Positions 1-64,000 of a stretch of DNA of 64,000 bases are shown piece after piece; the first letter of the stretch is position 1, and every line of letters starts with the position of its first letter. The translations under genes and the position numbers were made by a program. The notes beneath the pieces are model-generated. The model was not told the DNA's origin. It saw only the letters and a program-made list of their open reading frames with translations, and searched no databases. The stretch is from Clostridium niameyense (GTDB lineage: Bacteria; Bacillota; Clostridia; Clostridiales; Clostridiaceae). The stretch spans positions 1,888,989-1,952,988 of the forward strand of contig NZ_LN849007.1 of NCBI RefSeq assembly GCF_001243045.1. The letters are read 5' to 3'.

Positions 1-412
1 TACCATTTGTCTTCATTATAGCAAATTGCCCACCTATAGGATTGGAACTACCTGGCCCTGTCATAACCGTAGTTATACCAGCTTTTATCGCTTTATAAAA
101 AGAAGTATCTTTAGGATTTATACCATCTATAGCTCTCATATGTGGTGTTACTGGGCTTGAATTTTCATTTAAATCCATTCCCTCAAATTTAATTCCTTCT
201 TCTACCATTCCTAAATGGCAATGAGCATCAATCATTCCAGGCATAACAAAAGCTCCCTTAGCATCTATAACTTCTAAATTTTCTATATATATTTTAGATA
301 AATCAATATTTTCGCCAACTTCTTCTATTGTATTATTGTTAATTAGTATACAACTTTTCTTGCAAACTTTACCATTCATTCCATGAATATTAGCGTTTTT
401 TATAAGAATCAA
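1..412 (-). CDS. Amidohydrolase (imidazolonepropionase-like), N-terminal part
   Basis: This gene runs off the left edge, so only about 137 N-terminal residues are present. The protein opens with a short beta-rich segment, then carries the metal-binding HxH motif in the context MPGMIDAHCHLG, followed by a glycine-rich stretch (VMTGPGSSNPIGGQ). That combination is typical of the amidohydrolase superfamily group often annotated as imidazolonepropionase-related. The start is a TTG at 412, chosen because AGAGGTGAT lies seven bases upstream and no in-frame ATG precedes the conserved core. The substrate cannot be told from this part alone. It is transcribed leftward, away from dapB. Confidence 0.85.
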   Translation of the reverse strand, partial: MILIKNANIHGMNGKVCKKSCILINNNTIEEVGENIDLSKIYIENLEVIDAKGAFVMPGMIDAHCHLGMVEEGIKFEGMDLNENSSPVTPHMRAIDGINPKDTSFYKAIKAGITTVMTGPGSSNPIGGQFAIMKTNG

Positions 413-608
413 GCAAATCACCTCTAATATTAATTCTAATAAATGTATATTTATTCAGATATTCATTAATAATCGTTATAATTATACAAATATATTTAAC
501 AAAGTTTTAACCGTTTTCATTGTTGAATTCAAAGGTTTTTTAAGAATTCTACCATTGTATAAAATATTTTTTTTATTAATATGAATTTTTCCATTCATAA
601 ATCAAAGA

Positions 609-660
609 TGAACTTCATTTTATGTACTTGTACTTTACTTTTTCTAATTAATGAAGTTCA
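609..660 (-). terminator. Inverted repeat downstream of the rhodanese remnant
   Basis: An 11-base inverted repeat (TGAACTTCATT / AATGAAGTTCA) with a 30-base loop lies just 3' of the minus-strand rhodanese remnant. It probably served as that gene's transcript end. The loop is long and the U-tract is weak, so the terminator call is tentative. Confidence 0.4.
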
Positions 661-670
661 CCTTTTTATT

Positions 671-800
671 TTATTTCAGATATTTAATATTATCTTTATA
701 AGTTATCCAATCACTCAAGCTTCCTACATATAATTTAGGTTTTATATTTAACTTATCTAATAATGCAAAATTAAAGGTCCGTCGATTTCTAAAACACAAT
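671..800 (-). pseudogene. Rhodanese (thiosulfate sulfurtransferase) C-terminal remnant
   Basis: Reading the minus strand into the TAA at 671-673 gives an open stretch ending in NFALLDKLNIKPKLYVGS, then LSDWITYKDN. This matches the C-terminal signature of two-domain rhodaneses (typically ...KLYVGSWSDW...). Just upstream a different frame reads VYC, where an intact enzyme would have its active-site Cys loop, so the loop is deleted or frameshifted. There is no start codon or upstream domain in the preceding 70 bases before dapB. I read this as the decayed 3' end of a sulfurtransferase gene; the 5' limit is approximate. Confidence 0.6.
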
Positions 801-870
801 AAACTATTATATGTTTACTTATAGTAATATGAAGAAGATAATTTATTTTTTTAGATTAATAAATTATCTT

Positions 871-1665
871 TTACAAATTTAACACTTCCTTCATAGTATA
901 TAAACCAGCTTTTTTATCTTCTAAATATAAAGAAGCCTTACAAGCACCATTAGCGAAACATCTCCAATTATGGGCATGATGAGTTATTTCTAATCTCTCA
1001 CCCATAAGACCAAACATAACTGTATGACTACTTGATATATCTCCAGCTCTTAAAGAGTGATAGGTTATCTTTCCGTCCTCTCTCTCCCCTGAACCATATC
1101 TTCCAAATTCAGCTAATTTATTCAATTCCTTATTAAAAGCCTTAGCTAAAACCTGGCCAATTTCTAAAGATGTGCCACTTGGCGCATCCTTTTTGTATCT
1201 ATCATGCATCTCTATAATTTCAATATCAGATATATTTCCTATAGTTTCAGCTGCCATCTCAACTAACTTATACATAAGATTTACTACCATAGAAGTATTT
1301 CCTGCCAAAACTACAGGTATTTCTTTGGAAATTTCTTTGATTCTACTTATCTCCTGTGGTGAAAAACCTGTAGTACCACAAACAACAGCTTTTTTAGCTT
1401 TTAATGCTTTTTCAAACACTTCCATAGATGTCTTGGTATCGGTAAAATCAATGATACAATCATAATCCCTAATTGATTGTAAATTGTCCAAAACCTTGCA
1501 ACCTACATTTTTACCTAAATTTGAAACTACTCCTACATCTTCACCTATATAATCTCTGCCTTTAGGTCCTATTGCACCTACCAATTTTAACTTTTCATTA
1601 TCAACGCAAGCCTTAACTACAAGCTTTCCCATTTTTCCTCTTGGTCCTATAACAACTACTTTCAT
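871..1665 (-). CDS. dapB: 4-hydroxy-tetrahydrodipicolinate reductase
   Basis: This is the NAD(P)H-dependent reductase of the diaminopimelate/lysine pathway, which also supplies dipicolinate for spores. The 264 residues match the family's length. The N-terminal Rossmann nucleotide loop reads GPRGKMG at residues 7-13, and the substrate-binding signature KKDAPSGTS lies near residue 160. The conserved C-terminal half includes ITHHAHNW. The ATG start follows AGAGGATGATTCT. No other dap gene is visible nearby, so it appears monocistronic here. Confidence 0.96.
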   Translation of the reverse strand: MKVVVIGPRGKMGKLVVKACVDNEKLKLVGAIGPKGRDYIGEDVGVVSNLGKNVGCKVLDNLQSIRDYDCIIDFTDTKTSMEVFEKALKAKKAVVCGTTGFSPQEISRIKEISKEIPVVLAGNTSMVVNLMYKLVEMAAETIGNISDIEIIEMHDRYKKDAPSGTSLEIGQVLAKAFNKELNKLAEFGRYGSGEREDGKITYHSLRAGDISSSHTVMFGLMGERLEITHHAHNWRCFANGACKASLYLEDKKAGLYTMKEVLNL

Positions 1666-1755
1666 AGAATCATCCTCTTTATTTTATAAAATTTTATTCA
1701 TATATTTATCTATTCTATCAATTCATAAAATATCCTCCACAATAAACTGATTATT

Positions 1756-2535
1756 CTATTTAGTTATTACAAAATTCATAGACTTGTAAGCAGATAACAA
1801 TAAAGAAATTAAATAAGACTCAAATACTATCATAAATATACTCTCTACTACTCTAGGTACCCATAAAAACATAAAATTTTTTCCTTGAAGTGCTGGTATA
1901 AACATCAAAAGAATAAATGTATTTATTGTTGTGGTTATTATTCTTGGTATACCTATAGTTATTATGATTTTCATATAGTTTTCATATATGTTTTTTAAAA
2001 TATTATTGTTTTTTAACTTTATATTTAACACAAATACTATAAAGGCCAAAACAACTATTACTTCTATAGATATTAATGAAAATAAATATTTCTTCTCAAA
2101 TGCACTTTTAATTTTAATTAAAGAACTCTTACTTGAAAATATTATAATCATATGAATAATTACTGTTACTACCCCTAAAATTGCAAAAAATATAGGATAT
2201 GATTTTTCTATTTTCCTTACATCCATATCTTTAACCTTATTCCATATTAGACCTGTTAATATTCCACTTATTATACTAGTTATAGTTAAAAAAGGTATAT
2301 ATGCTCCCTTAGGATAAATTAAATGAGCTAATATATCAACTGTACCAGATACCATTCCACCTATAGTGGCCCCAAAAAGTATAGCTGGTAGTTTTATAAA
2401 CACACCTGCAAAGCCTATTCTCATAGCTCCAGCACCACCTATAGGAACCATTATAGAAAATGATCTTAATAATACAGCAATAGCTATTAAAATTCCGCAT
2501 GTAACTAAAGCCCTGACTTCCATCTTTCTCTTCAT
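1756..2535 (-). CDS. folT: ECF transporter S component, folate type
   Basis: This is a 259-residue, highly hydrophobic protein with about five to six membrane segments. Near the N-terminus it has the AxxxA-like interaction helix and the GGAGAMRIGFAG stretch seen in substrate-binding S components of energy-coupling-factor vitamin transporters. Such proteins bind the vitamin and pair with shared EcfA/A'/T subunits, which are not encoded here. The folate assignment rests on the THF riboswitch in the leader (2693-2797), the usual control element of folT genes. The length exceeds the usual 170-200 because of an insertion around residues 100-150. ATG 2535 follows AGGAGGAGAATAA. Confidence 0.85.
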   Translation of the reverse strand: MKRKMEVRALVTCGILIAIAVLLRSFSIMVPIGGAGAMRIGFAGVFIKLPAILFGATIGGMVSGTVDILAHLIYPKGAYIPFLTITSIISGILTGLIWNKVKDMDVRKIEKSYPIFFAILGVVTVIIHMIIIFSSKSSLIKIKSAFEKKYLFSLISIEVIVVLAFIVFVLNIKLKNNNILKNIYENYMKIIITIGIPRIITTTINTFILLMFIPALQGKNFMFLWVPRVVESIFMIVFESYLISLLLSAYKSMNFVITK

Positions 2536-2599
2536 TTATTCTCCTCCTAACACAAATTTATAAAATGAATAATAAATTTTAGTTAATTAAACAAAAAAA

Positions 2600-2656
2600 T
2601 AAAACACCTCCTTTTTCTCCACCAGGTTACACTAAAGAGAAAGAAGTGTTTTATTC
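2600..2656 (-). terminator. Intrinsic terminator of the THF-riboswitch leader
   Basis: On the minus strand, AAAACACTTCTTTCTC pairs with GAGAAAAAGGAGGTGTTTT (with small bulges), followed by ATTTTTTTG. It lies between the THF aptamer and the folT start, as expected for a transcription-attenuating expression platform. Confidence 0.8.
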
Positions 2657-2692
2657 TTCTTTTACCTAATTATTTTAAATTGGCTCTCTAAT

Positions 2693-2797
2693 GTAACAGC
2701 GGAATGCGGCAATATATCGCAAACTTAATTTAAGCTTTTCTTTTAGAGACAACTTCCCGTCCTCTAAACCTTAACGCATATTTGCCTACTCTGTTAC
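2693..2797 (-). promoter_or_regulatory. THF riboswitch (folT leader aptamer)
   Basis: The minus strand shows the conserved tetrahydrofolate riboswitch elements in order. They are GTAACAGAGTAGG, then TATGCGTTAAGG, then GGACGGGAAGTTGTC, and finally TTGCCGCATTCCGCTGTTAC. The outer stem P1 is GTAACAG at the 5' end with CTGTTAC at the 3' end. Position upstream of a folate-type S component and an adjacent terminator both support it. The family normally turns expression off when reduced folate is plentiful. Confidence 0.9.
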
Positions 2798-2980
2798 TAA
2801 ATAATTATATAATTAAATATTACTATTATTTTAATAAAAATTCTATGAATATTTTATTTTTCTTTTTATTAAATAATACCAACTATTATTTACACATAAT
2901 TTAAAAATTTACGCTAAAAATAAATATATACTTTATTAAATTACAATTTAAATCTATAAACTATAAAGGGAGTGTTTCTA

Positions 2981-3169
2981 ATGGATCTTAATAGAGCCAT
3001 TGATTTAATTAACTCTAGAAATGTTGATGTGTATTGCAAAAAAGAACCTGTTGTTATAAAAGCTGTAGATAAAAATTCTAAAATGGCTAAAGTGAAAAAC
3101 TTATCTACTAATAAAACAGTTTTAGCACCAATTGATGACTTAAAAGATAATGGAGTCTTAAACAGTTAA
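2981..3169 (+). CDS. sspH: Small acid-soluble spore protein, H type
   Basis: This is a 62-residue protein beginning MDLNRAIDLINSRNVDV, the family signature of SspH-type small acid-soluble proteins found in the spore core. The rest follows the usual order, with a basic turn, then MAKVKNLSTNKTV and a short Pro-Ile-Asp C-terminal strand. I start at ATG 2981, eight bases after AAAGGGAG. An in-frame GTG at 2972 overlaps that ribosome binding site and is less likely. No confident sigma-G promoter could be picked by eye in the AT-rich upstream sequence. Confidence 0.9.
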   Translation: MDLNRAIDLINSRNVDVYCKKEPVVIKAVDKNSKMAKVKNLSTNKTVLAPIDDLKDNGVLNS

Positions 3170-3204
3170 AGAGGGATATTTTATCCCTCCCTACTTTTAT
3201 ATTA

Positions 3205-3846
3205 TTAATATCCCAAATCTTCATTTAAAAATATTACATGTATTCTATCTTTATTAACTTGTCTTTTTATCAATGTGTATTCATTACATATTCTATCTTT
3301 ACTTTTACAATCCATACAATAACCAACCTTACTACAAGGAGTTTCCCTATTTAATCTCTTGGCATTTGCAGGAGCTGATTCTGTTCTATTTCTCCTTATA
3401 GCTTCCTTTATATCTTTAACTATTTTATTTATTCCAACTATTATAATAACTTTATCTGGACCATATAGCATAGCAGCTACCCTATTACCATTACCATCCA
3501 CATTATATATTTCTCCATCTTCAGTTATTGCATTAGAACTTACAAAATAAGCATCCGAAAAAAAACTTTCTCTATATATGTTCTTTATATCTTCTTTAGT
3601 TAATCCATCTTTATATCTATCTAAAAAATTATATCTTCCCGATTTTAAATGATCTATAACTCCTGTTTCAAACAAAGTCATAGAACCCCCACAAGAAACC
3701 TTAGCTCCCTTTTCTACTATAGATTCTATTTGAGCTATAAGTTCATCTTTATCATTAACTAAATAAGCATTCATATTATTTTCTTTAAGACTTTGCATTG
3801 TTTTTATAACTTTCTGTTCTCTTACCCACTTAACATTTTTATCCAT
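3205..3846 (-). CDS. LUD-domain protein (LutC/YkgG-like, DUF162)
   Basis: This is a 213-residue single-domain LUD protein. Recognisable segments are the N-terminal helical region ending in MNAYLVNDKDEL, the glycine-rich CGGSMTLFETG, the FFSDAYFVSSNAITEDGEI segment and DKVIIIVGINKIV. LUD proteins are associated with lactate utilisation in complexes with LutA/LutB, but those partners are absent here. Stand-alone clostridial copies have no firm function. The C-terminal stretch has three to four cysteines (CSKVGYCMDCKSKDRIC), suggesting a metal or Fe-S site. Start ATG 3846 follows GAGGGTGATAGTTT. Confidence 0.85.
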   Translation of the reverse strand: MDKNVKWVREQKVIKTMQSLKENNMNAYLVNDKDELIAQIESIVEKGAKVSCGGSMTLFETGVIDHLKSGRYNFLDRYKDGLTKEDIKNIYRESFFSDAYFVSSNAITEDGEIYNVDGNGNRVAAMLYGPDKVIIIVGINKIVKDIKEAIRRNRTESAPANAKRLNRETPCSKVGYCMDCKSKDRICNEYTLIKRQVNKDRIHVIFLNEDLGY

Positions 3847-4186
3847 AAACTATCACCCTCCTTTTTATATTTTATCATTAAATTATTTCTATTAAAAACA
3901 TATAAAAAGGTATTCAACAATTATTATTGAATACCCTTTAAATGATATATATTAATGAAATCTTTTTAGGCTTTTTATTAAATACTGAAATACTTATGAT
4001 AAATTTAAACTTTCCAATTATAAAATAAATACCCCATATATATTATATAGCAATATACGTGCCACATTAAAAAACTTTTGGATTTTAGAATTTTCACTTA
4101 AAAAATATCATAATGATATAGTTGTAGTATCATTATGATATTACTCTCATTTTTGCACATACTATATAATATAAAAACATAGCATT
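3847..4186. other. Intergenic region between the LUD gene and the histidine kinase
   Basis: No coding sequence was found in this 340-base gap. It contains two hairpins: 3905-3938 (AAGGTATTCAA / TTGAATACCCTTT) and the stronger one at 4104-4142. It should also hold the promoter of the LUD gene, which I could not place with confidence. Confidence 0.6.
4104..4142 (-). terminator. Terminator of the two-component operon
   Basis: A perfect 15-base inverted repeat (AATATCATAATGATA / TATCATTATGATATT) with a 9-base loop lies 45 bases after the kinase stop. It is followed on the minus strand by a run of six T. Confidence 0.75.
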
Positions 4187-5434
4187 TTATATTATAGTTT
4201 TAAGAAATATTATAGCAAATTCTGTTCCTCTTCCCTCTTCACTTTCAACTGATATACTTCCATTTTGTGATTCTATAATGGACTTACTTAAAGATAATCC
4301 TATACCTATACTGCAAGGATTAATAGAATTTTCTCCTTTATAAAATCTTTTAAATATTTTTTTTTGTATTTTTTTAGGAATCCCATCACCATTATCTTTT
4401 ATAAATATAGATATTGATATAGGAGTTTCCTCACAACTTATAACTATCTTTCCATTATCCTTTGTATGTTCTATAGAATTTTTTATAATATTGGAAAGTG
4501 CCTCTCCCGTCCAATCCATATCATGCTTAAAATATACACTTTTATCTATATCAACTATTATATCTTGACTCTTTTCTTTAGCTTTTTGTATAAGTCCTGC
4601 TAATGATTTATTTACAGTTATGTAAAGGGGATTTTTAATCATATTAAACTCTATAACTCCAGCTTCTAATCTTCCTATTTTTAAAAGATTTATAATAAGC
4701 CATTCCATTCTTTTAAGTTGCTGATCACTTAAATCTAAGAAATTATCTCTATCTTCTTTAGGCATATTCTCATTTTTCATAAGTTCATTGAACATTATAA
4801 GTGATGATAGAGGTGTTTTTAGTTGATGTGATATATCTGATATAATATTTTTAAGAAACAATTTTTCTCTTTTTAAATTTTGTAGAGACTCATAAAACCT
4901 ATTTGCCATTAATTTAAACTGCAGAGATAATATGTAAAAATCCCCCTCTTTATTTTCATCCTTAAATTTTTCAAAATTTCCTTCTACAATTTCTTCTGAT
5001 GCTTTAGTAAAAAACTTTGCCTTTTTATAAAATCCTATAAATTTGTTAATGACTAATATATATATAGTTAATGAAAAAAATATTAATATTAATAATACTT
5101 TCAGCAAAAAATATTTATAACAATTAACCATCAATGGATTCTTATATATTTTTAATTGTTTATCATAAGAATATTGATTAAGTATCTTTTTACCTAAATC
5201 ATAATTTGATTTATCTTTCAGCACTATAGAATCTAATACTTCTTTCTCCATTTCAGGATGAGTAGATAATATATTTCCTACTATTAAAGTATTTTGTTCT
5301 ATATAATTTTCATTAACTTGATCTATTTGAACTTTAAGTACAACACAACTTAGAATCATAAAAATTATAAATACAAAACTAAATTCTAAAGTCATTCTTT
5401 TAATTTCTGGATTTTTAAAATATCCCCTCATCAT
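4187..5434 (-). CDS. Sensor histidine kinase
   Basis: A 415-residue membrane sensor kinase. It has one membrane segment near residues 15-35, an extracytoplasmic loop of about 75 residues, and a second segment near 110-130. A HAMP-like linker, HisKA and HATPase domains follow. The phosphoacceptor box reads DISHQLKTPLSS; the N box is NIIKNSIEHT; the nucleotide loops are DNGDGIP and GIGLSLSK. The response regulator gene ends 11 bases upstream, so the two form one unit. The sizeable extracellular loop argues for direct ligand sensing rather than the loopless Bce type. The stimulus is unknown. Confidence 0.93.
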   Translation of the reverse strand: MMRGYFKNPEIKRMTLEFSFVFIIFMILSCVVLKVQIDQVNENYIEQNTLIVGNILSTHPEMEKEVLDSIVLKDKSNYDLGKKILNQYSYDKQLKIYKNPLMVNCYKYFLLKVLLILIFFSLTIYILVINKFIGFYKKAKFFTKASEEIVEGNFEKFKDENKEGDFYILSLQFKLMANRFYESLQNLKREKLFLKNIISDISHQLKTPLSSLIMFNELMKNENMPKEDRDNFLDLSDQQLKRMEWLIINLLKIGRLEAGVIEFNMIKNPLYITVNKSLAGLIQKAKEKSQDIIVDIDKSVYFKHDMDWTGEALSNIIKNSIEHTKDNGKIVISCEETPISISIFIKDNGDGIPKKIQKKIFKRFYKGENSINPCSIGIGLSLSKSIIESQNGSISVESEEGRGTEFAIIFLKTII

Positions 5435-5445
5435 TATTACCTCTT

Positions 5446-6153
5446 TTATTCACCCCATTTATAACCAATTCCTCTAACAGTTTTTATATATGTGGGGTTT
5501 TTAGAATTTTCCTCTATCTTTTCTCTTAATCTTTTTATATACACATTTAAAGTATTAGAATCTACAAAATTTCCATCTACATCCCAAAGCTTTTCTAATA
5601 TAATATCTCTAGATAGAACATTGCCCTTATTTTGTATCAATATTAAAAGTAATCTATATTCTGCTGCCGTTAGCATAATTTCTTCATTATTTTTTGATAC
5701 TTTAGCTTTTAAGGGTTCTATTACTAAATCATCGCATATAATTTTATTATTTTTTTCTTTGGATAAATTTTCTTCTGATTTAATTTCTATTTCAGATTTT
5801 CTCCTTAAGACTGCATTTATTCTTGATATAAGTTCTCTTATTCTAATAGGTTTAGTTATATAATCATCTCCGCCCATATCTAAACCTAAAACTACATTAG
5901 CTTCTTCATCGCAAGCCGTTATAAATATTATAGAAATATCTCTTTTTTCTTTAACTTCTTTACAAAAATCATATCCACTTCCATCTGGTAACATTAAATC
6001 TAAAAGAATTAAATGAAATCTTTCCTTTTCAATTAGTTCTCTAGCTTCTTTTAAACTTTTAGCTTTCATTACTTTGTAATTTTCTTGATTTAAGGTATAT
6101 TCCATGCCAATGGCTAAAGCCATATCATCCTCAACTAATAAAATATTACTCAA
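5446..6153 (-). CDS. OmpR/PhoB-family response regulator
   Basis: 235 residues: an N-terminal receiver with acidic pair EDD, phosphoacceptor Asp in LILLDLMLPDG and the switch Lys in DYITKPI. A linker of about 20 charged residues follows, then a C-terminal winged helix (LTAAEYRLL, YIKTVRGIGYKW). The start is a TTG at 6153, immediately downstream of AAGGAGG, giving MSNILLVEDD; the longer in-frame reading to 6177 has no ribosome site. It sits 39 bases after the metH stop on the same strand, so read-through from the methionine operon is possible. Its cognate kinase follows. Confidence 0.93.
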   Translation of the reverse strand: MSNILLVEDDMALAIGMEYTLNQENYKVMKAKSLKEARELIEKERFHLILLDLMLPDGSGYDFCKEVKEKRDISIIFITACDEEANVVLGLDMGGDDYITKPIRIRELISRINAVLRRKSEIEIKSEENLSKEKNNKIICDDLVIEPLKAKVSKNNEEIMLTAAEYRLLLILIQNKGNVLSRDIILEKLWDVDGNFVDSNTLNVYIKRLREKIEENSKNPTYIKTVRGIGYKWGE

Positions 6154-6192
6154 TTTATCCTCCTTAACATACAACACTTCATATTTTAATTA

Positions 6193-8589
6193 TTAAAAGT
6201 TAAATACTTCTTTTGCTATTTCAACAGCTTGTTTTGCATCCTTTGAATAAAAATCTGCTCCTATTTCTTTTGCATATTTAGAAGTAACCACAGCTCCACC
6301 TATCATAACTTTTCCTGAAAAGTTAACTTTCTTTAAAGCCTTAATAGTCTCTTCAATAGATTTTACAGTGGTGGTCATTAAAGCGCTTAATCCTACTAAT
6401 TTAACCTTATTATCTATTGCTTCTTTTACTATCTTTTCTACTGGAACATCTTTTCCTAAATCCAAAATATCATATCCATAATTCTCTAATATAACCTTGA
6501 CTATATTTTTTCCTATATCATGAATATCCCCTTTAACAGTAGCTAAGATTATCTTTCCTTTTGTTATCTGACACTTATTTTCCTTTGCTATTCTTTCCTT
6601 AATTATATCAAAAGATATCTTTACTGTTTCTGCTGCCTGAATAAGTTGCGGAAGAAATATTTCCCCACTTTCGTATTTGAATCCCACTTTATCTAATGCA
6701 GGTATTAAATATTCATTTATTATTTCCATTTCATCTTTATATTTTAAAAGTTCTTCTGTTAAATTCTTAGTAGTATTTTTTAATCCTTTTAATATGGCAC
6801 CATCTAATGTATTTTCATTTTCTTTCTTGGATTTATATATTTCTCTATCTCCCACTATAACTCTACTAATTACTTTGCTTGAATAATTTTCTATATATTC
6901 TTTTGCTCCTTTATCATTATTATTTAACACCTTAAAAGTACTTATAACATTTATTATTCCTTCTTTATTAGGGTTTATTATAGGTAAATCTAATCCAGCT
7001 CCTAAAGCTAAAGCTAAAAAAGTTTCATTAATTAAATCCCTATTAGGTAATCCAAAGGATATATTTGATACACCTAATACAGTTTTTACGTTTAACTTCT
7101 CCTTAACCATTTTCATAGCTTTTAAAGTTTCCATCACTTCCTTTTGTTGAGCAGATACTGTTAAAGTTAAACAATCTATATATATATCCTCCTTTTTAAT
7201 GCCATATTCCTTAGCTCTATTTATTATTTTTTTAGCAATATTAAATCTGCCCTTTGCTTTACTTGGAATACCTTTTTCATCTAGGGTTAATCCAATAACA
7301 GCTGCCCCATACTTTTTAGCCAAAGGTAATATACCATCTAAAGATTTATCCTCACCATTTACAGAATTAACAATAGGCTTTCCATTGTATACCCTTAAGG
7401 CCTTTTCAATAGTTTTCACGTTACTAGAATCTATTTGAAGTGGAACATCCGTTATACTTTGAATTTCCTTTATAATATCTTTCATTATTTCACTTTCATT
7501 TATTTTAGGAAGTCCTAGGTTAATATCTAGTATTTCTGCTCCTGCTTTTATCTGATCTATAGCTTGTTTTAATATATAATCTATATCCTTTTGTAAAATT
7601 GCTTGTTGCAACCTCTTTTTTCCAGTTGGATTAATTCTTTCTCCAATTATTCTTACTTCATCTATTTCTACTACTTTTGATGGAGTAGTTATAGCATACT
7701 TTCTTTGTTTTTCTCTTTTAATAATCTTTTTACCTTCTACCATGGTTTTAAGACATCTTATAAAATTCGGATTAGTACCACAACATCCTCCAATAATGGA
7801 GACTCCTAAAGATACCAAGGTATCTACATATTTGCAGAATTCTTTTTCCCCTATATCATATACTGCATCACCATTAATTATTTTAGGAAGTCCTGCATTA
7901 GGTTGAACCATAACAGGTAAATTAGTATTTTTTATTATTTTTCCAACTATAGGTTTAAGTTCTTTAGGTCCTAATGAACAATTAACGCCCAATACATCTA
8001 CTCCTAAAGCTTCTAAAGTTATAGCCATACTTTCCGGTAGACAACCTGTGAAGGTTCTCCCATCCTCTTCAAAAGACATAGTAGCAAATATAGGTAAATT
8101 ACAAATTTCCTTTGCTGCAATTATAGCTGCCTTCATTTCGTATAAATCTGTCATGGTCTCAATAAGAATAATATCCACGCCTATTTCTGTAGCTGCTTTA
8201 ATTTGCCTTTTAAAAATCTCTACTGCTCTTTCAAAACTTAATGTACCCATAGGCTCTAATAACTCTCCAATAGGGCCTATGTCTAAGGCTACTAAACATT
8301 CTCCATTACCTATAGCTTTTCTTGCTAATTTTATTGCTTGTTGTATTATATCTTCTACTGTATAAGGTAAATTTTTAAGCTTTAGTTCGTTAGCTCCAAA
8401 GGTATTGGTAGTTATAACTTTAGCCCCTGATTTTATGTATTTTTTATGAATGTCTATTATTTTTTCTCTTTCCGTAAAATTAAACTTTTCAGGATTTTCT
8501 CCTAATTTTAATCCTTCTCTTTGAAGCATAGTTCCCATAGCCCCATCAAAAATTAAAATATTGTTTTTAATATACTCCCTTACATCCAT
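6193..8589 (-). CDS. metH: Cobalamin-dependent methionine synthase lacking the activation domain
   Basis: A 798-residue methyltransferase that moves methyl groups from 5-methyl-THF to homocysteine through cobalamin. Domain order is visible. Residues 1-290 form the homocysteine S-methyltransferase barrel with Zn cysteines in VNCSLGP and IGGCCGTNP. About 320-580 is the pterin-binding barrel (RINPTGKK, EILDINLG). About 600-798 is the B12 module with the cobalt-ligand motif GDIHDIGKNIV. The C-terminal SAM-binding reactivation domain of the roughly 1,200-residue E. coli enzyme is missing and is supplied by the preceding gene. I start at ATG 8589 (AGAGGGG upstream), which overlaps the previous gene by 23 bases; the reading can extend to 8667 without a ribosome site. 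Confidence 0.94.
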   Translation of the reverse strand: MDVREYIKNNILIFDGAMGTMLQREGLKLGENPEKFNFTEREKIIDIHKKYIKSGAKVITTNTFGANELKLKNLPYTVEDIIQQAIKLARKAIGNGECLVALDIGPIGELLEPMGTLSFERAVEIFKRQIKAATEIGVDIILIETMTDLYEMKAAIIAAKEICNLPIFATMSFEEDGRTFTGCLPESMAITLEALGVDVLGVNCSLGPKELKPIVGKIIKNTNLPVMVQPNAGLPKIINGDAVYDIGEKEFCKYVDTLVSLGVSIIGGCCGTNPNFIRCLKTMVEGKKIIKREKQRKYAITTPSKVVEIDEVRIIGERINPTGKKRLQQAILQKDIDYILKQAIDQIKAGAEILDINLGLPKINESEIMKDIIKEIQSITDVPLQIDSSNVKTIEKALRVYNGKPIVNSVNGEDKSLDGILPLAKKYGAAVIGLTLDEKGIPSKAKGRFNIAKKIINRAKEYGIKKEDIYIDCLTLTVSAQQKEVMETLKAMKMVKEKLNVKTVLGVSNISFGLPNRDLINETFLALALGAGLDLPIINPNKEGIINVISTFKVLNNNDKGAKEYIENYSSKVISRVIVGDREIYKSKKENENTLDGAILKGLKNTTKNLTEELLKYKDEMEIINEYLIPALDKVGFKYESGEIFLPQLIQAAETVKISFDIIKERIAKENKCQITKGKIILATVKGDIHDIGKNIVKVILENYGYDILDLGKDVPVEKIVKEAIDNKVKLVGLSALMTTTVKSIEETIKALKKVNFSGKVMIGGAVVTSKYAKEIGADFYSKDAKQAVEIAKEVFNF

Positions 8590-9262
8590 GATTTTTCCCC
8601 TCTTTCCTATAGTAACACGTATTATAATTACTGCAATTTGTACAAGTATATTTGCCATTATTTCCATATACGTTTTTTATACCTATTATAGCTGTCACGG
8701 ATTTTCTAGGAAATAATAACATATGTTCTGAAACTGTTACTCCTATCCTTCTTTCTGCATTTAATACATTTATAAAATCTTTTTGTATATCCAAAGATAA
8801 ATCCCCATATCCTGGACTATATCTAAAAGTTAAAGATTCTCCTTCTTTAATACACTCTTCTTTTATTTTATTTTGTATTAAATCGCAAATTTCCTCTACA
8901 GCTGTAGTAGCACAAGCATCTAGTATTACTGCCTTTGTTAAATCAACTCTTTCATAAAATCTTATTCTTCTTTCAATATCATTCCCTAATGTTACTGCCA
9001 TAAGTATACATTTATCACAATCTTTTAATAGCTTATTTATGTCTTTTCCTAACAACTTCAAACTTGTGCCAGTTATTTCCACATTATCATCGCTTTTATT
9101 TATAGAATAAATGTCATATATAAATTTAGGTTGAAATAAACTCTTGCTTTCTATTCTTACAGAATGTATTTTATTAATTAAATTTTCACTTAAATTTTGC
9201 CCTCTGTATCCCAAATATCTTAACACTTCATTTTTATCAATAATTAAATCATCTTTATTCAT
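8567..9262 (-). CDS. Free-standing methionine synthase activation-domain protein
   Basis: A 231-residue protein equivalent to the C-terminal reactivation domain of MetH, which binds SAM and remethylates oxidised cob(II)alamin. Visible family motifs are RYSPGYGDLSLDIQ near residue 150 and RRIGVTVSEHMLLFPRKSVTAIIG near 170-195. A Cys-containing tail (CTNCSNYNTCYY) follows. It lies between metF (32 bases apart) and metH (23-base overlap), so translation is likely coupled. This split arrangement is known in Firmicutes and Thermotogae. ATG 9262 follows AGGTGATGAAAT. Confidence 0.9.
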   Translation of the reverse strand: MNKDDLIIDKNEVLRYLGYRGQNLSENLINKIHSVRIESKSLFQPKFIYDIYSINKSDDNVEITGTSLKLLGKDINKLLKDCDKCILMAVTLGNDIERRIRFYERVDLTKAVILDACATTAVEEICDLIQNKIKEECIKEGESLTFRYSPGYGDLSLDIQKDFINVLNAERRIGVTVSEHMLLFPRKSVTAIIGIKNVYGNNGKYTCTNCSNYNTCYYRKEGKNHGCKGVY

Positions 9263-9294
9263 ATTTCATCACCTAAAATCTATTTTATTTAATA

Positions 9295-10176
9295 TTAACT
9301 AACCTTTTCCCTATTAATACTTTCCAATATAATTTTTATATTATCTGAAATTCTACTAGCTACATATGGATTATTCATTGTATACAAATGAACTCCTTCT
9401 ACACCTGTAGAAATTAAATCCACTATTTGTTCAACGGCATACGCAATTCCTGCTTCCATTAAAGCCTCGCTACTATGTTCATATCTATTTATAATTTTAA
9501 TAAATTTACTTGGTACCTTAACCCCACATAAAGAACTTATTCTCTCTATTTGCCTTTTATTTATAACTGGCATGATTCCTGCCTGAATAGGAACATTTAT
9601 TCCCTTACTCCTAACTTTATTTAAAAAATCATAGTAGTGATTATTATCAAAAAACAATTGGGATATAAAACTTGTAGTCCCACTATCTATCTTTCTTTTC
9701 ATATTTTTCATTTCTAAGTCTATATTCTTATTTTCTATATGACCTTCAGGATAGCAAGCAGAAATAATATTAAATTTATCCTTATGTTTTATATACTTTA
9801 TGAGATCACTAGCATAATTAAAATCCTTTTTTTCAAGACCATTATTGTCTCCTCTTAAAGCTAATATATTACTTACCTCCTCTAACTTAAGTCTATTTGT
9901 TATATCATCTATATCCTTCTTTGTAGATGATATACATGTTAAATGGGCTAATGGCTCTATGTTATATACATTTTTTATTAAAGATGATATTTCAGAAGTT
10001 TTATTATTTATTGTGCTTCCTCCTGCTCCATATGTAACACTTATAAAATCTGGATTTAAGTGATTTAATTCATTTAAAGTTTTATAAATAATTCTTACCG
10101 GTAATTTATTTTGGGGTGGAAACACCTCAAGAGAAAACACTAATTTTTTTTGTTCAAATATTTTTCTAATATCCAT
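9295..10176 (-). CDS. metF: Methylenetetrahydrofolate reductase
   Basis: 293 residues forming the single catalytic barrel of the bacterial MetF family. The enzyme reduces 5,10-methylene-THF to 5-methyl-THF, the methyl donor for the downstream metH. Recognisable segments are FSLEVFPPQN at the N-terminus (with the catalytic Glu), DFISVTYGAGGS, ILALRGD and the C-terminal GVEGVHLYTMN. It is the first gene of the SAM-I riboswitch operon. ATG 10176 follows AGGAGGGTATT. Confidence 0.96.
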   Translation of the reverse strand: MDIRKIFEQKKLVFSLEVFPPQNKLPVRIIYKTLNELNHLNPDFISVTYGAGGSTINNKTSEISSLIKNVYNIEPLAHLTCISSTKKDIDDITNRLKLEEVSNILALRGDNNGLEKKDFNYASDLIKYIKHKDKFNIISACYPEGHIENKNIDLEMKNMKRKIDSGTTSFISQLFFDNNHYYDFLNKVRSKGINVPIQAGIMPVINKRQIERISSLCGVKVPSKFIKIINRYEHSSEALMEAGIAYAVEQIVDLISTGVEGVHLYTMNNPYVASRISDNIKIILESINREKVS

Positions 10177-10205
10177 AATACCCTCCTATATTTAACTTTT
10201 GTTTA

Positions 10206-10240
10206 TAAAAAAAAGATCTTAGGATATTTTCCTAAGACCT
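10206..10240 (-). terminator. Terminator of the SAM-I riboswitch
   Basis: On the minus strand GGTCTTAGGA pairs with TCCTAAGATC around a short loop, followed by eight T. It sits between the aptamer and metF. The upstream GGCTTGAAAGGTCTT segment is placed to form the competing antiterminator. Confidence 0.9.
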
Positions 10241-10262
10241 TTCAAGCCGTTTCAATTAATAT

Positions 10263-10346
10263 CCTCATCTATCTGGAATTAGCACCACATATAAACATAG
10301 GTTGCTGGGCTTCATAGGGCCAGTCCCTCCGCCTCTCTAGATAAGT
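10263..10346 (-). promoter_or_regulatory. SAM-I (S-box) riboswitch
   Basis: Classic S-box elements are present on the minus strand. They are CTTATCTAGAGAGGCGGAGGGA, broken here as CTTATCTAGAG then AGGCGGAGGGACTGGCCC, followed by TATGAAGCCCAGCAACC, GGTGCTAATTCC and GATAGATGAG. P1 pairs CTTATCT with AGATGAG. The aptamer lies directly upstream of a terminator and metF. SAM binding should terminate transcription of metF, the activation protein and metH. Confidence 0.97.
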
Positions 10347-10360
10347 TTTTATTTTGAATC

Positions 10361-10389
10361 ATTATACATTATATTTATATATTTGTAAA
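10361..10389 (-). promoter_or_regulatory. Vegetative promoter of the metF operon
   Basis: Minus-strand TTTACA and TATAAT are separated by exactly 17 bases and lie about 8-15 bases before the S-box 5' end, consistent with transcription starting at the aptamer. Confidence 0.65.
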
Positions 10390-10424
10390 TATAAACTTTT
10401 ATTTTATAATAATTACTGACAGAA

Positions 10425-13073
10425 CTACTCTTTAGCTCTTATATTATCCACTATACTCATCTTTTCTAATCTTCTAAGTGGCACTATAGATGCTACAAAT
10501 GTTACTATCATTACTCCTAATACCCCTAATAAAAATATTCCTATTGGAAATTTAATTTCAAAATCCGCAACTGCTTTTACTTGTTGTAATAAAAGATTAT
10601 ATAATCCTAAAGATATAATAATACCAAAAATACTTGTAATAATACCGTGCAATCCTCCTTCTAAAATTACCATTTTCTTTAACTGTTTTTTGGTCATTCC
10701 TATAGCCATTAACGTTGCAAATTCTGATTTTCGAAGGAGTAATCCCATACTTATAGTATTTATTATATTTACTATACCAATTATAGTTATTATAGTTATG
10801 AAACCATATATAAATACTGCAATTTGTTTTTCAACACTTTCCATTTCCTTTACTTTTTTATAAAGATCTATATAGCTACCATTTAATTCTTCAGCCCCAT
10901 CTTCAAAGAAAGCGAAGTTTTTTTCTCTAGCATTTTTGTCTTTATAACTAACAAAGACACTATTTAAAGGGATTTTACCAAAATTATTTTCAAAACATTT
11001 TTCACTAAATACTAACCCCACACTATCTGGTACTAGTTTATTAAATTCATCTTTTTCCAAAATACCTACTACAGTAAACTCCATAAACTCGCCATTTTCT
11101 ATAGATTGTTTGTATGGTTTATTTAAATCTACTTTCTTATTTTCAAAAGGACTAGGATAAAACATTTCTTTAGACTTTGGAATTTTTATTTTATCTCCAA
11201 CTTTATATTTAGTAATATTACTTACTATTTTCCCACCATTTTTTTTAGAAATTTTATTTGTATCTATAATTAGTACACCATTTTTATTCAAAGCATCTAT
11301 ATCTACATTTCCTGCTTTTAAATTATTCTTAGCCAATTTGAGAGAATTATAATCATAAGAAGTGTAAAAAGCATATAAAGAAACATAATTTTCATTTTTA
11401 ATCTTTTCACTAGTAGGTTGTTTTGCATTTGCATCCTTATAAGGTTTTTTATTTATCATATTCTCCTTTATATATATTAAGCCTGATTTAATCTTAGGAG
11501 TATATACCTCCTTTATGCCTTCCCTGTTCTTAATTTTAGAAATAAATTCTTTATTTATTTCACTTTTAGTTTCCATTAAAGCATCAAAAGCAAAAGATTC
11601 TGTGAACTTTTTTTGTGCATCTAAGGTTAATTTACTAAGTGAACTAAATAATATAAACATTATTAAAGATATCATAAGAGAAAATACAGTTATTATAAAT
11701 CTTTTATTATTTCTTCTTATATTTTTATAAGCCACTGATCCCTCAATTCCAAATAATAACTTTGATATCCTTCCTTTTCTTCTTTTTATTTTTTCTTTCT
11801 TTAAGTTAGATGAATTTCTTATAGCATCTATTGGTGAAACTTTTGATGCTTTCCTTGCAGGGCCTATAACTGATAATAATATGGTTATTAAAGTTAATAT
11901 TATGCATATTACTATAACTTCCTTATAAAATTTTATATTTAAGCCTTCAAAGATAAATAAATTAGATATAGGCATAATTTTTAGTGTAATATATATACCT
12001 ATATAACCTGCTAAAATTCCTAGAGGAATAGCTATAATGCTCATTATAAAGGCCTCTTTAAAAACCAAATTTCTTATTTGTCTAGGTGTTGCCCCTATAC
12101 TCCTTAATGTTCCAAATTGGTTTATTCGTTCTGCTACTGATATATTAAAAGCATTATAAATAACTGCCACTGTGCATATTACTATTAAACCTACTACAAA
12201 TATAAATATATTTTTTGTACTTTTATTAAGTATTGTACTGTTTCCTTGTGCCATAATTCTTAATAAACCTTCATTAAAAGTTATTTGTTCACCTTTAGAA
12301 TTTATAGTTTCACTTACACCTATAGTTTTACCTACCTTAATTCCAATTTTTCTCTTATCTTTTTTTTCTTTAAGATTTGCATAAAAAGAATATTTATCAT
12401 CTTTATTTAAGGAACTTTTATTTAAATAGCCTATGGCTTTGTAATAATTACTTGAAAAACTTTTATCTGGTTCATAATATCCTACTATTTTATACTTTTT
12501 TACTTGATTTAAACTAAACTTTTTAATATCTATATTTAAATTTCCATTTTTAATTTCTTTAATAACTTCGGGATTATTCTTAATTTCATTATCTACTAAG
12601 TCAGAATCTAATTTAAACCACTGTACATAATCCCCTACTTCTTTTTTAAATTTTCTTTTTGACCTTTTCTCTAAAATTATTTCATTAGAATTTTTCGGTA
12701 ATCTTCCTTCCTTAATATCTATAGTCATTACATTACTTAACATACCATCATCATAAAGATCTAAACTTACTATTTTTTTATCTTTACCATCATTTATGCC
12801 TAAGATAGTATTCTCTTTACTTATGCCATAACTTGAAATTTCAAAATTGTTTTTGAGTTTATCTGTTTTGTCCTTATTTATTTCACAATACTTTACCTCA
12901 TAATTTCCTACAGACTTTCTCTTTCTATCTACTAATCCGTCCCTCATGTTAAAGAATAAATTTCCAATGCCTGAAAATAAGGATATGGCTAAAATTATGC
13001 CTATTATAGTTAATACTGTTCTCTTTTTATTTTCATTCAAATATCGTGTAGTTATTTCACTATAGCTTTTCAC
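10425..13073 (-). CDS. ABC transporter permease, duplicated FtsX/MacB type
   Basis: An 882-residue permease. A membrane segment lies near 20-40, followed by an extracytoplasmic domain of about 240 residues and a three-helix FtsX core (about 285-410) ending in GPARKASKVSPIDAIR. The pattern repeats: a helix near 455-480, a second outer domain, and a second FtsX core (about 765-875) ending in VPLRRLEKMSIVDNIR. Such proteins export peptides or lipoproteins, or act mechanically on envelope substrates; they do not import. The GTG start overlaps the ATPase gene by 14 bases, indicating coupled translation. The nearest two-component system, 4 kb downstream on the same strand, is a plausible but unproven regulator. 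Confidence 0.9.
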   Translation of the reverse strand: MKSYSEITTRYLNENKKRTVLTIIGIILAISLFSGIGNLFFNMRDGLVDRKRKSVGNYEVKYCEINKDKTDKLKNNFEISSYGISKENTILGINDGKDKKIVSLDLYDDGMLSNVMTIDIKEGRLPKNSNEIILEKRSKRKFKKEVGDYVQWFKLDSDLVDNEIKNNPEVIKEIKNGNLNIDIKKFSLNQVKKYKIVGYYEPDKSFSSNYYKAIGYLNKSSLNKDDKYSFYANLKEKKDKRKIGIKVGKTIGVSETINSKGEQITFNEGLLRIMAQGNSTILNKSTKNIFIFVVGLIVICTVAVIYNAFNISVAERINQFGTLRSIGATPRQIRNLVFKEAFIMSIIAIPLGILAGYIGIYITLKIMPISNLFIFEGLNIKFYKEVIVICIILTLITILLSVIGPARKASKVSPIDAIRNSSNLKKEKIKRRKGRISKLLFGIEGSVAYKNIRRNNKRFIITVFSLMISLIMFILFSSLSKLTLDAQKKFTESFAFDALMETKSEINKEFISKIKNREGIKEVYTPKIKSGLIYIKENMINKKPYKDANAKQPTSEKIKNENYVSLYAFYTSYDYNSLKLAKNNLKAGNVDIDALNKNGVLIIDTNKISKKNGGKIVSNITKYKVGDKIKIPKSKEMFYPSPFENKKVDLNKPYKQSIENGEFMEFTVVGILEKDEFNKLVPDSVGLVFSEKCFENNFGKIPLNSVFVSYKDKNAREKNFAFFEDGAEELNGSYIDLYKKVKEMESVEKQIAVFIYGFITIITIIGIVNIINTISMGLLLRKSEFATLMAIGMTKKQLKKMVILEGGLHGIITSIFGIIISLGLYNLLLQQVKAVADFEIKFPIGIFLLGVLGVMIVTFVASIVPLRRLEKMSIVDNIRAKE

Positions 13074-13752
13074 TATTAATCACCTCATCCCCTTTAACCT
13101 CACCATCTGATATAGTTATAACTCTATCTGCCATCTTTGCAATATTTAAATCATGGGTTATAAGAATTAAAGTTTGATTATACTTTTTAACGGAATATCT
13201 TAGAAGTTCTATTATTTCCTTTGAATTTTTAGAATCTAAATTTCCTGTAGGCTCATCTGCAAGTATTATAGATGGTTTATTAGCTAAAGCTCTTCCTATA
13301 GATACTCTTTGTTGCTGTCCCCCAGATAACTGTGATGGAAGATGATTTCTCCTTTCTCCAATCCCTAAAATTTGTAAAAGCTCTTCCATATATCTTTTAT
13401 CTAGCTTCTTTCCATCTAAAAGAACTGGCATTTCTATATTTTCTTCTACTGTAAGAACTGGTATTAAATTATAAAATTGAAATATAAATCCTATTTTTCT
13501 TCTTCTTAATATAGCAAGTTCATTCTCTTTTAATGTATAAATGTTTGTACCATCTAAAATAACTTCTCCAGATGTAGGTCTGTCTACTCCACCTAAAAGA
13601 TGAAGTAATGTACTTTTACCTGATCCTGAAGCTCCTACTATAGCTACAAAATCTCCTTGATTTATGCTTAAATTAATATTTTTTAATGCGTCTACCTTTA
13701 TTTCACCTTTTCCATAACTTTTACAAAGATTTTTAACTTTTAATAATTCCAC
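13060..13752 (-). CDS. ABC transporter ATPase, MacB/LolD type
   Basis: 230 residues with Walker A GASGSGKST, the Q-loop segment FIFQFYNLIPVLTVEEN, signature LSGGQQQRVSIGRAL, Walker B ILADEPTGNLDS and the His switch ITHDLNIA. It powers the overlapping FtsX-type permease. The GTG start at 13752 follows AGGAGTGAATATAAA. The upstream region has a TNACA-N4-TGTAA-type site (13839-13852). Confidence 0.94.
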   Translation of the reverse strand: MELLKVKNLCKSYGKGEIKVDALKNINLSINQGDFVAIVGASGSGKSTLLHLLGGVDRPTSGEVILDGTNIYTLKENELAILRRRKIGFIFQFYNLIPVLTVEENIEMPVLLDGKKLDKRYMEELLQILGIGERRNHLPSQLSGGQQQRVSIGRALANKPSIILADEPTGNLDSKNSKEIIELLRYSVKKYNQTLILITHDLNIAKMADRVITISDGEVKGDEVINSEKL

Positions 13753-13838
13753 TTTATATTCACTCCTCTTATTGAATATATTTTCTTCTACAAACTACAT
13801 ATTAAACTTCTTTTATTACAATAGCATAAATTTCACTA

Positions 13839-13852
13839 TTACAATTTTGTAA
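13839..13852. promoter_or_regulatory. Candidate response-regulator operator upstream of the ABC exporter
   Basis: TTACAATTTTGTAA forms a TNACA-N4-TGTAA dyad, the form described for BceR-type regulators of peptide-export ABC operons. It lies 87 bases before the ATPase start, in the divergent region shared with the YibE/F gene. A single short match in AT-rich DNA is weak evidence. Confidence 0.35.
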
Positions 13853-13962
13853 TAATCATTTATAACCTTAATATGGCTATATGAAATTTTTAGTAATATA
13901 ACTAAATTAACATAATATATTTTAATAAGACCAATATATGTTAATACAAAAGGAGGAAAATA

Positions 13963-15081
13963 ATGAACTTAAAATTTAAAAACATATTTTTTATACTTAC
14001 CTTATTATTGATACTTTTATTTACTGGGAAAACTTATGCTGAAGATAAAAATAATATTGCTTCTTATGATCCTATTAGAGGAAAAATTTTAAAAGTTACC
14101 AAAGAATATAATGAAACTCAAGGTGAGGGAAAAGAATCAAATAAAATAAAAGTTCAAAATTTACAAGTAGAAATATTAGAAGGAAGTCATAAAGGTGAAA
14201 AGGTATCCATTGATAATCATGTAAACCTATCTAAGCAAAATGGAACATTTTATGAAGAAAAAGATGAAGTGATGTTAATTACTGAAGAAGATAACGGAAA
14301 GTTAGTTTCTGTTAGTATATATCAATTGGCTAGAGATAAGTATCTAAAATATTTTGTAATTGGGTTTTGTATTATAATGATTCTAATTGGAAGATGGAAA
14401 GGTATAAAATCTTTATTAACTTTAGGTATTACTGTATTTTTTGTTTTTAATGTGTTCTTAAAATACATTTTGAAAGGATACAATCCTTTTATAATATCTA
14501 TTTTAGTATGCATTTGTATTACTACTACTACCTTTATAATAGTAAGTGGTATAAACAAAAAAACTATATCTGCTATATTAGGAACTACTGGCGGAGTTAT
14601 TATTTCGGAGTTGATAGCCATACTAGTTGGAAACCTATGTAAAGTAAATGCTATAAGTTCCGAAGAGGCTCAGGTTCTTTTATATTCTAATTTAAATAGT
14701 TCCTTAAATTTTAAAAACATATTTTTTGCTACAGTTCTCATAGGTGCTTTAGGAGCTGTAATGGATGTAAGTATGTCTATATCTTCTTCTATGTACGAAA
14801 TAAGACAAGCTAATAGAAACATAAGTACCCCTAAACTTATGAAGGCTGGTATGAATATAGGACGAGATATAATGGGGACTATGTCCAACACTTTAGTACT
14901 TGCTTATGCTAGTGGAGCAACTTTTCTTATTTTAAGTTATATGGCTAATGGTATAACTTTAGGAGATATAATAAATCAAGATATGATAGTATGTGAAATA
15001 ATAAAAACCTTATCAGGAAGTATAGGATTAATTTTTACTATACCTATTACAGTAATTATATCTGGTTTTTTAGATAGATAA
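13963..15081 (+). CDS. YibE/F-like membrane protein
   Basis: A 372-residue protein with a signal-like hydrophobic N-terminus ending in TYA (about residue 26) and a soluble beta-rich domain to about 120. About seven membrane helices fill the C-terminal two thirds (starting YFVIGFCIIMILIG). The conserved helical region with LIGALGAVMDVSMSISSSM is typical of the YibE/F family. Its biochemical role is not established. ATG 13963 follows AAAGGAGGAAAATA. It is divergent from the ABC exporter and monocistronic, with a strong terminator right after the stop. Confidence 0.85.
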   Translation: MNLKFKNIFFILTLLLILLFTGKTYAEDKNNIASYDPIRGKILKVTKEYNETQGEGKESNKIKVQNLQVEILEGSHKGEKVSIDNHVNLSKQNGTFYEEKDEVMLITEEDNGKLVSVSIYQLARDKYLKYFVIGFCIIMILIGRWKGIKSLLTLGITVFFVFNVFLKYILKGYNPFIISILVCICITTTTFIIVSGINKKTISAILGTTGGVIISELIAILVGNLCKVNAISSEEAQVLLYSNLNSSLNFKNIFFATVLIGALGAVMDVSMSISSSMYEIRQANRNISTPKLMKAGMNIGRDIMGTMSNTLVLAYASGATFLILSYMANGITLGDIINQDMIVCEIIKTLSGSIGLIFTIPITVIISGFLDR

Positions 15082-15083
15082 AA

Positions 15084-15113
15084 AAATCTACCTTAAGATT
15101 TTAAGGTAGATTT
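15084..15113 (+). terminator. Terminator of the YibE/F gene
   Basis: AAATCTACCTTA pairs perfectly with TAAGGTAGATTT around a six-base loop, followed by CTTATTTTA, immediately after the stop codon. Confidence 0.85.
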
Positions 15114-15121
15114 CTTATTTT

Positions 15122-15220
15122 AGACATTAATGGTTTCAACTCTATTTAATGATTTATCTTTAGGTTCTACCTCTACAATACCAATCATGATATTAATTTG
15201 AAACTCCAATGTTAAATTGC
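15122..15220 (-). pseudogene. Possible gene remnant (about 33 codons)
   Basis: The minus strand has an open stretch ending MIGIVEVEPKDKSLNRVETI-NV and stop at 15122-15124. Its amino-acid composition looks like real protein, but it has no ribosome site and meets a stop after about 33 codons. The family was not recognised. It may be the decayed end of a lost gene or chance. Confidence 0.25.
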
Positions 15221-15233
15221 ACTAATAATGACC

Positions 15234-15272
15234 ATCACTAAATAATTATTATTAGTGATGAATTGCTTTTTT
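15234..15272 (+). terminator. Hairpin with T-tract before nupC
   Basis: CATCACTAA pairs with TTAGTGATG; AATTGCTTTTTTATG follows. It could be a second terminator for read-through from the YibE/F gene or an attenuator-like element in a long nupC leader. No known riboswitch was recognised around it. Confidence 0.45.
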
Positions 15273-15501
15273 ATGCTAAATTTACATTAATACATATATT
15301 ATCCATTGACTTTTCTTCTATAAAAATTTATAATAATTTCGCAGAAAAATAATTTTTTATTAACATATTGTAGTATTAAAGAAATTGTAAATGTATACAC
15401 TGTATTTTTTTATTAAATTATGTATAAGTTCAATTCTTATCCAAATACACAATTTTATATTTATCAACTTTTTACAAGAGATGATTTACAAGGAGGATTT
15501 T

Positions 15502-16725
15502 ATGGAAAGATTTATAAGCTTGTTAGGTATTTTTGTTTTTTTAGGTATCTGCTATTTAATATCTGAGAACAAAAAAAAGGTTAACATTAAACTTGTTTCT
15601 GTAGGAATTATTATTCAATTCATTTTTGCATTCTTAATTTTAAAAACATCTATCGGTAGAATAGCTTTTGAAAAGCTTGCCAATTTTGTTACAACAATCT
15701 TAGGCTTTACTAAAAATGGTTCAGAATTTTTATTTGGTAGCTTAATTACTAATACTGATAGCTTTGGATTTATATTTGCTTTTCAAGTATTACCAACTAT
15801 TATATTTTTCTCTGCTCTAATGTCAGTTCTATATTATTTAGGGGTTATGCAATTTTTAATAAAGCATATAGCTAACTTCATGGCTAAAACTTTAGGAACT
15901 TCTGGAGCTGAATCTATATCTGCTGCTGCAAACATATTTGTTGGACAAACTGAAGCTCCTTTAATTGTAAAACCTTATATAGATAAGATGACAAGATCCG
16001 AGCTTCACTCTGTAATGGTAGGAGGAATGGCTACTGTAGCTGGTAGTGTAATGGCCGGATATATAGGAATGGGTATAAGCTCAGCACATTTATTATCAGC
16101 TTCTATAATGTCTGCTCCTGCGGCTTTCGTTGCAGCAAAAATAATAGTACCTGAAACCGAAGAGCCAATAACTAAAGGTAATGTTAGTTGTGCTGTAGAA
16201 AAATTAGACAAAAACGTAATAGACGCAGCTGCTAGAGGTGCTTCTGAAGGTCTTCAAATGGCTTTAAATGTAGGTGCTATGTTATTAGCTTTTGTAGCCT
16301 TAATAGCTATGCTAAATGCAGGATTAGAAGGAATTGGTCATTTAGTTGGAATAAACGGTTTAAATTTTGAAAATGTATTGGGTTATATATGTTCACCTTT
16401 TGCATATGCAATGGGAATACCTTCTAAAGATATGTTAACAGCTGGATCTCTTATAGGTCAAAAAACTGTTATCAATGAATTTGTAGCATATTCAAACTTA
16501 TCTACTCTTATAAAACAAGGAGCATTAACTCCAAGAACCGTAACTATATTAACCTATGCTTTATGTGGATTTGCTAACTTTAGTTCTATAGCAGTACAAT
16601 TGGGCGGTATTGGACAACTTGCTCCAAAAAGAAGAAGTGAAATAGCACAACTTGGAATAAAAGCTTTAATCGGAGGTACTGTAGCTAGTTTCTTAACTGC
16701 TTGTATTGCAGGAATTTTAGTATAA
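15502..16725 (+). CDS. nupC: Concentrative nucleoside transporter (NupC family)
   Basis: A 407-residue cation-coupled nucleoside importer with about nine to ten membrane helices. Family motifs are GQTEAPLIVKPYIDKM near residue 155, the glycine-rich MVGGMATVAGSVMAGY near 175, and GFANFSSIAVQLGGIG near 360. The start is ATG 15502, after AAGGAGGATTTT; the in-frame extension to 15391 lacks a ribosome site. Specificity among purine and pyrimidine nucleosides cannot be read from sequence. Confidence 0.93.
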   Translation: MERFISLLGIFVFLGICYLISENKKKVNIKLVSVGIIIQFIFAFLILKTSIGRIAFEKLANFVTTILGFTKNGSEFLFGSLITNTDSFGFIFAFQVLPTIIFFSALMSVLYYLGVMQFLIKHIANFMAKTLGTSGAESISAAANIFVGQTEAPLIVKPYIDKMTRSELHSVMVGGMATVAGSVMAGYIGMGISSAHLLSASIMSAPAAFVAAKIIVPETEEPITKGNVSCAVEKLDKNVIDAAARGASEGLQMALNVGAMLLAFVALIAMLNAGLEGIGHLVGINGLNFENVLGYICSPFAYAMGIPSKDMLTAGSLIGQKTVINEFVAYSNLSTLIKQGALTPRTVTILTYALCGFANFSSIAVQLGGIGQLAPKRRSEIAQLGIKALIGGTVASFLTACIAGILV

Positions 16726-16785
16726 AAGCTACAAATTTATATACTAATGTAACTAAACTACTTAATTTTATTAGTTAATATAATT

Positions 16786-16825
16786 AAAAAGGCATGTATT
16801 TTTCAATAAGTACACGCCTTTTTTA
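16786..16825 (+). terminator. Terminator of nupC
   Basis: AAAAAGGCATGTA pairs imperfectly with TACACGCCTTTTT and ends in a T-tract, about 60 bases after the nupC stop. Confidence 0.8.
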
Positions 16826-16932
16826 ATTTAATTAATATAATACATTATAATTTAATTATATTGTTTTAACTATTTATGCATTGATTAATTTAATATATAT
16901 CCATTATTTAAAAATATTTATAAGTATCAATA

Positions 16933-18324
16933 TTAGAATTCAGCTGAACCTGGAGTTCTTGGGAATGGTATTACGTCTCTTATATTTCCCATTCCTGTCA
17001 TATACATTATAATTCTTTCAAATCCTAATCCATATCCTGAATGTTTAGTTTCTCCATATTTTCTTAATTCCAAATACCACCAATAATCTTCTTTATTAAG
17101 ACCTAGTTCTGCCATTCTCTTTTCTAATATTTCTAATCTTTCTTCTCTTTGACTTCCACCTATTATTTCTCCAACTCCTGGAACTAAAAGATCTGCAGCT
17201 GCAACAGTCTTTCCATCATCATTTAATCTCATATAGAAAGCTTTTATATCCTTTGGATAATCTGTTACAAATACTGGTTTCTTATATATTTTCTCTGTTA
17301 AATATCTTTCATGTTCTGTTTGAAGATCTATTCCCCATTCTACTGGATAATCAAACTTCGCACCAGATTTTTGAAGAAGATCTACAGCTTCTGTATAAGT
17401 AATTCTAGCAAAATCTGAACCTACTACATTATCTAATCTTTCAAATAATCCTTTGTCAACAAATTTATTGAAAAATTCCATTTCTTCTGGTGCATTTTCT
17501 CTAACATAATTAATTATGTATTTTACCATATCTTCTGCTGTATCTAAATAATCCTTAAGTTCTGCAAATGCCATTTCAGGTTCTATCATCCAGAATTCTG
17601 ATGCATGTCTTGCAGTATTTGAATTTTCTGCTCTAAATGTTGGTCCAAAAGTATAAACATTTCTAAAAGCTAAAGCAAAAGTTTCTGCTGAAAGCTGGCC
17701 ACTTACTGTAAGATTAGCTGCTCTTCCAAAGAAATCATCTGAAAAATCAACTTTTCCTTCTTCAGTTTTAGGAATATTCTTTAAATCCATAGTAGTTAAC
17801 TGGAACATTTCACCTGCACCTTCACAGTCACTACCTGTTATTATAGGTGTATTTACATAAACAAATCCTCTTTCTTGGAAAAACTTATGTACCGCATAAG
17901 CTGCTAATGAACGCACTCTAAATACGGCTGAAAAAGTGTTACTCCTTGGTCTTAAGTGAGCTATACTTCTTAAATATTCAAAGCTATGTCTCTTTTTTTG
18001 TAATGGATAATCACTGTGTGACTTTCCTTCTATAACAACTTTTTTAGCTTTAATTTCAAAAGGCTGTTTTGCATTTGGAGTTATTTCTAAAACACCCTCT
18101 ATTGATATAGATGTACTTATAGCCATTTTACAAAGTTCTCTAAAATTATCTAATGAATCCTCTATAACTATTTGAACATTTTTAAAGAAACTACCATCGT
18201 TAATCTCTATAAAACCAAAAGTTTTAGAATCTCTTACTGTTCTTACCCATCCACTTAATGATACTTCTTTTCCAGAATACTTTTCTGTTTCTCTGTATAA
18301 AGATTTAATTAAAACTGATTCCAT
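16933..18324 (-). CDS. asnS: Asparaginyl-tRNA synthetase
   Basis: 463 residues, the usual length of bacterial AsnRS. An N-terminal OB-fold anticodon-binding domain ([23 protein letters not shown]) precedes the class II catalytic core. Motif 2 reads [22 protein letters not shown] and is broken here as [11 protein letters not shown] and EFWMIEPEM; motif 3 is [13 protein letters not shown]. The Asn rather than Asp identity is supported by the AAC specifier of the T-box leader. ATG 18324 follows AGGAGGATTTAAA. Confidence 0.97.
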
Positions 18325-18353
18325 TTTAAATCCTCCTTTTTATTTTTATACAT

Positions 18354-18628
18354 TATAAAAAACCTTTCATCCCTAAAGGGACGAAAGGTTAACTTCCGCG
18401 GTACCACCCAAATTGCAATAAGCCTGCTTAAAATGCATAAACAATAATTTATACAATCCAAAGATAAGGTTTTGGAAACCTCTAAGCCTACTTTAATACA
18501 ATTTCGGTTAGAAACTCTGAGATGTTCTTCACTATAGAATATTTATGGAACTCACACCCTCATCCACTCGCTTTAAAATACATCTATACTTACTCTTCTC
18601 TTCATAGCTTTTATAGTCTACACTTTAT
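18354..18628 (-). promoter_or_regulatory. T-box leader, asparagine specific
   Basis: The minus strand carries the T-box sequence GGGTGGTACCGCGGAAGTT, followed by the terminator AACCTTTCGTCCC / GGGATGAAAGGTT and a T-tract (18355-18390). Upstream stem I elements include GAGAAGAGTAAGTA and AGCGAGTGGATGAGGGTGTGAG, broken into these pieces in the usual order. The specifier loop region TGAAGAACATCTC holds an AAC codon at 18524-18526. Uncharged tRNA-Asn should stabilise the antiterminator and switch asnS on. Confidence 0.95.
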
Positions 18629-18634
18629 CTAAAA

Positions 18635-18663
18635 ATTATAATATTTTTAATATTATATGTCAA
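18635..18663 (-). promoter_or_regulatory. Promoter of the asnS T-box transcript
   Basis: Minus-strand TTGACA and TATAAT, both perfect consensus, are separated by 17 bases, with the T-box leader starting a few bases downstream. Confidence 0.85.
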
Positions 18664-18857
18664 CCTATTTTAAATATTCAAGATAAATTTAAACAATTAA
18701 TATTATTTCTTCTCAGAATATCGTCAATTTTTGTATATTTTATTTAAATTTTAAACTCAATTAAAATAAAGTTATATATCTTAATATCTAACTAAAATTA
18801 TGTTATACTTAATTCATAATAGTATTTTAACTGAATGTTTATACTGAGGTGATATTT

Positions 18858-20291
18858 TTGATAATCAATACTAACCACATAGAATCTTTGGATTTGAAAA
18901 GTTTGGTTAATAATGACGAAAATAAAAGTTTAGAACACTGTTTATTTGAATCTACCCTTAATGTAGCCTATGAAGGCCTTATAATTATAGATACAAACTT
19001 TAATATTATTAAAACAAATGTTATGGCACTAAATATATTAAATTCCACAGAAGATAAAATTAAAAAATTTTCTATAAAAGATATTGTGAAAACACATGGT
19101 TTTATAGATGATTGTATAGAAAATGGAAATCATAAATTTAGTGTAGATTGTAATTTTTATATAAATAATAATTGCATAAAATGTATTACAAACATAATGG
19201 CAGTAAAATTTGAAGATAAAATATTAGGAGCAGTTTTAGCTTTACGAGATACACGTCATATTCACAAATTAGTTAATAATGTAGTTGGATATAAGGCTTC
19301 CTATACATTTGATGATATCATAACAAAAAATCAAAAGATGAAAAGTATAATAGAATTTGCAAAAAAGGCTTCTGAATCTGACTGTAGCATTCTAATAGAA
19401 GGAAATAGCGGTACTGGAAAAGAACTTTTTGCTCAAGCTATACATAACCATAGCAATAGACGTCATGGCCCTTTTGTGGCAGTAAATTGTGCTGCTATTC
19501 CAAGAGAACTCGTAGAAAGCGAGCTATTCGGTTATGAAAAAGGAGCTTTTACTGGAGCTTCAAAAGGTGGCTACCCTGGAAAATTTGAATTAGCTGATGG
19601 TGGTACTATATTTTTAGATGAAATTGGAGAACTACCTTTAGATATACAATCTAAGTTATTAAGAGTTTTAGATAACTTAAAAATTATGAGGGTTGGAGGA
19701 ACTTATGAAAAAAAGGTTAATGTTAGAGTAATAGCTGCTACCAATCGTAAGTTAAACGATGAGGTAACAAATAAAAACTTCAGAGGAGATTTATATTATA
19801 GATTAAATGTAATTAATGTGCATATAATTCCCCTTAAAAATAGAATTGAAGATGTAGAAACTTTAACTTCTTATTTTATAGATAAATTAAATATAAAGAA
19901 TCCTGGTAATTTTAAAAAAGTATCTCCCGAATTTATAGATAAACTTAAATGCTACAATTGGCCAGGTAACGTTAGAGAATTAAGAAACATTGTAGAACGT
20001 AGCTACTATATATGTGAAGGAGACCTTATCACAGATAAATATTTAAGTGATAAATTAAATAAACCTATAACCTCTGATGAAACCACTAGCACTTTAAATT
20101 TAAACCATGTTAACATCAATGATGAAGTAATACCTTTATCTGAACTAGAGCATAAAGCTATTAAAAATGCCTTAATTCATTGTAAAGGAAATATTATACA
20201 GGTATCCAAACTTTTAGGAATAAGTAGGGCTACCATTTATAGAAAGATAAATAAATATAATATAAATATAGAAGATATTATTAAAGAATAA
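18858..20291 (+). CDS. Sigma54-dependent transcriptional activator (PAS, AAA+, Fis-type HTH)
   Basis: A 477-residue enhancer-binding protein. Residues about 20-150 form a PAS-like sensor. The AAA+ domain spans about 160-390 with Walker A GNSGTGKE, the sigma54-contacting GAFTGA loop, and the Walker B region [13 protein letters not shown]. The [10 protein letters not shown] motif and a C-terminal Fis-like helix-turn-helix ([20 protein letters not shown]) follow. Start TTG 18858 follows GAGGTGAT; an in-frame GTG at 18849 overlaps that site. The ligand is unknown. No divergent or adjacent operon with a -24/-12 promoter was spotted, so its target may lie elsewhere. Confidence 0.92.
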
Positions 20292-20322
20292 AAAGTAAGT
20301 CTGATTACTCAGACTTACTTTT
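20291..20322. terminator. Bidirectional terminator between the sigma54 activator and ltaS-like genes
   Basis: AAAAGTAAGTCTGA pairs perfectly with TCAGACTTACTTTT around four bases. It serves both convergent genes and overlaps the last codons of the minus-strand gene. Confidence 0.9.
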
Positions 20323-22203
20323 TTCCATTTCTAATTTTTTTATCAAATTATGATTTAATAATTCATCTGAACACTGCAATTGGTTTAATGAATCAGCTTT
20401 TTGTTTTTTCATTTCTTCTGTTTCAGATATCTTTTCTCCTGTTTCTATATCATAATAGTCACCTGTCCAAGAAACATAAAATATTTTTCCATCAGTAAAA
20501 GATCCATTCCTAAATGTTACTTTTGTATCCTTTGCATTTAAAATATCATTTCCTAGCATATATTCTTTAGGTAAATCAAATAAGTTAGCTAATGTAGGAT
20601 ATAAATCTATTTGTCCTGAATAAATATTATTTACTCCCTTATACTGATCTTGAGGAAAATGTATCATCATAGGAACCTTTTGAAGTTGATACCATTTTAA
20701 ATCATTAGGTTCTTTTTCCCCTACAAAATCATATAACTCTTGGATATAATTTTTAGATATAGCATTATGGTCACCATAAAGCACTATTATAGAATTATCT
20801 AAATACCCTTCCTTTTCTAACTCATCTAAAAATATACCTATTTGAGTATCTGTATAATGTATTCCTTTCAAATAGTTTCCTATGAAAGAACCCTCATACT
20901 TTCCTACATTAAAATCCCCATATCCCTTTACATCATCGTAAGGGAAATGACTACTTAAAGTAATTAAAAAACTGTAGAACGGTTCTTTAAATGTTTTTAT
21001 CTTCTCCATAGATTGATTAAAGAATGATTTATCACTGAGTCCTAAACCTACCTCTTCGTCTACATTATAGCTTGTTTCACCATAGAAATCTTGAAACTCT
21101 TGAGCTTTATACATTACATTCCTATTCCAAAACCCATTTTTATAACCATGCATTGCTGCAGTATAATATCCTTTATCTCCTAACTCTTTAGGTAAAGATT
21201 TAAATTGGTTAGAACTATACATATAATATGCTGCTCCTGATGAAGCTGGATATAATGAGTTATTAGATAAGAATTCTGCATCAGAAGTATTTCCAGCTGC
21301 TACTTGATAAAAATAGTTATCAAAATACATACTTCTTTTTAACCACTTATTCAAATTAGGTGTTATCTCTTGTCCTTCCACTTGTGCACCTATAACAAAC
21401 TGTTGAAGAGCCTCTACCTGTATTACAATTAAATTCTTACCTTTAGCTATACCTTTATATTTGTCTCCTTGAGATGTAGATTTTTCTTTGAGAGAATTAA
21501 CTACTTGTTGTTCTTTTTCTGGGGACAATTTTTTACTTTTATTTATTTTATTCTTAGTAAATTGATATGCATCTATAGCATGAAAATTAACATTTCCTAA
21601 AACTCTTGTTATATATATTCTATTACTCATAGTATGAAGAAGTCCTGGTTGATCTACAGATAATCTATATATATTTATACCGTCTAATGAGATACCTATA
21701 ACAAGTATTAATAGAGCAGTTCTAATTCTTACAAACTTTTCATTTTCTTTAAAAGATTTGTTTTTATAAATTTTCCCTAATGGTAAAAACAATATTATGT
21801 CTAAGAAATAAAGAAAATCTGTAATCCTAAATAAACTAGTTATACTAGAAGCTACTCCCCCTAGTAAAAAAGCATTCCTTATAGCACCAAAAGATATAAT
21901 ATCTTTAGAATACCTAAAATATAGTAAGTCAGCTATAATAATTGAGGTAATTATTATATTTAAAACGTATAAGAACTTTATTCTTTTCTCTCTTTTTAAA
22001 AAATATCCTACAGATATTAGAATTAATATAGATGCTACAACTGGTAAGAGTATATATTTGTAACTGAAAAATTCTGGAGATATTTCTTTTCCATAAATCA
22101 TTACCTTTAAAGTTACAATAACCAAAAATAATACTATATCTAAATTTCTTAATAATACATTTTTAAATTTATTTATATAATCGCATGATTTTGCTTTGTT
22201 CAT
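20305..22203 (-). CDS. LtaS-type lipoteichoic acid synthase / phosphoglycerol transferase
   Basis: A 632-residue membrane enzyme with about five N-terminal helices (to about residue 185) and a large extracellular sulfatase-fold domain. Metal and catalytic residues are visible: Glu in IQVEALQQF near 265, the nucleophile Thr in AAGNTSDAEF near 308, and the Asp-His pair in YGDHNAI near 480. LtaS enzymes polymerise glycerol phosphate from phosphatidylglycerol onto a glycolipid anchor. Many clostridia carry several paralogues, so this could be a primase or a specialised member rather than the main synthase. It is monocistronic. Confidence 0.9.
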   Translation of the reverse strand: MNKAKSCDYINKFKNVLLRNLDIVLFLVIVTLKVMIYGKEISPEFFSYKYILLPVVASILILISVGYFLKREKRIKFLYVLNIIITSIIIADLLYFRYSKDIISFGAIRNAFLLGGVASSITSLFRITDFLYFLDIILFLPLGKIYKNKSFKENEKFVRIRTALLILVIGISLDGINIYRLSVDQPGLLHTMSNRIYITRVLGNVNFHAIDAYQFTKNKINKSKKLSPEKEQQVVNSLKEKSTSQGDKYKGIAKGKNLIVIQVEALQQFVIGAQVEGQEITPNLNKWLKRSMYFDNYFYQVAAGNTSDAEFLSNNSLYPASSGAAYYMYSSNQFKSLPKELGDKGYYTAAMHGYKNGFWNRNVMYKAQEFQDFYGETSYNVDEEVGLGLSDKSFFNQSMEKIKTFKEPFYSFLITLSSHFPYDDVKGYGDFNVGKYEGSFIGNYLKGIHYTDTQIGIFLDELEKEGYLDNSIIVLYGDHNAISKNYIQELYDFVGEKEPNDLKWYQLQKVPMMIHFPQDQYKGVNNIYSGQIDLYPTLANLFDLPKEYMLGNDILNAKDTKVTFRNGSFTDGKIFYVSWTGDYYDIETGEKISETEEMKKQKADSLNQLQCSDELLNHNLIKKLEMEKSKSE

Positions 22204-22361
22204 CTTTACCCCCTATAAATTTATAGTCTCTATTATTCTATTACCATAAGTAGTATAAGACTTTGTTATGTAGATACTTTAAATAACCTATTAAAAATTT
22301 TTAAATATTTTAAAGTCACATATAATTATGTATTTATTAATTATTTATGCAAGTTTAAAAT

Positions 22362-22395
22362 AAATAGACCTTACACTAATATATAAGGTCTATTT
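22362..22395 (-). terminator. Terminator of the UPF0316 gene
   Basis: AAATAGACCTTA pairs perfectly with TAAGGTCTATTT around ten bases; a TTATTTTAAA tract follows on the minus strand. Confidence 0.75.
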
Positions 22396-22439
22396 AAAAT
22401 AAGTTAATAAGTACTGATATGCAAAATCAATATAATCTA

Positions 22440-22946
22440 CTATTTTCTTATACCATACCCTCCATAAACTGTCTTTATATCATTTATAGATATCATTGCA
22501 TTTATATTACTTTCTTCTATAGTTCTTATTATTTGTTCTCTATTTTTTCTCTTAGCATGTATTATTAACATTTTCTTTTGATCTACTTTTCCTTCTGCAT
22601 CTATAATAGTTACTCCAACATTTTTGTCTCTTAAAATTTCTGCTAATTTTTTTCCATCTTTCTCAGAAGCTATTACATTTATAGTAAGCAATCCTATTGC
22701 CAATTTTTCTTCTATAACACAACCTAAATAATTTCCACAGGTAAATCCTAATGCATAAACCACCATTCTGATAGGGTCATCTTTTATACCTGATAAAACT
22801 GAACTAGTTACATAAAGCCATATCGTTACCTCAATAAAACCTATAATAGATCCATATAATTTTTCCCCACGAGTTATAAGTACTGTCCTTATAGTCATTA
22901 ACGATACTTCCAATATTTTAGCTACAAATATAAAAATATAATACAT
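22440..22946 (-). CDS. UPF0316 / DUF2179-family membrane protein
   Basis: A 168-residue protein with three N-terminal membrane segments (residues about 1-85). A small cytoplasmic alpha/beta domain follows (LTINVIASEKDGKKLAEIL ... MLIIHAKRKNREQI). This is the arrangement of the UPF0316 family, whose tail is the DUF2179 domain. No biochemical function is known to me. The start ATG 22946 follows GGGGGTAAGAATT. It stands alone between its own terminator and the degV terminator. Confidence 0.85.
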   Translation of the reverse strand: MYYIFIFVAKILEVSLMTIRTVLITRGEKLYGSIIGFIEVTIWLYVTSSVLSGIKDDPIRMVVYALGFTCGNYLGCVIEEKLAIGLLTINVIASEKDGKKLAEILRDKNVGVTIIDAEGKVDQKKMLIIHAKRKNREQIIRTIEESNINAMISINDIKTVYGGYGIRK

Positions 22947-23081
22947 AATTCTTACCCCCTATTTTATTTCTTCTATATCATGCCATATCATATTATATAT
23001 TGAAAACGTATTTATGTTAATATATATTTTAAAAAATTTAATTGATAGTAATTAGAGAATAAGTAAAATTTATACAGCATA

Positions 23082-23132
23082 AAAAACCCCGTGATAAAGT
23101 CCCTCTCATTAACTTTATCAAGGAGCTTTTTT
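23082..23132 (-). terminator. Terminator of the degV gene
   Basis: A hairpin with GATAAAGT / ACTTTATC at its core and GCTCC / GGGG-type outer pairs ends in AAAAAA on the plus strand, a T-tract on the transcribed minus strand, shortly after the stop at 23159. Confidence 0.7.
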
Positions 23133-23158
23133 CAATATCTGCACCAAATTAATTAATG

Positions 23159-24010
23159 TTATTCGTCCTTGAAACATGCTACACCAACTAATCCTGGTCC
23201 ACTATGTACTCCTGAAACTGGACTTATGCATCCTCCAAAGAATGCAGAAGTAACATTAGGCAAGACTTTTAACATATCAAATATTTTTTTTGCCTCGTTC
23301 TCTGCATTACCATGCATTACATATATACTACATTTATCTTTATTTAATATATCTTTTACTATGTCTATAAGTCTACTTAAAGATTGTTTTCTACCTCTAA
23401 CTTTATCATAGGTATAATATTTTCCATCAATACTATCTATAGAAACTATGGGCTTAATATTTAAAAGTTCTCCTATAGTTCCTGCTACTTTTCCTATACG
23501 TCCACCCTTTTTCAAATACTCAAGTGTTCCTACCACAAAGAACTCTTGAATTCTACTGATTATATTAGGTATATGCTTTACTATTTCCATAAAACTTTTA
23601 CCTGATTTTATCATTTTAGCACATTCTACTACAACTATACCTTCTCCTAAAGAAATAGATTTTGAATCACACACATATGTAGTAAGTTTTGGATGATTAT
23701 CGCTAACTATTTTTACAGCATTATATATACCTGATAATCCACTAGATAATACAACAGCTATAACATGAGTATATCCCTTTTCTTCTAATTCATTAAATAA
23801 ATTTTCCATATCCTCCATAGAAGGAAGTGAAGACGTAGGAACCTCATTTTCTAAATTATTATAAACTTCTTCTGAACTTATTTCGATTTTATCTTTATAA
23901 TCCTTATCTTTATATATTATTCTAAACGCTAATTGTTCTACATTATATTTTTTTAGCAGGGTTTTAGATAAATCACAAGTTGTATCTGTTATTAAAGCAA
24001 TTTTTTCCAA
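23159..24010 (-). CDS. DegV-family fatty-acid-binding protein
   Basis: 283 residues. The N-terminal DegV motif ALITDTTCDLSKTLLKKYNV, the central TSLPSMEDMENLF and the C-terminal half with GGRIGKVAGTIGELLNIKPI are all typical. DegV proteins bind a long-chain fatty acid in a cleft between two domains; those acting as FakB subunits present it to a FakA kinase, which is not encoded here. The start is a TTG at 24010 after AGGAGGAATATTAA. Confidence 0.93.
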   Translation of the reverse strand: MEKIALITDTTCDLSKTLLKKYNVEQLAFRIIYKDKDYKDKIEISSEEVYNNLENEVPTSSLPSMEDMENLFNELEEKGYTHVIAVVLSSGLSGIYNAVKIVSDNHPKLTTYVCDSKSISLGEGIVVVECAKMIKSGKSFMEIVKHIPNIISRIQEFFVVGTLEYLKKGGRIGKVAGTIGELLNIKPIVSIDSIDGKYYTYDKVRGRKQSLSRLIDIVKDILNKDKCSIYVMHGNAENEAKKIFDMLKVLPNVTSAFFGGCISPVSGVHSGPGLVGVACFKDE

Positions 24011-24110
24011 TTAATATTCCTCCTAAATTTACATATAGGTTAATTATAACATTTTAAAATTTCATGACAATAGCAGATATATTACATATTAATTCTACTA
24101 CATAATTATC

Positions 24111-24377
24111 TTAATTTAAAGTTTTAGGAACCGCAAATATACTATAATTGAAATTATTTGTTTTATTGCTTATTTTTTTGATTTCTTCTAAATCTTTTAC
24201 TTGAAAAACAAAAGTTCCTCCTGATTTATTAATAATCCCCCCACCTATTATGTACTTTTCACCCTTTGTATCGTTTTTAATATGTGTATTTATTTTATTA
24301 ATTATATTTTTCCCTCCAGTTTTATAATTAATTCTAATAAATAAATTATAATTTTCATTAACTTCATGTATACTCAT
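24111..24377 (-). CDS. Small protein of unknown function under a LexA-box promoter
   Basis: An 88-residue soluble protein I do not recognise. It is rich in Asn, Lys and Ile, with a central glycine turn (YIIGGGIINKSGG) and alternating strand and helix character (TFVFQVKDLEEIKKIS). It has no signal, no membrane segment and no cysteines. ATG 24377 is preceded by GGGGATGAG. The upstream promoter has a near-perfect Gram-positive SOS box in its spacer, suggesting DNA-damage induction. Its neighbours (degV and a protease propeptide) offer no functional clue. Confidence 0.75.
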   Translation of the reverse strand: MSIHEVNENYNLFIRINYKTGGKNIINKINTHIKNDTKGEKYIIGGGIINKSGGTFVFQVKDLEEIKKISNKTNNFNYSIFAVPKTLN

Positions 24378-24415
24378 TTAACTCATCCCCTATTTTAAAG
24401 TTATGATATATTTTT

Positions 24416-24444
24416 ATTATATCGAACGTTTGTTCAATGGTCAA
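24416..24444 (-). promoter_or_regulatory. Promoter with embedded LexA (SOS) box
   Basis: On the minus strand TTGACC and TATAAT are spaced by exactly 17 bases. The spacer contains GAACAAACGTTCG (24423-24435), matching the Gram-positive LexA consensus CGAACRNRYGTTCG at all but the first base. Repressor bound there would block RNA polymerase. It is the only such box I noticed in the window. Confidence 0.7.
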
Positions 24445-24753
24445 TATATCTTGTATTTTAAAATTAACTTATAAATAATAAAATCTTATTATTTTAATTA
24501 AAACTTAAAAATATCATCCATATAATTCTGATAATAAGATTTAAAAATATCTACTTTATGAAATAAGTTCCATAATAATGAACTTATCATAATAAAAAGA
24601 AAAAATTTTTAAAACATTTAAATTTCTCAAAATAAAACTAGTATAAAAACTAAAATAATTGTAGGCTTTAATACTTTTATTACTATGGCATATTCCTCTT
24701 AATTATTCCTAATATTTTAAAATTTTAGCAAATTAATTAAATTTAAATTAATA

Positions 24754-24835
24754 AAAAATAGGAAATTAGTAATCATAAGTTATTATTCTTAAAAACTTTA
24801 AAGTATAATAACTATAACTCTAATTTCCTATTTTT
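24754..24835 (-). repeat. Inverted-repeat element, copy 1 (GGAAATTAGT family)
   Basis: A 16-base perfect stem, AAAAATAGGAAATTAG with CTAATTTCCTATTTTT, encloses about 50 bases. It lies 3' of the propeptide gene and may act as its terminator. The stem sequence recurs at 27681-27720 and 57972-58057. Confidence 0.7.
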
Positions 24836-24895
24836 AAATATTTCATTATTGTTTTAAAATTTTCATCTATAATATTATTTTAATTAGCTATAATA

Positions 24896-25573
24896 TTAAT
24901 TTTTACTATTAATTATGGTAGGAGTATTATTAAATTTATTTACTATAGAACCATTTTCAGCATTAACAAAAACATTCCAATTTCCTGTGTCTGTAACTAA
25001 ATCTACTAAATAAACTATATAAGGCTTTCCTTTAGAATTATATAAATATAAATCTACCTTTAAATCATGTAGTTTTTCATACGTTATATTATTTTTAGCT
25101 TTTTCTATGGCTTCATTCTTTGATAGTTTAATTTTATTTTTCCAACTTTCATTTTCAAAAGCAGCGTCTACTCTACCGCTTATATAACTCATTGTAGAAT
25201 CTTTTTCAGTTGTAAAAACTATTCTTCCATAATACACAGGTATACCTTCTATTTGGTAAATTGTATGATAATAAGTTTTGCCATCTTCATCTTTCAAGGT
25301 TTTTGTACTTTTAAGAGAGCCTTTCTTTAATCCAAATTTAAAGATATTTTCTTTAAAGAATTCGTTTATGTCATTAAAATTATTAAATTTTTTTTCTTTT
25401 ATATTAGTAGTTGATTTTTTGTTATGCTCCTTACTTTGTTCCCAAAATATTGTGGTTATTTGAGGTTCATTCTTGCTTTTTTTACCTATAGGTCCTGCAG
25501 CATAAATTGCTGAAGCTGGTAAAAGCGTCATTATTGTGCTTAAAATTACAGTTAATAATTTTTTACTTTTCAT
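24896..25573 (-). CDS. Free-standing M4 protease propeptide (FTP-PepSY) without catalytic domain
   Basis: 225 residues: a signal peptide (about 1-26, ending IYAAG), an FTP (fungalysin/thermolysin propeptide) domain, then a PepSY domain ending NVFVNAENGSIVNKF. It is closely similar along its length to the propeptide of the adjacent npr gene. It stops at NNTPTIINSKN, exactly where npr continues into its linker and catalytic domain. No HExxH is present, and the DNA after the stop shows no protease remnant by eye. Thermolysin-type propeptides fold and inhibit their enzyme, so a role in trans is possible; a recently truncated gene is the alternative. ATG 25573 follows GGGGGCTAAGATGTT. Confidence 0.85.
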   Translation of the reverse strand: MKSKKLLTVILSTIMTLLPASAIYAAGPIGKKSKNEPQITTIFWEQSKEHNKKSTTNIKEKKFNNFNDINEFFKENIFKFGLKKGSLKSTKTLKDEDGKTYYHTIYQIEGIPVYYGRIVFTTEKDSTMSYISGRVDAAFENESWKNKIKLSKNEAIEKAKNNITYEKLHDLKVDLYLYNSKGKPYIVYLVDLVTDTGNWNVFVNAENGSIVNKFNNTPTIINSKN

Positions 25574-25660
25574 AACATCTTAGCCCCCAATATACTATTA
25601 CTTATAATTTATTAATTTTATAGAATAAAAATTAAACATATAATATAATTAGTATATATA

Positions 25661-25699
25661 AATAAGATGATCTCTATGTAATTAAGAGATCATCTTATT
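25661..25699 (-). terminator. Terminator of npr
   Basis: AATAAGATGATCTCT pairs perfectly with AGAGATCATCTTATT around nine bases, 50 bases after the npr stop. Confidence 0.8.
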
Positions 25700-25749
25700 T
25701 ATTTACATTTTATTTATATATATTTTTTATTCATTTAATGTATTTTTTA

Positions 25750-27495
25750 TTATAATGGTAATTGAGGTGTAGCACTTATTCCAACTTTATCAAAAGCATT
25801 CTCAACGATTTTTACTTGTTTGCTATTTTCACCATAAACATCTTTAGTAACTTTAATTAAATCATTTCTGCATTTAGCAAAATTTGTTGTTTCATCCCAC
25901 TCATAGCAATTAGCTCTATAAAATAATTTTGCCATAATATCTTTACTATTCTTTTCTCCAGCCCTTTCCATACCATCTGCAATTAAATAAGCAGCATGGT
26001 TTATTATACCTGAATTTATATGAACTCCACCATTATCATGCTCACTATCATTAGGAAGATATACAAAGTCTTTCATATGAGCTGGTTGATTACCTCTAGA
26101 TGGATCCTTCATATCTCTCATTGTGTCTCCTTCAATATTTGGTGTATAGCATTCTTCACCTATCTCAAAGTTTTTACCATCAATTGCTACTCCCATAATA
26201 TCAGAAAATGCTTCATTTAAAGCACCAGATTCGTTTTCATATCTAAGATTAGATTCTTTACTGGTTATACCGTGACTTACTTCATGACCCACAACATCTA
26301 AAGCTTTTGATAATGGTGAGAATAGTTTTCCATCCCCATCACCAAAGAACATAGCCCCAAGGTCATCTCTCCAAAAGGCATTATTGAAGTTTTTACCAGC
26401 ATGAATAAATCCTTCAACATTCATGCCCTTATTATCTATACTATTTCTATTTAATTTATTTTTATAATAATCATAAGTCTTAGATAAATTAACATAACCA
26501 TCTACTGCAACAACATGCTTATCCTCTGTAAACTTGTTGTTGTTATTTTCTACAAGGTTTGATTTTCTTAATATATATGATTTAGGGTAGTTATATAAAC
26601 AAGCCCAACTATTGTTTATGTCATATAAATAAACATTCTTATTACTATCTTTTAAATAATATTTTCCGTCCTTATAGGTTAAATCAATATCTACTATTCC
26701 ATCTAGACTAGTTTTACCTTTACCTTTGGAATTTTTCCCATTAACATTTACTACACTATTTATATTAGAATTTTTATCCTTTTCAGCCTCTCTTTTAATT
26801 TCCTCAGCATTAGGCTTATTTTGATCTTTCTCATTAATTAAAGTAGGAGTGTTATTAAATTTATTTACTATAGAACCATTTTCAGCATTAACAAAAACAT
26901 TCCATTCTCCATCATTTGTGATTAAATTCACTAAATAAACTACATAAGGTTTTCCTTCAAAATTGTACAAATATAACTCTGCTTTTGATTTAGATAGGTT
27001 ATCATATTTTATGCCACTTTTAGCCTTTTCTATAGCATTCTCCTTTGATAACTTTACTTTATTCTTCCAATTACCATTTTCAAAGGCAGTATCAATTCTA
27101 CCGTTTATAGAATCCATTGAGGAATCCTTTTCAGTTGTAAAAACAATCCTTCCATAGTATGCAGGGATACCCTCTACTTGATAAATCATATGATAATGAG
27201 TTTTGCCTTTATCATCCTTTACAGTTTTCATATTTTTAAGGGAACCCTTCTCTACACCAAATTTAGAAGTATTTTCTTCAAAGAATTTGGTTATTTCCTT
27301 AGAGTTATTAAATTTCTTTTGAGTTATACCAGTAGTAGCTCTTTTGGTGTTTTGTTCGCTCTTTTCCCAAAATATTGTTGTAGTTTTTGGTTCACTTTTA
27401 CTCTCTTTCCCTACAGGAGCAGCACAAACTGCAGAAGCTGTAGAAAGAGTAATTACAGCACTTAAGACTGTAGCTAATAATTTTTTACTTTTCAT
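25750..27495 (-). CDS. npr: Secreted neutral metalloprotease (thermolysin family, M4)
   Basis: A 581-residue preproenzyme: signal peptide (about 1-25), FTP and PepSY propeptide domains to about 215, and a Lys/Asn-rich linker. The mature enzyme begins with the beta-rich segment (IDLTYKDGKYYLKD). Zn ligands and catalytic Glu are in VVGHEVSHGI; the third ligand is in ENESGALNEAFSDIMG; the C-terminal active-site His lies in DNGGVHINSGIINHA. It degrades protein outside the cell, in keeping with a proteolytic Clostridium. ATG 27495 follows AAGGAGGTTTAAAATTT. The propeptide-only paralogue lies directly downstream. Confidence 0.95.
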   Translation of the reverse strand: MKSKKLLATVLSAVITLSTASAVCAAPVGKESKSEPKTTTIFWEKSEQNTKRATTGITQKKFNNSKEITKFFEENTSKFGVEKGSLKNMKTVKDDKGKTHYHMIYQVEGIPAYYGRIVFTTEKDSSMDSINGRIDTAFENGNWKNKVKLSKENAIEKAKSGIKYDNLSKSKAELYLYNFEGKPYVVYLVNLITNDGEWNVFVNAENGSIVNKFNNTPTLINEKDQNKPNAEEIKREAEKDKNSNINSVVNVNGKNSKGKGKTSLDGIVDIDLTYKDGKYYLKDSNKNVYLYDINNSWACLYNYPKSYILRKSNLVENNNNKFTEDKHVVAVDGYVNLSKTYDYYKNKLNRNSIDNKGMNVEGFIHAGKNFNNAFWRDDLGAMFFGDGDGKLFSPLSKALDVVGHEVSHGITSKESNLRYENESGALNEAFSDIMGVAIDGKNFEIGEECYTPNIEGDTMRDMKDPSRGNQPAHMKDFVYLPNDSEHDNGGVHINSGIINHAAYLIADGMERAGEKNSKDIMAKLFYRANCYEWDETTNFAKCRNDLIKVTKDVYGENSKQVKIVENAFDKVGISATPQLPL

Positions 27496-27680
27496 AAATT
27501 TTAAACCTCCTTACATATTTGTTATTAAATGGAGTTTGTGCATTAATTATATCAACCAATAAGATAGATATCAATTTAACAAATTAACCATTTATTAACA
27601 TTACGTTTAAATTTATTAACTAAACTTTAATTTTTAGAATATTCCTTAATTTTTCAAAATTCAGTATACAGTGTATAAAT

Positions 27681-27720
27681 AAAATAGGAAATTAGTACTC
27701 AAAATTCTAATTTCCTATTT
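27681..27720 (-). repeat. Inverted-repeat element, copy 2 (GGAAATTAGT family)
   Basis: AAATAGGAAATTAG pairs with CTAATTTCCTATTT around a 12-base loop, 25 bases after the stop of the ABC permease gene. It is probably that operon's terminator, with stem sequence shared with copies 1 and 3. Confidence 0.75.
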
Positions 27721-27744
27721 CTCAATTTATTTTAAAATACTGCT

Positions 27745-28488
27745 TTATACTTCAACCTTTTTTTCTAGTAAATACGAAATTACTAAAAACATTACCACTA
27801 TTGATATAAGATTAAATATTAAACCAGCAACATTAATACTAGTATTGGGCATATAGAAGCGTAAATTTACGCTATTTGAAACAAGATTAAAATTTATAAA
27901 TTTATCAAAAGAAGTAGAAATGAGGCCCTCTATCTTTGCTAAAACCCAACCTATAAATAAAAATATAGCAAATGATCCAAGTTTATTGAACCTTCTTCTT
28001 TTAATAGTTATTCTGGATAAACTTATAGAAAAATATGCTGATAGCAAAAGTTCTAAATAAGTTATAACATAAAATATGCACACTAATGTAACAGACTTAT
28101 AATTAATAAACCTGCTTATAGCATCATATCCCTGTGGAATTTTTATCATATTAATATAAAAGAATAATCCTGCTACTATATTTACCACAACTAGTTGAAT
28201 AAATGAAGTAATTATTTTAGCCCCTAAAATGCTACTTCCTCTTTCAGGCAATGAACAAATTAAATAACATGTATCAGAATAAAGATCTTTACTAAATACT
28301 TGTATATTCCATATAAAAACTATAAAATTTGAAAAGATACATACCATAAGTGATAACATAAATATAGCTTCTCTTGGCCAAATATTTTCTCTACTTAAGA
28401 AAAAAATATTTCCAATTAAAATTAAAGAAATTAATATTATGAGTTCTTTATAATATGACTTTAAATTATATTTAATAAGCTTACCCAT
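27745..28488 (-). CDS. ABC transporter permease of a YtrA-type operon
   Basis: A 247-residue protein with about six hydrophobic segments (first near 12-30, last near 220-240) and few charged loops, as in ABC-2-type permeases of GntR-linked operons. Sequence family assignment rests mostly on context: it follows the ATPase with a one-base overlap and ends the operon. The substrate is unknown; related YtrA-type operons respond to cell-envelope stress. Confidence 0.8.
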   Translation of the reverse strand: MGKLIKYNLKSYYKELIILISLILIGNIFFLSRENIWPREAIFMLSLMVCIFSNFIVFIWNIQVFSKDLYSDTCYLICSLPERGSSILGAKIITSFIQLVVVNIVAGLFFYINMIKIPQGYDAISRFINYKSVTLVCIFYVITYLELLLSAYFSISLSRITIKRRRFNKLGSFAIFLFIGWVLAKIEGLISTSFDKFINFNLVSNSVNLRFYMPNTSINVAGLIFNLISIVVMFLVISYLLEKKVEV

Positions 28489-29183
28489 TATCTAAATACC
28501 TCCTTGTAGATTTGATCTATTGATTTTTCTTTTTCTATTCTAAGCTCCTCAGCTTCACCCTTTATAATTATTTTTCCTTCTGATATAAAATAAACATCAT
28601 CAAAAACTCTTTCTATATCATTTACTAAATGAGTAGTTATGATCATAGAACTATCCTCTCTATAGTTGTCTATTATAGCATCTAATATTTTATCTCTACT
28701 TACAGGATCTACTCCTCCTAAAGGTTCATCCAAAAGATATAAATCCGCCCTTCTTGATAATGTTAGAGTTAACAATAATTTTTCTACCATACCTTTAGAT
28801 AATGATGATACTTTACTTTCTTTATCTAATTCCATAAATTCAATAAGTTCATCACACTTTTTTTTATCAAAATCTTTATAAAAATCCTTATAGAAATTTA
28901 TACTATCTTTAATCTTCATCCATTTATACAAAAAATTTCTATCTGGTAAATAGGCTACTTTAGCCTTTGTTTTAATTCCTATTTCATCTTTATTTATCAA
29001 AATTTCACCTGAGGTTTTTCTTAAAAGACCTGCAGCTATTTTTAAAAAAGTAGTTTTTCCACTACCATTAGGTCCCAACAATCCAATTATTCTTCCCCTT
29101 TTTACTTCCATATCTAAACCATTTAATGCATTTTTTTTATAATAACACTTTTTTAAATCAGAACAAGTTAATATAGTATCCAT
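28488..29183 (-). CDS. ABC transporter ATPase of a YtrA-type operon
   Basis: 231 residues with Walker A GPNGSGKTT, a signature loop written LSKGMVEKLLLTLTL, Walker B LYLLDEPLGGVDP and the His switch ITTHLVNDIE. The signature is the SKG variant seen in ABC-2 exporters. ATG 29183 follows AAGGAGGATATATAAA, which itself overlaps the end of the regulator gene. It is followed directly by its permease. Confidence 0.93.
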   Translation of the reverse strand: MDTILTCSDLKKCYYKKNALNGLDMEVKRGRIIGLLGPNGSGKTTFLKIAAGLLRKTSGEILINKDEIGIKTKAKVAYLPDRNFLYKWMKIKDSINFYKDFYKDFDKKKCDELIEFMELDKESKVSSLSKGMVEKLLLTLTLSRRADLYLLDEPLGGVDPVSRDKILDAIIDNYREDSSMIITTHLVNDIERVFDDVYFISEGKIIIKGEAEELRIEKEKSIDQIYKEVFR

Positions 29184-29184
29184 T

Positions 29185-29556
29185 TTATATATCCTCCTTT
29201 TCTAATTGGCCTTTAATTATATCTATAATTTCCTTTTCATTAAATCCAATTTTCTTCATACCATCTAAAAAATTATTAACTATTTCTAAAGACATATCTC
29301 TTTTTAATTTTTTTACCATATTCATGTCCTCCTTAATAAAACTTCCCATACCTCTCTGAGTATAAATTACTCCTTCTCTCTCTAATTCTTGATATGCCCT
29401 TTGCATTGTATTTGGATTCACCATAAGAACTTTAGAAAATTCCCTTACAGAAGGTAATTTATCCCCAAGTTTTAAACTTTCATTAACTATATTTTCTTTT
29501 ATATAATTCATTATTTGAATATATATTGGAATTTTATCGCTAAAATTTATTTTCAT
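29185..29556 (-). CDS. GntR-family regulator, YtrA subfamily
   Basis: A short 123-residue GntR protein: winged helix at residues about 8-75 (IYIQIMNYIKENIV, LPSVREFSKVLMVNPNTMQRAY, YTQRGMGSFI) and only a small helical tail instead of a large ligand domain. That is the YtrA layout. It heads a three-gene operon with an ABC ATPase and permease, and it probably represses its own promoter through the palindrome at 29577-29600. Confidence 0.93.
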   Translation of the reverse strand: MKINFSDKIPIYIQIMNYIKENIVNESLKLGDKLPSVREFSKVLMVNPNTMQRAYQELEREGVIYTQRGMGSFIKEDMNMVKKLKRDMSLEIVNNFLDGMKKIGFNEKEIIDIIKGQLEKEDI

Positions 29557-29576
29557 TAAACTCCTCCTAATGTTTT

Positions 29577-29619
29577 AGTGTACTATCATTATAGTACACT
29601 AGTCTTATTTTCTTGTCAA
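29577..29619 (-). promoter_or_regulatory. Promoter and palindromic operator of the YtrA-type operon
   Basis: AGTGTACTA and TAGTACACT form a perfect 9+9 inverted repeat with a six-base centre (29577-29600). On the minus strand a TTGACA (29614-29619) lies 17 bases before TACTAT, so the palindrome covers the -10 region. This is as expected for autorepression by the adjacent GntR protein. Confidence 0.7.
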
Positions 29620-29667
29620 CATACAATTCAATATTTACATAATAATTTAATATTTACGCAAATAGAT

Positions 29668-29707
29668 ACCCCATGAACTACTATGTTTACTTAGTAGTTC
29701 ATGGGGT
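29668..29707 (-). terminator. Terminator of the SEC-C protein gene
   Basis: A 16-base perfect stem, ACCCCATGAACTACTA with TAGTAGTTCATGGGGT, has an eight-base loop and starts seven bases after the stop codon. Confidence 0.85.
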
Positions 29708-29713
29708 TATTAT

Positions 29714-30856
29714 TTATATATCTGATTTTTTATTTTTCATACAACATTTTTTGTATTTCTTACCACTTCCACAAGGACAAGGATCATTTCTACCTATCTT
29801 TTGTTTATTATATGATTTATTATATAATTCCTTTTGTTTTTTCTTTATTTCATTTATACTATATCCTCTTAAACACCATTTGCCGATTCTATCATTAGCT
29901 TCTATTAAACAATAATTTATCTTTTCTTCTAAACCTTTATCACTAATATATACTTTACCCTTTATAGTATCTAGTATATAATCTATGGAAAAAGCATTCT
30001 TTAGCATATAAGAAGCTAATAATACTACTTTATCCAATTTTTCTGAGGACATATTTAAATTATCATTCAAACATTTTTTTAATTCTTTTAGTTCTTTTAT
30101 GTAAAATTCTTTTTGATTGAAATTTCTTATTTCATCTATATGTAAATCATAATAATCTAAGTAGGCAACCCTTTTATGCCCATCTAATACATAATATAAG
30201 TCAATAACATTCTTACTATAGAATGCATTACCTTTATTTTTTATTCCGTAATAATTTCTATTATGTTCACTTAATATATTCTCTAAGTATCTTTTATCGA
30301 ATTCAATTTCTATATCTTTTCCACCACTTAGATTTTTAGATAAGTTATTTAAAATAGGATACAACTCGTCTATCTCTAAAGCACCGTAGTAATGAAGTAA
30401 AACCTCTATTGCTTTAAGCACTTCATTAGAAATAAAAAATCCTAAATTAAATTCTTTGTTGTCTACTACCTTATTCTTTATTGTCTCCTCTACTTCCTGT
30501 GGTATAACAACCAAATTTTCATTATTAGAGGATATTGGAAAAGCTAACCCCATATTTCTTAAAGAAATAAGTTCATCTTGGCATTTTTCTAAATTATCAC
30601 TTATATATTCACTTTCCTTAATATATTTATTTAAAAATACATATTGATAAAAATCTATTTTGTCTATTATTTGATCTAAATTAGATTGTATATTATTACT
30701 TAAAACTTCTACCAAATCCTTCTTGGCTAATTTACTTACGCCCTTTACATCTAATGTTTTCCTTATATCTGTTAATTCATTTTTTGTAAGATTATTTAAT
30801 AACTCTTCTAATGAATATTTAGTATTACTTAAATTTTCTAAATTGTCAAAACTCAC
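29714..30856 (-). CDS. SEC-C zinc-motif protein with Rho N-like helical start
   Basis: About 380 residues. The C-terminus ends in the SEC-C zinc-binding motif IGRNDPCPCGSGKKYKKCC, as at the end of SecA. The N-terminus (LEELLNNLTKNELTDIRKTL ... KKDLVEVL) resembles the Rho N / SAP-like helical module; the long middle is helical with no recognised fold. The function is unknown. The start is uncertain: I chose GTG 30856, seven bases after AGGAG. ATG 30862 almost abuts that site, and the open frame reaches GTG 30892. Confidence 0.8.
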   Translation of the reverse strand: MSFDNLENLSNTKYSLEELLNNLTKNELTDIRKTLDVKGVSKLAKKDLVEVLSNNIQSNLDQIIDKIDFYQYVFLNKYIKESEYISDNLEKCQDELISLRNMGLAFPISSNNENLVVIPQEVEETIKNKVVDNKEFNLGFFISNEVLKAIEVLLHYYGALEIDELYPILNNLSKNLSGGKDIEIEFDKRYLENILSEHNRNYYGIKNKGNAFYSKNVIDLYYVLDGHKRVAYLDYYDLHIDEIRNFNQKEFYIKELKELKKCLNDNLNMSSEKLDKVVLLASYMLKNAFSIDYILDTIKGKVYISDKGLEEKINYCLIEANDRIGKWCLRGYSINEIKKKQKELYNKSYNKQKIGRNDPCPCGSGKKYKKCCMKNKKSDI

Positions 30857-30985
30857 ATTCATTCTCCTATTCTTATATATATTTTCAAACACATCTAAGA
30901 TTAATTGTATATAAATAGCTAATTTTTTTCAATACTTATCTATTTAAAAAACAATTTGCATAAGTTTTCATATAATAATTATGTA

Positions 30986-31012
30986 ACACTATTCACTCCC
31001 CCTCATATAATA
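30986..31012 (+). promoter_or_regulatory. Candidate sigma-K promoter of the Cys-rich gene
   Basis: AC at 30986-30987, then 16 bases, then CATATAATA at 31004-31012 fits the sigma-K pattern AC-N16/17-CATANNNTA. It lies about 65 bases before the ATG of a coat-like Cys-rich protein. Inference by pattern only. Confidence 0.4.
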
Positions 31013-31075
31013 CTAATATAAATTATATATAATAATTTTAGACAAGCTAATCCCTAAAAGAATGGGGGGATATAT

Positions 31076-31312
31076 ATGGGTCATAAACATCATAAACGCG
31101 ATTGTTGCTGTGGATATGAAAAATATGAATGTTGTTCTCCTAGTTGCTGTCGTGGATATAATTATGGTTGCAATAGAGGTTGTGGATGTTCTAATTTTTT
31201 AGGAAGTTGTGGTTGCAATAGAGGTTGTTGCAATAATAGTTGTTGTAATAATGGTTTTGGCGGCAATAACTGGATTTGTTATCTGGCACTTTTAGCCCTA
31301 TTTTGCCGTTAA
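31076..31312 (+). CDS. Cysteine-rich, probable spore-surface protein
   Basis: A 78-residue protein with about 20 cysteines, many as CC pairs, plus Gly, Asn and Arg repeats (NRGCGCSNF, GCNRGCCNNSCCNNG). The N-terminus is His/Lys-rich (MGHKHHKRD) and the C-terminus is short and hydrophobic (WICYLALLALFC). Low-complexity Cys-rich proteins of this kind are common in clostridial spore coats and exosporia, where they form disulfide networks; that role is inferred from composition and the sigma-K-like promoter. ATG 31076 follows GGGGGGATATAT. It has no close neighbour on its strand. Confidence 0.8.
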   Translation: MGHKHHKRDCCCGYEKYECCSPSCCRGYNYGCNRGCGCSNFLGSCGCNRGCCNNSCCNNGFGGNNWICYLALLALFCR

Positions 31313-31758
31313 TCTAACTTATAATTTATAAGAAATATAGAGAATTATTTTTAAATATAAAAAGATATAAAAATATAGCAAGTAATTACTATATATAATA
31401 TATTATAGGCAGGTGTACTTACACCTGCCTAATTCTATAAGTTACACAAGAAATATTAATAATTAATTATAAGTATTAATACAAAACTTCATCTAACTAA
31501 CCCTACAAAGTTATCAGCCTCAAAGATTTTAAATAATATCCGTTAGTACAATATAAATATTTTTAATATAATATACTAGATTAGAAATTTTTAAAACCTT
31601 TAATGGTATCACACTTATTATTAATTATAAATTCTCTTGCAATAATATTTTATCCTAATAAAATTATTTTATTTATATAAATAATTGTAAAATTTTACAC
31701 GAAAGGGATCACATCAAAATAAAATTCTTTGATATAGCTCTTTATCTACTTATAATAT
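31313..31758. other. Intergenic region with one hairpin
   Basis: 446 bases without a recognisable gene. A near-perfect hairpin, AGGCAGGTGTA with TACACCTGCCT (31407-31430), probably ends the Cys-rich transcript although no clear T-tract follows. The rest is featureless AT-rich sequence that must hold the 3' end of the cstA transcript. Confidence 0.6.
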
Positions 31759-33393
31759 TTAAGCCTTTATACCTTTATTATTATCTTTGTTTCCTTTTAG
31801 TACATTATAAGCCTCCACTAAAAGAACTATGGAAAGTATAAACAATACTACTGCCATAATTCCTAATATATAATTTGGATTAGCACCAAATAAATAAGAT
31901 TTCATAACTAAAAATAATGCTGTTAAAGTAACTGCAAACATAAATACCATAGGTATTTTTATCATCATTGTTTTCTTCCCTAGTTTTGTAAGCCAAGCTG
32001 TTAATGATAATAAAGCTAAAGCTGCTAGTAACTGATTAGCTGATCCAAAAATCGGCCATATTTTATCATATCCATATAATATAAGTCCTAATGCACATAA
32101 AACAGTTATTATAGTAGATGTATACATATTAGCAAGTGGAGATCTTGTACCATCTTTCCTAACTTCAAAAAATTCTTGGAATATATATCTAGCTATTCTT
32201 GTAGCTGTATCCAAACTTGTTAGAGCAAAAGCTGAAAAAGATAATGTTACAAATACCTTACCTACAGATATAGGTATTCCAAATGCAGACATAAATTCAG
32301 CACAACCATTAGCAAATATTTGAGCTGGAGTTCCTTCTGCTTTAGCTACATATCCTACAGAAATTAAAGCTATAATAGCAACTATACCCTCTATAAGCAT
32401 AGATCCATATCCTATAAGTTGAGCATCTCCTTCTTTATTTAATTGTTTAGAAGTTGTACCTGAACTTACGAGTGAATGGAAACCAGATACTGCACCGCAA
32501 GCTACTGTAACAAATAAAAATGGAAACAAAGTTTTTCCTTTTACTGTAAGTGATGTTACAGGTTTTAATTGCATTGTTGGGTGTAGTAAAATTATACCTA
32601 TAAAAGCTCCTAAAAGCATAGCATATAATAAGAATGAACATAGATAATCTCTAGGTTGTAACAATAGCCACACTGGCATTGTAGATGCCGCAGTAATGTA
32701 TATAAGCAAAATTATTTGCCATTGAAATTTACTTAATTTCAATACTGGAAATTTATAACCTATATAAACACAAAAAAATAATAATGCAACACCTACTACA
32801 GTAGATACTCCTATAGGTGCATTTTTTCTATATACAAAAAAACCAAATCCCATAGCCAAAAATATAAATAAGATTGAAGATGTTCCTGCTTGAGCTCCAG
32901 TTAATGCATTGGGTTTAGCTGGATCAAAAGCAAAGGTAGATGCACAAATATCACTAAAAGCTGCCACAACTAATACAAGAGTAACCCAAGCAAATACATT
33001 AAATAATTTTTTTCCCTTTTCTCCTATATTAGCATGAATAATTTCCCCAATGGAATTTCCTCCATGTCTTATGGATGCAAATAATGATCCAAAATCATGA
33101 ACTCCACCTATGAAGATACTTCCTATAACTATCCAAAGCATTACTGGAACCCAGCCAAATATAGCTGCTTGTATAGGACCTGCTATAGGACCTGCTCCTG
33201 CTATAGATGAAAAATGATGTCCTAATAAAATTTTTGCATCTGCAGGACAATAGTCTACATTATCAAATTTAACATGAGCTGGAGTTTCTCGACTAATATC
33301 TACTCCCCAGTGCTTAGCGAGCCACCTTCCGTAAGTTAAATAAGCAATAAAAAACAAAATTATACCTGTTAAAAGCAATGCTAGTGAATTCAT
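31759..33393 (-). CDS. cstA: CstA-family transporter
   Basis: A 544-residue carbon-starvation protein A homologue with about 15 membrane helices. Family-specific segments include HFSSIAGAGPIAGP near residue 60, the FVTVACGAVSGFHSLVSSGTTSKQ region near 300 (written here in part), and LDTATRIARYIFQEF near 395. CstA proteins import peptides or pyruvate during carbon limitation. This is the compact Gram-positive length rather than the roughly 700-residue enteric form. ATG 33393 follows GGAGGGATTCTT; an unknown gene lies 11 bases upstream in the same operon. Confidence 0.94.
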   Translation of the reverse strand: MNSLALLLTGIILFFIAYLTYGRWLAKHWGVDISRETPAHVKFDNVDYCPADAKILLGHHFSSIAGAGPIAGPIQAAIFGWVPVMLWIVIGSIFIGGVHDFGSLFASIRHGGNSIGEIIHANIGEKGKKLFNVFAWVTLVLVVAAFSDICASTFAFDPAKPNALTGAQAGTSSILFIFLAMGFGFFVYRKNAPIGVSTVVGVALLFFCVYIGYKFPVLKLSKFQWQIILLIYITAASTMPVWLLLQPRDYLCSFLLYAMLLGAFIGIILLHPTMQLKPVTSLTVKGKTLFPFLFVTVACGAVSGFHSLVSSGTTSKQLNKEGDAQLIGYGSMLIEGIVAIIALISVGYVAKAEGTPAQIFANGCAEFMSAFGIPISVGKVFVTLSFSAFALTSLDTATRIARYIFQEFFEVRKDGTRSPLANMYTSTIITVLCALGLILYGYDKIWPIFGSANQLLAALALLSLTAWLTKLGKKTMMIKIPMVFMFAVTLTALFLVMKSYLFGANPNYILGIMAVVLFILSIVLLVEAYNVLKGNKDNNKGIKA

Positions 33394-33404
33394 AAGAATC
33401 CCTC

Positions 33405-33914
33405 CTATTCTTTATTAAAGTGTACTTGATACACTTTTTTAACAACCTTAGCAGCTTTATTAGTTATAATTTCTTCATTAGTCAAATCTACTAAAATAAG
33501 ACGTATATCACACCAACCATACCAATAAAACTTATATGCCTTACAATATTTAAATTTTTTTATAAACTTTTTTATTTTAAAATTTACTGGAGTATTACTT
33601 AGAATTATTCCCGTTATATAAGAACTTTTATGATCCTTATGAGGACTTACATATTTTGACTCTGCCTTTATAAGCATTTTTGTAAAACCATCTAAAAAAT
33701 CTTCTGAAATTTCATTTACCTCTTTTACAAAACAGTATTCGTTAGTTTCAAAACTATCTATAATATCATTTTCAGTCAACATAGTCCTTACATTAACTAA
33801 ATTGCATGTAGCAAATACATCTAATTTATTTGCTAATATACTTATATTTCTTTGAACTTTAAAATATGTTTTATAGGAATTTATTAATCTCTCCATATAT
33901 TTCCGTGATTCCAT
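33405..33914 (-). CDS. Unknown protein co-transcribed with cstA
   Basis: 169 residues, soluble and basic, not recognised. Visible features are an N-terminal amphipathic helix (MERLINSYKTYFKVQRNISI), a mid-section ending LIKAESKYVSPHKDHKSSYI, and an aromatic cluster YKFYWYGWCDIRL near residue 130. It precedes cstA by 11 bases on the same strand with its own AGGAGGTAACAA site, so the two are almost certainly one operon. An accessory or regulatory role for the transporter is only a guess. Confidence 0.75.
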   Translation of the reverse strand: MESRKYMERLINSYKTYFKVQRNISILANKLDVFATCNLVNVRTMLTENDIIDSFETNEYCFVKEVNEISEDFLDGFTKMLIKAESKYVSPHKDHKSSYITGIILSNTPVNFKIKKFIKKFKYCKAYKFYWYGWCDIRLILVDLTNEEIITNKAAKVVKKVYQVHFNKE

Positions 33915-34112
33915 TTGTTACCTCCTATGCATTTTAATGTTAACACCCTCACATTTTTCAGTCAACAAAGAAAACCTTTAATTTTAAGTGAAAACCCCTT
34001 ATTTTTTTTTATTATCTTTCTTATAAAAACGTTTACATAATTATGCATAGAAATATTCCATATCTTATATTAATTTAATATTAAAAATTTTATCTAAAAT
34101 AGAAAAGGGAGT

Positions 34113-34142
34113 TCTCATATTGTATTTTTATACATTGTGAGA
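34113..34142 (-). terminator. Terminator after the aminopeptidase cluster
   Basis: TCTCATATTGTA pairs with TACATTGTGAGA (two mismatches), followed on the minus strand by a T-rich tract, shortly after the pepP stop at 34158. Confidence 0.6.
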
Positions 34143-34157
34143 CATCCCCCATCTAAT

Positions 34158-35396
34158 TTATTTCATAAAGTTTTCTATATCTTCTATGCTTTTAATAATA
34201 TCATTACTTAAAATTTCACATCCATATTTGGTTATTAAAAGATCATCTTCTATTCTTATACCTATTCCTTCTTCTTTTATATACAAACCAGGTTCATCAG
34301 TTATTATCATGCCTTCTTTTAAATTTTCTTTATAGCTTCCAACATCATGAGTATCACTACCTAAATAGTGACCGAAACTATGAAAATAATACTCTTGAAG
34401 TTCACTTTCATCCTTTATTAGTCCTAAAGTTTTACATCCACCAGCTAATACCTTTTTTGTTACGTTTTCCAATTCACTAAAACTAACTCCTGGTTTTGCA
34501 TTTTCACTTATAACATTATTTGCCTCTAGCACTACCTTATAAATATCCTTTTGCCTCTCTGTAAATCTACCACTTACAGGAAAGGTTCTACTTATATCCC
34601 CATTATAGTATTTATACTGAGCACCTAAATCACAAAATAATAAATCTCCATCTTTAGTTTTGCAATTATTATTATAATAATGAAGTACTGTAGCATTTTC
34701 TCCTGATGCTAATATACTTGGAAATGCGAAGTCTTTTACTCCATTTTTCTTTAATATAAAATCAAAATATGCTTCTACCTCATATTCCATCATTCCTGGT
34801 TTAATATTTTTCATCATATTATATATTCCATCTTTAGTTATATCTATAGCTGTTTTTATTAACTTTATTTCTTCATTAGTTTTGATAGTTCTTAATTTGC
34901 AAATTTTATTATATACATTTTTTATATTTAAATAAGGATATTTATTTCTTATGTTTTTTGCAAATATGCGTGCTTCTGTAGAACTTTCATTCCACTGTCT
35001 TCTTTCTAAATCTAAATATATATTAGAAAACTCAACTCTATTTAACAAAGTAGCAAAGTCTTCATAGAATTCATCCAAATATTTTATATTTTTTATTCCT
35101 GTTAATTTTGTATTTTCTTCTTCGCTAATAGTAGGTCCCATCCATCTTGCCATAATCTCATCTGGTCTTTTTATATATAAACATTCATTAAATATATTAT
35201 CTTTTTTAGCCATTAATAATATTATTTCTTCTTCATCTATTCCCGTTAAATAATAGAAGTTTCTATTGGGAGTAAAAGCATAAGTTTCATCTGCTGATTT
35301 GTATGGTGCTTTACCAGCAAAAATTAAAATTACAGAGTCATCTTCTATGTCCCTCATTAGTTTTTTTCTATTATTTGACACAAATTCTTTATCCAT
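34158..35396 (-). CDS. pepP: Xaa-Pro aminopeptidase (M24B)
   Basis: 412 residues: an N-terminal creatinase-like domain (about 1-165; YAFTPNRNFYYLTGID) and a pita-bread metallopeptidase domain. The five metal ligands are visible as Asp in FCDLGAQY, Asp in YNGDISRTFP, His in HSFGHYLGSDTHDVG, Glu in ITDEPGLYI and Glu in GIRIEDDLLIT. It removes N-terminal residues before proline. It is the last gene of a three-gene minus-strand cluster, 21 bases after the SPFH gene. ATG 35396 follows AAAAGGTGAATATAT. Confidence 0.94.
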   Translation of the reverse strand: MDKEFVSNNRKKLMRDIEDDSVILIFAGKAPYKSADETYAFTPNRNFYYLTGIDEEEIILLMAKKDNIFNECLYIKRPDEIMARWMGPTISEEENTKLTGIKNIKYLDEFYEDFATLLNRVEFSNIYLDLERRQWNESSTEARIFAKNIRNKYPYLNIKNVYNKICKLRTIKTNEEIKLIKTAIDITKDGIYNMMKNIKPGMMEYEVEAYFDFILKKNGVKDFAFPSILASGENATVLHYYNNNCKTKDGDLLFCDLGAQYKYYNGDISRTFPVSGRFTERQKDIYKVVLEANNVISENAKPGVSFSELENVTKKVLAGGCKTLGLIKDESELQEYYFHSFGHYLGSDTHDVGSYKENLKEGMIITDEPGLYIKEEGIGIRIEDDLLITKYGCEILSNDIIKSIEDIENFMK

Positions 35397-35417
35397 ATAT
35401 ATTCACCTTTTTATAAA

Positions 35418-36359
35418 CTAATTATCACCTTTTTTATCTTTAGTTAATAAATCTCCTATTGCTGCAATACTACCTAGTGAAGATAATGTTTCATTAGGTA
35501 ATATAAGCTTATTAGCTGGGTTTTTAGACATTTCTTTTAATGCATCTACTTGTTTTAATGCAATAACAACTTCATTAGTGCCTGATTCTATAATTGATGT
35601 ATTAACCGTTCTTATAGCTTGTGCCTCTGCTACAGATATTTGTTCTATGGCTCTAGCCTTACCCTCTGCTTCTAATAATTGAGATTCTCTAAGTCCTTCT
35701 GCTCTTCTTATATTAGCTTCTTTTTCAGCCTCTGCTTGAAGTATTTTAGCTTGCTTTTGTCCTTCTGCCCTAGCTATTTGTGATTGTTTTTCCCCTTCTG
35801 CCTGTAAAATTGCAGCTCTTTTATCTCTCTCTGCTTTCATTTGTTTTTCCATAGCCTGTTGTATTTCTATTGGTGGATTTATATTTTTTATTTCCACAGA
35901 TAAAATTTTAATACCATAAGCATCTGTTATTTCATCTATTTGTTGAAGTAATTTTGAATTTATTCTATCTCTTCCTGACAATACTTCATCTAAACTCATA
36001 TTTCCTACAATGTTTCTCATATTAGTTATAGTAGAGTAGACTATTCCTGATTTAAAATCTTCTATATTATAAACAGCATCTTTAGGACTCATTATTTTAT
36101 AAAATATAACATTATCTATAGATATTTTTACATTATCCTGGGTAATAACACTTTGAGGTTCTATATCTAATATTTGTTGCTTTGTTGACACCTTTTTTCT
36201 TACAAAATCGGCAAATGGAACAATTAAATGCCAACCTGGTTCTAAAATTCTATTATATTTACCAAATCTTTCAACTATAAAGATTTGTCCAGTATTTACC
36301 ACTTTAATAGAAATTAAAAATGTTATTAAAATTAATGCAAGTATTATTAATATTATCAT
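35418..36359 (-). CDS. SPFH/stomatin-like membrane protein (QmcA type)
   Basis: 313 residues: one N-terminal membrane helix (IILIILALILITFLISI), a PHB/SPFH domain (TGQIFIVERFGKYNRILEPG onward) and a long Ala/Glu-rich coiled-coil with repeated AEGEKQ and AEGQKQ units between about 185 and 235. A short C-terminal segment follows. Such proteins oligomerise into membrane scaffolds and commonly pair with NfeD proteins, as here (the NfeD gene ends 40 bases upstream). ATG 36359 follows AGGAGTGATTAAGTT. Confidence 0.93.
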   Translation of the reverse strand: MIILIILALILITFLISIKVVNTGQIFIVERFGKYNRILEPGWHLIVPFADFVRKKVSTKQQILDIEPQSVITQDNVKISIDNVIFYKIMSPKDAVYNIEDFKSGIVYSTITNMRNIVGNMSLDEVLSGRDRINSKLLQQIDEITDAYGIKILSVEIKNINPPIEIQQAMEKQMKAERDKRAAILQAEGEKQSQIARAEGQKQAKILQAEAEKEANIRRAEGLRESQLLEAEGKARAIEQISVAEAQAIRTVNTSIIESGTNEVVIALKQVDALKEMSKNPANKLILPNETLSSLGSIAAIGDLLTKDKKGDN

Positions 36360-36398
36360 AACTTAATCACTCCTTAATATATTTTATATCTAAACCTA

Positions 36399-36836
36399 TT
36401 ATTTATTTATTTTCTCGATAATAAGTTTATTACCTTTTACTGCAACTATTCTTACCTTATTTCCTTTACTTATAAATTCCCCCTTATTCTCAGCTCTCCA
36501 AAAAGCTCCTTGGAATTTAACAATAGACTCTATATCAATATCTTTATCAACTGTAAATTCTTCTCCTACATAATTTTTATCTACTGATAATTTTTCACAT
36601 CCACTTTTTTTAATACTTTTTTTAACTAATGGATATCCTATAAGCATAGTTAGAATACTTATAACTATAAATAGAATGATCTGCATCATAAATGAAATTT
36701 TAAACATTTCACTTACTGCAGCCACTATAGCCCCAATAGTAAACCATACAAATAAAAAAGAACTAGTAAATACATCTATAAGCAATGCAGCTGTACCTAT
36801 TATTATCCAAAAGAACATATTAAATGAATTAAACAT
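36399..36836 (-). CDS. NfeD-like membrane protein
   Basis: 145 residues with three to four N-terminal membrane helices (about 7-70) and a C-terminal OB-like beta domain (YVGEEFTVDKDI ... GAFWRAENKGEFISKGNKVRIVAVKGN, quoted in parts). This is the short NfeD form that accompanies stomatin-like proteins. It is the first gene of the NfeD-SPFH-pepP cluster. The ribosome site GAAAGGAGGACA is about a dozen bases from ATG 36836, slightly long. Confidence 0.88.
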   Translation of the reverse strand: MFNSFNMFFWIIIGTAALLIDVFTSSFLFVWFTIGAIVAAVSEMFKISFMMQIILFIVISILTMLIGYPLVKKSIKKSGCEKLSVDKNYVGEEFTVDKDIDIESIVKFQGAFWRAENKGEFISKGNKVRIVAVKGNKLIIEKINK

Positions 36837-37037
36837 ATTTATTTATAAATGTCCTCCTTTCTGTGAAAATATTGTTAATTATTAATATCATTATACATTA
36901 ATTTTTTAAAAAGGCTATAGCTAAATCATAACAATATTTTCAAAAAATAAATTTATAACCTAATCTTCTATTAATTAAATATGATTAATTTGGTATAATC
37001 AATAACATAAGGAATTTTTTAAATTGGAGGAATTAAA

Positions 37038-38957
37038 ATGAAGAATTCACAATATTACATAAAAGTATCAACCGGATGTCCAGTAACTAATGTAGCTGAT
37101 ATAGATTTTAACATAAAAAACATATTAAAGTGCATAGATAAAGCTTTAAATGATAATTCTAAATTTATAGTATTACCAGAATTGTGTATAACTTCTTATA
37201 CTTGTGGAGAACTTTTCACCCAAAGCTTACTTTTAAAAGGAGCCCTTAACGGACTATATTCTATATGCAAATATTCAACTGATAAAGATATTTTAATAGC
37301 AGTAGGTGCTCCTCTTTTATATAAAAATACTTTATATAATTGTGCCTTTATAATATTTAAAGGAAAAATATTAGGTGTAGTTCCCAAAAGTTATCTCCCT
37401 AACTATACAGAATTTTATGAGAAAAGATGGTTTACTGAAGGCCTAAACTTAATAAACAAAAAAATAGATCTATTTTTCCAACAAGATATTCCCTTTGGAA
37501 CAAATTTAATTTTTAAAAGTGGTATATTTAAATTTGCTTTTGAAATATGTGAAGATTTATGGGTAACAATACCACCTAGTAGTTATCTTTCTTTAATGGG
37601 GGCAAATATAATAGGTAATTTATCTGCCTCTAATGAAATTGTAAGCAAGGCCGACTATAGGAGAAATTTAATTTCATCTCAAAGTGGTAGATGCATGGCT
37701 TCTTATGTTTATTCTTCTTCAGGAATTTATGAATCATCTACAGATTTAGTTTTTAGTGGTCATTTGTTAATCGGAGAAAATGGCTCTATTTTAAAAGAAA
37801 ATAATAGGTTTCAAAGAGATAATGAAGTCATAACTTCGATTATTGATGTGGATAAACTTAACAATGAGAGATTAAAAAATATAAGCTTTAAAGATAATTA
37901 TAAATCTATTAATTATGAACCTTATGAAATAGATTTTCAATTTGACAATACTGATATATTAAATTTCGACAGATCTGTTAGCAAATACCCTTTTGTACCT
38001 TCTAAAGAATCTGAAAGAGAAATAAGATGTAAAGAAATATTCAATATTCAAACTTCTGCCTTAGCTAAAAGGATAGAACACACTAAACTAAAAAAAGCTG
38101 TTATAGGAATATCTGGAGGATTAGATTCAACCTTAGCATTACTTATTACATCTAAAACCTTTGATATGTTAAACATACCTAGAAAAAACATAGTAACTAT
38201 TACAATGCCTGGTTTTGGAACTACAGATAGAACTTATAATAATGCAGTAAATTTATGTAAAAATTTAAATACTGATTTAAGGGAAATTAATATAGTTAAA
38301 TCATGCTTACAACATTTTGAAGACATAGGGCATGATGTTAATATACATGATGTAACTTACGAAAACGTTCAAGCTAGAGAAAGAACTCAAATTCTTATGG
38401 ATATTGCAAATAAAGAATGTGGACTTGTCATAGGAACAGGAGATTTATCAGAGTTAGCTTTAGGTTGGTGCACTTATAATGGCGACCATATGTCTATGTA
38501 TAGCGTAAACTGTTCTATTCCCAAAACATTAGTAAGATATTTGGTAAAATATGTAGCTTTAAAAGAAGTTTCTAAAAAGGTTTCTAAAATACTTATAGAT
38601 ATATTAGATACACCTGTAAGTCCTGAATTACTTCCTAAAGATAAAGAAGGTAAAATATCACAAAAAACAGAGGAGATAGTAGGACCTTATGAGTTACATG
38701 ACTTCTTCTTATATTACTTTATACGTCAAGGAGCTACTCCAGACAAAATAATAAATTTAGCAAAAGTAGCATTTAAAGATAATTATTCTGAAGAAGTTAT
38801 AGAAAAATGGTTTAACTACTTTATTAAAAGATTTTTCACTCAACAATTTAAGCGTTCTGCAATACCTGATGGTCCTAAGGTAGGAACTATAAGTCTATCT
38901 CCTCGTGGAGATTTTAAAATGCCATCAGATGCAAGCTTTAATCTTTGGAAAAACTAA
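37038..38957 (+). CDS. nadE: Glutamine-dependent NAD+ synthetase
   Basis: A 639-residue two-domain enzyme. Residues about 1-300 form a nitrilase-type glutaminase with the Glu-Lys-Cys triad in VLPELCIT, VPKSYLPN and FEICEDLW. The C-terminal half is the ATP-dependent synthetase with P-loop GISGGLDSTLAL near 360 and GTGDLSELALGWCTYNGDH near 475. It converts deamido-NAD to NAD using glutamine nitrogen. ATG 37038 follows TTGGAGGAATTAAA. It stands alone and ends at a long terminator hairpin. Confidence 0.96.
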   Translation: MKNSQYYIKVSTGCPVTNVADIDFNIKNILKCIDKALNDNSKFIVLPELCITSYTCGELFTQSLLLKGALNGLYSICKYSTDKDILIAVGAPLLYKNTLYNCAFIIFKGKILGVVPKSYLPNYTEFYEKRWFTEGLNLINKKIDLFFQQDIPFGTNLIFKSGIFKFAFEICEDLWVTIPPSSYLSLMGANIIGNLSASNEIVSKADYRRNLISSQSGRCMASYVYSSSGIYESSTDLVFSGHLLIGENGSILKENNRFQRDNEVITSIIDVDKLNNERLKNISFKDNYKSINYEPYEIDFQFDNTDILNFDRSVSKYPFVPSKESEREIRCKEIFNIQTSALAKRIEHTKLKKAVIGISGGLDSTLALLITSKTFDMLNIPRKNIVTITMPGFGTTDRTYNNAVNLCKNLNTDLREINIVKSCLQHFEDIGHDVNIHDVTYENVQARERTQILMDIANKECGLVIGTGDLSELALGWCTYNGDHMSMYSVNCSIPKTLVRYLVKYVALKEVSKKVSKILIDILDTPVSPELLPKDKEGKISQKTEEIVGPYELHDFFLYYFIRQGATPDKIINLAKVAFKDNYSEEVIEKWFNYFIKRFFTQQFKRSAIPDGPKVGTISLSPRGDFKMPSDASFNLWKN

Positions 38958-39020
38958 TAAAAATATAATAACCTATATATAATCTCTATACGTCTAGATA
39001 TAAAAATACTTAATTCACTA

Positions 39021-39087
39021 AGAACTTCTTATTTGAATTTTAGATATATTTTCTACGCCTATATCTAAAACTCAAAATAAGAAGTTC
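39021..39087 (+). terminator. Long terminator hairpin after nadE
   Basis: AGAACTTCTTATTTTGA-type left arm (39021-39047) pairs over about 25 bases with the right arm at 39061-39087, including TAGATAT with ATATCTA near the apex; TTTTTTT follows. Confidence 0.85.
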
Positions 39088-39242
39088 TAATTTTTTTAGA
39101 GTAACCCCTGTACACCATATATTATATTTTTTTATATAACCTAATTTAATAAGTTAGGATTTTAAAATACATTAAATAATTCTATAATTAATTTCTCATT
39201 TACAATTTAATTCTACTTAATTATTTTAAATAATAATATTTT

Positions 39243-39668
39243 CTATTTGTATATGTCTACTACTAATCCTGTTATATCATCTATAGTTTTAGCTATATCT
39301 AAATTATCCTTTTCTGAATCTAGCAGCATTTCTGTAAGATCTTTTAGCTTTTCATCTATAGTCTCTACAGTTATGTAGTATTGAGTTTGCCAAAAACTTA
39401 TATCTTTTTTTACACTATACATATACTGCAATACTGATTTTAAATATTCTTTTATTAAATTTTTATAAGCTCTTACATCAGCATAACATTTAGTTATAAC
39501 TAATCTATTACCTTTTTTCTTTATATCATCTAAGATTTTTTTAAGTTCCTGCTCTGATTTTTGTTGCCTTGCAAAATTAAAATTCTGCGAAAAACCTCTT
39601 TTATTTCCTACAAGTTTTCTATTCTCTGAAGGTATAGGTGTATTTGTCCCAACTCTTTTTATTTCCAA
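39243..39668 (-). CDS. yaaR: YaaR-family protein (DUF327)
   Basis: A 141-residue helical protein of the YaaR/DUF327 family. It has a disordered, basic N-terminus (RVGTNTPIPSENRKLV), then three or more helices with QKSEQELKKILDDIKKKGNRL and ADVRAYKNLIKEYLKSVLQY. The start is a TTG at 39668, four bases after AAGGGGTGG. Its function is not established. The leader upstream contains the tandem hairpin RNA element and two terminator-like hairpins, so expression may be attenuated. Confidence 0.85.
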   Translation of the reverse strand: MEIKRVGTNTPIPSENRKLVGNKRGFSQNFNFARQQKSEQELKKILDDIKKKGNRLVITKCYADVRAYKNLIKEYLKSVLQYMYSVKKDISFWQTQYYITVETIDEKLKDLTEMLLDSEKDNLDIAKTIDDITGLVVDIYK

Positions 39669-39737
39669 AAAACCACCCCTTAAATTTCTTGTTATATTAA
39701 TATTATATTATATTTTTTATTAAAAATATATAAAAAT

Positions 39738-39798
39738 GGCAGGAATCTATAAAAAATCCTACCAAAACAATAAAAGACTGATAATGGTATCAGCCTTT
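39738..39798 (-). terminator. Two successive terminator-like hairpins upstream of yaaR
   Basis: On the minus strand AAAGGCTGATA / TATCAGTCTTT with a CCAT loop (39773-39798) is followed by TATTGTTTT. Then GGTAGGAT / ATTCCTGCC (39738-39764) is followed by ATTTTTATA. Both lie between the tandem RNA motif and the yaaR start. Confidence 0.65.
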
Positions 39799-39807
39799 AG
39801 ATATGTT

Positions 39808-39894
39808 ATATAATCTCCCGACCTTTGTCGAGTATGTTATTCATTTTTAGAAAGGATATATGGGATATAGTCTCCTAACCACTGCTAGGTATGT
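39808..39894 (-). ncRNA. Tandem two-unit structured RNA motif of unknown class
   Basis: Two 30-base units, at 39865-39894 and 39808-39837, are spaced by 57 bases. On the minus strand each reads ACATAC, a 5-bp hairpin with four-base loop, then GGAGAYTATAT. The flanks are identical while the stems differ: TAGC-AGTG-GTTA in the first unit and CGAC-AAAG-GTCG in the second. The changes preserve pairing, with a G-U pair valid only for the minus-strand RNA. ATA and TAT can close the unit below an internal loop. A promoter sits just upstream and terminators just downstream. It matches no riboswitch I know. Confidence 0.55.
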
Positions 39895-39909
39895 TTAAGA
39901 ATCATATAT

Positions 39910-39937
39910 TTTATATTTACATTATTGCCTCAAACAA
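39910..39937 (-). promoter_or_regulatory. Candidate promoter of the tandem RNA / yaaR leader
   Basis: Minus-strand TTGTTT and TATAAA are 16 bases apart and would start transcription about ten bases before the first ACATAC unit. Confidence 0.45.
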
Positions 39938-40028
39938 TAGTTATTATATCATTAAATTAAAATTTATACAACATAAATTCAAAAAAAATTAATATTTTTT
40001 ATAAATTTCTATCTTTAAATTCCATAAA

Positions 40029-40619
40029 CTACAAATCTAGCGAAATTTTTATCTTAGAATCTAAAAGTTTCATGAATTTATCCGACAAAGTTGCCACATG
40101 TCTACCTAACCTAGCTTTAGATACTACTCTTATTTGCTCTGCTAAAACTGTTCCTGTTATCTCCATTTTTTCACCTTCTACAAGTTGGAAATCTCCATTT
40201 CTTATAGAAATATGTACTGCTATTTTTTTAGGTCTGTTTGAAATTGGCACTACTATAGTTGTAGGTGCATTTTGATTTCCTGTATCATTTTGTATTATTA
40301 TTACAGGCCTAATTTTATTTTCTTCTGAACCTATATTTTGACCTAATTCACATGTCCATACTTCCCCTCGCTTTGGAACAACTCTAATTCTATTCTTAAC
40401 ATTATCATTCATTTCTATACCATCATTTACCCATTCAACATATTTATACAATCTTCCTATATCATAAGATCTTTCCTTTGAACGTCTTATATGTTTATTT
40501 TGATGCAATTTATTATTTATCTTATGTATATAATCTTCTATTAATTTATGTATTTGTTGTTCTGTATCACATATGTATTTATCTAATTCTTCCTTATTCA
40601 TTTCCTTTAAATTTTTCAT
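40029..40619 (-). CDS. MazF/PemK-fold protein with N-terminal helical extension
   Basis: 196 residues. Residues about 82-196 form a MazF/PemK domain (RGEVWTCELGQNIGSEENKIRPVIIIQN, seen as RGEVWTCEL ... RPVIIIQND, then TTIVVPISNRPKK and GTVLAEQIRVVSKARLG). Typical MazF toxins are about 115 residues, so the first 80 residues are an added charged helical region (MNKEELDKYICDTEQQIHKL). MazF enzymes cleave mRNA. No antitoxin gene is found on either side: upstream is a divergent chromate transporter, and downstream is the tandem RNA. It could be a self-contained or chromosomally tamed nuclease. ATG 40619 follows GGGGGAAAGAGTA. Confidence 0.88.
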   Translation of the reverse strand: MKNLKEMNKEELDKYICDTEQQIHKLIEDYIHKINNKLHQNKHIRRSKERSYDIGRLYKYVEWVNDGIEMNDNVKNRIRVVPKRGEVWTCELGQNIGSEENKIRPVIIIQNDTGNQNAPTTIVVPISNRPKKIAVHISIRNGDFQLVEGEKMEITGTVLAEQIRVVSKARLGRHVATLSDKFMKLLDSKIKISLDL

Positions 40620-40773
40620 TACTCTTTCCCCCTATAATAATTATAATATCAAAACTTGAAAGAGAAATAAAACATATTATCATATATTTATTTAACTTTA
40701 ATTATATTTAGTATATTTTTATGATTATAAGCTATAATTATATTGTTATTTATATCTAAACGAGGTGATTTTT

Positions 40774-41310
40774 ATGTTCAATTATTTAGAAATGTTTTTA
40801 AGCTTCTTTAAAATAGGTGCTTTTACTTTTGGTGGTGGCTACGCTATGATTCCTCTTATAGAGGAAGAAGTAGTTAATAAGAAAAACTGGCTATCTAAAG
40901 AAGACTTTTTAGACATATTAGCAATATCTCAATCCTTTCCAGGAGCCTTAGCTGTTAATTCTTCTATATTTATAGGTTATAAAATAGCTAATTTAAAAGG
41001 AGCAATTATAGCTTTGCTTGGGACTGTATTACCATCCTTCTTTATAATATTATGTATCGCAAAATTTTTTATGCAATTTAGAAATAATTATTATATCGAT
41101 TTAATATTTAAAGGAATTAATGGTGCTGTACCTGTTCTAGTTTTAATTGCAGTTTTAAATCTAGGTAAATCTCTACATAAAAGTTATATAAATTATATAA
41201 TAATAGTTATAACTATTATTTTATTAAAATTCTTTAAAGTTCATCCTGTTATAATTATAATTACATCTGCTACTTATGGCTACTTATATTTTAGAAAGAA
41301 GGTGAAATAA
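40774..41310 (+). CDS. chrA: Chromate transporter ChrA half-protein, first subunit
   Basis: A 178-residue single-domain CHR protein with about five membrane helices. Conserved motifs are FKIGAFTFGGGYAMIPLIEEEVV near residue 10 (quoted as FTFGGGYAMIP) and AISQSFPGALAVNSS near 55. Short CHR proteins work as pairs with opposite topology, and the second half follows at once. Start ATG 40774 follows CGAGGTGATTTTT; the in-frame GTG at 40765 lies inside that site. Chromate may not be the natural substrate. Confidence 0.9.
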   Translation: MFNYLEMFLSFFKIGAFTFGGGYAMIPLIEEEVVNKKNWLSKEDFLDILAISQSFPGALAVNSSIFIGYKIANLKGAIIALLGTVLPSFFIILCIAKFFMQFRNNYYIDLIFKGINGAVPVLVLIAVLNLGKSLHKSYINYIIIVITIILLKFFKVHPVIIIITSATYGYLYFRKKVK

Positions 41311-41847
41311 TTGAATATTTTACTTAAATTGTTTTTTTCCTTCTTAAAAATAGGTATGTTTAGTTTTGGTGGGGGTTATGCTATGCTGCCTCTTATAGAA
41401 AAAGAAATAGTATCTGGTAGGCATTGGATAAATTACAAAGAATTTATAGATATTATAGGTATATCTCAAATGACACCTGGGCCTATAGCAATAAATTCAG
41501 CTACTTTTGTAGGATTTACAGTAAGTGGTGTATTAGGAAGCATATTTGCTACTTTAGGGGTAATAGCTTTCTCTTTTATACTAGTGAGTATAGCGAGTCA
41601 TTTTATCATGAAATTTAAACAATCTAATGTGATGAAATCTGCCCTTATGGGAATGCGCCCTACTTTAATAGGTTTTATAATATACACTTTCCTATCACTT
41701 TCTATGGAATCTTATAAAGATTTAAAAAGTATTTTAATAGGCATAATAACATTATTATTGTTATTATCTAAAAAAATAAATCCTATATTAGTTATAGTTA
41801 TATCTGGTATTCTAGGAATATTTTTTTATGGAATTTTGCCTTTCTAG
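41311..41847 (+). CDS. chrA: Chromate transporter ChrA half-protein, second subunit
   Basis: 178 residues, about five membrane helices, paralogous to the preceding gene: FSFGGGYAMLPLIEKEIV near residue 20 and GISQMTPGPIAINSATFVG near 55. The TTG start directly abuts the preceding TAA, and GAAGGTGAAATA lies inside the end of that gene, so the two are translationally coupled. MTPGP versus SFPGA in the central motif is the usual difference between the two partners. Confidence 0.9.
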   Translation: MNILLKLFFSFLKIGMFSFGGGYAMLPLIEKEIVSGRHWINYKEFIDIIGISQMTPGPIAINSATFVGFTVSGVLGSIFATLGVIAFSFILVSIASHFIMKFKQSNVMKSALMGMRPTLIGFIIYTFLSLSMESYKDLKSILIGIITLLLLLSKKINPILVIVISGILGIFFYGILPF

Positions 41848-41874
41848 AATATTCAAAAAAATAATTAATAAATA

Positions 41875-41903
41875 TTGTAGCTATTGTTATAATATGTTAC
41901 AAT
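41875..41903 (+). promoter_or_regulatory. Promoter of the Mn riboswitch transcript
   Basis: TTGTAG and TACAAT are separated by 17 bases, placing the transcription start at the first bases of the aptamer. Confidence 0.6.
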
Positions 41904-41910
41904 TTATAAA

Positions 41911-42008
41911 GACAGAGGGGAGTAGCAAAAGTTTTTACTTTTAACTATTCGTCATTACGGTTTTAATACCCGGGTAGTTTTCTCCTGCGAGATTGCAAGA
42001 CCTTTGTC
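41911..42008 (+). promoter_or_regulatory. Manganese riboswitch (yybP-ykoY)
   Basis: The 5' element GACAGAGGGGAGTAGC and the 3' element GCAAGACCTTTGTC match the yybP-ykoY consensus. P1 pairs GACAGAGG with CCTTTGTC. The internal CATTACGG, CCCGGG and TCCTGCGAGA segments are also present. The 3' strand of P1 is shared with the terminator at 41997-42033, so Mn2+ binding should free the downstream gene from termination (an ON switch). Confidence 0.92.
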
Positions 42009-42038
42009 CTATTTTATATAGGACAAAGGTCTTTTTTA
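41997..42038 (+). terminator. Terminator of the Mn riboswitch
   Basis: AAGACCTTTGTCCTAT pairs perfectly with ATAGGACAAAGGTCTT around five bases and runs into TTTTTT. Its left arm overlaps the aptamer's P1. Confidence 0.92.
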
Positions 42039-42111
42039 TTAACTAAAAACAAAATACAAATATCCTAATATTATAGGAAATTTTACAAATAATAATTTAG
42101 AGGTGAATGGT

Positions 42112-44730
42112 ATGTGGTTTAATAAAACTTCTGAAGAAACTTTAAAAGAATTAGATGTAGATCCTCAAATTGGATTAACTTTAGAAGAAGTAAAGAAAAG
42201 AACAGAAAAATATGGATCTAATAAACTAAATGCAAAAAAACAAAAGTCTATGTTAAAACTATTTTTTGAACAGTTAAATGATATATTAATTTATATCCTT
42301 CTTGCTGCAGCAATAGTTTCTGGAATATTAGGAGAAGTTAGTGATGCTATAATAATTGCTATAGTTATAATCATAAATGCAGTAGTTGGAGTTATTCAAG
42401 AAGCTAAAGCTGAAAAAGCTCTAGAAGCTTTAAAACAACTCTCTAATCCTAAAGCTTTAGTAAAAAGGAATGGCAATTTAGATGAGGTTCCCTCAGATGA
42501 AGTAGTCCCAGGAGATATAATTATAATTGATGCTGGTAGGCATATTCCCTGTGACTTAAGACTTATAGAAACTGCTAACCTTAAAATTGAGGAATCTGCA
42601 TTAACTGGAGAATCTGTACCTGTAGAAAAAAGTTCAGATGAGGTATTTACAGATGAAAAAATAGCCTTAGGAGATCAAAAAAATATGGCATTCATGTCCA
42701 CTCTTTCAACCTATGGAAGGGGAATTGGAGTAGCTGTAGCTACTGGTATGAATACTGAAATAGGTAAAATAGCTAAAATGTTAGAATCTGAAGATAAAGA
42801 ATTGACTCCTCTACAAAAAAAATTAGCTGGACTTGGCAAAATATTAGGAATTGCTGCACTATGTATATGTGCATTAATGTTTCTAGTAGGACTTATCCAA
42901 AAACGAAATACTTTAGAAATGTTCTTAACAGCTATAAGTCTTGCTGTAGCTGCTATACCTGAAGGACTGCCTGCTATAGTAACTATAGTCTTAGCTATGG
43001 GCGTTCAAAAAATGATAAAGAAAAATGCTATAATTAGGAAATTACCTGCTGTTGAAACCTTAGGTGCAGTAAATATAATATGTTCGGATAAAACTGGAAC
43101 CCTAACTCAAAATAAAATGACAGTAACTAAATTTTATGCCGATAAAACCTTAGACACTTTAGATAAATTAGACATAAAAAATCCGTTACATAACTTGTTG
43201 CTTAATAATTTAATCTTGTGTAATGACGCAACTTTCTCTAAGGAATCTAGTACTGGTGACCCTACTGAAATAGCCCTTTTAGAAGCAGGAGCAAAATATT
43301 CCTTAATAAAAGATGAACTAGAAATAAATCATAAAAGGATAGATGAGATTCCTTTTGAATCTGACAGAAAATTAATGACAACAGTAAATAAATTTGATGA
43401 TAAATATTACGTTATGACAAAAGGTGCTATCGATAACTTAGTTAAAATAAGTAAAAATATATATTTAAATGGTGAGGTAGTTCCTTTAACTGAAGATTTA
43501 AAAAAAGATATAATGGAATCTTCTAATGGAATGTCTAAAAATGCTCTTAGGGTATTAGGTGCATCTTTTAAAATTTTAGATAAAGAAAATTATAATAAAG
43601 AAGATTTAGAAAAAGATTTAACTTTTATAGGTTTAGTGGGTATGATTGATCCTCCTCGTGAAACTGCTAAAGACTCTATAGCTGAGTGTAAAAAATCTGG
43701 TATAAAAACTATAATGATTACAGGAGATCATAAAGTTACAGCATTTGCTATAGCTAAAGAACTTGGTATAGCTGAAGATGAATCTCAAGCTATTTTTGGG
43801 CATGAATTAGATAATATGTCTGATGAAGAATTATTAAATAAAATAGATAATTTAAGAGTTTTTGCTAGAGTGTCCCCTGAACACAAAGTTAAAATAGTAA
43901 AAGCCTTTAAAAATAAAGGAAATATAGTATCTATGACTGGCGATGGAGTAAATGATGCTCCTTCTTTAAAAACTGCTGATATAGGGGTAGCCATGGGTAT
44001 AACTGGTACAGATGTAGCCAAAGGCGCTTCTGATATGGTACTAACAGATGATAACTTTTCTACTATAGTATCTGCTATAAAAGAAGGACGAAATATTTAT
44101 AATAATATAAAAAAATCTATAATATTCCTTTTATCTTGTAACTTAGGCGAAATTATAGCTTTATTTATAGGAATTATACTAGGTTGGCCATCACCTTTAA
44201 GACCTATACACCTTTTGTGGGTCAATCTAATTACAGATAGCCTACCTGCTTTGGCTTTAGGTATAGATCCTGGTGACCCTGATGTTATGAATGAAATGCC
44301 TAGAGATCCTAATGAAGGTTTATTTGCTAATGGTGGTACTTTATTTACAATATTAAATGGTATTTTAATAGGTATTTTAACTTTAATTGCCTTTGAATTT
44401 GGGAGAATAAAATATTCTAACTCATTAATGCATGCCCAAACTATGGCTTTTGTAGTATTAAGTGTATCCCAATTATTTCATTCTCTTAATATGAGAAGCC
44501 GTAAAAAATCTATATTTCAATTAGGGTTATTCAGTAACAAATTTCTTATAGGCTCCATATTATTTGGAATCTTATTACAAGATATCGTTATAACCATACC
44601 ATTTTTATCTTCTATATTTAAAGTATTTGATTTAACTCCCTCTGACTGGATATTTGTAAGTATTCTATCTGTAGTACCTCTAATAGTAAATGAAATAATC
44701 AAAATATTTATAAGAGCAAAAGAAAAATAA
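42112..44730 (+). CDS. P2A-type cation ATPase, probable Mn2+ (or Ca2+) exporter
   Basis: An 872-residue P-type ATPase. An N-terminal cation ATPase domain (LTLEEVKKRTEKYGSNKL), the dephosphorylation loop TGES, the M4 ion site PEGLPA and the phosphorylation site DKTGTLTQNKM near residue 327 are present. The hinge MTGDGVNDAPSLK and C-terminal helices with WVNLITDSLPALALG follow. Motifs are those of SERCA/PMR1-like pumps that carry Ca2+ and Mn2+. The Mn riboswitch in the leader favours manganese export. ATG 42112 follows AGAGGTGA; the in-frame GTG 42103 overlaps that site. Confidence 0.93.
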   Translation: MWFNKTSEETLKELDVDPQIGLTLEEVKKRTEKYGSNKLNAKKQKSMLKLFFEQLNDILIYILLAAAIVSGILGEVSDAIIIAIVIIINAVVGVIQEAKAEKALEALKQLSNPKALVKRNGNLDEVPSDEVVPGDIIIIDAGRHIPCDLRLIETANLKIEESALTGESVPVEKSSDEVFTDEKIALGDQKNMAFMSTLSTYGRGIGVAVATGMNTEIGKIAKMLESEDKELTPLQKKLAGLGKILGIAALCICALMFLVGLIQKRNTLEMFLTAISLAVAAIPEGLPAIVTIVLAMGVQKMIKKNAIIRKLPAVETLGAVNIICSDKTGTLTQNKMTVTKFYADKTLDTLDKLDIKNPLHNLLLNNLILCNDATFSKESSTGDPTEIALLEAGAKYSLIKDELEINHKRIDEIPFESDRKLMTTVNKFDDKYYVMTKGAIDNLVKISKNIYLNGEVVPLTEDLKKDIMESSNGMSKNALRVLGASFKILDKENYNKEDLEKDLTFIGLVGMIDPPRETAKDSIAECKKSGIKTIMITGDHKVTAFAIAKELGIAEDESQAIFGHELDNMSDEELLNKIDNLRVFARVSPEHKVKIVKAFKNKGNIVSMTGDGVNDAPSLKTADIGVAMGITGTDVAKGASDMVLTDDNFSTIVSAIKEGRNIYNNIKKSIIFLLSCNLGEIIALFIGIILGWPSPLRPIHLLWVNLITDSLPALALGIDPGDPDVMNEMPRDPNEGLFANGGTLFTILNGILIGILTLIAFEFGRIKYSNSLMHAQTMAFVVLSVSQLFHSLNMRSRKKSIFQLGLFSNKFLIGSILFGILLQDIVITIPFLSSIFKVFDLTPSDWIFVSILSVVPLIVNEIIKIFIRAKEK

Positions 44731-44743
44731 TTTATTTAAAAAT

Positions 44744-44785
44744 AAAAATATTCCTATGTATTATTAAAATACACAGGAATATTTT
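44744..44785. terminator. Terminator of the cation ATPase gene
   Basis: AAAAATATTCCTATGTA pairs with TACACAGGAATATTTTT with one mismatch. It lies between convergent genes and could serve both. Confidence 0.85.
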
Positions 44786-44792
44786 TGTTTAT

Positions 44793-45644
44793 CTATCTTT
44801 TAATATCATAATTTTTTAAAATAGATTTAATAACTCTTGTAGATTTAATCTTTTTATTTTTTATAATTAAATTTCCATAATCTTTTGTTGTAAATATGTC
44901 TATATTTCTGCTCTTTAATCTGTTCAATAGTTTATCTTGAGGACTATACATACCATTAGAAGTAATTATAGCAACAGATGGTTTTATAGTATCTAAAAAC
45001 TCATCAGAAGTTCCTGTATTAAAGCCATGATGAGATACCTTTAAAACCTCACATTTTTTTAATAATCCTTCTTTTATCATATCTTTTTCTTCTGCATTTT
45101 CACAATCTCCAGCAAATAAATAATTTATATTATCTACCTTACCTTGAAGAACTATAGAATTATTATTTTCATTTTTCAAGTTATTATTAATAGGTCCTAT
45201 AGCCTCTAAATATACACCTCTAGCTTTAAGTTTCCAGCCTTTTTTTATCCAAACAATTTTAACTTTATTTTTATTTATACAATTTAAAACTTTTTGTTTA
45301 TCCTTTGCTTCATGTCTAGGCAAATAAACTTTATTTACTTTCATACTTTTTAACATCATATCCATACCACCATAATGATCATCATGATAGTGTGTTAATA
45401 TTATTCCATCTATTTTGTATATATTGTTATATTGGAGATATGATATTACCCTACTAGAATGATATCCCCAACCAGTATCAAGTAGATAATTTTTTTTACC
45501 TGATTTTATTAATATACAATCGCTTTGACCTACATCTATAAAGTGCACTTCTGGTATTTTTTCATTTGCAAAAACCTGTGAATTAATTGTACTCATTACC
45601 AATAAAAAAAATAATAAAAACCCTTGAAGTATCTTCTGTTTCAT
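44793..45644 (-). CDS. Secreted ComEC-like metallo-beta-lactamase-fold hydrolase
   Basis: 283 residues with an N-terminal signal (hydrophobic 6-22, cleavage near VFANE), then a ComEC/Rec2-type MBL domain. Features are VHFIDVGQSDCILIKSG, the metal motif LTHYHDDHYGG, and a second set with FAGDCENAEE and SHHGFNTGTSDEF. ComEC-type hydrolase domains process DNA outside the membrane; this stand-alone form lacks the channel, so its substrate is unknown. I start at ATG 45644, right after AGGAGGTGTTT; a GTG at 45650 overlaps that site. Confidence 0.88.
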   Translation of the reverse strand: MKQKILQGFLLFFLLVMSTINSQVFANEKIPEVHFIDVGQSDCILIKSGKKNYLLDTGWGYHSSRVISYLQYNNIYKIDGIILTHYHDDHYGGMDMMLKSMKVNKVYLPRHEAKDKQKVLNCINKNKVKIVWIKKGWKLKARGVYLEAIGPINNNLKNENNNSIVLQGKVDNINYLFAGDCENAEEKDMIKEGLLKKCEVLKVSHHGFNTGTSDEFLDTIKPSVAIITSNGMYSPQDKLLNRLKSRNIDIFTTKDYGNLIIKNKKIKSTRVIKSILKNYDIKR

Positions 45645-45727
45645 AAACACCTCCTACTGTTTTTATTATTTTTTGTAATAAGCAATTTTTTATTATATTA
45701 TTTTACTGTAAAATTATCTATTAAAAT

Positions 45728-46234
45728 CTATTTAAAATTTTTACTTAAATCTAAGTATTCTTTAGAATCTTCAATTATAGCCTTTTTCTCTTCTTCAGTA
45801 AGCTCTCTTATTACTTTTGCCGGTGACCCCATACACAAAACTCCTGATGGTATTTTTTTATTTGATGTAACTAAACTTCCCGCTCCTATTATAGTGTTTT
45901 CTCCTATTTCAACTCCATTTAATATAATACTTCCCATACCAATAAGACAATTATTTCCTATCTTGCATCCATGAAGTATAGCTCCATGTCCAACTGTTAC
46001 ATTTTCTCCTATATCTATAACATATTCATCTTCTTTATCTGAATGAAGTACACAATTATCTTGAATATTGCTTTTTTTTCCTACCTTAATAGTATTAGTA
46101 TCGCCCCTTAAAACAGCACCAAACCATACATTAGATAATTCCTCTAATATAACATCTCCTACTATATCTGCACTTTGAGTTACAAAAGCAGTTTTATGTA
46201 TTTTAGGATATATGCCTCTAATTTTATAAATCAT
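45728..46234 (-). CDS. Gamma-carbonic-anhydrase-like hexapeptide-repeat protein
   Basis: 168 residues forming a left-handed beta helix of hexapeptide repeats. Three zinc-ligand histidines are in NCVLHSDKED, VTVGHGAILHGC (two), as in the YrdA/PaaY/Cam family. Carbonic anhydrase activity is variable in this group. Start ATG 46234 follows AAAGGGGAG. The open frame extends to 46330, but that stretch is the hairpin terminator of the upstream permease, so I exclude it. Confidence 0.9.
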   Translation of the reverse strand: MIYKIRGIYPKIHKTAFVTQSADIVGDVILEELSNVWFGAVLRGDTNTIKVGKKSNIQDNCVLHSDKEDEYVIDIGENVTVGHGAILHGCKIGNNCLIGMGSIILNGVEIGENTIIGAGSLVTSNKKIPSGVLCMGSPAKVIRELTEEEKKAIIEDSKEYLDLSKNFK

Positions 46235-46292
46235 TAAAATTCTCCCCTTTATAATTCCATTACTCATTGGTCTAATATGAAAATGAAAAAAT

Positions 46293-46329
46293 TGTCTCAT
46301 TTTAAAATTGTACTTTTTAAAATGAGACA
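46293..46329 (-). terminator. Terminator of the downstream amino-acid permease gene
   Basis: TGTCTCATTTTAAAA pairs perfectly with TTTTAAAATGAGACA around a seven-base loop; AATTTTTTCATTTT follows on the minus strand. Confidence 0.85.
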
Positions 46330-46374
46330 TTATATTTTAAGAATACCATAAAATATATTTAATTAAAACTTAAT

Positions 46375-47721
46375 TTAATATTTTCTTAATTTATCAATAT
46401 CCCCTTTATTTTTTAATTTCATATATAAATATATTGGTAATCCAAACATAAGAAGTATTATGCCATATAAAGCAGCTTCTGCTCCTGTTCCATATATTGC
46501 CCATGTAGCATAAACTAAACCTATTAATGGTACAATATTATTTTTTATAAAACTTCCTACACTAAATCTTTCATCTAGCTTTGATGTAAGAATTATATCT
46601 GCAGCACTAGTGGATGCATAAACTGGCAAATAAGCTAATGTTGCTAATAATATCATAAAATTATAAGCTGATGTCAAGGAAGATGTATAGTTCATAAGCA
46701 ACACCATATTAGTAAATATAGCATTTATAATAAGACTTGCATATGGAGTATTATATTTAGAATGAACTTTTGAAAAAATTTCAGGGAATAGTCCATCTAA
46801 TGCCGCTGCATAAGACATACGAGCAGTTAACATTATCCATCCTACTATAGTCCCAAATATAGTTATTACTACACTCACTAAAAATATATTTACTACTACA
46901 TTATTAAAGTTTTTTGCTAATATATCACTCATAGGAGAATTACTTTTAGCTATTATATCTTGTGGTAATCCACCCATAGCAGAAAAACTTATAAGGATAT
47001 ACACTGCCACAGCTATAAGTAATCCAAATATAGTACTTAATCTTATGTTTCTTTCTGGATTATCAATTTCATCACCAGCTATAGATGAAGATTCAAATCC
47101 AGAAAATGCCCAAAGTGTAGTAGCTGCAGCAGCTGGTAAAGTATTAATACCTTTTCCCTTTGGGAATGCTGGTTTAATATACTGTGGATTAAAATAATAT
47201 ATACCAACAGCTATAAACACAACAAAAATAACAAGTTTAAATATAGTTATAACTGTCTCAAAAGAACTTGCCGCTTTCACCCCTTTAATATTTAAAAGAG
47301 TAAATACCCAAAGAATTCCTGAAGTATATAAAAAAGCATATAAATTATTATTTTTTAAAGTTGGTAATAATGCAGATGAGTAACTTCCTATAGCTGTTAT
47401 TATAGCTGCATTAGATATACAAGAAGCACTCCAATAAAGCCATGCATTTGAAAATCCTACAAAATCCCCAAAAGCTATTTTAGCATATTGATAAGGTCCA
47501 CCAATTTTGGGAATTTTTGATCCTAGTTTTGCAAAAGATAAAGCTAAAAAAATAGATCCTATTCCTGTTATTATCCAAGCTATCATTGTAGCTCCAGGTC
47601 CTGATACCGCTGCTAATGTAGCTGGCAACATAAATATACCTGAACCTATTATATTCCCTGCTACTAAAAATATGGCAGTAAATAATCCCATTTGCCCTTT
47701 TAAATGTCCATGGCTATCCAT
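46375..47721 (-). CDS. APC-superfamily amino-acid permease (copy A)
   Basis: A 448-residue transporter with about 12 membrane helices. It carries the APC substrate-backbone motif GNIIGSGIFMLP in helix 1 and WAFSGFESSSIAGDEIDNPERNI in and after helix 6 (quoted as FSGFESSSIAGDE). Its closest relative in the window is the upstream gene at 48064-49419, with the same motif order and length. The pair resembles AdiC/PotE-type exchangers; the substrate is not readable. ATG 47721 follows AAAGGGATGAAAAT. Confidence 0.9.
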   Translation of the reverse strand: MDSHGHLKGQMGLFTAIFLVAGNIIGSGIFMLPATLAAVSGPGATMIAWIITGIGSIFLALSFAKLGSKIPKIGGPYQYAKIAFGDFVGFSNAWLYWSASCISNAAIITAIGSYSSALLPTLKNNNLYAFLYTSGILWVFTLLNIKGVKAASSFETVITIFKLVIFVVFIAVGIYYFNPQYIKPAFPKGKGINTLPAAAATTLWAFSGFESSSIAGDEIDNPERNIRLSTIFGLLIAVAVYILISFSAMGGLPQDIIAKSNSPMSDILAKNFNNVVVNIFLVSVVITIFGTIVGWIMLTARMSYAAALDGLFPEIFSKVHSKYNTPYASLIINAIFTNMVLLMNYTSSLTSAYNFMILLATLAYLPVYASTSAADIILTSKLDERFSVGSFIKNNIVPLIGLVYATWAIYGTGAEAALYGIILLMFGLPIYLYMKLKNKGDIDKLRKY

Positions 47722-48063
47722 ATTTTCATCCCTTTCATCTTTAGTTTAAATTCCATTTTAATTTAAATTACATAATAAGTTTTTTCATGTTAATATAATT
47801 ACATATTTTCCTATATGTTTTATAGAATATTATTTTAATATAATACTATTATTAGTTTTTTAACTAATTTTATTAAGGATTTTAATATTTAAATTTTGTA
47901 AAATAAAAAAACATATTAAATTTATATTCTATAATTTTTTTTATTTTAATAAAATAAAACATATAGAAAAGCATTGATAAAATAAACTTTTAAATTTATT
48001 TTATCAATGCTTTTCTAACATATTTAAATTTTAGAATAGTACAGCATGTACACTTACTTAAAT
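47722..48063 (-). other. Intergenic region between the two permease genes
   Basis: 342 AT-rich bases. The only clear feature is a terminator hairpin at 47965-48016 (AGAAAAGCATTGATAAAATAAA with its complement), which ends the upstream permease transcript. The promoter of copy A must be between it and 47721 but is not obvious. Confidence 0.7.
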
Positions 48064-49419
48064 CTACATAAGTTCTTCTACTAAATCTTTAGAGCAGTCT
48101 TTTCTCGATTTCAATTTCATGTATATATATATTGGAATTCCTGCAAGCATTAACATAAATCCATATAATACTGTTTCAGCTCCAGATCCATACATTGCCC
48201 AACAAGCATATATAAAACCTATCAATGGAACTATGGCTATTTTTATGAATTTACCTATTGTTACATTACCTTTACATTTAAATAATAATATCATATCTGA
48301 TGCATTGGTCGTAGCATAAACAGGTAAATATGATAGAGTAGCTAGTAATATCATAAAATTATAAGCAGATACCATACCCTTAGATGAATTTAATATCAAT
48401 AATATATTAGTTAATATTCCATTTATTATTAACCCCATGTATGGTGTTTTGTGCTTAGAATGTAACTTTGCAAATACTGATGGAAATAATCCATCTTTAG
48501 CTACTGCATAACTCATTTGAGCTGCTAGCATTATCCATCCAGATATAGTACCCAATATTGTTATAACTATTGCTAAATTAAATATATTTACTATTGACTT
48601 ACCAAAAAATTGAGCCATTATATCTGTCATTGGAGACGTACTTTTTGACAAAATATTTCCTGGCATAGCCCCCATTGCAAAAAAACTAATAGCTATATAA
48701 AATACAATTGTTATTGAAAGTCCCAATATTGTACTTCTTCTTATATTTTTTTCTGGATTTTCTATGTGTTCTGCACCTACTGCTGAAGATTCAAATCCTG
48801 TAAATGCAAATAGTGTTGTAGCTACAGCCAATGGTAATGTATTCATTCCTTTTCCTTTAGGTAACATCGGAGTAACATTGGAAGAGTTAAAATGCATTCC
48901 TGCAAATATTACAAAGAATATAAATACTAAGAGCTTAAATACAGTGATAGCTGTTTCAAACTTAGCTGCTTCCTTAGTGCCCTTAATGTTTAATATGGTA
49001 AATATCCATAATATAGAGCTATTAAACAGTAATGCGTTAAATCCATCATTTAAACCTGGTATAATGTAGGATGCATAACTTCCTATCGCTATTATAATAG
49101 CTGCATTAGATATCCAAGTAGCACTCCAATAAAGCCATGCATTTAAAAACCCTATAAAATCTCCAAAAGCAAGTTTTCCGAATTCATAAGGTCCCCCTGT
49201 CTTAGGAATTCTACTTCCTAGCCTAGCACAAGATAAAGCCATAAATATAGATCCTATGCCTGTAATCATCCAAGCCATTAATATGGAACCTGGGCCTGCC
49301 ACTGCAGCTAAACTAGCTGGCAACATAAATACCCCCGAACCTATCATGTTTCCAGCAACTACACAAGTAGCAGCAAAAAGACCTATCTTTCTTTTATTTC
49401 TATGACTATCATTTTCCAT
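48064..49419 (-). CDS. APC-superfamily amino-acid permease (copy B)
   Basis: 451 residues, about 12 membrane helices. Motifs are GNMIGSGVFMLPASLAAV in helix 1 and FTGFESSAVGAEHIENPEKN after helix 6. The EHIENP/DEIDNP difference is typical of substrate divergence between paralogues. It is separated from copy A by its own terminator, so each gene has its own transcript. A TTGACA-17-TAAATT promoter lies about 80 bases before ATG 49419 on the minus strand. The start follows AGGAGGAAATTAC. Confidence 0.9.
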   Translation of the reverse strand: MENDSHRNKRKIGLFAATCVVAGNMIGSGVFMLPASLAAVAGPGSILMAWMITGIGSIFMALSCARLGSRIPKTGGPYEFGKLAFGDFIGFLNAWLYWSATWISNAAIIIAIGSYASYIIPGLNDGFNALLFNSSILWIFTILNIKGTKEAAKFETAITVFKLLVFIFFVIFAGMHFNSSNVTPMLPKGKGMNTLPLAVATTLFAFTGFESSAVGAEHIENPEKNIRRSTILGLSITIVFYIAISFFAMGAMPGNILSKSTSPMTDIMAQFFGKSIVNIFNLAIVITILGTISGWIMLAAQMSYAVAKDGLFPSVFAKLHSKHKTPYMGLIINGILTNILLILNSSKGMVSAYNFMILLATLSYLPVYATTNASDMILLFKCKGNVTIGKFIKIAIVPLIGFIYACWAMYGSGAETVLYGFMLMLAGIPIYIYMKLKSRKDCSKDLVEELM

Positions 49420-49967
49420 GTAATTTCCTCCTAACTTCCAACTTTATTTAACGAAGTTTTGTTAGTTAGTAATTTACCACCATGTTATTATTTTGTCAAT
49501 ATTTTTTTCATTTGTGAAAATAATTATTTTTTTTAATTATATGAAAAATTATTTTATAGTTATTTTTTTAACTATATTCTTTATATTTTTTCTTCTATGA
49601 TTTACTTATATGTATTTTCACTATATTTTGATAGTATTTTAGTTGAATTTTTATTATATAAGGTATTATTTTATGATATAAATTTAACGCTTTCAAAAAT
49701 ATTTAAAAGTAATTTTAATTTATTTAAAATCATGGTGTGAATTATTATATTTTATAATAAAACTTATTACAAAATTCTATATGTTTTTTTAATACCTCTT
49801 GTAAAAAATATAACAACTGTGACTTATTTCTCAATACAAAAATAGGATGCATTACTATAATCTCAAAAATCATAATAATACATCCTATTTTAAAAAGGAA
49901 ATTTATTTATATTTAAATATCTACTTCCTTTTTAACCTATATGTTTATCTATAAGAACTTATAATTA
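49420..49967. other. Intergenic region upstream of permease B
   Basis: 548 very AT-rich bases with no gene seen. It contains the permease B promoter near 49480-49510 on the minus strand. At its far end is a terminator hairpin at 49838-49892 (AAAATAGGATG with CATCCTATTTT) belonging to the membrane-protein gene at 49968-50321. Confidence 0.7.
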
Positions 49968-50321
49968 TTAGTTGTCCTTATTCTTTTTATTTTTATTCTT
50001 TACTCTATTTGGCTTTGGTTTTGGTCTTATGACTACATCATTTTTATTACTTCTAGGTTTTCCAGCACTAAATCCCATTAAATCTATAAACCATAAGGTA
50101 AGAATAATTACTATAGAAGATTGAACATATTGCCACATCGTTCCATTAATATTAACTTTAATAAGTGCTGGAAATAATAACACTAACATTGTCATAGCTA
50201 ATACTATCCATTTATTAATTTTTATTTTATCCAAAACAAACATTCTAAGCGCAGTATAGCCTACAATTACTATTATAGAAAATAGTAATACTTGCAATAT
50301 AAATTTTAACCAAACAGGCAT
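49968..50321 (-). CDS. Small membrane protein of unknown function
   Basis: 117 residues, not recognised. Three membrane segments (about 6-26, 38-56 and 66-86) precede a strongly basic, Lys/Asn/Pro-rich tail (RPKPKPNRVKNKNKKNK) likely on the cytoplasmic side. ATG 50321 follows AGGGGTAAGCT. It is divergent from the Lrp gene and ends at its own terminator. Confidence 0.75.
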   Translation of the reverse strand: MPVWLKFILQVLLFSIIVIVGYTALRMFVLDKIKINKWIVLAMTMLVLLFPALIKVNINGTMWQYVQSSIVIILTLWFIDLMGFSAGKPRSNKNDVVIRPKPKPNRVKNKNKKNKDN

Positions 50322-50532
50322 AGCTTACCCCTCCTTATTATACACATTATACTATACTATTATTATATATTTCTTATAATATATCAACATGGAAACAAAA
50401 TTTTTAAAATATATTTACTAAAATCATTCTGAAACTTAACAACTAAATATTTTTTTTGATATAATGTTTATAAGTTACTATAAAGACTGTTATCTTATTT
50501 AATAGTTTTTGTATACTTATGGAGGTGTAAAT

Positions 50533-50997
50533 ATGAACTTAAAAATAGAAGGTCTAGATGAACTTGACGTCCAAATATTGGAGATATTAATAAGAGATTC
50601 AAGAACACCTTTTTTGGAAATAGCTCGTCAATGTCATGTCAGTGGTGGAACTATTCATGTAAGAATGAAAAAAATGCATGATATGGGAATAATCAAAGGC
50701 ACAAAATTAATTATAAATAATTCAAAATTAGGTTATGATGTATGTTGCTTTATAGGAATTTATTTAGATAAAGCTTCGGACTTTAATAGTGTATTGGAAG
50801 AATTAAATAATATAAAAGAAATCGTAGAGTTACATTATACCACTGGACAATATTCTATATTTATAAAAGTAATTTGTAAAAACATAACTGATCTTCAACA
50901 TCTATTGATGAATAAAATCCAAGCTGTAAAAGGTGTACAAAGAACAGACACTTTTATATCTTTATCTCAATTAATTGATCGAAATATCGATATTTAA
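50533..50997 (+). CDS. Lrp/AsnC-family transcriptional regulator
   Basis: 154 residues: an N-terminal helix-turn-helix (LDVQILEILIRDSRTPFLEI, HVSGGTIHVRMKKMHDMGII) and a C-terminal RAM/ACT-type ligand domain (CCFIGIYLDKASDF, ELHYTTGQYSIFIKV). Such proteins bind amino acids and act as octamers. The permeases nearby are plausible but unproven targets. ATG 50533 follows GGAGGTGTAAAT; the frame is open back to 50509 without a ribosome site. Confidence 0.93.
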   Translation: MNLKIEGLDELDVQILEILIRDSRTPFLEIARQCHVSGGTIHVRMKKMHDMGIIKGTKLIINNSKLGYDVCCFIGIYLDKASDFNSVLEELNNIKEIVELHYTTGQYSIFIKVICKNITDLQHLLMNKIQAVKGVQRTDTFISLSQLIDRNIDI

Positions 50998-51026
50998 AAA
51001 ATAGCAGATTAAATTCTGCTATTTTT
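50997..51026 (+). terminator. Terminator of the Lrp-family gene
   Basis: AAAAATAGCAGA pairs perfectly with TCTGCTATTTTT around six bases, starting at the stop codon. Confidence 0.9.
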
Positions 51027-51143
51027 ATTTTTCATAATAAAACTATTTATACTTTATTAATAAAATATTAAGAAAAATAATATAGATTACTTTTTTAATT
51101 ATGTTATAATTTATGATAATTTAAGAAAAAGGAGATTAGGTAA

Positions 51144-51443
51144 ATGCCTTACAGTAATAATATTGGAAAAATTATTAGTATAATAACTATAATTGCCCTA
51201 TGCGTTTTAAGTATAATTTTCTTTGTAAAATTATTACCAACTATTTTAATAGCAGGATTTGCAATATGGTGTGTATACAAAGCCTATGATTATATAAAGT
51301 TAAAATTTAATAAGAAAAGCTACAAAAAAAATTATAAAAAAAACAGTAATACAAATTTTTATAAAGATTCAACTAATGATATACCCGATATATCAAAAGA
51401 AAATGTAATTGATGTAGATTATGAAGAACTAAAAAACAATTAA
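51144..51443 (+). CDS. Small membrane protein of unknown function
   Basis: 99 residues with two hydrophobic segments near 8-28 and 30-50 (IISIITIIALCVLSIIFFV), a Lys/Tyr/Asn-rich stretch (KKSYKKNYKKNSN) and an acidic tail (NVIDVDYEELKN). I do not recognise a family. ATG 51144 follows AAGGAGATTAGGTAA. It is followed by a strong hairpin terminator. Confidence 0.75.
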   Translation: MPYSNNIGKIISIITIIALCVLSIIFFVKLLPTILIAGFAIWCVYKAYDYIKLKFNKKSYKKNYKKNSNTNFYKDSTNDIPDISKENVIDVDYEELKNN

Positions 51444-51474
51444 AAACCTATGAAAATATTTCCATAGGTTTTTT
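51443..51474. terminator. Terminator between the small membrane protein and the MBL hydrolase
   Basis: AAAACCTATG pairs with CATAGGTTTT around ten bases, with T-tracts on both sides, between convergent genes. Confidence 0.85.
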
Positions 51475-51487
51475 CTATTTACTCTTA

Positions 51488-52327
51488 TTAAATAATTTCT
51501 AAATGAGTACCAGTACAATTAATAAAAAATCTATTCTTAAGCTGTTTTAAACTATTTGTAGCTAATTCTCCTGTACAATGAGAAACTCCTATGAGTTTAA
51601 TATTCATAGATTCTAACTTTTTAATAACTTTTTTTATTTTTTTTTCATCCGCATTAATTAAATGAGTTCCCCCTAATATAGCATATATATTTTTATTTAA
51701 TCTTCTCTTTATACTCTCTAACATGCTAATTACTCCTACGTGGCTACAACCCAGTAAAACAACTAAACCTTTATCTGTATCCATGACCAACGTAATTTCT
51801 TCTTTAAAGCTATCTTGAACATAGCCATCTCCCTTCTTTATTAGCATTTTATCATTTTCTAATTCACAAGTTGTTTCTTTATTAAAGTTTCCACATAAAT
51901 AAATAGAATGTTCTAGTTGAAAAATATCTTCTTGAAGATAATTTATTGGTATATTTTTTTGTAAAAAATAATTCTCATCAAAATCTATTCCTAAATACTT
52001 ATAAGAATTATCCTTCAATATTTTAAACTTATTACTATTTTTAAAAAAATATTTATTTATATAAACTTCTGGATAATATAGGACTTGGTCAAAAAATTTT
52101 CTTACTCCACCACAATGGTCATAATGAGCATGACTTAATATCATATAATTAGTTTTATTTAAATCTATTCCTAAAGTTTTTGCATTATATACAAAATTCC
52201 CAGTAGATCCTGTGTCAAATAAAATATTACAGTAAGGTGTTTCTATATATATAGATAATCCATGCTCATATTTAAGTCTACTATCTTCTGAAGTATCTTC
52301 TATTAAAGTAGTAATTTTTATCCCCAT
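51488..52327 (-). CDS. Metallo-beta-lactamase-fold hydrolase
   Basis: 279 residues. The N-terminal core reads ITTLIEDTSEDSRLKYEHGLS, then LFDTGSTGNFVYNAKTLG, the metal motif LSHAHYDHCGGV and VLLGCSHVGVISML near 190. This is the subfamily often labelled dihydropterin/ribofuranosylaminobenzene phosphate synthase-like; the actual substrate in bacteria is unknown. ATG 52327 follows AGGAGGAAAAATT. It is convergent with the small membrane protein. Confidence 0.88.
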   Translation of the reverse strand: MGIKITTLIEDTSEDSRLKYEHGLSIYIETPYCNILFDTGSTGNFVYNAKTLGIDLNKTNYMILSHAHYDHCGGVRKFFDQVLYYPEVYINKYFFKNSNKFKILKDNSYKYLGIDFDENYFLQKNIPINYLQEDIFQLEHSIYLCGNFNKETTCELENDKMLIKKGDGYVQDSFKEEITLVMDTDKGLVVLLGCSHVGVISMLESIKRRLNKNIYAILGGTHLINADEKKIKKVIKKLESMNIKLIGVSHCTGELATNSLKQLKNRFFINCTGTHLEII

Positions 52328-52495
52328 AATTTTTCCTCCTATATTTTATGATATAACATGTAAAATTATTACATATAACTATTACTTATTTTATCATAAA
52401 TAAACCATTATAAAAATAATTAATAAAAATAATAACAAAAATCTATTAATTTAATATCCTATTATTATAATAAATTTTATAGGAGGACACTCGTC

Positions 52496-53158
52496 TTGTG
52501 TAAAATAAAAGCTCAAAATTATAACCTTTCAAATGTAAAGGGTATTACTCTAAAACAACTAACTGAACATTATAAACTGTATAAGGGATATGTAGACAAA
52601 ATAAATGAAATGTGGAGTATACCAAACAATTCTGATATGTTCCCTAATAGTAACTCTACTTATAGTAAAATGCGTTGTTTAAAACGAGGTGAAAGCTACG
52701 CATTAGATGGTGTTAAATTACATGAACTTTATTTTAATAATATAACTTCTGGGTCTACACCTATTTGTGGTAAATTGTTAGATAAAATTCTTAGAGAATT
52801 TAATTCATTAGATAATTTTTTAAAATATTTTAAAGAAGTAGGATTATCCGTTAGAGGTTGGGCAATACTTTGTATAGATCCCTTAGATAATAAACTTCAT
52901 ATCTTTGGTTCTGATACTCATGACAATGGAGCTATATGGCTTTCCTATCCATTACTAATAATGGATGTATACGAACACGCTTATTTCTTAGATTTTGGTA
53001 CCGATAAAAGTAAATATATAGATGTATTTTTCAAAAATGTAAACTGGAATATCGTTAATAATAGATTAAAAAAATACTATAATTTAATGTCACTAAAGAA
53101 TTGTAATATGAGATCTTACCCTAATATGCCTTGCCCTTATTTTAATAATTTTTTTTAA
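52496..53158 (+). CDS. Fe/Mn-family superoxide dismutase
   Basis: 220 residues. The four metal ligands of the family can be placed: His in LTEHYKLYKGYV, His in VKLHELYFNNI, then Asp and His in IMDVYEHAYFLDF; the GSDTHDNG segment follows the central strands. Fe or Mn preference is not clear from sequence. Beyond the usual end it has an extra Cys-containing tail (MSLKNCNMRSYPNMPCPY). The start is a TTG at 52496, nine bases after AGGAGG. The next gene is a tiny Cys/Trp-rich peptide, which suggests a spore-surface setting. Confidence 0.9.
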   Translation: MCKIKAQNYNLSNVKGITLKQLTEHYKLYKGYVDKINEMWSIPNNSDMFPNSNSTYSKMRCLKRGESYALDGVKLHELYFNNITSGSTPICGKLLDKILREFNSLDNFLKYFKEVGLSVRGWAILCIDPLDNKLHIFGSDTHDNGAIWLSYPLLIMDVYEHAYFLDFGTDKSKYIDVFFKNVNWNIVNNRLKKYYNLMSLKNCNMRSYPNMPCPYFNNFF

Positions 53159-53246
53159 AAATATATAATTTATAGTAAACAATATTTATATATTGAATAC
53201 TATATTATTAGACACAAACTAAAACCTAAGAAAAGGGGGCTTACCT

Positions 53247-53333
53247 ATGTGGTGTTGTGGTTGCTTTTGGCTAATTGGCCTAATATTCTTATTAGCAATA
53301 TTCTCATGTTGCTGCCCTATTTGGTGGTGTTAA
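53247..53333 (+). CDS. Tiny Cys/Trp-rich hydrophobic peptide (28 residues)
   Basis: MWCCGCFWLIGLIFLLAIFS followed by CCCPIWWC and a stop: one membrane segment bracketed by clusters of Cys and Trp. ATG 53247 is preceded by AAGGGGGC and the stop is followed at once by a strong terminator, so it looks like a real, independently terminated gene. The family is not known to me; the composition recalls small Cys-rich spore-coat peptides. Confidence 0.7.
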   Translation: MWCCGCFWLIGLIFLLAIFSCCCPIWWC

Positions 53334-53339
53334 AAATAT

Positions 53340-53360
53340 CCCCTGGATTATATCCAGGGG
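53340..53360 (+). terminator. Terminator of the tiny Cys/Trp-rich gene
   Basis: CCCCTGGA pairs perfectly with TCCAGGGG around five bases, followed by TTAATTAT, six bases after the stop. Confidence 0.8.
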
Positions 53361-53430
53361 TTAATTATATAATCACAAATTTATATAGTTCAACATAAAA
53401 TATATAAAGCACTATAGTAAAAGGAGTTCT

Positions 53431-54132
53431 ATGAGTAATTCAGATTCATCCAAAAATATAAAGGAAAAAAAAATTTGTTTTAAAGAAAAAATACCAAAAG
53501 AAAAATTTAAATCTAAAAGTACAGATTTTAAAATATTAAATTCGGAAAAAGAAAATCTAAAAAATTCTATTATAAGTTTTGAAGGTGGAAAAGATTTTTC
53601 TAATATACCAGATTTGAAAACCGATGTAAGCACTATAAAATTTCCTGGGTGGATACTCTTATTAGAACATAATAAAAATGGATGTGGCAATATAGACAAT
53701 ATTCCTATTATAGCTACATGGACTAAACATAAAAATTATCCAGATAATTATCGCTATATATTATTTGATAATGAGATATCTAAAATTTCCTTAGATTATA
53801 CCTCTTATTTTCCTATAAAAATAATTATTTGTGATAAAAATAATAAAATTTTAAAAACCTTAAACGGAGAAAAAACCTGGAATGAAAATGATGGATACAA
53901 TAAAGTTTCTACTATAGATTTTGATGCTAATAAAAATATAATAAAGTACTTAAAAATTGAAAGCTTTGCTGATTATATAGGAATAAATAATTTGCAAATA
54001 TCTAAAAACCTAAAAGAAGACTCTAAAAATACTAATTCAAATCAAAATAATATGGCTAACAAGTTAGATTTAGATAGATTATTTTTAGCATTAGCTATTT
54101 ATCTTCTGTTTTTCCATAAAAATAGTAGATAA
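53431..54132 (+). CDS. Unknown protein with C-terminal membrane anchor
   Basis: 233 residues, not recognised. The first 60 are Lys/Ser/Glu-rich and probably disordered. About 65-185 looks like a beta-rich domain (PGWILLLEHNKNGCGNIDNI, YRYILFDNEISKISLDYTS). An Asn-rich spacer leads to a single hydrophobic helix (LFLALAIYLLFF) and a short basic end, a tail-anchor layout. ATG 53431 follows AAAGGAGTTCT. Its neighbours are spore-like small proteins; no function can be claimed. Confidence 0.75.
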   Translation: MSNSDSSKNIKEKKICFKEKIPKEKFKSKSTDFKILNSEKENLKNSIISFEGGKDFSNIPDLKTDVSTIKFPGWILLLEHNKNGCGNIDNIPIIATWTKHKNYPDNYRYILFDNEISKISLDYTSYFPIKIIICDKNNKILKTLNGEKTWNENDGYNKVSTIDFDANKNIIKYLKIESFADYIGINNLQISKNLKEDSKNTNSNQNNMANKLDLDRLFLALAIYLLFFHKNSR

Positions 54133-54139
54133 AATATAT

Positions 54140-54185
54140 ACCCTATTTATGTATATCCCCCTAACCCTTCATACATAAATAGGGT
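54140..54185. terminator. Shared terminator between convergent unknown genes
   Basis: ACCCTATTTATGTAT pairs perfectly with ATACATAAATAGGGT around a 16-base loop. Confidence 0.8.
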
Positions 54186-54202
54186 GTTAATCTTTAGAAT
54201 TA

Positions 54203-54559
54203 TTATTCTATTATTTTATATTCTGCATCTATACATTTATTCTTATAAAATTCTTTAGAATCTCCATAAATCTTTACTTCTGTTTTCACCGCATTTTTTT
54301 CTAAAAATTTAGTTGTAAGTTTACTTACCTTTATGCTTTTATTTAAGAAATTACTTGTAGTAGAAAAAATTACTTTTGCAGTTATAGAACTTCCTTTTCC
54401 CAAAACTTTACTACCTTTTCTAAAAACATTGGCTAACCTTTCATGTTTATTTTTTTCAGCTATTTTTCCAAGCATATTTCCTGTAATTATGGTTCCATTT
54501 TCTATTTCTTCCCCTAAAATTTCTCCTGTAACTTTTATAACCTTACATATTTTATACAT
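54203..54559 (-). CDS. Unknown small basic protein
   Basis: 118 residues, basic and Gly/Ser/Thr-rich, not recognised. It has repeated short patterns (GEILGEEIENGTIITGNMLG, KGSKVLGKGSSITAKV) and no membrane segment or signal. I start at ATG 54559, six bases after AGAGGTG; the in-frame GTG at 54568 is part of that site. It is convergent with the tail-anchored protein gene. Confidence 0.7.
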   Translation of the reverse strand: MYKICKVIKVTGEILGEEIENGTIITGNMLGKIAEKNKHERLANVFRKGSKVLGKGSSITAKVIFSTTSNFLNKSIKVSKLTTKFLEKNAVKTEVKIYGDSKEFYKNKCIDAEYKIIE

Positions 54560-54824
54560 TGAAAACACCTCTTAAACACTACTATACTATAAATAGTAAT
54601 TTTGTATTATATCTTAATAAATTAACTTATTTAAGAAAATATTTGTAATTATACCTATATTTATATTAAAATTAATAATTTTACATCTTGTGTAAATATG
54701 TTATTTTTTATATTATAAATATAAGTTGTATATTATTTAAAAAATATATTATATATTATTAGTAACATATTATATAATTAATGTATAGTATATTTTAATT
54801 ATAATAATAAAAAGGAGAAAAGCT

Positions 54825-56813
54825 ATGACTTTATATGATGAAAATAACTTGCATATAATAAAGCAAAATCTAAGATATTTAAAATTATTATCTAAACAAT
54901 ATCCTACAATATCTAGTGCTAGTACAGAAATTATAAATTTGCAAGCTATATTAAATTTACCAAAAGGTACAGAGCATTTTATAAGTGATGTGCATGGTGA
55001 ATATGAATCTTTTACTCATATGCTTAAAAATGCTTCTGGAGTTATAAAGAGAAAAATAGATGATATTTTTGGTAATTCCCTAAGGGAAAATGATAAAAAA
55101 AATTTAGCTACTTTAATATATTATCCTGAACAAAAGTTAGAATTAATCCAAAAATCTGAAAGCAACTTAGAAGACTGGTATAAAATAATATTATATAGAC
55201 TTATAAAACTATGCCAAGTAGTATCTGCAAAATATACTAGATCCAAAGTGAGAAAATCATTACCTAAAGACTTTGCCTATATAATTGAAGAATTATTAAA
55301 TGAACAAGCGGATAGAGTGGACAAACATGGTTATTATAATAGTATAATTCAAACTATTATAGATATAGATAGAGCTTCTGAATTTATAGTAGCCATATCA
55401 AAAGTTATTCAAAGATTAGTAGTAGACAGACTTCATATTTTAGGAGATATTTATGACAGAGGTCCTGGCGCAGACATAATAATTGATGCTTTATATAAAC
55501 ATCATTCTATAGATATTCAATGGGGAAATCATGATATAGTTTGGATGGGTGCTGCTTCTGGATCAGAAGCTTGTATTGCAAATGTTATTAGAATTTCTCT
55601 TCGTTATGCTAATTTATCTACATTGGAAGATGGATATGGTATTAATTTACTGCCTTTAGCTACTTTTGCTATGGATTTTTATGAAGATGATGAATGTAAA
55701 GGTTTTAAACCTAGAACAATAGATAAAACTTTAAATGATACTGATAAGAAATTATTATCTAAAATGCATAAGGCTATATCCATAATTCAGTTTAAATTAG
55801 AGGGACAAATTATACAAAGAAGACCTGAATTTAAAATGGAAAAAAGATTGCTTTTAGATAAAATGGATTTACAAAAAAACATCGTAACTGTAGAAGGAAA
55901 AACTTACAAATTAAATGATACTAATTTTCCTACAGTAGATCCTAAAAATCCATATGAATTAAATAAAAGAGAAAAAGATCTAATCGAAAAACTTAAAAAC
56001 TCATTTTTAAATAGTGAAAAACTTCAAAGACACATAAGATTTTTTTATAGTCATGGAAGTATGTATTTAACCTGTAATTCTAACTTATTATATCATGGAT
56101 GCATACCTTTAAACGAAGATGGTTCTCTTAAAGAAGTGCTTATTTGTAATGAAAATTTTAAAGGCAAAGCATTATTAGATAAATTAGATCATTGTGCAAG
56201 AGAAGCCTTCTTTTTTAAAGAAGATCCTGAATCTAAATTATATGGTATGGATATGCTTTGGTATTTATGGTGTGGACCTAATTCACCACTTTTCGGGAAA
56301 ACAAAAATGACTACTTTTGAAAGATATTTTATTGATGATAAAACAACTCATAAAGAAGAAAAAAATTCATATTACAATTATAGAAATGATGAAAATATGT
56401 GTAATATGATATTTAAAGAATTTCATCTACCTACTACTGACTCACATATAATAAATGGGCATATTCCTGTAAAAACTAAAGAGGGTGAAAGTCCTATAAA
56501 AGCTAATGGAAAATTATTAGTTATTGATGGTGGCTTTTGTAAAGCCTATCAACCGCAAACTGGTATAGCTGGGTATACATTAATATATAATTCCTATGGA
56601 TTACTTTTAACATCTCATGAACCTTTTGATTGCATAGAAAATGCTATAGTAGATGGTAATGATATATTATCTTCTACCATTATATTAGAACATGTATCTT
56701 CTAGAAAAAGAGTTGCAGATACTGATATAGGTGAACATATAAAATCTCAAATTCATGATCTTGAAATGCTTTTAGTAGCCTATAGAAAAGGTTTAATAAA
56801 AGAAGAAAGATAA
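54825..56813 (+). CDS. fbp: Fructose-1,6-bisphosphatase, class III
   Basis: A 662-residue Firmicutes-type FBPase used in gluconeogenesis. The calcineurin-like metal motifs appear in order near residues 40-240: [28 protein letters not shown] and [14 protein letters not shown]. Conserved C-terminal parts include [20 protein letters not shown] (in part) and [19 protein letters not shown] (in part). The length matches the class III family, unrelated to E. coli Fbp. ATG 54825 follows AAAGGAGAAAAGCT. Monocistronic with its own terminator. Confidence 0.96.
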
Positions 56814-56817
56814 TCTT

Positions 56818-56850
56818 AAAAGACCACTTTTAATAAATATTAGTGGTCTT
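56818..56850 (+). terminator. Terminator of fbp
   Basis: AAAGACCACT pairs with AGTGGTCTT, with TTAATAAATATT between, four bases after the stop; a CTCATTT tract follows. Confidence 0.75.
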
Positions 56851-56978
56851 CTCATTTAATATACAAATTAGATTACAATCCTTATATTTTAAAAATCACA
56901 ATATCACTACTAACTAGATTTAATATTGAAAATATAGTAATATGTTATAAGATTAAGAATATATTCAGTGGGGGAATT

Positions 56979-57599
56979 ATGATGAAAAGCAGTACTGGTC
57001 CTTTATATAAAAACATAGCTTTAGACATAGCTAATCGTATAGTAAGGGGTAAATTAAAATCAGATGAAAAAATTAGCGGCAGATCAACATTAGCTAGTAT
57101 GTATAATGTATCTCCAGAAACCATAAGAAGAGCTATAGCACTTCTAGAAGATATGGATGTAGTAGTTTCTAATAAAGGCAGTGGTATTGAAATATTATCA
57201 ATATCGGCTGCTGAAAAATTTATTGAAAGAAATAAAAATAATGTTTATTTAAAAACTGTTAAAGAAAATATAGTTGATATATTAGCACAACGTAGAAAAC
57301 TAGATAAAGAATTAGAAGATAATTTTAATAAAATATTAGACTTAGTAGAACGATTTGAAAATATATCACCTTTTACATTGATCGAAATTGACATAAAAGA
57401 ACATTGTAAATTTATCGGTAAAAAGGTTAATGAAGTTAAATTTTGGCAAAAAACAAAAGCAACTATAGTTGCTTTTAGAAGAAGAGATGACATAATTATT
57501 TCTCCTGGTCCAGAATACATATTTACCAAAGGAGATATATTAGTTGTAATTGGCAGCAAAAATGTATACAATAAAGTTCATAAATTTTTATATGAATAA
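56979..57599 (+). CDS. GntR regulator with RCK_C (TrkA-C) domain, BusR-like
   Basis: 206 residues: a GntR-type winged helix (residues about 5-70; IALDIANRIVRGKLKSDEKI, NVSPETIRRAIALLEDMDVV), a helical linker with coiled-coil character (about 78-125) and a C-terminal RCK_C domain (KFIGKKVNEVKFWQKTKATI ... KGDILVVIGSKNV). This is the layout of BusR, which senses cyclic di-AMP through its RCK_C domain and represses betaine uptake in lactic streptococci. No transporter gene is adjacent, so the target is elsewhere. ATG 56979 and ATG 56982 are both possible after GTGGGGGAATT. Confidence 0.9.
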   Translation: MMKSSTGPLYKNIALDIANRIVRGKLKSDEKISGRSTLASMYNVSPETIRRAIALLEDMDVVVSNKGSGIEILSISAAEKFIERNKNNVYLKTVKENIVDILAQRRKLDKELEDNFNKILDLVERFENISPFTLIEIDIKEHCKFIGKKVNEVKFWQKTKATIVAFRRRDDIIISPGPEYIFTKGDILVVIGSKNVYNKVHKFLYE

Positions 57600-57743
57600 T
57601 ACACATAAAAACTTATATTAAACCTAGTTTTTTGTGTAATAAAAAACTTTTATCATTTTTTGTATTATAATCATATCTTCCTTATGAATAATTAAAACTA
57701 CAAATTGTAAAACTAATAATAAATAATATGAGGAGGATGAAAA

Positions 57744-57935
57744 ATGGATTTAACTACAAAAGATATAATAAAAAAGAAAATATTAGATGCCCAAGAAAAT
57801 GTACGTGATTATCAAATGTACTCTAAAAAAATAGATGACAGAGAAACTTCTGAAACATTTAGAGACTTTGCTGAAAATGAAGCTATGCAAGCCCAAAAAT
57901 TAAGACAGCTAATAGATAAATTTGATAATTATTAA
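57744..57935 (+). CDS. Small ferritin-like helical protein
   Basis: 63 residues predicted to form two helices. The pattern E18 ... FRDFAENEAMQAQKL resembles one half of a rubrerythrin/ferritin-like four-helix bundle, with E46-x-x-Q49 in place of the usual ExxH. If related, it would have to dimerise to make a bundle, and metal binding is doubtful. ATG 57744 follows GAGGAGGATGAAAA, a very strong ribosome site. The family assignment is tentative. Confidence 0.7.
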   Translation: MDLTTKDIIKKKILDAQENVRDYQMYSKKIDDRETSETFRDFAENEAMQAQKLRQLIDKFDNY

Positions 57936-57971
57936 ACTTAATTAATTTTAAAATAAATAATATGGTACATT

Positions 57972-58057
57972 AAAAAATGGGAAATTAGTATCAGATTTGC
58001 TCAATACACTTTATACTGCTATTAAGTAACTTCTGATTTTCTGATTTCCCATTTTTT
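57972..58057. repeat. Inverted-repeat element, copy 3 (GGAAATTAGT family)
   Basis: AAAAAATGGGAAATTAG pairs with CTGATTTCCCATTTTTT (one G-T pair) around about 50 bases. It lies between convergent genes and probably terminates both. The stem resembles copies at 24754-24835 and 27681-27720. Confidence 0.7.
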
Positions 58058-58078
58058 AACAATCTTATAAATTTAACT

Positions 58079-59017
58079 TTAAACTTCAATATTTTCATGT
58101 TGTTTATTAATCCAACTTATTATATCTCTAAAAACCTCTTTTTTATTTATTTCATTTAATATTTCATGCCTTCCATCTTTATATAATTTATATTTAATAT
58201 TTTTTACACCTAAAAGTTTATAACAATTATATAAATTTTCTATTCCTTGTCCATCATTTCCCACTGGATCTTTAGAACCTGCTACTATAAATATAGGTAG
58301 ATTTTTAGGTATTTTTTTTATATTTTCTTCTTTCCATATAGACTTTAATCCTCTAAAAAAATCATAAAAAAATGATGTTGTAAATACAGTACCACAATAA
58401 GGATTTTTAATATATTTTTGAACTTCCTTTTCATCTCTACTTAACCAATCAAAATCTGTTTTGTTTGGTTTGAAACTTTTATTGAACCTATAAAAAGATA
58501 ACTTATTTAATAGATTACTTTTATGCTTTCTTCCCTTTAAGATCATTTCTAATTTGGCAATAAGAATCCCTAAATTCACCATAGACCCTTGTTTACCATT
58601 AGTACCTGACAATATTAATCCTTGAATCCTATAACCATATAATTGTATATATCTTTGACTTAAAAAAGATCCCATACTATGTCCAAATAAATAAATTGGT
58701 AAATCTTTATTTTCTTCTTCTATAATGCTTGTTAATTTATTCATATCTTTTATCATAGAGAAAAATCCATCTTGCTCTCCCAGATAGCCTAACTCCTCTA
58801 ATTTCTTACAACTTTCACCATGACCTCTGTGATCATTTGCATAGACCCTGTAACCATTTTCATTTAATACATGAGCAAATTCTTCATATCTTAATGCTGT
58901 TTCTGCCATACCATGAGCTATTTGAATAACAGCCTTTACCTTACTTTTAGGATTCCATTTATAAACCTTTAAGTTAATGTCCTCTCTACCCTTAAAATAA
59001 AACTCTTCTCTTGCCAT
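58079..59017 (-). CDS. Alpha/beta hydrolase, monoacylglycerol lipase / lysophospholipase type
   Basis: 312 residues with no signal peptide. The N-terminal oxyanion segment is AVIQIAHGMAETALRYEEFA, the DHRGHGES motif follows near residue 63, and the nucleophile Ser is in FGHSMGSFLSQRY near 115. The acid lies in VAGSKDPVGNDG and the His in DGRHEILNE near 290. The HGMAE and DHRGHG elements place it with the PldB/monoglyceride lipase group; the natural lipid is unknown. ATG 59017 follows TAGGAGGATTTT. Confidence 0.92.
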   Translation of the reverse strand: MAREEFYFKGREDINLKVYKWNPKSKVKAVIQIAHGMAETALRYEEFAHVLNENGYRVYANDHRGHGESCKKLEELGYLGEQDGFFSMIKDMNKLTSIIEEENKDLPIYLFGHSMGSFLSQRYIQLYGYRIQGLILSGTNGKQGSMVNLGILIAKLEMILKGRKHKSNLLNKLSFYRFNKSFKPNKTDFDWLSRDEKEVQKYIKNPYCGTVFTTSFFYDFFRGLKSIWKEENIKKIPKNLPIFIVAGSKDPVGNDGQGIENLYNCYKLLGVKNIKYKLYKDGRHEILNEINKKEVFRDIISWINKQHENIEV

Positions 59018-59315
59018 AAAATCCTCCTAATAAAATTATATTTCTAAAACAATTATACTATTATCCTTTCATATATTGAATAATAATGCTATATATCATT
59101 TAAGTAATATTATATACATTTTAATTCTTATTTTCATATTTATATACTTTTTGAATTAAATTAAAATATATGTTATATTTTATTTATAACTTATTAATTA
59201 TGACTTTAAAACTTCGATAAAAAGTTTAGTTAGTTTTTTAAACTAAAATAATTTTATAAAATTTAGTTTACAAAAGTTAAACAACATTAATCCATTTTAT
59301 ATAGGGGGATTTTTT
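59018..59315. other. Divergent intergenic region before the CHAP gene
   Basis: 298 bases, very AT-rich, holding promoters for the divergent hydrolase and CHAP genes. Runs such as TTTAGTT ... AACTAAA near 59225-59250 form small dyads, but no specific operator or riboswitch could be recognised. Confidence 0.5.
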
Positions 59316-61025
59316 ATGAAAAGTTCAAAAAAAACAGCTCTTACTTGTGTTTTATCTACAGCTTTAGTAGCCCAACATTCCATAGCTGTCTTTGCCTATA
59401 ATACAAGTATGAATCCTAACTTAAGTAGTAATGCTTATAATAGTAGTAATATTTTTACGAAATGTGGTTATAAAGGTCAATGTACTTGGTTCACTTATGG
59501 AAGAACTCTCGAAAAATTAGGAGTTTCTCTTCCTAGTCAATTTTACGGCAATGCCATTGATTGGTGGAATTGTAATATAAAAAGTAATGTTTATTCTTAT
59601 GGTCAAGAGCCTAGAGATAATTCTATAGTTGTATGGAGTGGTGGTTCAAAAGGGTTCGGTCATGTAGGATTTATAGAAAAAGTCAGTGGAGATACAGTTT
59701 ATTTTAATGAAGGTAATGCCTCTATTAGGGGAGATTATGATGGCTATGTAAAAAAATTATCTAAAGAACAAATGAAACATAGAGGTAACTTATATTTAAA
59801 GGGTTACATATATGTAGGAAGTGGTACAAGCTCTAGTGGTAATAATACTAATAATAATAGCAGTAGTAATAATAATTATAACATTATTGCTACATCCAAA
59901 GTAAAATTAAGTAGTAATTCTTCATCACTTAATGTAAGAAGTGCTCCTTCTTTATCATCTTCTGTAATAGGTTCATTATCAAATAATACCACTGTATCTA
60001 TAATAAATCAAAATAATGGTTGGAGTAAAATCAAATATGGAAATAATATAGGATATATAAGTTCTAAATACTTAAATAATAATAACAGTAGTAATAGCGA
60101 TAATAATAACTATAACATTATTGCTACATCCAAAGTAAAATTAAGTAGTAATTCCTCATCACTTAATGTAAGAAGTGCTCCTTCTTTATCATCTTCTATA
60201 ATAGGTTCATTATCAAATAATAGTACTGTATCTATAATAAATCAAAATAATGGTTGGAGTAAAATCAAATATGGAAATAGCATAGGATATATAAACTCTA
60301 GATATTTAAACAATAATAATAGTAACAATAATAATAGTAGTGGTAATAGTAATAATGTTATTACTAAAAATGGACATGTTGTTTTATCCAATAAAAGCTC
60401 CCTATTAAACGTAAGATCCTCTACTAATACTTCTTCTAAAATTATGGGAAGTCTTAAACATGGTAGTTCTGTTAATATAATAAGTCAAGTTGGTAGTTGG
60501 TATAAAATTAAGTATGGTTCATCTATCGCTTATGTTAACTCTAATTATATATCTTTGGATAATAATTGTACTACTAACTCTAATACAAATAGTAACTCTA
60601 ACAAAAATAATATTTCATCTAAAGGAACTGGTACTGTAAAATTATCTAATTCAAATTCTAAACTAAATATAAGAATCTCACCGAATACTTCATCTAAAAT
60701 TATAGGAAGTCTTAATAATGGTGATTCTGTTAATATAACAGGAAAGAGTGGACAATGGTATCAAATCAAATACGGTTCATCTACTGCTTATGTTAGCGCT
60801 GATTATATAAGTAATAAATCTGTAACTACTAATTCATATGGAGTAGTATCTTTATCAAATAAATATTCTTCACTTAATGTAAGAAGTAATCCATCTTTAA
60901 GCAGTACTGTTATTAGTTCGCTTGCTTATGGTAATAAAGTTAAAATTTTAGATACTGTTGGTAGTTGGTATAAAATTAATATTAATAATATAACAGGATA
61001 TGTTTATAGTACTTATATAAAATAA
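59316..61025 (+). CDS. Secreted CHAP-domain cell-wall hydrolase with five SH3b repeats
   Basis: 569 residues: signal peptide (about 1-27, ending VFAY), a CHAP catalytic domain to about 165 with nucleophile Cys56 in GQCTWFTYGR, the His in GFGHVGFIEK and the Asn/Glu site in YFNEGNA. Five bacterial SH3 domains follow, each beginning near VKLSS/VVLSN...LNVRS, joined by Ser/Asn-rich linkers. The first two SH3 units and linker are a near-exact 78-residue duplication. CHAP enzymes cut peptidoglycan as amidases or endopeptidases and SH3b domains hold them to the wall. ATG 59316 follows TAGGGGGGATTTTTT. Confidence 0.93.
   Translation: MKSSKKTALTCVLSTALVAQHSIAVFAYNTSMNPNLSSNAYNSSNIFTKCGYKGQCTWFTYGRTLEKLGVSLPSQFYGNAIDWWNCNIKSNVYSYGQEPRDNSIVVWSGGSKGFGHVGFIEKVSGDTVYFNEGNASIRGDYDGYVKKLSKEQMKHRGNLYLKGYIYVGSGTSSSGNNTNNNSSSNNNYNIIATSKVKLSSNSSSLNVRSAPSLSSSVIGSLSNNTTVSIINQNNGWSKIKYGNNIGYISSKYLNNNNSSNSDNNNYNIIATSKVKLSSNSSSLNVRSAPSLSSSIIGSLSNNSTVSIINQNNGWSKIKYGNSIGYINSRYLNNNNSNNNNSSGNSNNVITKNGHVVLSNKSSLLNVRSSTNTSSKIMGSLKHGSSVNIISQVGSWYKIKYGSSIAYVNSNYISLDNNCTTNSNTNSNSNKNNISSKGTGTVKLSNSNSKLNIRISPNTSSKIIGSLNNGDSVNITGKSGQWYQIKYGSSTAYVSADYISNKSVTTNSYGVVSLSNKYSSLNVRSNPSLSSTVISSLAYGNKVKILDTVGSWYKININNITGYVYSTYIK
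59868..60310 (+). repeat. In-frame 234-bp tandem duplication inside the CHAP gene
   Basis: The segment starting at ACATTATTGCTACATCC (59881) recurs at 60115 with only scattered substitutions over about 190 bases, an offset of 234 bases (78 codons). It duplicates the first SH3b domain with its linker. The low divergence compared with SH3 units 3-5 points to a recent event. Confidence 0.85.
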
Positions 61026-61040
61026 TTAAATTTAAAAATA

Positions 61041-61080
61041 AAAACAAGGCTTTTTCACAATATGGAAAAACCTTGTTCTT
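61041..61080. terminator. Terminator between the CHAP gene and the receiver-protein gene
   Basis: AACAAGGCTTTTTC pairs with GAAAAACCTTGTT around a short AT loop, with T-tracts on either side, between convergent genes. Confidence 0.8.
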
Positions 61081-62001
61081 TTATTCCATCTCAATTTTAA
61101 CTTTCATATTTTCTATAAGTTTATTCATTAATTTTTGACAATCTTGTCCACTTACAGGATAAGTTATAGATGCATTTTCTAAATGATACTCTGAAAGTTG
61201 TGTATTTATTATAGATAGTACATCATATTGTTCATTAATTTTTGACTTTAGATTTTCAACTTCACTTTCATCATATCCTGGTAATACTGCTAAAAAAGTT
61301 AAAAATCCATGTTTAGTTATAAAATTAGGTGTTTTAAATATTCCTTTTATACCTTTAAATACAATATCTGTTAGTATCAAATATGTTTCCTTCATATCGA
61401 TTTTTTCTTCTTTTTCCGTGGACTTAATTAAAGTAAATATCATTGCAGATAAATTCATATTATTTTCTTTAGCTATAAGCAGTTGTTCCATAAAATAATG
61501 TGTAAAATCTTCAGGTAACTCAGATTTTATTTTTACTTCATCATTTTTATTAACATTATTAACATTATTAACTTTTTCAACTTCTTTACTTGTTTGTTGA
61601 TCCTGTAGTTTTTGATATTTTTCATTAATTTTATTTTTTCTTACTAATTTCATAACTCTATCTAGTAAAATCTTATTATCAAAAGGTTTTAATACATAAT
61701 CACTTATTTCGCCTTCTCTTATTACTTTAGCAAAAGCTTCTCTTGTATTCATCTTAGTTAATATCATAACTGGTATATCTATGCTTTTTTGTCTTATTTT
61801 TTCAACTATTTCAAAACCATCTTCTTTTATAAGACCTACTTCTAATATAATTAAATCTATATCATTCTTTTTTTCGGTTAACTTATTGAAAAATTCAAAG
61901 GAAGTAGATGCTTCATAAACTTTTACATTTTTTTCAGCTAAAAGTTCTCTAACTCTATACCTTACATAACTCATATCGTCTAGTATTATAACATTTTCCA
62001 T
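61081..62001 (-). CDS. Receiver-domain protein with Glu phosphoacceptor and degenerate GGDEF-like tail
   Basis: 306 residues. The N-terminal receiver (about 1-120) has the acidic pair Asp8-Asp9, the conserved Thr in MILTKMNT and Lys in DYVLKPF. The phosphoacceptor position is Glu54 (LIILEVGL) instead of Asp. A charged linker with VNNVNNVNKND leads to a C-terminal domain resembling a GGDEF fold, in which the signature is replaced by KHGFLTFLAVLPG, so cyclase activity is not expected. It may be a constitutively active-like pseudo-receiver. ATG 62001 follows GAGTGGTGAGCC. Function unknown. Confidence 0.85.
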   Translation of the reverse strand: MENVIILDDMSYVRYRVRELLAEKNVKVYEASTSFEFFNKLTEKKNDIDLIILEVGLIKEDGFEIVEKIRQKSIDIPVMILTKMNTREAFAKVIREGEISDYVLKPFDNKILLDRVMKLVRKNKINEKYQKLQDQQTSKEVEKVNNVNNVNKNDEVKIKSELPEDFTHYFMEQLLIAKENNMNLSAMIFTLIKSTEKEEKIDMKETYLILTDIVFKGIKGIFKTPNFITKHGFLTFLAVLPGYDESEVENLKSKINEQYDVLSIINTQLSEYHLENASITYPVSGQDCQKLMNKLIENMKVKIEME

Positions 62002-62087
62002 GGCTCACCACTCTCATATTTTAAACATTTTTTAATTTAATTTTAAATCGTATTTAAGAAAATTATAACATATTGTGTAATATATTT

Positions 62088-62831
62088 CTAGCACATGCCA
62101 CCATCTACAGTAATTATTTGTCCGGTTATATAACTTGCATCATCACTACTTAAAAATGATACTACTTTACCTATATCTTCACCTTTTCCTAGTCTCATAA
62201 GTGGAATTTCTTCTTTTAAATTATTCATATCTTCTAAACTTACGCATTTATTCATATCTGTGTCTATAACCCCTGGCGCTACTGCATTTACTCTAATGTT
62301 ACTTCCACCAAGTTCTTTTGCTAAAGCTTTTGTAAAAGAATTTATACCACCCTTTGCAGCAGAGTAAATAACCTCACAAGAGGCACCTACATTTCCCCAC
62401 ATAGAAGATATATTTATTATAGAACCGCTTTGTTTTTCTAGCATATACTTAACAACATTATTTGTACAATTAAAAACTCCTTTTAAATTGGTATCTATTA
62501 TACTGTCCCAATCATTTTCATTCATATCCATAAATAAACCTATTTTAGCTATACCAGCATTATTAACTAAAATATCTATTTTACCAAAATTATGTATAGT
62601 ATATTTTATAAGTTCCTTAGCCTCATCATATTTAGAAATATCTGCTTTATAAATTACTCCATAACCACCTAATTTCTTTATATAATGCAAAGTTTCCAGT
62701 GCACCTTCTTTATTTTGTCGATAATTTATAACTACACTAGCTCCTGCTTTAGTAAGTTCAATAGCTATTGCTTTCCCAATTCCTCTAGATGACCCTGTAA
62801 CTATAGCAACTTTACCAGATAAATTTGACAT
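62088..62831 (-). CDS. Short-chain dehydrogenase/reductase, FabG-like
   Basis: 247 residues, a classical SDR. The NADP loop is TGSSRGIGKAIAIEL at residues 13-27, NNAG follows near 90, and the catalytic Ser-Tyr-Lys are in INISSMWG and IYSAAKGG. The C-terminal signature APGVIDTDMN and the end ASYITGQIITVDGG are typical of 3-oxoacyl-ACP reductases. As it is not next to other fatty-acid genes, it may act on another substrate. ATG 62831 follows AGGGAGAGGTTTTTA. Confidence 0.92.
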   Translation of the reverse strand: MSNLSGKVAIVTGSSRGIGKAIAIELTKAGASVVINYRQNKEGALETLHYIKKLGGYGVIYKADISKYDEAKELIKYTIHNFGKIDILVNNAGIAKIGLFMDMNENDWDSIIDTNLKGVFNCTNNVVKYMLEKQSGSIINISSMWGNVGASCEVIYSAAKGGINSFTKALAKELGGSNIRVNAVAPGVIDTDMNKCVSLEDMNNLKEEIPLMRLGKGEDIGKVVSFLSSDDASYITGQIITVDGGMC

Positions 62832-63051
62832 TAAAAACCTCTCCCTTAATTATCTACTTAATTTATATATTCTTTAGTTATTTATAATATTTTTTTATCA
62901 ATTAAATAATAATAATATAAATTGATTATAACACTTTTAAAAATAATTTATAAATTATAGTTAATAATTAAATTTATTTGAAAATAAATTCTTATTATAG
63001 TATCATATAAAATTAATTATTATATAATAAATATTATTGGAGGTATGTTTT

Positions 63052-63546
63052 ATGAAAATAAAATTTATGGGAAATCCTATAACCCTTGAAGGAACTGAAG
63101 TAAAAGTTGGAGATACTGCTCCTGATTTTACAGCTATTGACAATAATATGAATCCTGTTTCATTAAAAGATACAAAAGGAATACGAATTATATCTATAGT
63201 TCCTTCTTTAGACACTGAGGTTTGTGATCTTGAAACAAGAACTTTTAATTCTAAAGCTGCAGAACTTCCAAATGTAACTATATATACAATTTCAATGGAT
63301 TTACCCTTTGCTCAAGCTAGATGGTGCGGTGCTCATAATATAGACAAAGTTATAACTCTATCAGACTTTAAGGATAGATTAGTAGGTAAAAATTATGGAA
63401 CTTATATAAAAGAATTAGGTTTATTAACTAGAGCAGTATTTATAATAGATAGTAATAACAAAATTGTTTATACAGAATATGTACCTGAAGTTACAGAACA
63501 ACCAAATTTTGATGAGATACTAGAAAAAGCAAAATATGCAAAATAA
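63052..63546 (+). CDS. tpx: Thiol peroxidase
   Basis: 164 residues of the Tpx-type atypical 2-Cys peroxiredoxins. The peroxidatic Cys is in SLDTEVCDLETRTFN near residue 59 and the resolving Cys in ARWCGAHNIDKV near 93. The N-terminal beta hairpin MKIKFMGNPITLEG is characteristic. It reduces hydroperoxides in the cytosol, using thioredoxin. I start at ATG 63052 after TTGGAGGTATGTTTT; the frame is open to 63037 without a ribosome site. Confidence 0.96.
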   Translation: MKIKFMGNPITLEGTEVKVGDTAPDFTAIDNNMNPVSLKDTKGIRIISIVPSLDTEVCDLETRTFNSKAAELPNVTIYTISMDLPFAQARWCGAHNIDKVITLSDFKDRLVGKNYGTYIKELGLLTRAVFIIDSNNKIVYTEYVPEVTEQPNFDEILEKAKYAK

Positions 63547-63577
63547 TAAAAACCCTAAATTTAGGGTTTTTATTATT
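63542..63577. terminator. Perfect palindromic terminator between tpx and the DUF3892 gene
   Basis: AATAATAAAAACCCTAAA and its exact complement form an uninterrupted 36-base palindrome overlapping the tpx stop and the end of the convergent gene. Confidence 0.9.
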
Positions 63578-63836
63578 TAAACTGATTTTCATTTATACTA
63601 GGGAGACTTTGAAGATCTATTCCTCCAGTATTTTTAGGAATTCCATGTAAATATTGTTCTCCACTTTTAGCTGTACCTATAACTACATCATTTATTTCTC
63701 CCTCTGCTGCTCTTTCTATAGCTTCATGTTTAGTGAGTAACTCACCATTATTTAGTTTATAACCACTAACAGCACCTTCATTATCTCTTATTAAAGCTAC
63801 AATATCTTTTCCAAAATTATCGCTACCATAAGACAC
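63573..63836 (-). CDS. DUF3892-family small protein
   Basis: 87 residues. The pattern DIVALIRDNEGAVSGYKLNN, then LLTKHEAIERAAEGEINDV and a final YLHGIPKN is that of DUF3892 proteins, which are common in clostridia and have no known function. The start is a GTG at 63836, about nine bases after GGAGGTG. It is convergent with tpx. Confidence 0.8.
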   Translation of the reverse strand: MSYGSDNFGKDIVALIRDNEGAVSGYKLNNGELLTKHEAIERAAEGEINDVVIGTAKSGEQYLHGIPKNTGGIDLQSLPSINENQFK

Positions 63837-63909
63837 TTAAAAGCACCTCCCTATTTAAATTATATATTTATTTTCCCCAACTAAAATTTATTTAATCTAA
63901 TTTAACTTC

Positions 63910-64000
63910 TTAATTATTAATCCAAAATTTATCTAGATAAAATTTTGCCTTATTTTCATTTCCAACTATAAAATTATTACTCCATTCACTACTTAATAGT
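63910..64000 (-). CDS. C-terminal end of an unidentified gene running off the right edge
   Basis: The minus strand is open from the window edge to a TAA at 63910-63912, encoding SSEWSNNFIVGNENKAKF and YLDKFWINN. The composition looks genuine but 30 residues are too few to name a family. Confidence 0.45.
   Translation of the reverse strand, partial: LLSSEWSNNFIVGNENKAKFYLDKFWINN

Follow-up and report, generated by a model that had tools for sequence, protein, structure and literature searches.

A tandem-hairpin RNA strictly linked to a PemK/MazF-type gene in clostridia, with single-unit copies in phages: a candidate RNA antitoxin

In a 64,000-nucleotide stretch of the Clostridium niameyense genome (the window), the minus strand at positions 39738–39937 carries two hairpin units of one plan, spaced 57 bases apart, downstream of a PemK/MazF-family gene and upstream of yaaR. 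To which of its neighbours this RNA belongs, and what it might do there, is the question raised by the locus. A first-pass annotation had described two 30-base units with the flanks ACATAC and GGAGAYTATAT and with stems of 4–5 bp, and had read them as a candidate riboswitch or small RNA upstream of yaaR. Both units and their flanks were confirmed (Table 1). However, each unit extends to a second conserved CATA and is 36 nt long, running from ACAUA through a 6-bp hairpin, whose 4-nt loop has a final G, to AGAYUAUAUNN and the second CAUA. GGAGAYTATAT occurs twice in the window compared with 0.23 times expected from shuffles, and the fold of the 231-nt region was more stable than those of shuffled sequences (z −3.3). 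The default repeat search of the window did not list the unit pair. The G-U pairs in the stems are compatible with a minus-strand RNA only, in agreement with what had been said of the compensating changes. Folding tools, which are blind to pseudoknots, predicted the hairpin only, and the invariant flanks of the units show no covariation. Comparison with Rfam gave no match at the RNA site (best sub-cut-off score, 23.2 bits; 49 needed). The window also holds T-box (18374–18614), SAM (10262–10347), and THF (2695–2795) riboswitches on the minus strand, all above the Rfam gathering scores.

Table 1 Features of the RNA locus in the window.
Feature	Position	Strand	Description	Basis
PemK/MazF-family protein, proposed toxin	40029–40619	−	196 aa; N-terminal extension of ca. 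80 residues	
Second promoter candidate	39943–39971	−	TTGTAT-17-TATAAT	
Promoter-like site of the small RNA	39908–39937	−	TTGTTT-18-TAAAAT	position conserved
Unit 1	39859–39894	−	ACATA, 6-bp hairpin (39889–39874), AGACTATATCC, CATA	covariation
Unit 2	39802–39837	−	ACATA, 6-bp hairpin (39832–39817), AGATTATATAA, CATA	covariation
Intrinsic terminator of the small RNA	39764–39798	−	11 pairs, T-rich tail	terminator scan, fold
Second terminator-like hairpin	39733–39763	−	not in the terminator scan list	fold, sequence

A blastn search with 176 bases of the region against 206 genomes of one family matched 16 other clostridial genomes at E values from 7e-18 to 3e-5, in addition to many chance-level matches. 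Both units were mostly covered in 15 of the 16; the match in L045 covered the first part only, yet that locus has both units. RNAalifold recovered the two window hairpins from an alignment of the 17 RNAs, in which 99.0% of 204 stem cells were paired. Covariation in this alignment was 0.444, compared with 0.285 ± 0.025 after shuffling (reached in 0 of 500), and it dropped to 0.123 or less once the partner was slid. Two-sided changes were found in 6 of the 12 pairs, a count attained by 17 of 500 shuffles. Among 58 single units (alignment A4), double changes occurred at all six pairs with a covariation of 0.623 (shuffled, 0.327 ± 0.021; 0 of 500), and the 54 distinct units likewise had double changes at all six pairs, with 97.8% of the stem cells paired. 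Left out of A4 were two host units (the insertion-shifted unit 2 of L080 and the decayed unit 2 of the first L079 RNA copy), the viral contigs L130, L133, L136, and L140, which are identical or nearly so around the unit, one of two identical G178 units, and two units found later (L173 and the G177 solitary unit). The stems, which had been said to keep their pairing, are of 6 bp and not 4–5 bp. A flank-only pattern gave 4 matches in 3 of 14 genomes compared with 2 for the reversed control, which is the chance level, a loose unit pattern gave scattered single fuzzy matches and the pair nowhere outside the window, and a DNA search of plasmids and phages with the whole region gave no match.

A TTGNNN-16/18-TANNNT site ends 13–22 nt 5′ of unit 1 in 22 of 23 RNAs. 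With sites counted at 10–25 nt, the number remained 22 of 23, compared with a mean of 1.3 and a maximum of 6 in dinucleotide shuffles of the same stretches; the sole RNA lacking it is the second copy of G177. The promoter that had been placed 5′ of the units is thus supported by its conserved position, but not by a general promoter scan of the window alone, which found 9 promoters (11.4 expected) and did not list this one. Two terminator-like hairpins had been noted 3′ of the units. The first was found by a terminator scan (1 found, 0.0 expected), and the second was recovered in the fold but not in the scan. The tetramer CAUA stands at 87 of 92 repeat ends. In 21 of 23 RNAs, unit 1 begins with the pentamer UACAU, which is replaced by AACAU in the window and L031; unit 2 seldom begins with UACAU. 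Covariation, promoter, terminator, and the lack of an Rfam match support the reading of the element as a new small RNA.

The other half of the original proposal, a riboswitch or leader controlling yaaR, draws on the position of yaaR (DUF327; 39243–39668, minus strand) 3′ of the RNA, an arrangement found in the window and L031 only. In other clostridia, 26 of 26 yaaR loci, taken with flanks of at most 4 kb from a scan of genome contigs with YaaR, gave no match to the covariance model at E values up to 1. Elsewhere, the downstream genes differ among neighbourhood groups, and some are on the other strand. Furthermore, the terminators 3′ of the RNAs have unrelated sequences, lie at variable distances, and by eye do not evidently overlap the units. 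With 26 of 26 other yaaR loci lacking the RNA and other genes downstream elsewhere, control of yaaR was rejected as highly improbable. In the window and L031, yaaR and a gene for an NAD synthetase with a CN-hydrolase domain (37038–38957, plus strand) adjoin the RNA and its PemK gene by chance. As a check, it had been suggested to look for recurrence upstream of one gene family; the constant partner proved to be the PemK gene upstream of the RNA, not yaaR.

The only Pfam match of the upstream gene product at E values up to 0.001 was PF02452 (E 1.2e-27, residues 83–194). Solved MazF chains match this protein at E 1.8e-17, with about 40% identity over the catalytic domain as judged by eye. PADLOC did not match it, and an AlphaFold2 prediction made with three homologues was uninformative (mean pLDDT 39). 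The RNA lies 3′ of a PemK/MazF gene on the same strand in the window and in 21 of 21 RNA-positive genomes; the partner proteins of the relatives have 197–199 aa. The distance from the toxin stop codon to the first unit 1 is 50–153 bp in 22 loci, and the second L079 RNA copy starts at 224 bp. The RNA model R1 (E < 1e-6) selected 21 of the 206 genomes of the family, and the toxin profile A2 (E < 1e-93; next match, 7e-27) selected the same 21. The probability of this overlap is 4e-29 when the genomes are taken as independent, which related species are not. An order-level R1 search of 225 genomes, mostly the same as the 206, added no genome; searches with RNA models over more than 40 genomes used strict filters, by which weak matches are lost. 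Weaker PemK matches (E up to 1e-15) were found in 174 of the other 185 genomes, most of those listed being short MazF frames of the ordinary kind. A class-level search of 391 sampled genomes with the toxin profile gave strong matches in five known positives and weak ones (E 6e-31 to 4e-26) in three further genomes, at whose loci R1 was absent. Carriers of the gene–RNA pair (the module) include C. ganghwense (G013, L021) and C. hydrogenum (G007, L010).

By their flanking genes, the 22 loci including the window fall into eight neighbourhood groups, and toxin and RNA alone are common to all. No other ORF of at least 80 aa is shared between the groups, and the cross-group clusters from a small-ORF search for a protein antitoxin overlap the RNA or the toxin start on the other strand. 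Two diverged tandem repeats are present in all 21 genomes. G177 (L079:1345–1594) has two RNA copies in tandem behind one toxin, in the first of which unit 2 has decayed. According to PMC8634880, B. subtilis MazF recognizes the pentamer UACAU, and its residues G18, R25, P26, and T48 take part in RNA binding. By our own mapping, these residues correspond to G97, R104, P105, and S127 of the window protein; the first three are invariant in 22 proteins, and S127 is a change from threonine.

Weak R1 matches in G178 proved to be single units amid phage-type genes. A unit pattern matched 14 viral contigs and 17 of the 206 genomes, all module-carrying, and its reversed control matched none of the genomes. 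A second pattern matched 16 viral contigs (12 known and one, L173, accepted as new), compared with one for a version with wrong spacing. The matches in L172, L175, and L176 lie inside ORFs and were taken as chance, and L174, in a short ORF with 5 of 6 pairs kept, was left out of the count. In all, 15 viral contigs from IMG/VR hold a single unit. Model R2 (E ≤ 0.005) found units in 21 of the 206 genomes, namely those carrying the module. Solitary units lie at six places in 4 of these 21 (G152, G177, G178 with three, and G179) and in 0 of the 185 module-free genomes, a restriction with a p value of 8e-5 if the genomes are independent; G177 to G179 seem to be closely related. The solitary unit of G152 (L083:1501–1536) lies outside the module and without phage genes, and is perhaps a decayed copy.

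The phage unit mostly lies after the T-run of a terminator (none is evident in L131, L134, L136, and L140) and usually 5′ of a ribosome-binding site. In L137 (2802–2837), it lies directly behind a tRNA gene, whose anticodon by eye is that for Asn. At 12 of the 14 distinct phage loci, a gene for a small protein of the phrog_3928 kind lies close by on the downstream side. A phrog_36 transcriptional regulator precedes the unit in L084 and L086, HNH and terminase genes follow in L086, and further phage loci resemble these two by eye. The phrog_3928-kind gene (E ≤ 1e-6) is present in 33 of the 206 genomes, 9 with and 24 without the module. A unit lies 5′ of this gene, either immediately or with one gene between, in 3 of the 9 compared with 0 of the 24 (p 0.015); the other 6 module genomes have no unit before it, and G178 has one at 2 of 3 copies. 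Of 30 leaders of this gene, 20 were inspected. The unit was present in 3 of the 8 that came from module genomes but in none of the 12 that came from module-free genomes, and several of the latter have terminator, ribosome-binding site, and gene without the unit. The unit-bearing contigs L132 and L128 best match G178, but have nearly as good relatives in the module-free genomes G131 (L132) and G154 (L128), and these relatives carry no unit. In INPHARED, the L139 phage leader had no match, and the longer L132 and L128 regions had only distant relatives around the terminase and portal genes. Because near relatives in module-free genomes carry none, the unit seems to be an optional addition to phage leaders, and has up to now been observed only in module hosts. 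These results suggest that the single unit is a phage-borne antitoxin mimic.

RNA structure, transcription signals, linkage, and phage copies are thus sequence-level results, and we propose from them, at a probability of roughly 0.6, that the RNA serves as antitoxin to the PemK/MazF-type toxin in a two-component toxin-antitoxin module. The protein would be a sequence-specific endoribonuclease that binds the repeats, and the RNA would occupy it as a pseudo-substrate, perhaps trimmed by the toxin, as ToxI is with ToxN. If the supply of fresh RNA ceased, for instance because a phage had turned off transcription in the host, the toxin would be released. Phages meeting the module would encode a single repeat within a leader transcript to mimic the antitoxin. 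We infer the toxicity of the protein, its neutralisation by the RNA, and the phage mimicry from the following. The long PemK gene and the RNA are confined to the same 21 of 206 genomes, lie next to each other on one strand, and stay together across the eight neighbourhood groups without a conserved protein-antitoxin ORF. The stems covary, the promoter-like site is conserved, CAUA bounds the repeats, and UACAU, the pentamer that B. subtilis MazF cuts, opens unit 1 in most species. The residues matching RNA contacts of MazF (G97, R104, and P105) are invariant, the RNA is doubled in G177, single units occur in 15 viral contigs, and solitary units occur in 4 of 21 module genomes and 0 of 185 others. 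On the other hand, the toxin-first order offers no obvious guard against toxin excess, T48 of MazF is replaced by serine, the window and L031 have AACAU and unit 2 seldom has UACAU, folding tools that cannot show pseudoknots yielded hairpins only, and 6 of 9 module genomes with the small phage gene have no unit before it. Long PemK relatives at five plasmid loci of Bacilli and Fusobacterium also lack such an RNA; therefore, these proteins may be held in check by the N-terminal extension or by some other factor.

The same units have been weighed under other readings. The repeat may serve the PemK enzyme as a site of recognition or processing and not as an inhibitor, with the host RNA acting as a sponge or sensor; the protein would then bind or cut unit-bearing RNAs, phage leaders included. 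CAUA or UACAU bounding the units, the phage unit behind the tRNA gene in L137, and the sharing of the unit by phage and host are consistent with this. However, a phage would be expected to lose its own cutting site, and the stem has been retained with covariation, which makes this reading unlikely. Less likely still, the unit originated as an element of phage leaders to which a late-gene regulator of the phage or of the host binds, with the host RNA as a decoy and the link to PemK secondary. The recurring phage position near late genes fits this, but the strict link is to PemK, and related phages in module-free genomes lack the unit, indicating that it is not needed for late expression. A type I-like arrangement, in which the RNA pairs with the toxin mRNA and does not bind the protein, would agree with the shared locus and the RNA's own promoter-like site. 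However, the RNA is on the same strand as the toxin and not antisense to it, and predicted duplexes with the toxin start were no better for cognate pairs (mean −24.1) than for non-cognate pairs (−23.9), with cognate ranks from 1 to 22 of 22. Antisense pairing was therefore rejected as very improbable.

Among known systems, the antitoxin reading comes closest to type III. According to PMC5086642, type III systems (ToxIN, CptIN, and TenpIN) combine a repeat RNA with an endoribonuclease-type toxin of the MazF/Kid fold class and have no protein antitoxin. The module resembles them in having a small repeat RNA with its own terminator beside an endoribonuclease-type toxin gene, without a protein antitoxin. 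In the type III systems described there, the RNA is upstream in one operon with a single promoter and a terminator between, and the toxin belongs to the ToxN, CptN, or TenpN family; the repeat is pseudoknotted, and the toxin cuts the precursor RNA and is neutralised by the repeats. Here, in contrast, the toxin comes first, the RNA has its own promoter-like site, the toxin is PF02452 itself, and the repeats are predicted as simple hairpins with a linker, two in number and diverged. Because gene order, promoter, and toxin family differ, the module is a type III-like variant and not a type III system. It shares the toxin family PF02452 with type II MazEF/PemIK, but no MazE-like gene was found beside the toxin, and it has an N-terminal extension of about 80 aa and a strict RNA partner. 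The pseudo-ToxI of phage PhiTE (PMC3475682) is a phage sequence resembling the host RNA-antitoxin repeat, and its repeats were expanded for escape. The clostridial phages likewise bear a sequence like the host repeat, with a putative function, but the putative mimic is one complete unit, which several phages retain, with a covarying stem, at a leader position that recurs. By analogy, the closest mechanism is that of type III (ToxIN) and the closest phage counterpart is the PhiTE pseudo-ToxI.

A literature search of open-licence PMC, with most subscription journals outside its scope, found no description of a MazF/PemK-RNA system among the papers listed. The odds seem even that this is a new RNA-antitoxin class, in which a PF02452 toxin is held by a downstream tandem-hairpin RNA and clostridial phages keep a one-repeat standing mimic near late genes. 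If so, control by RNA antitoxins extends beyond the ToxN-like families to the large PemK/MazF family proper, and such systems can do without the type III gene order and shared promoter. In that case, the phage copies represent RNA antitoxin mimicry as a standing natural trait rather than in escape mutants, and a conserved natural RNA counter-defence against a MazF-type system. Covariance models R1 and R2 offer a simple way to find both sides of this conflict.

Some long PemK relatives were found apart from the RNA. Those at L123 (2507–3076), L124 (2453–2911), and L125 (2438–3070), on Brevibacillus, Aneurinibacillus, and Paenibacillus plasmids, adjoin ParM partition genes and have neither such an RNA nor an annotated antitoxin; an imperfect repeated motif lies upstream in L123 and L125. 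Two divergent frames of the long PemK type, with 212 and 232 aa, occur at G141 (C3:53703–54143; E 7e-27) and L117/G212 (E 6e-31; unmatched by R1), and these two may form a sister group.
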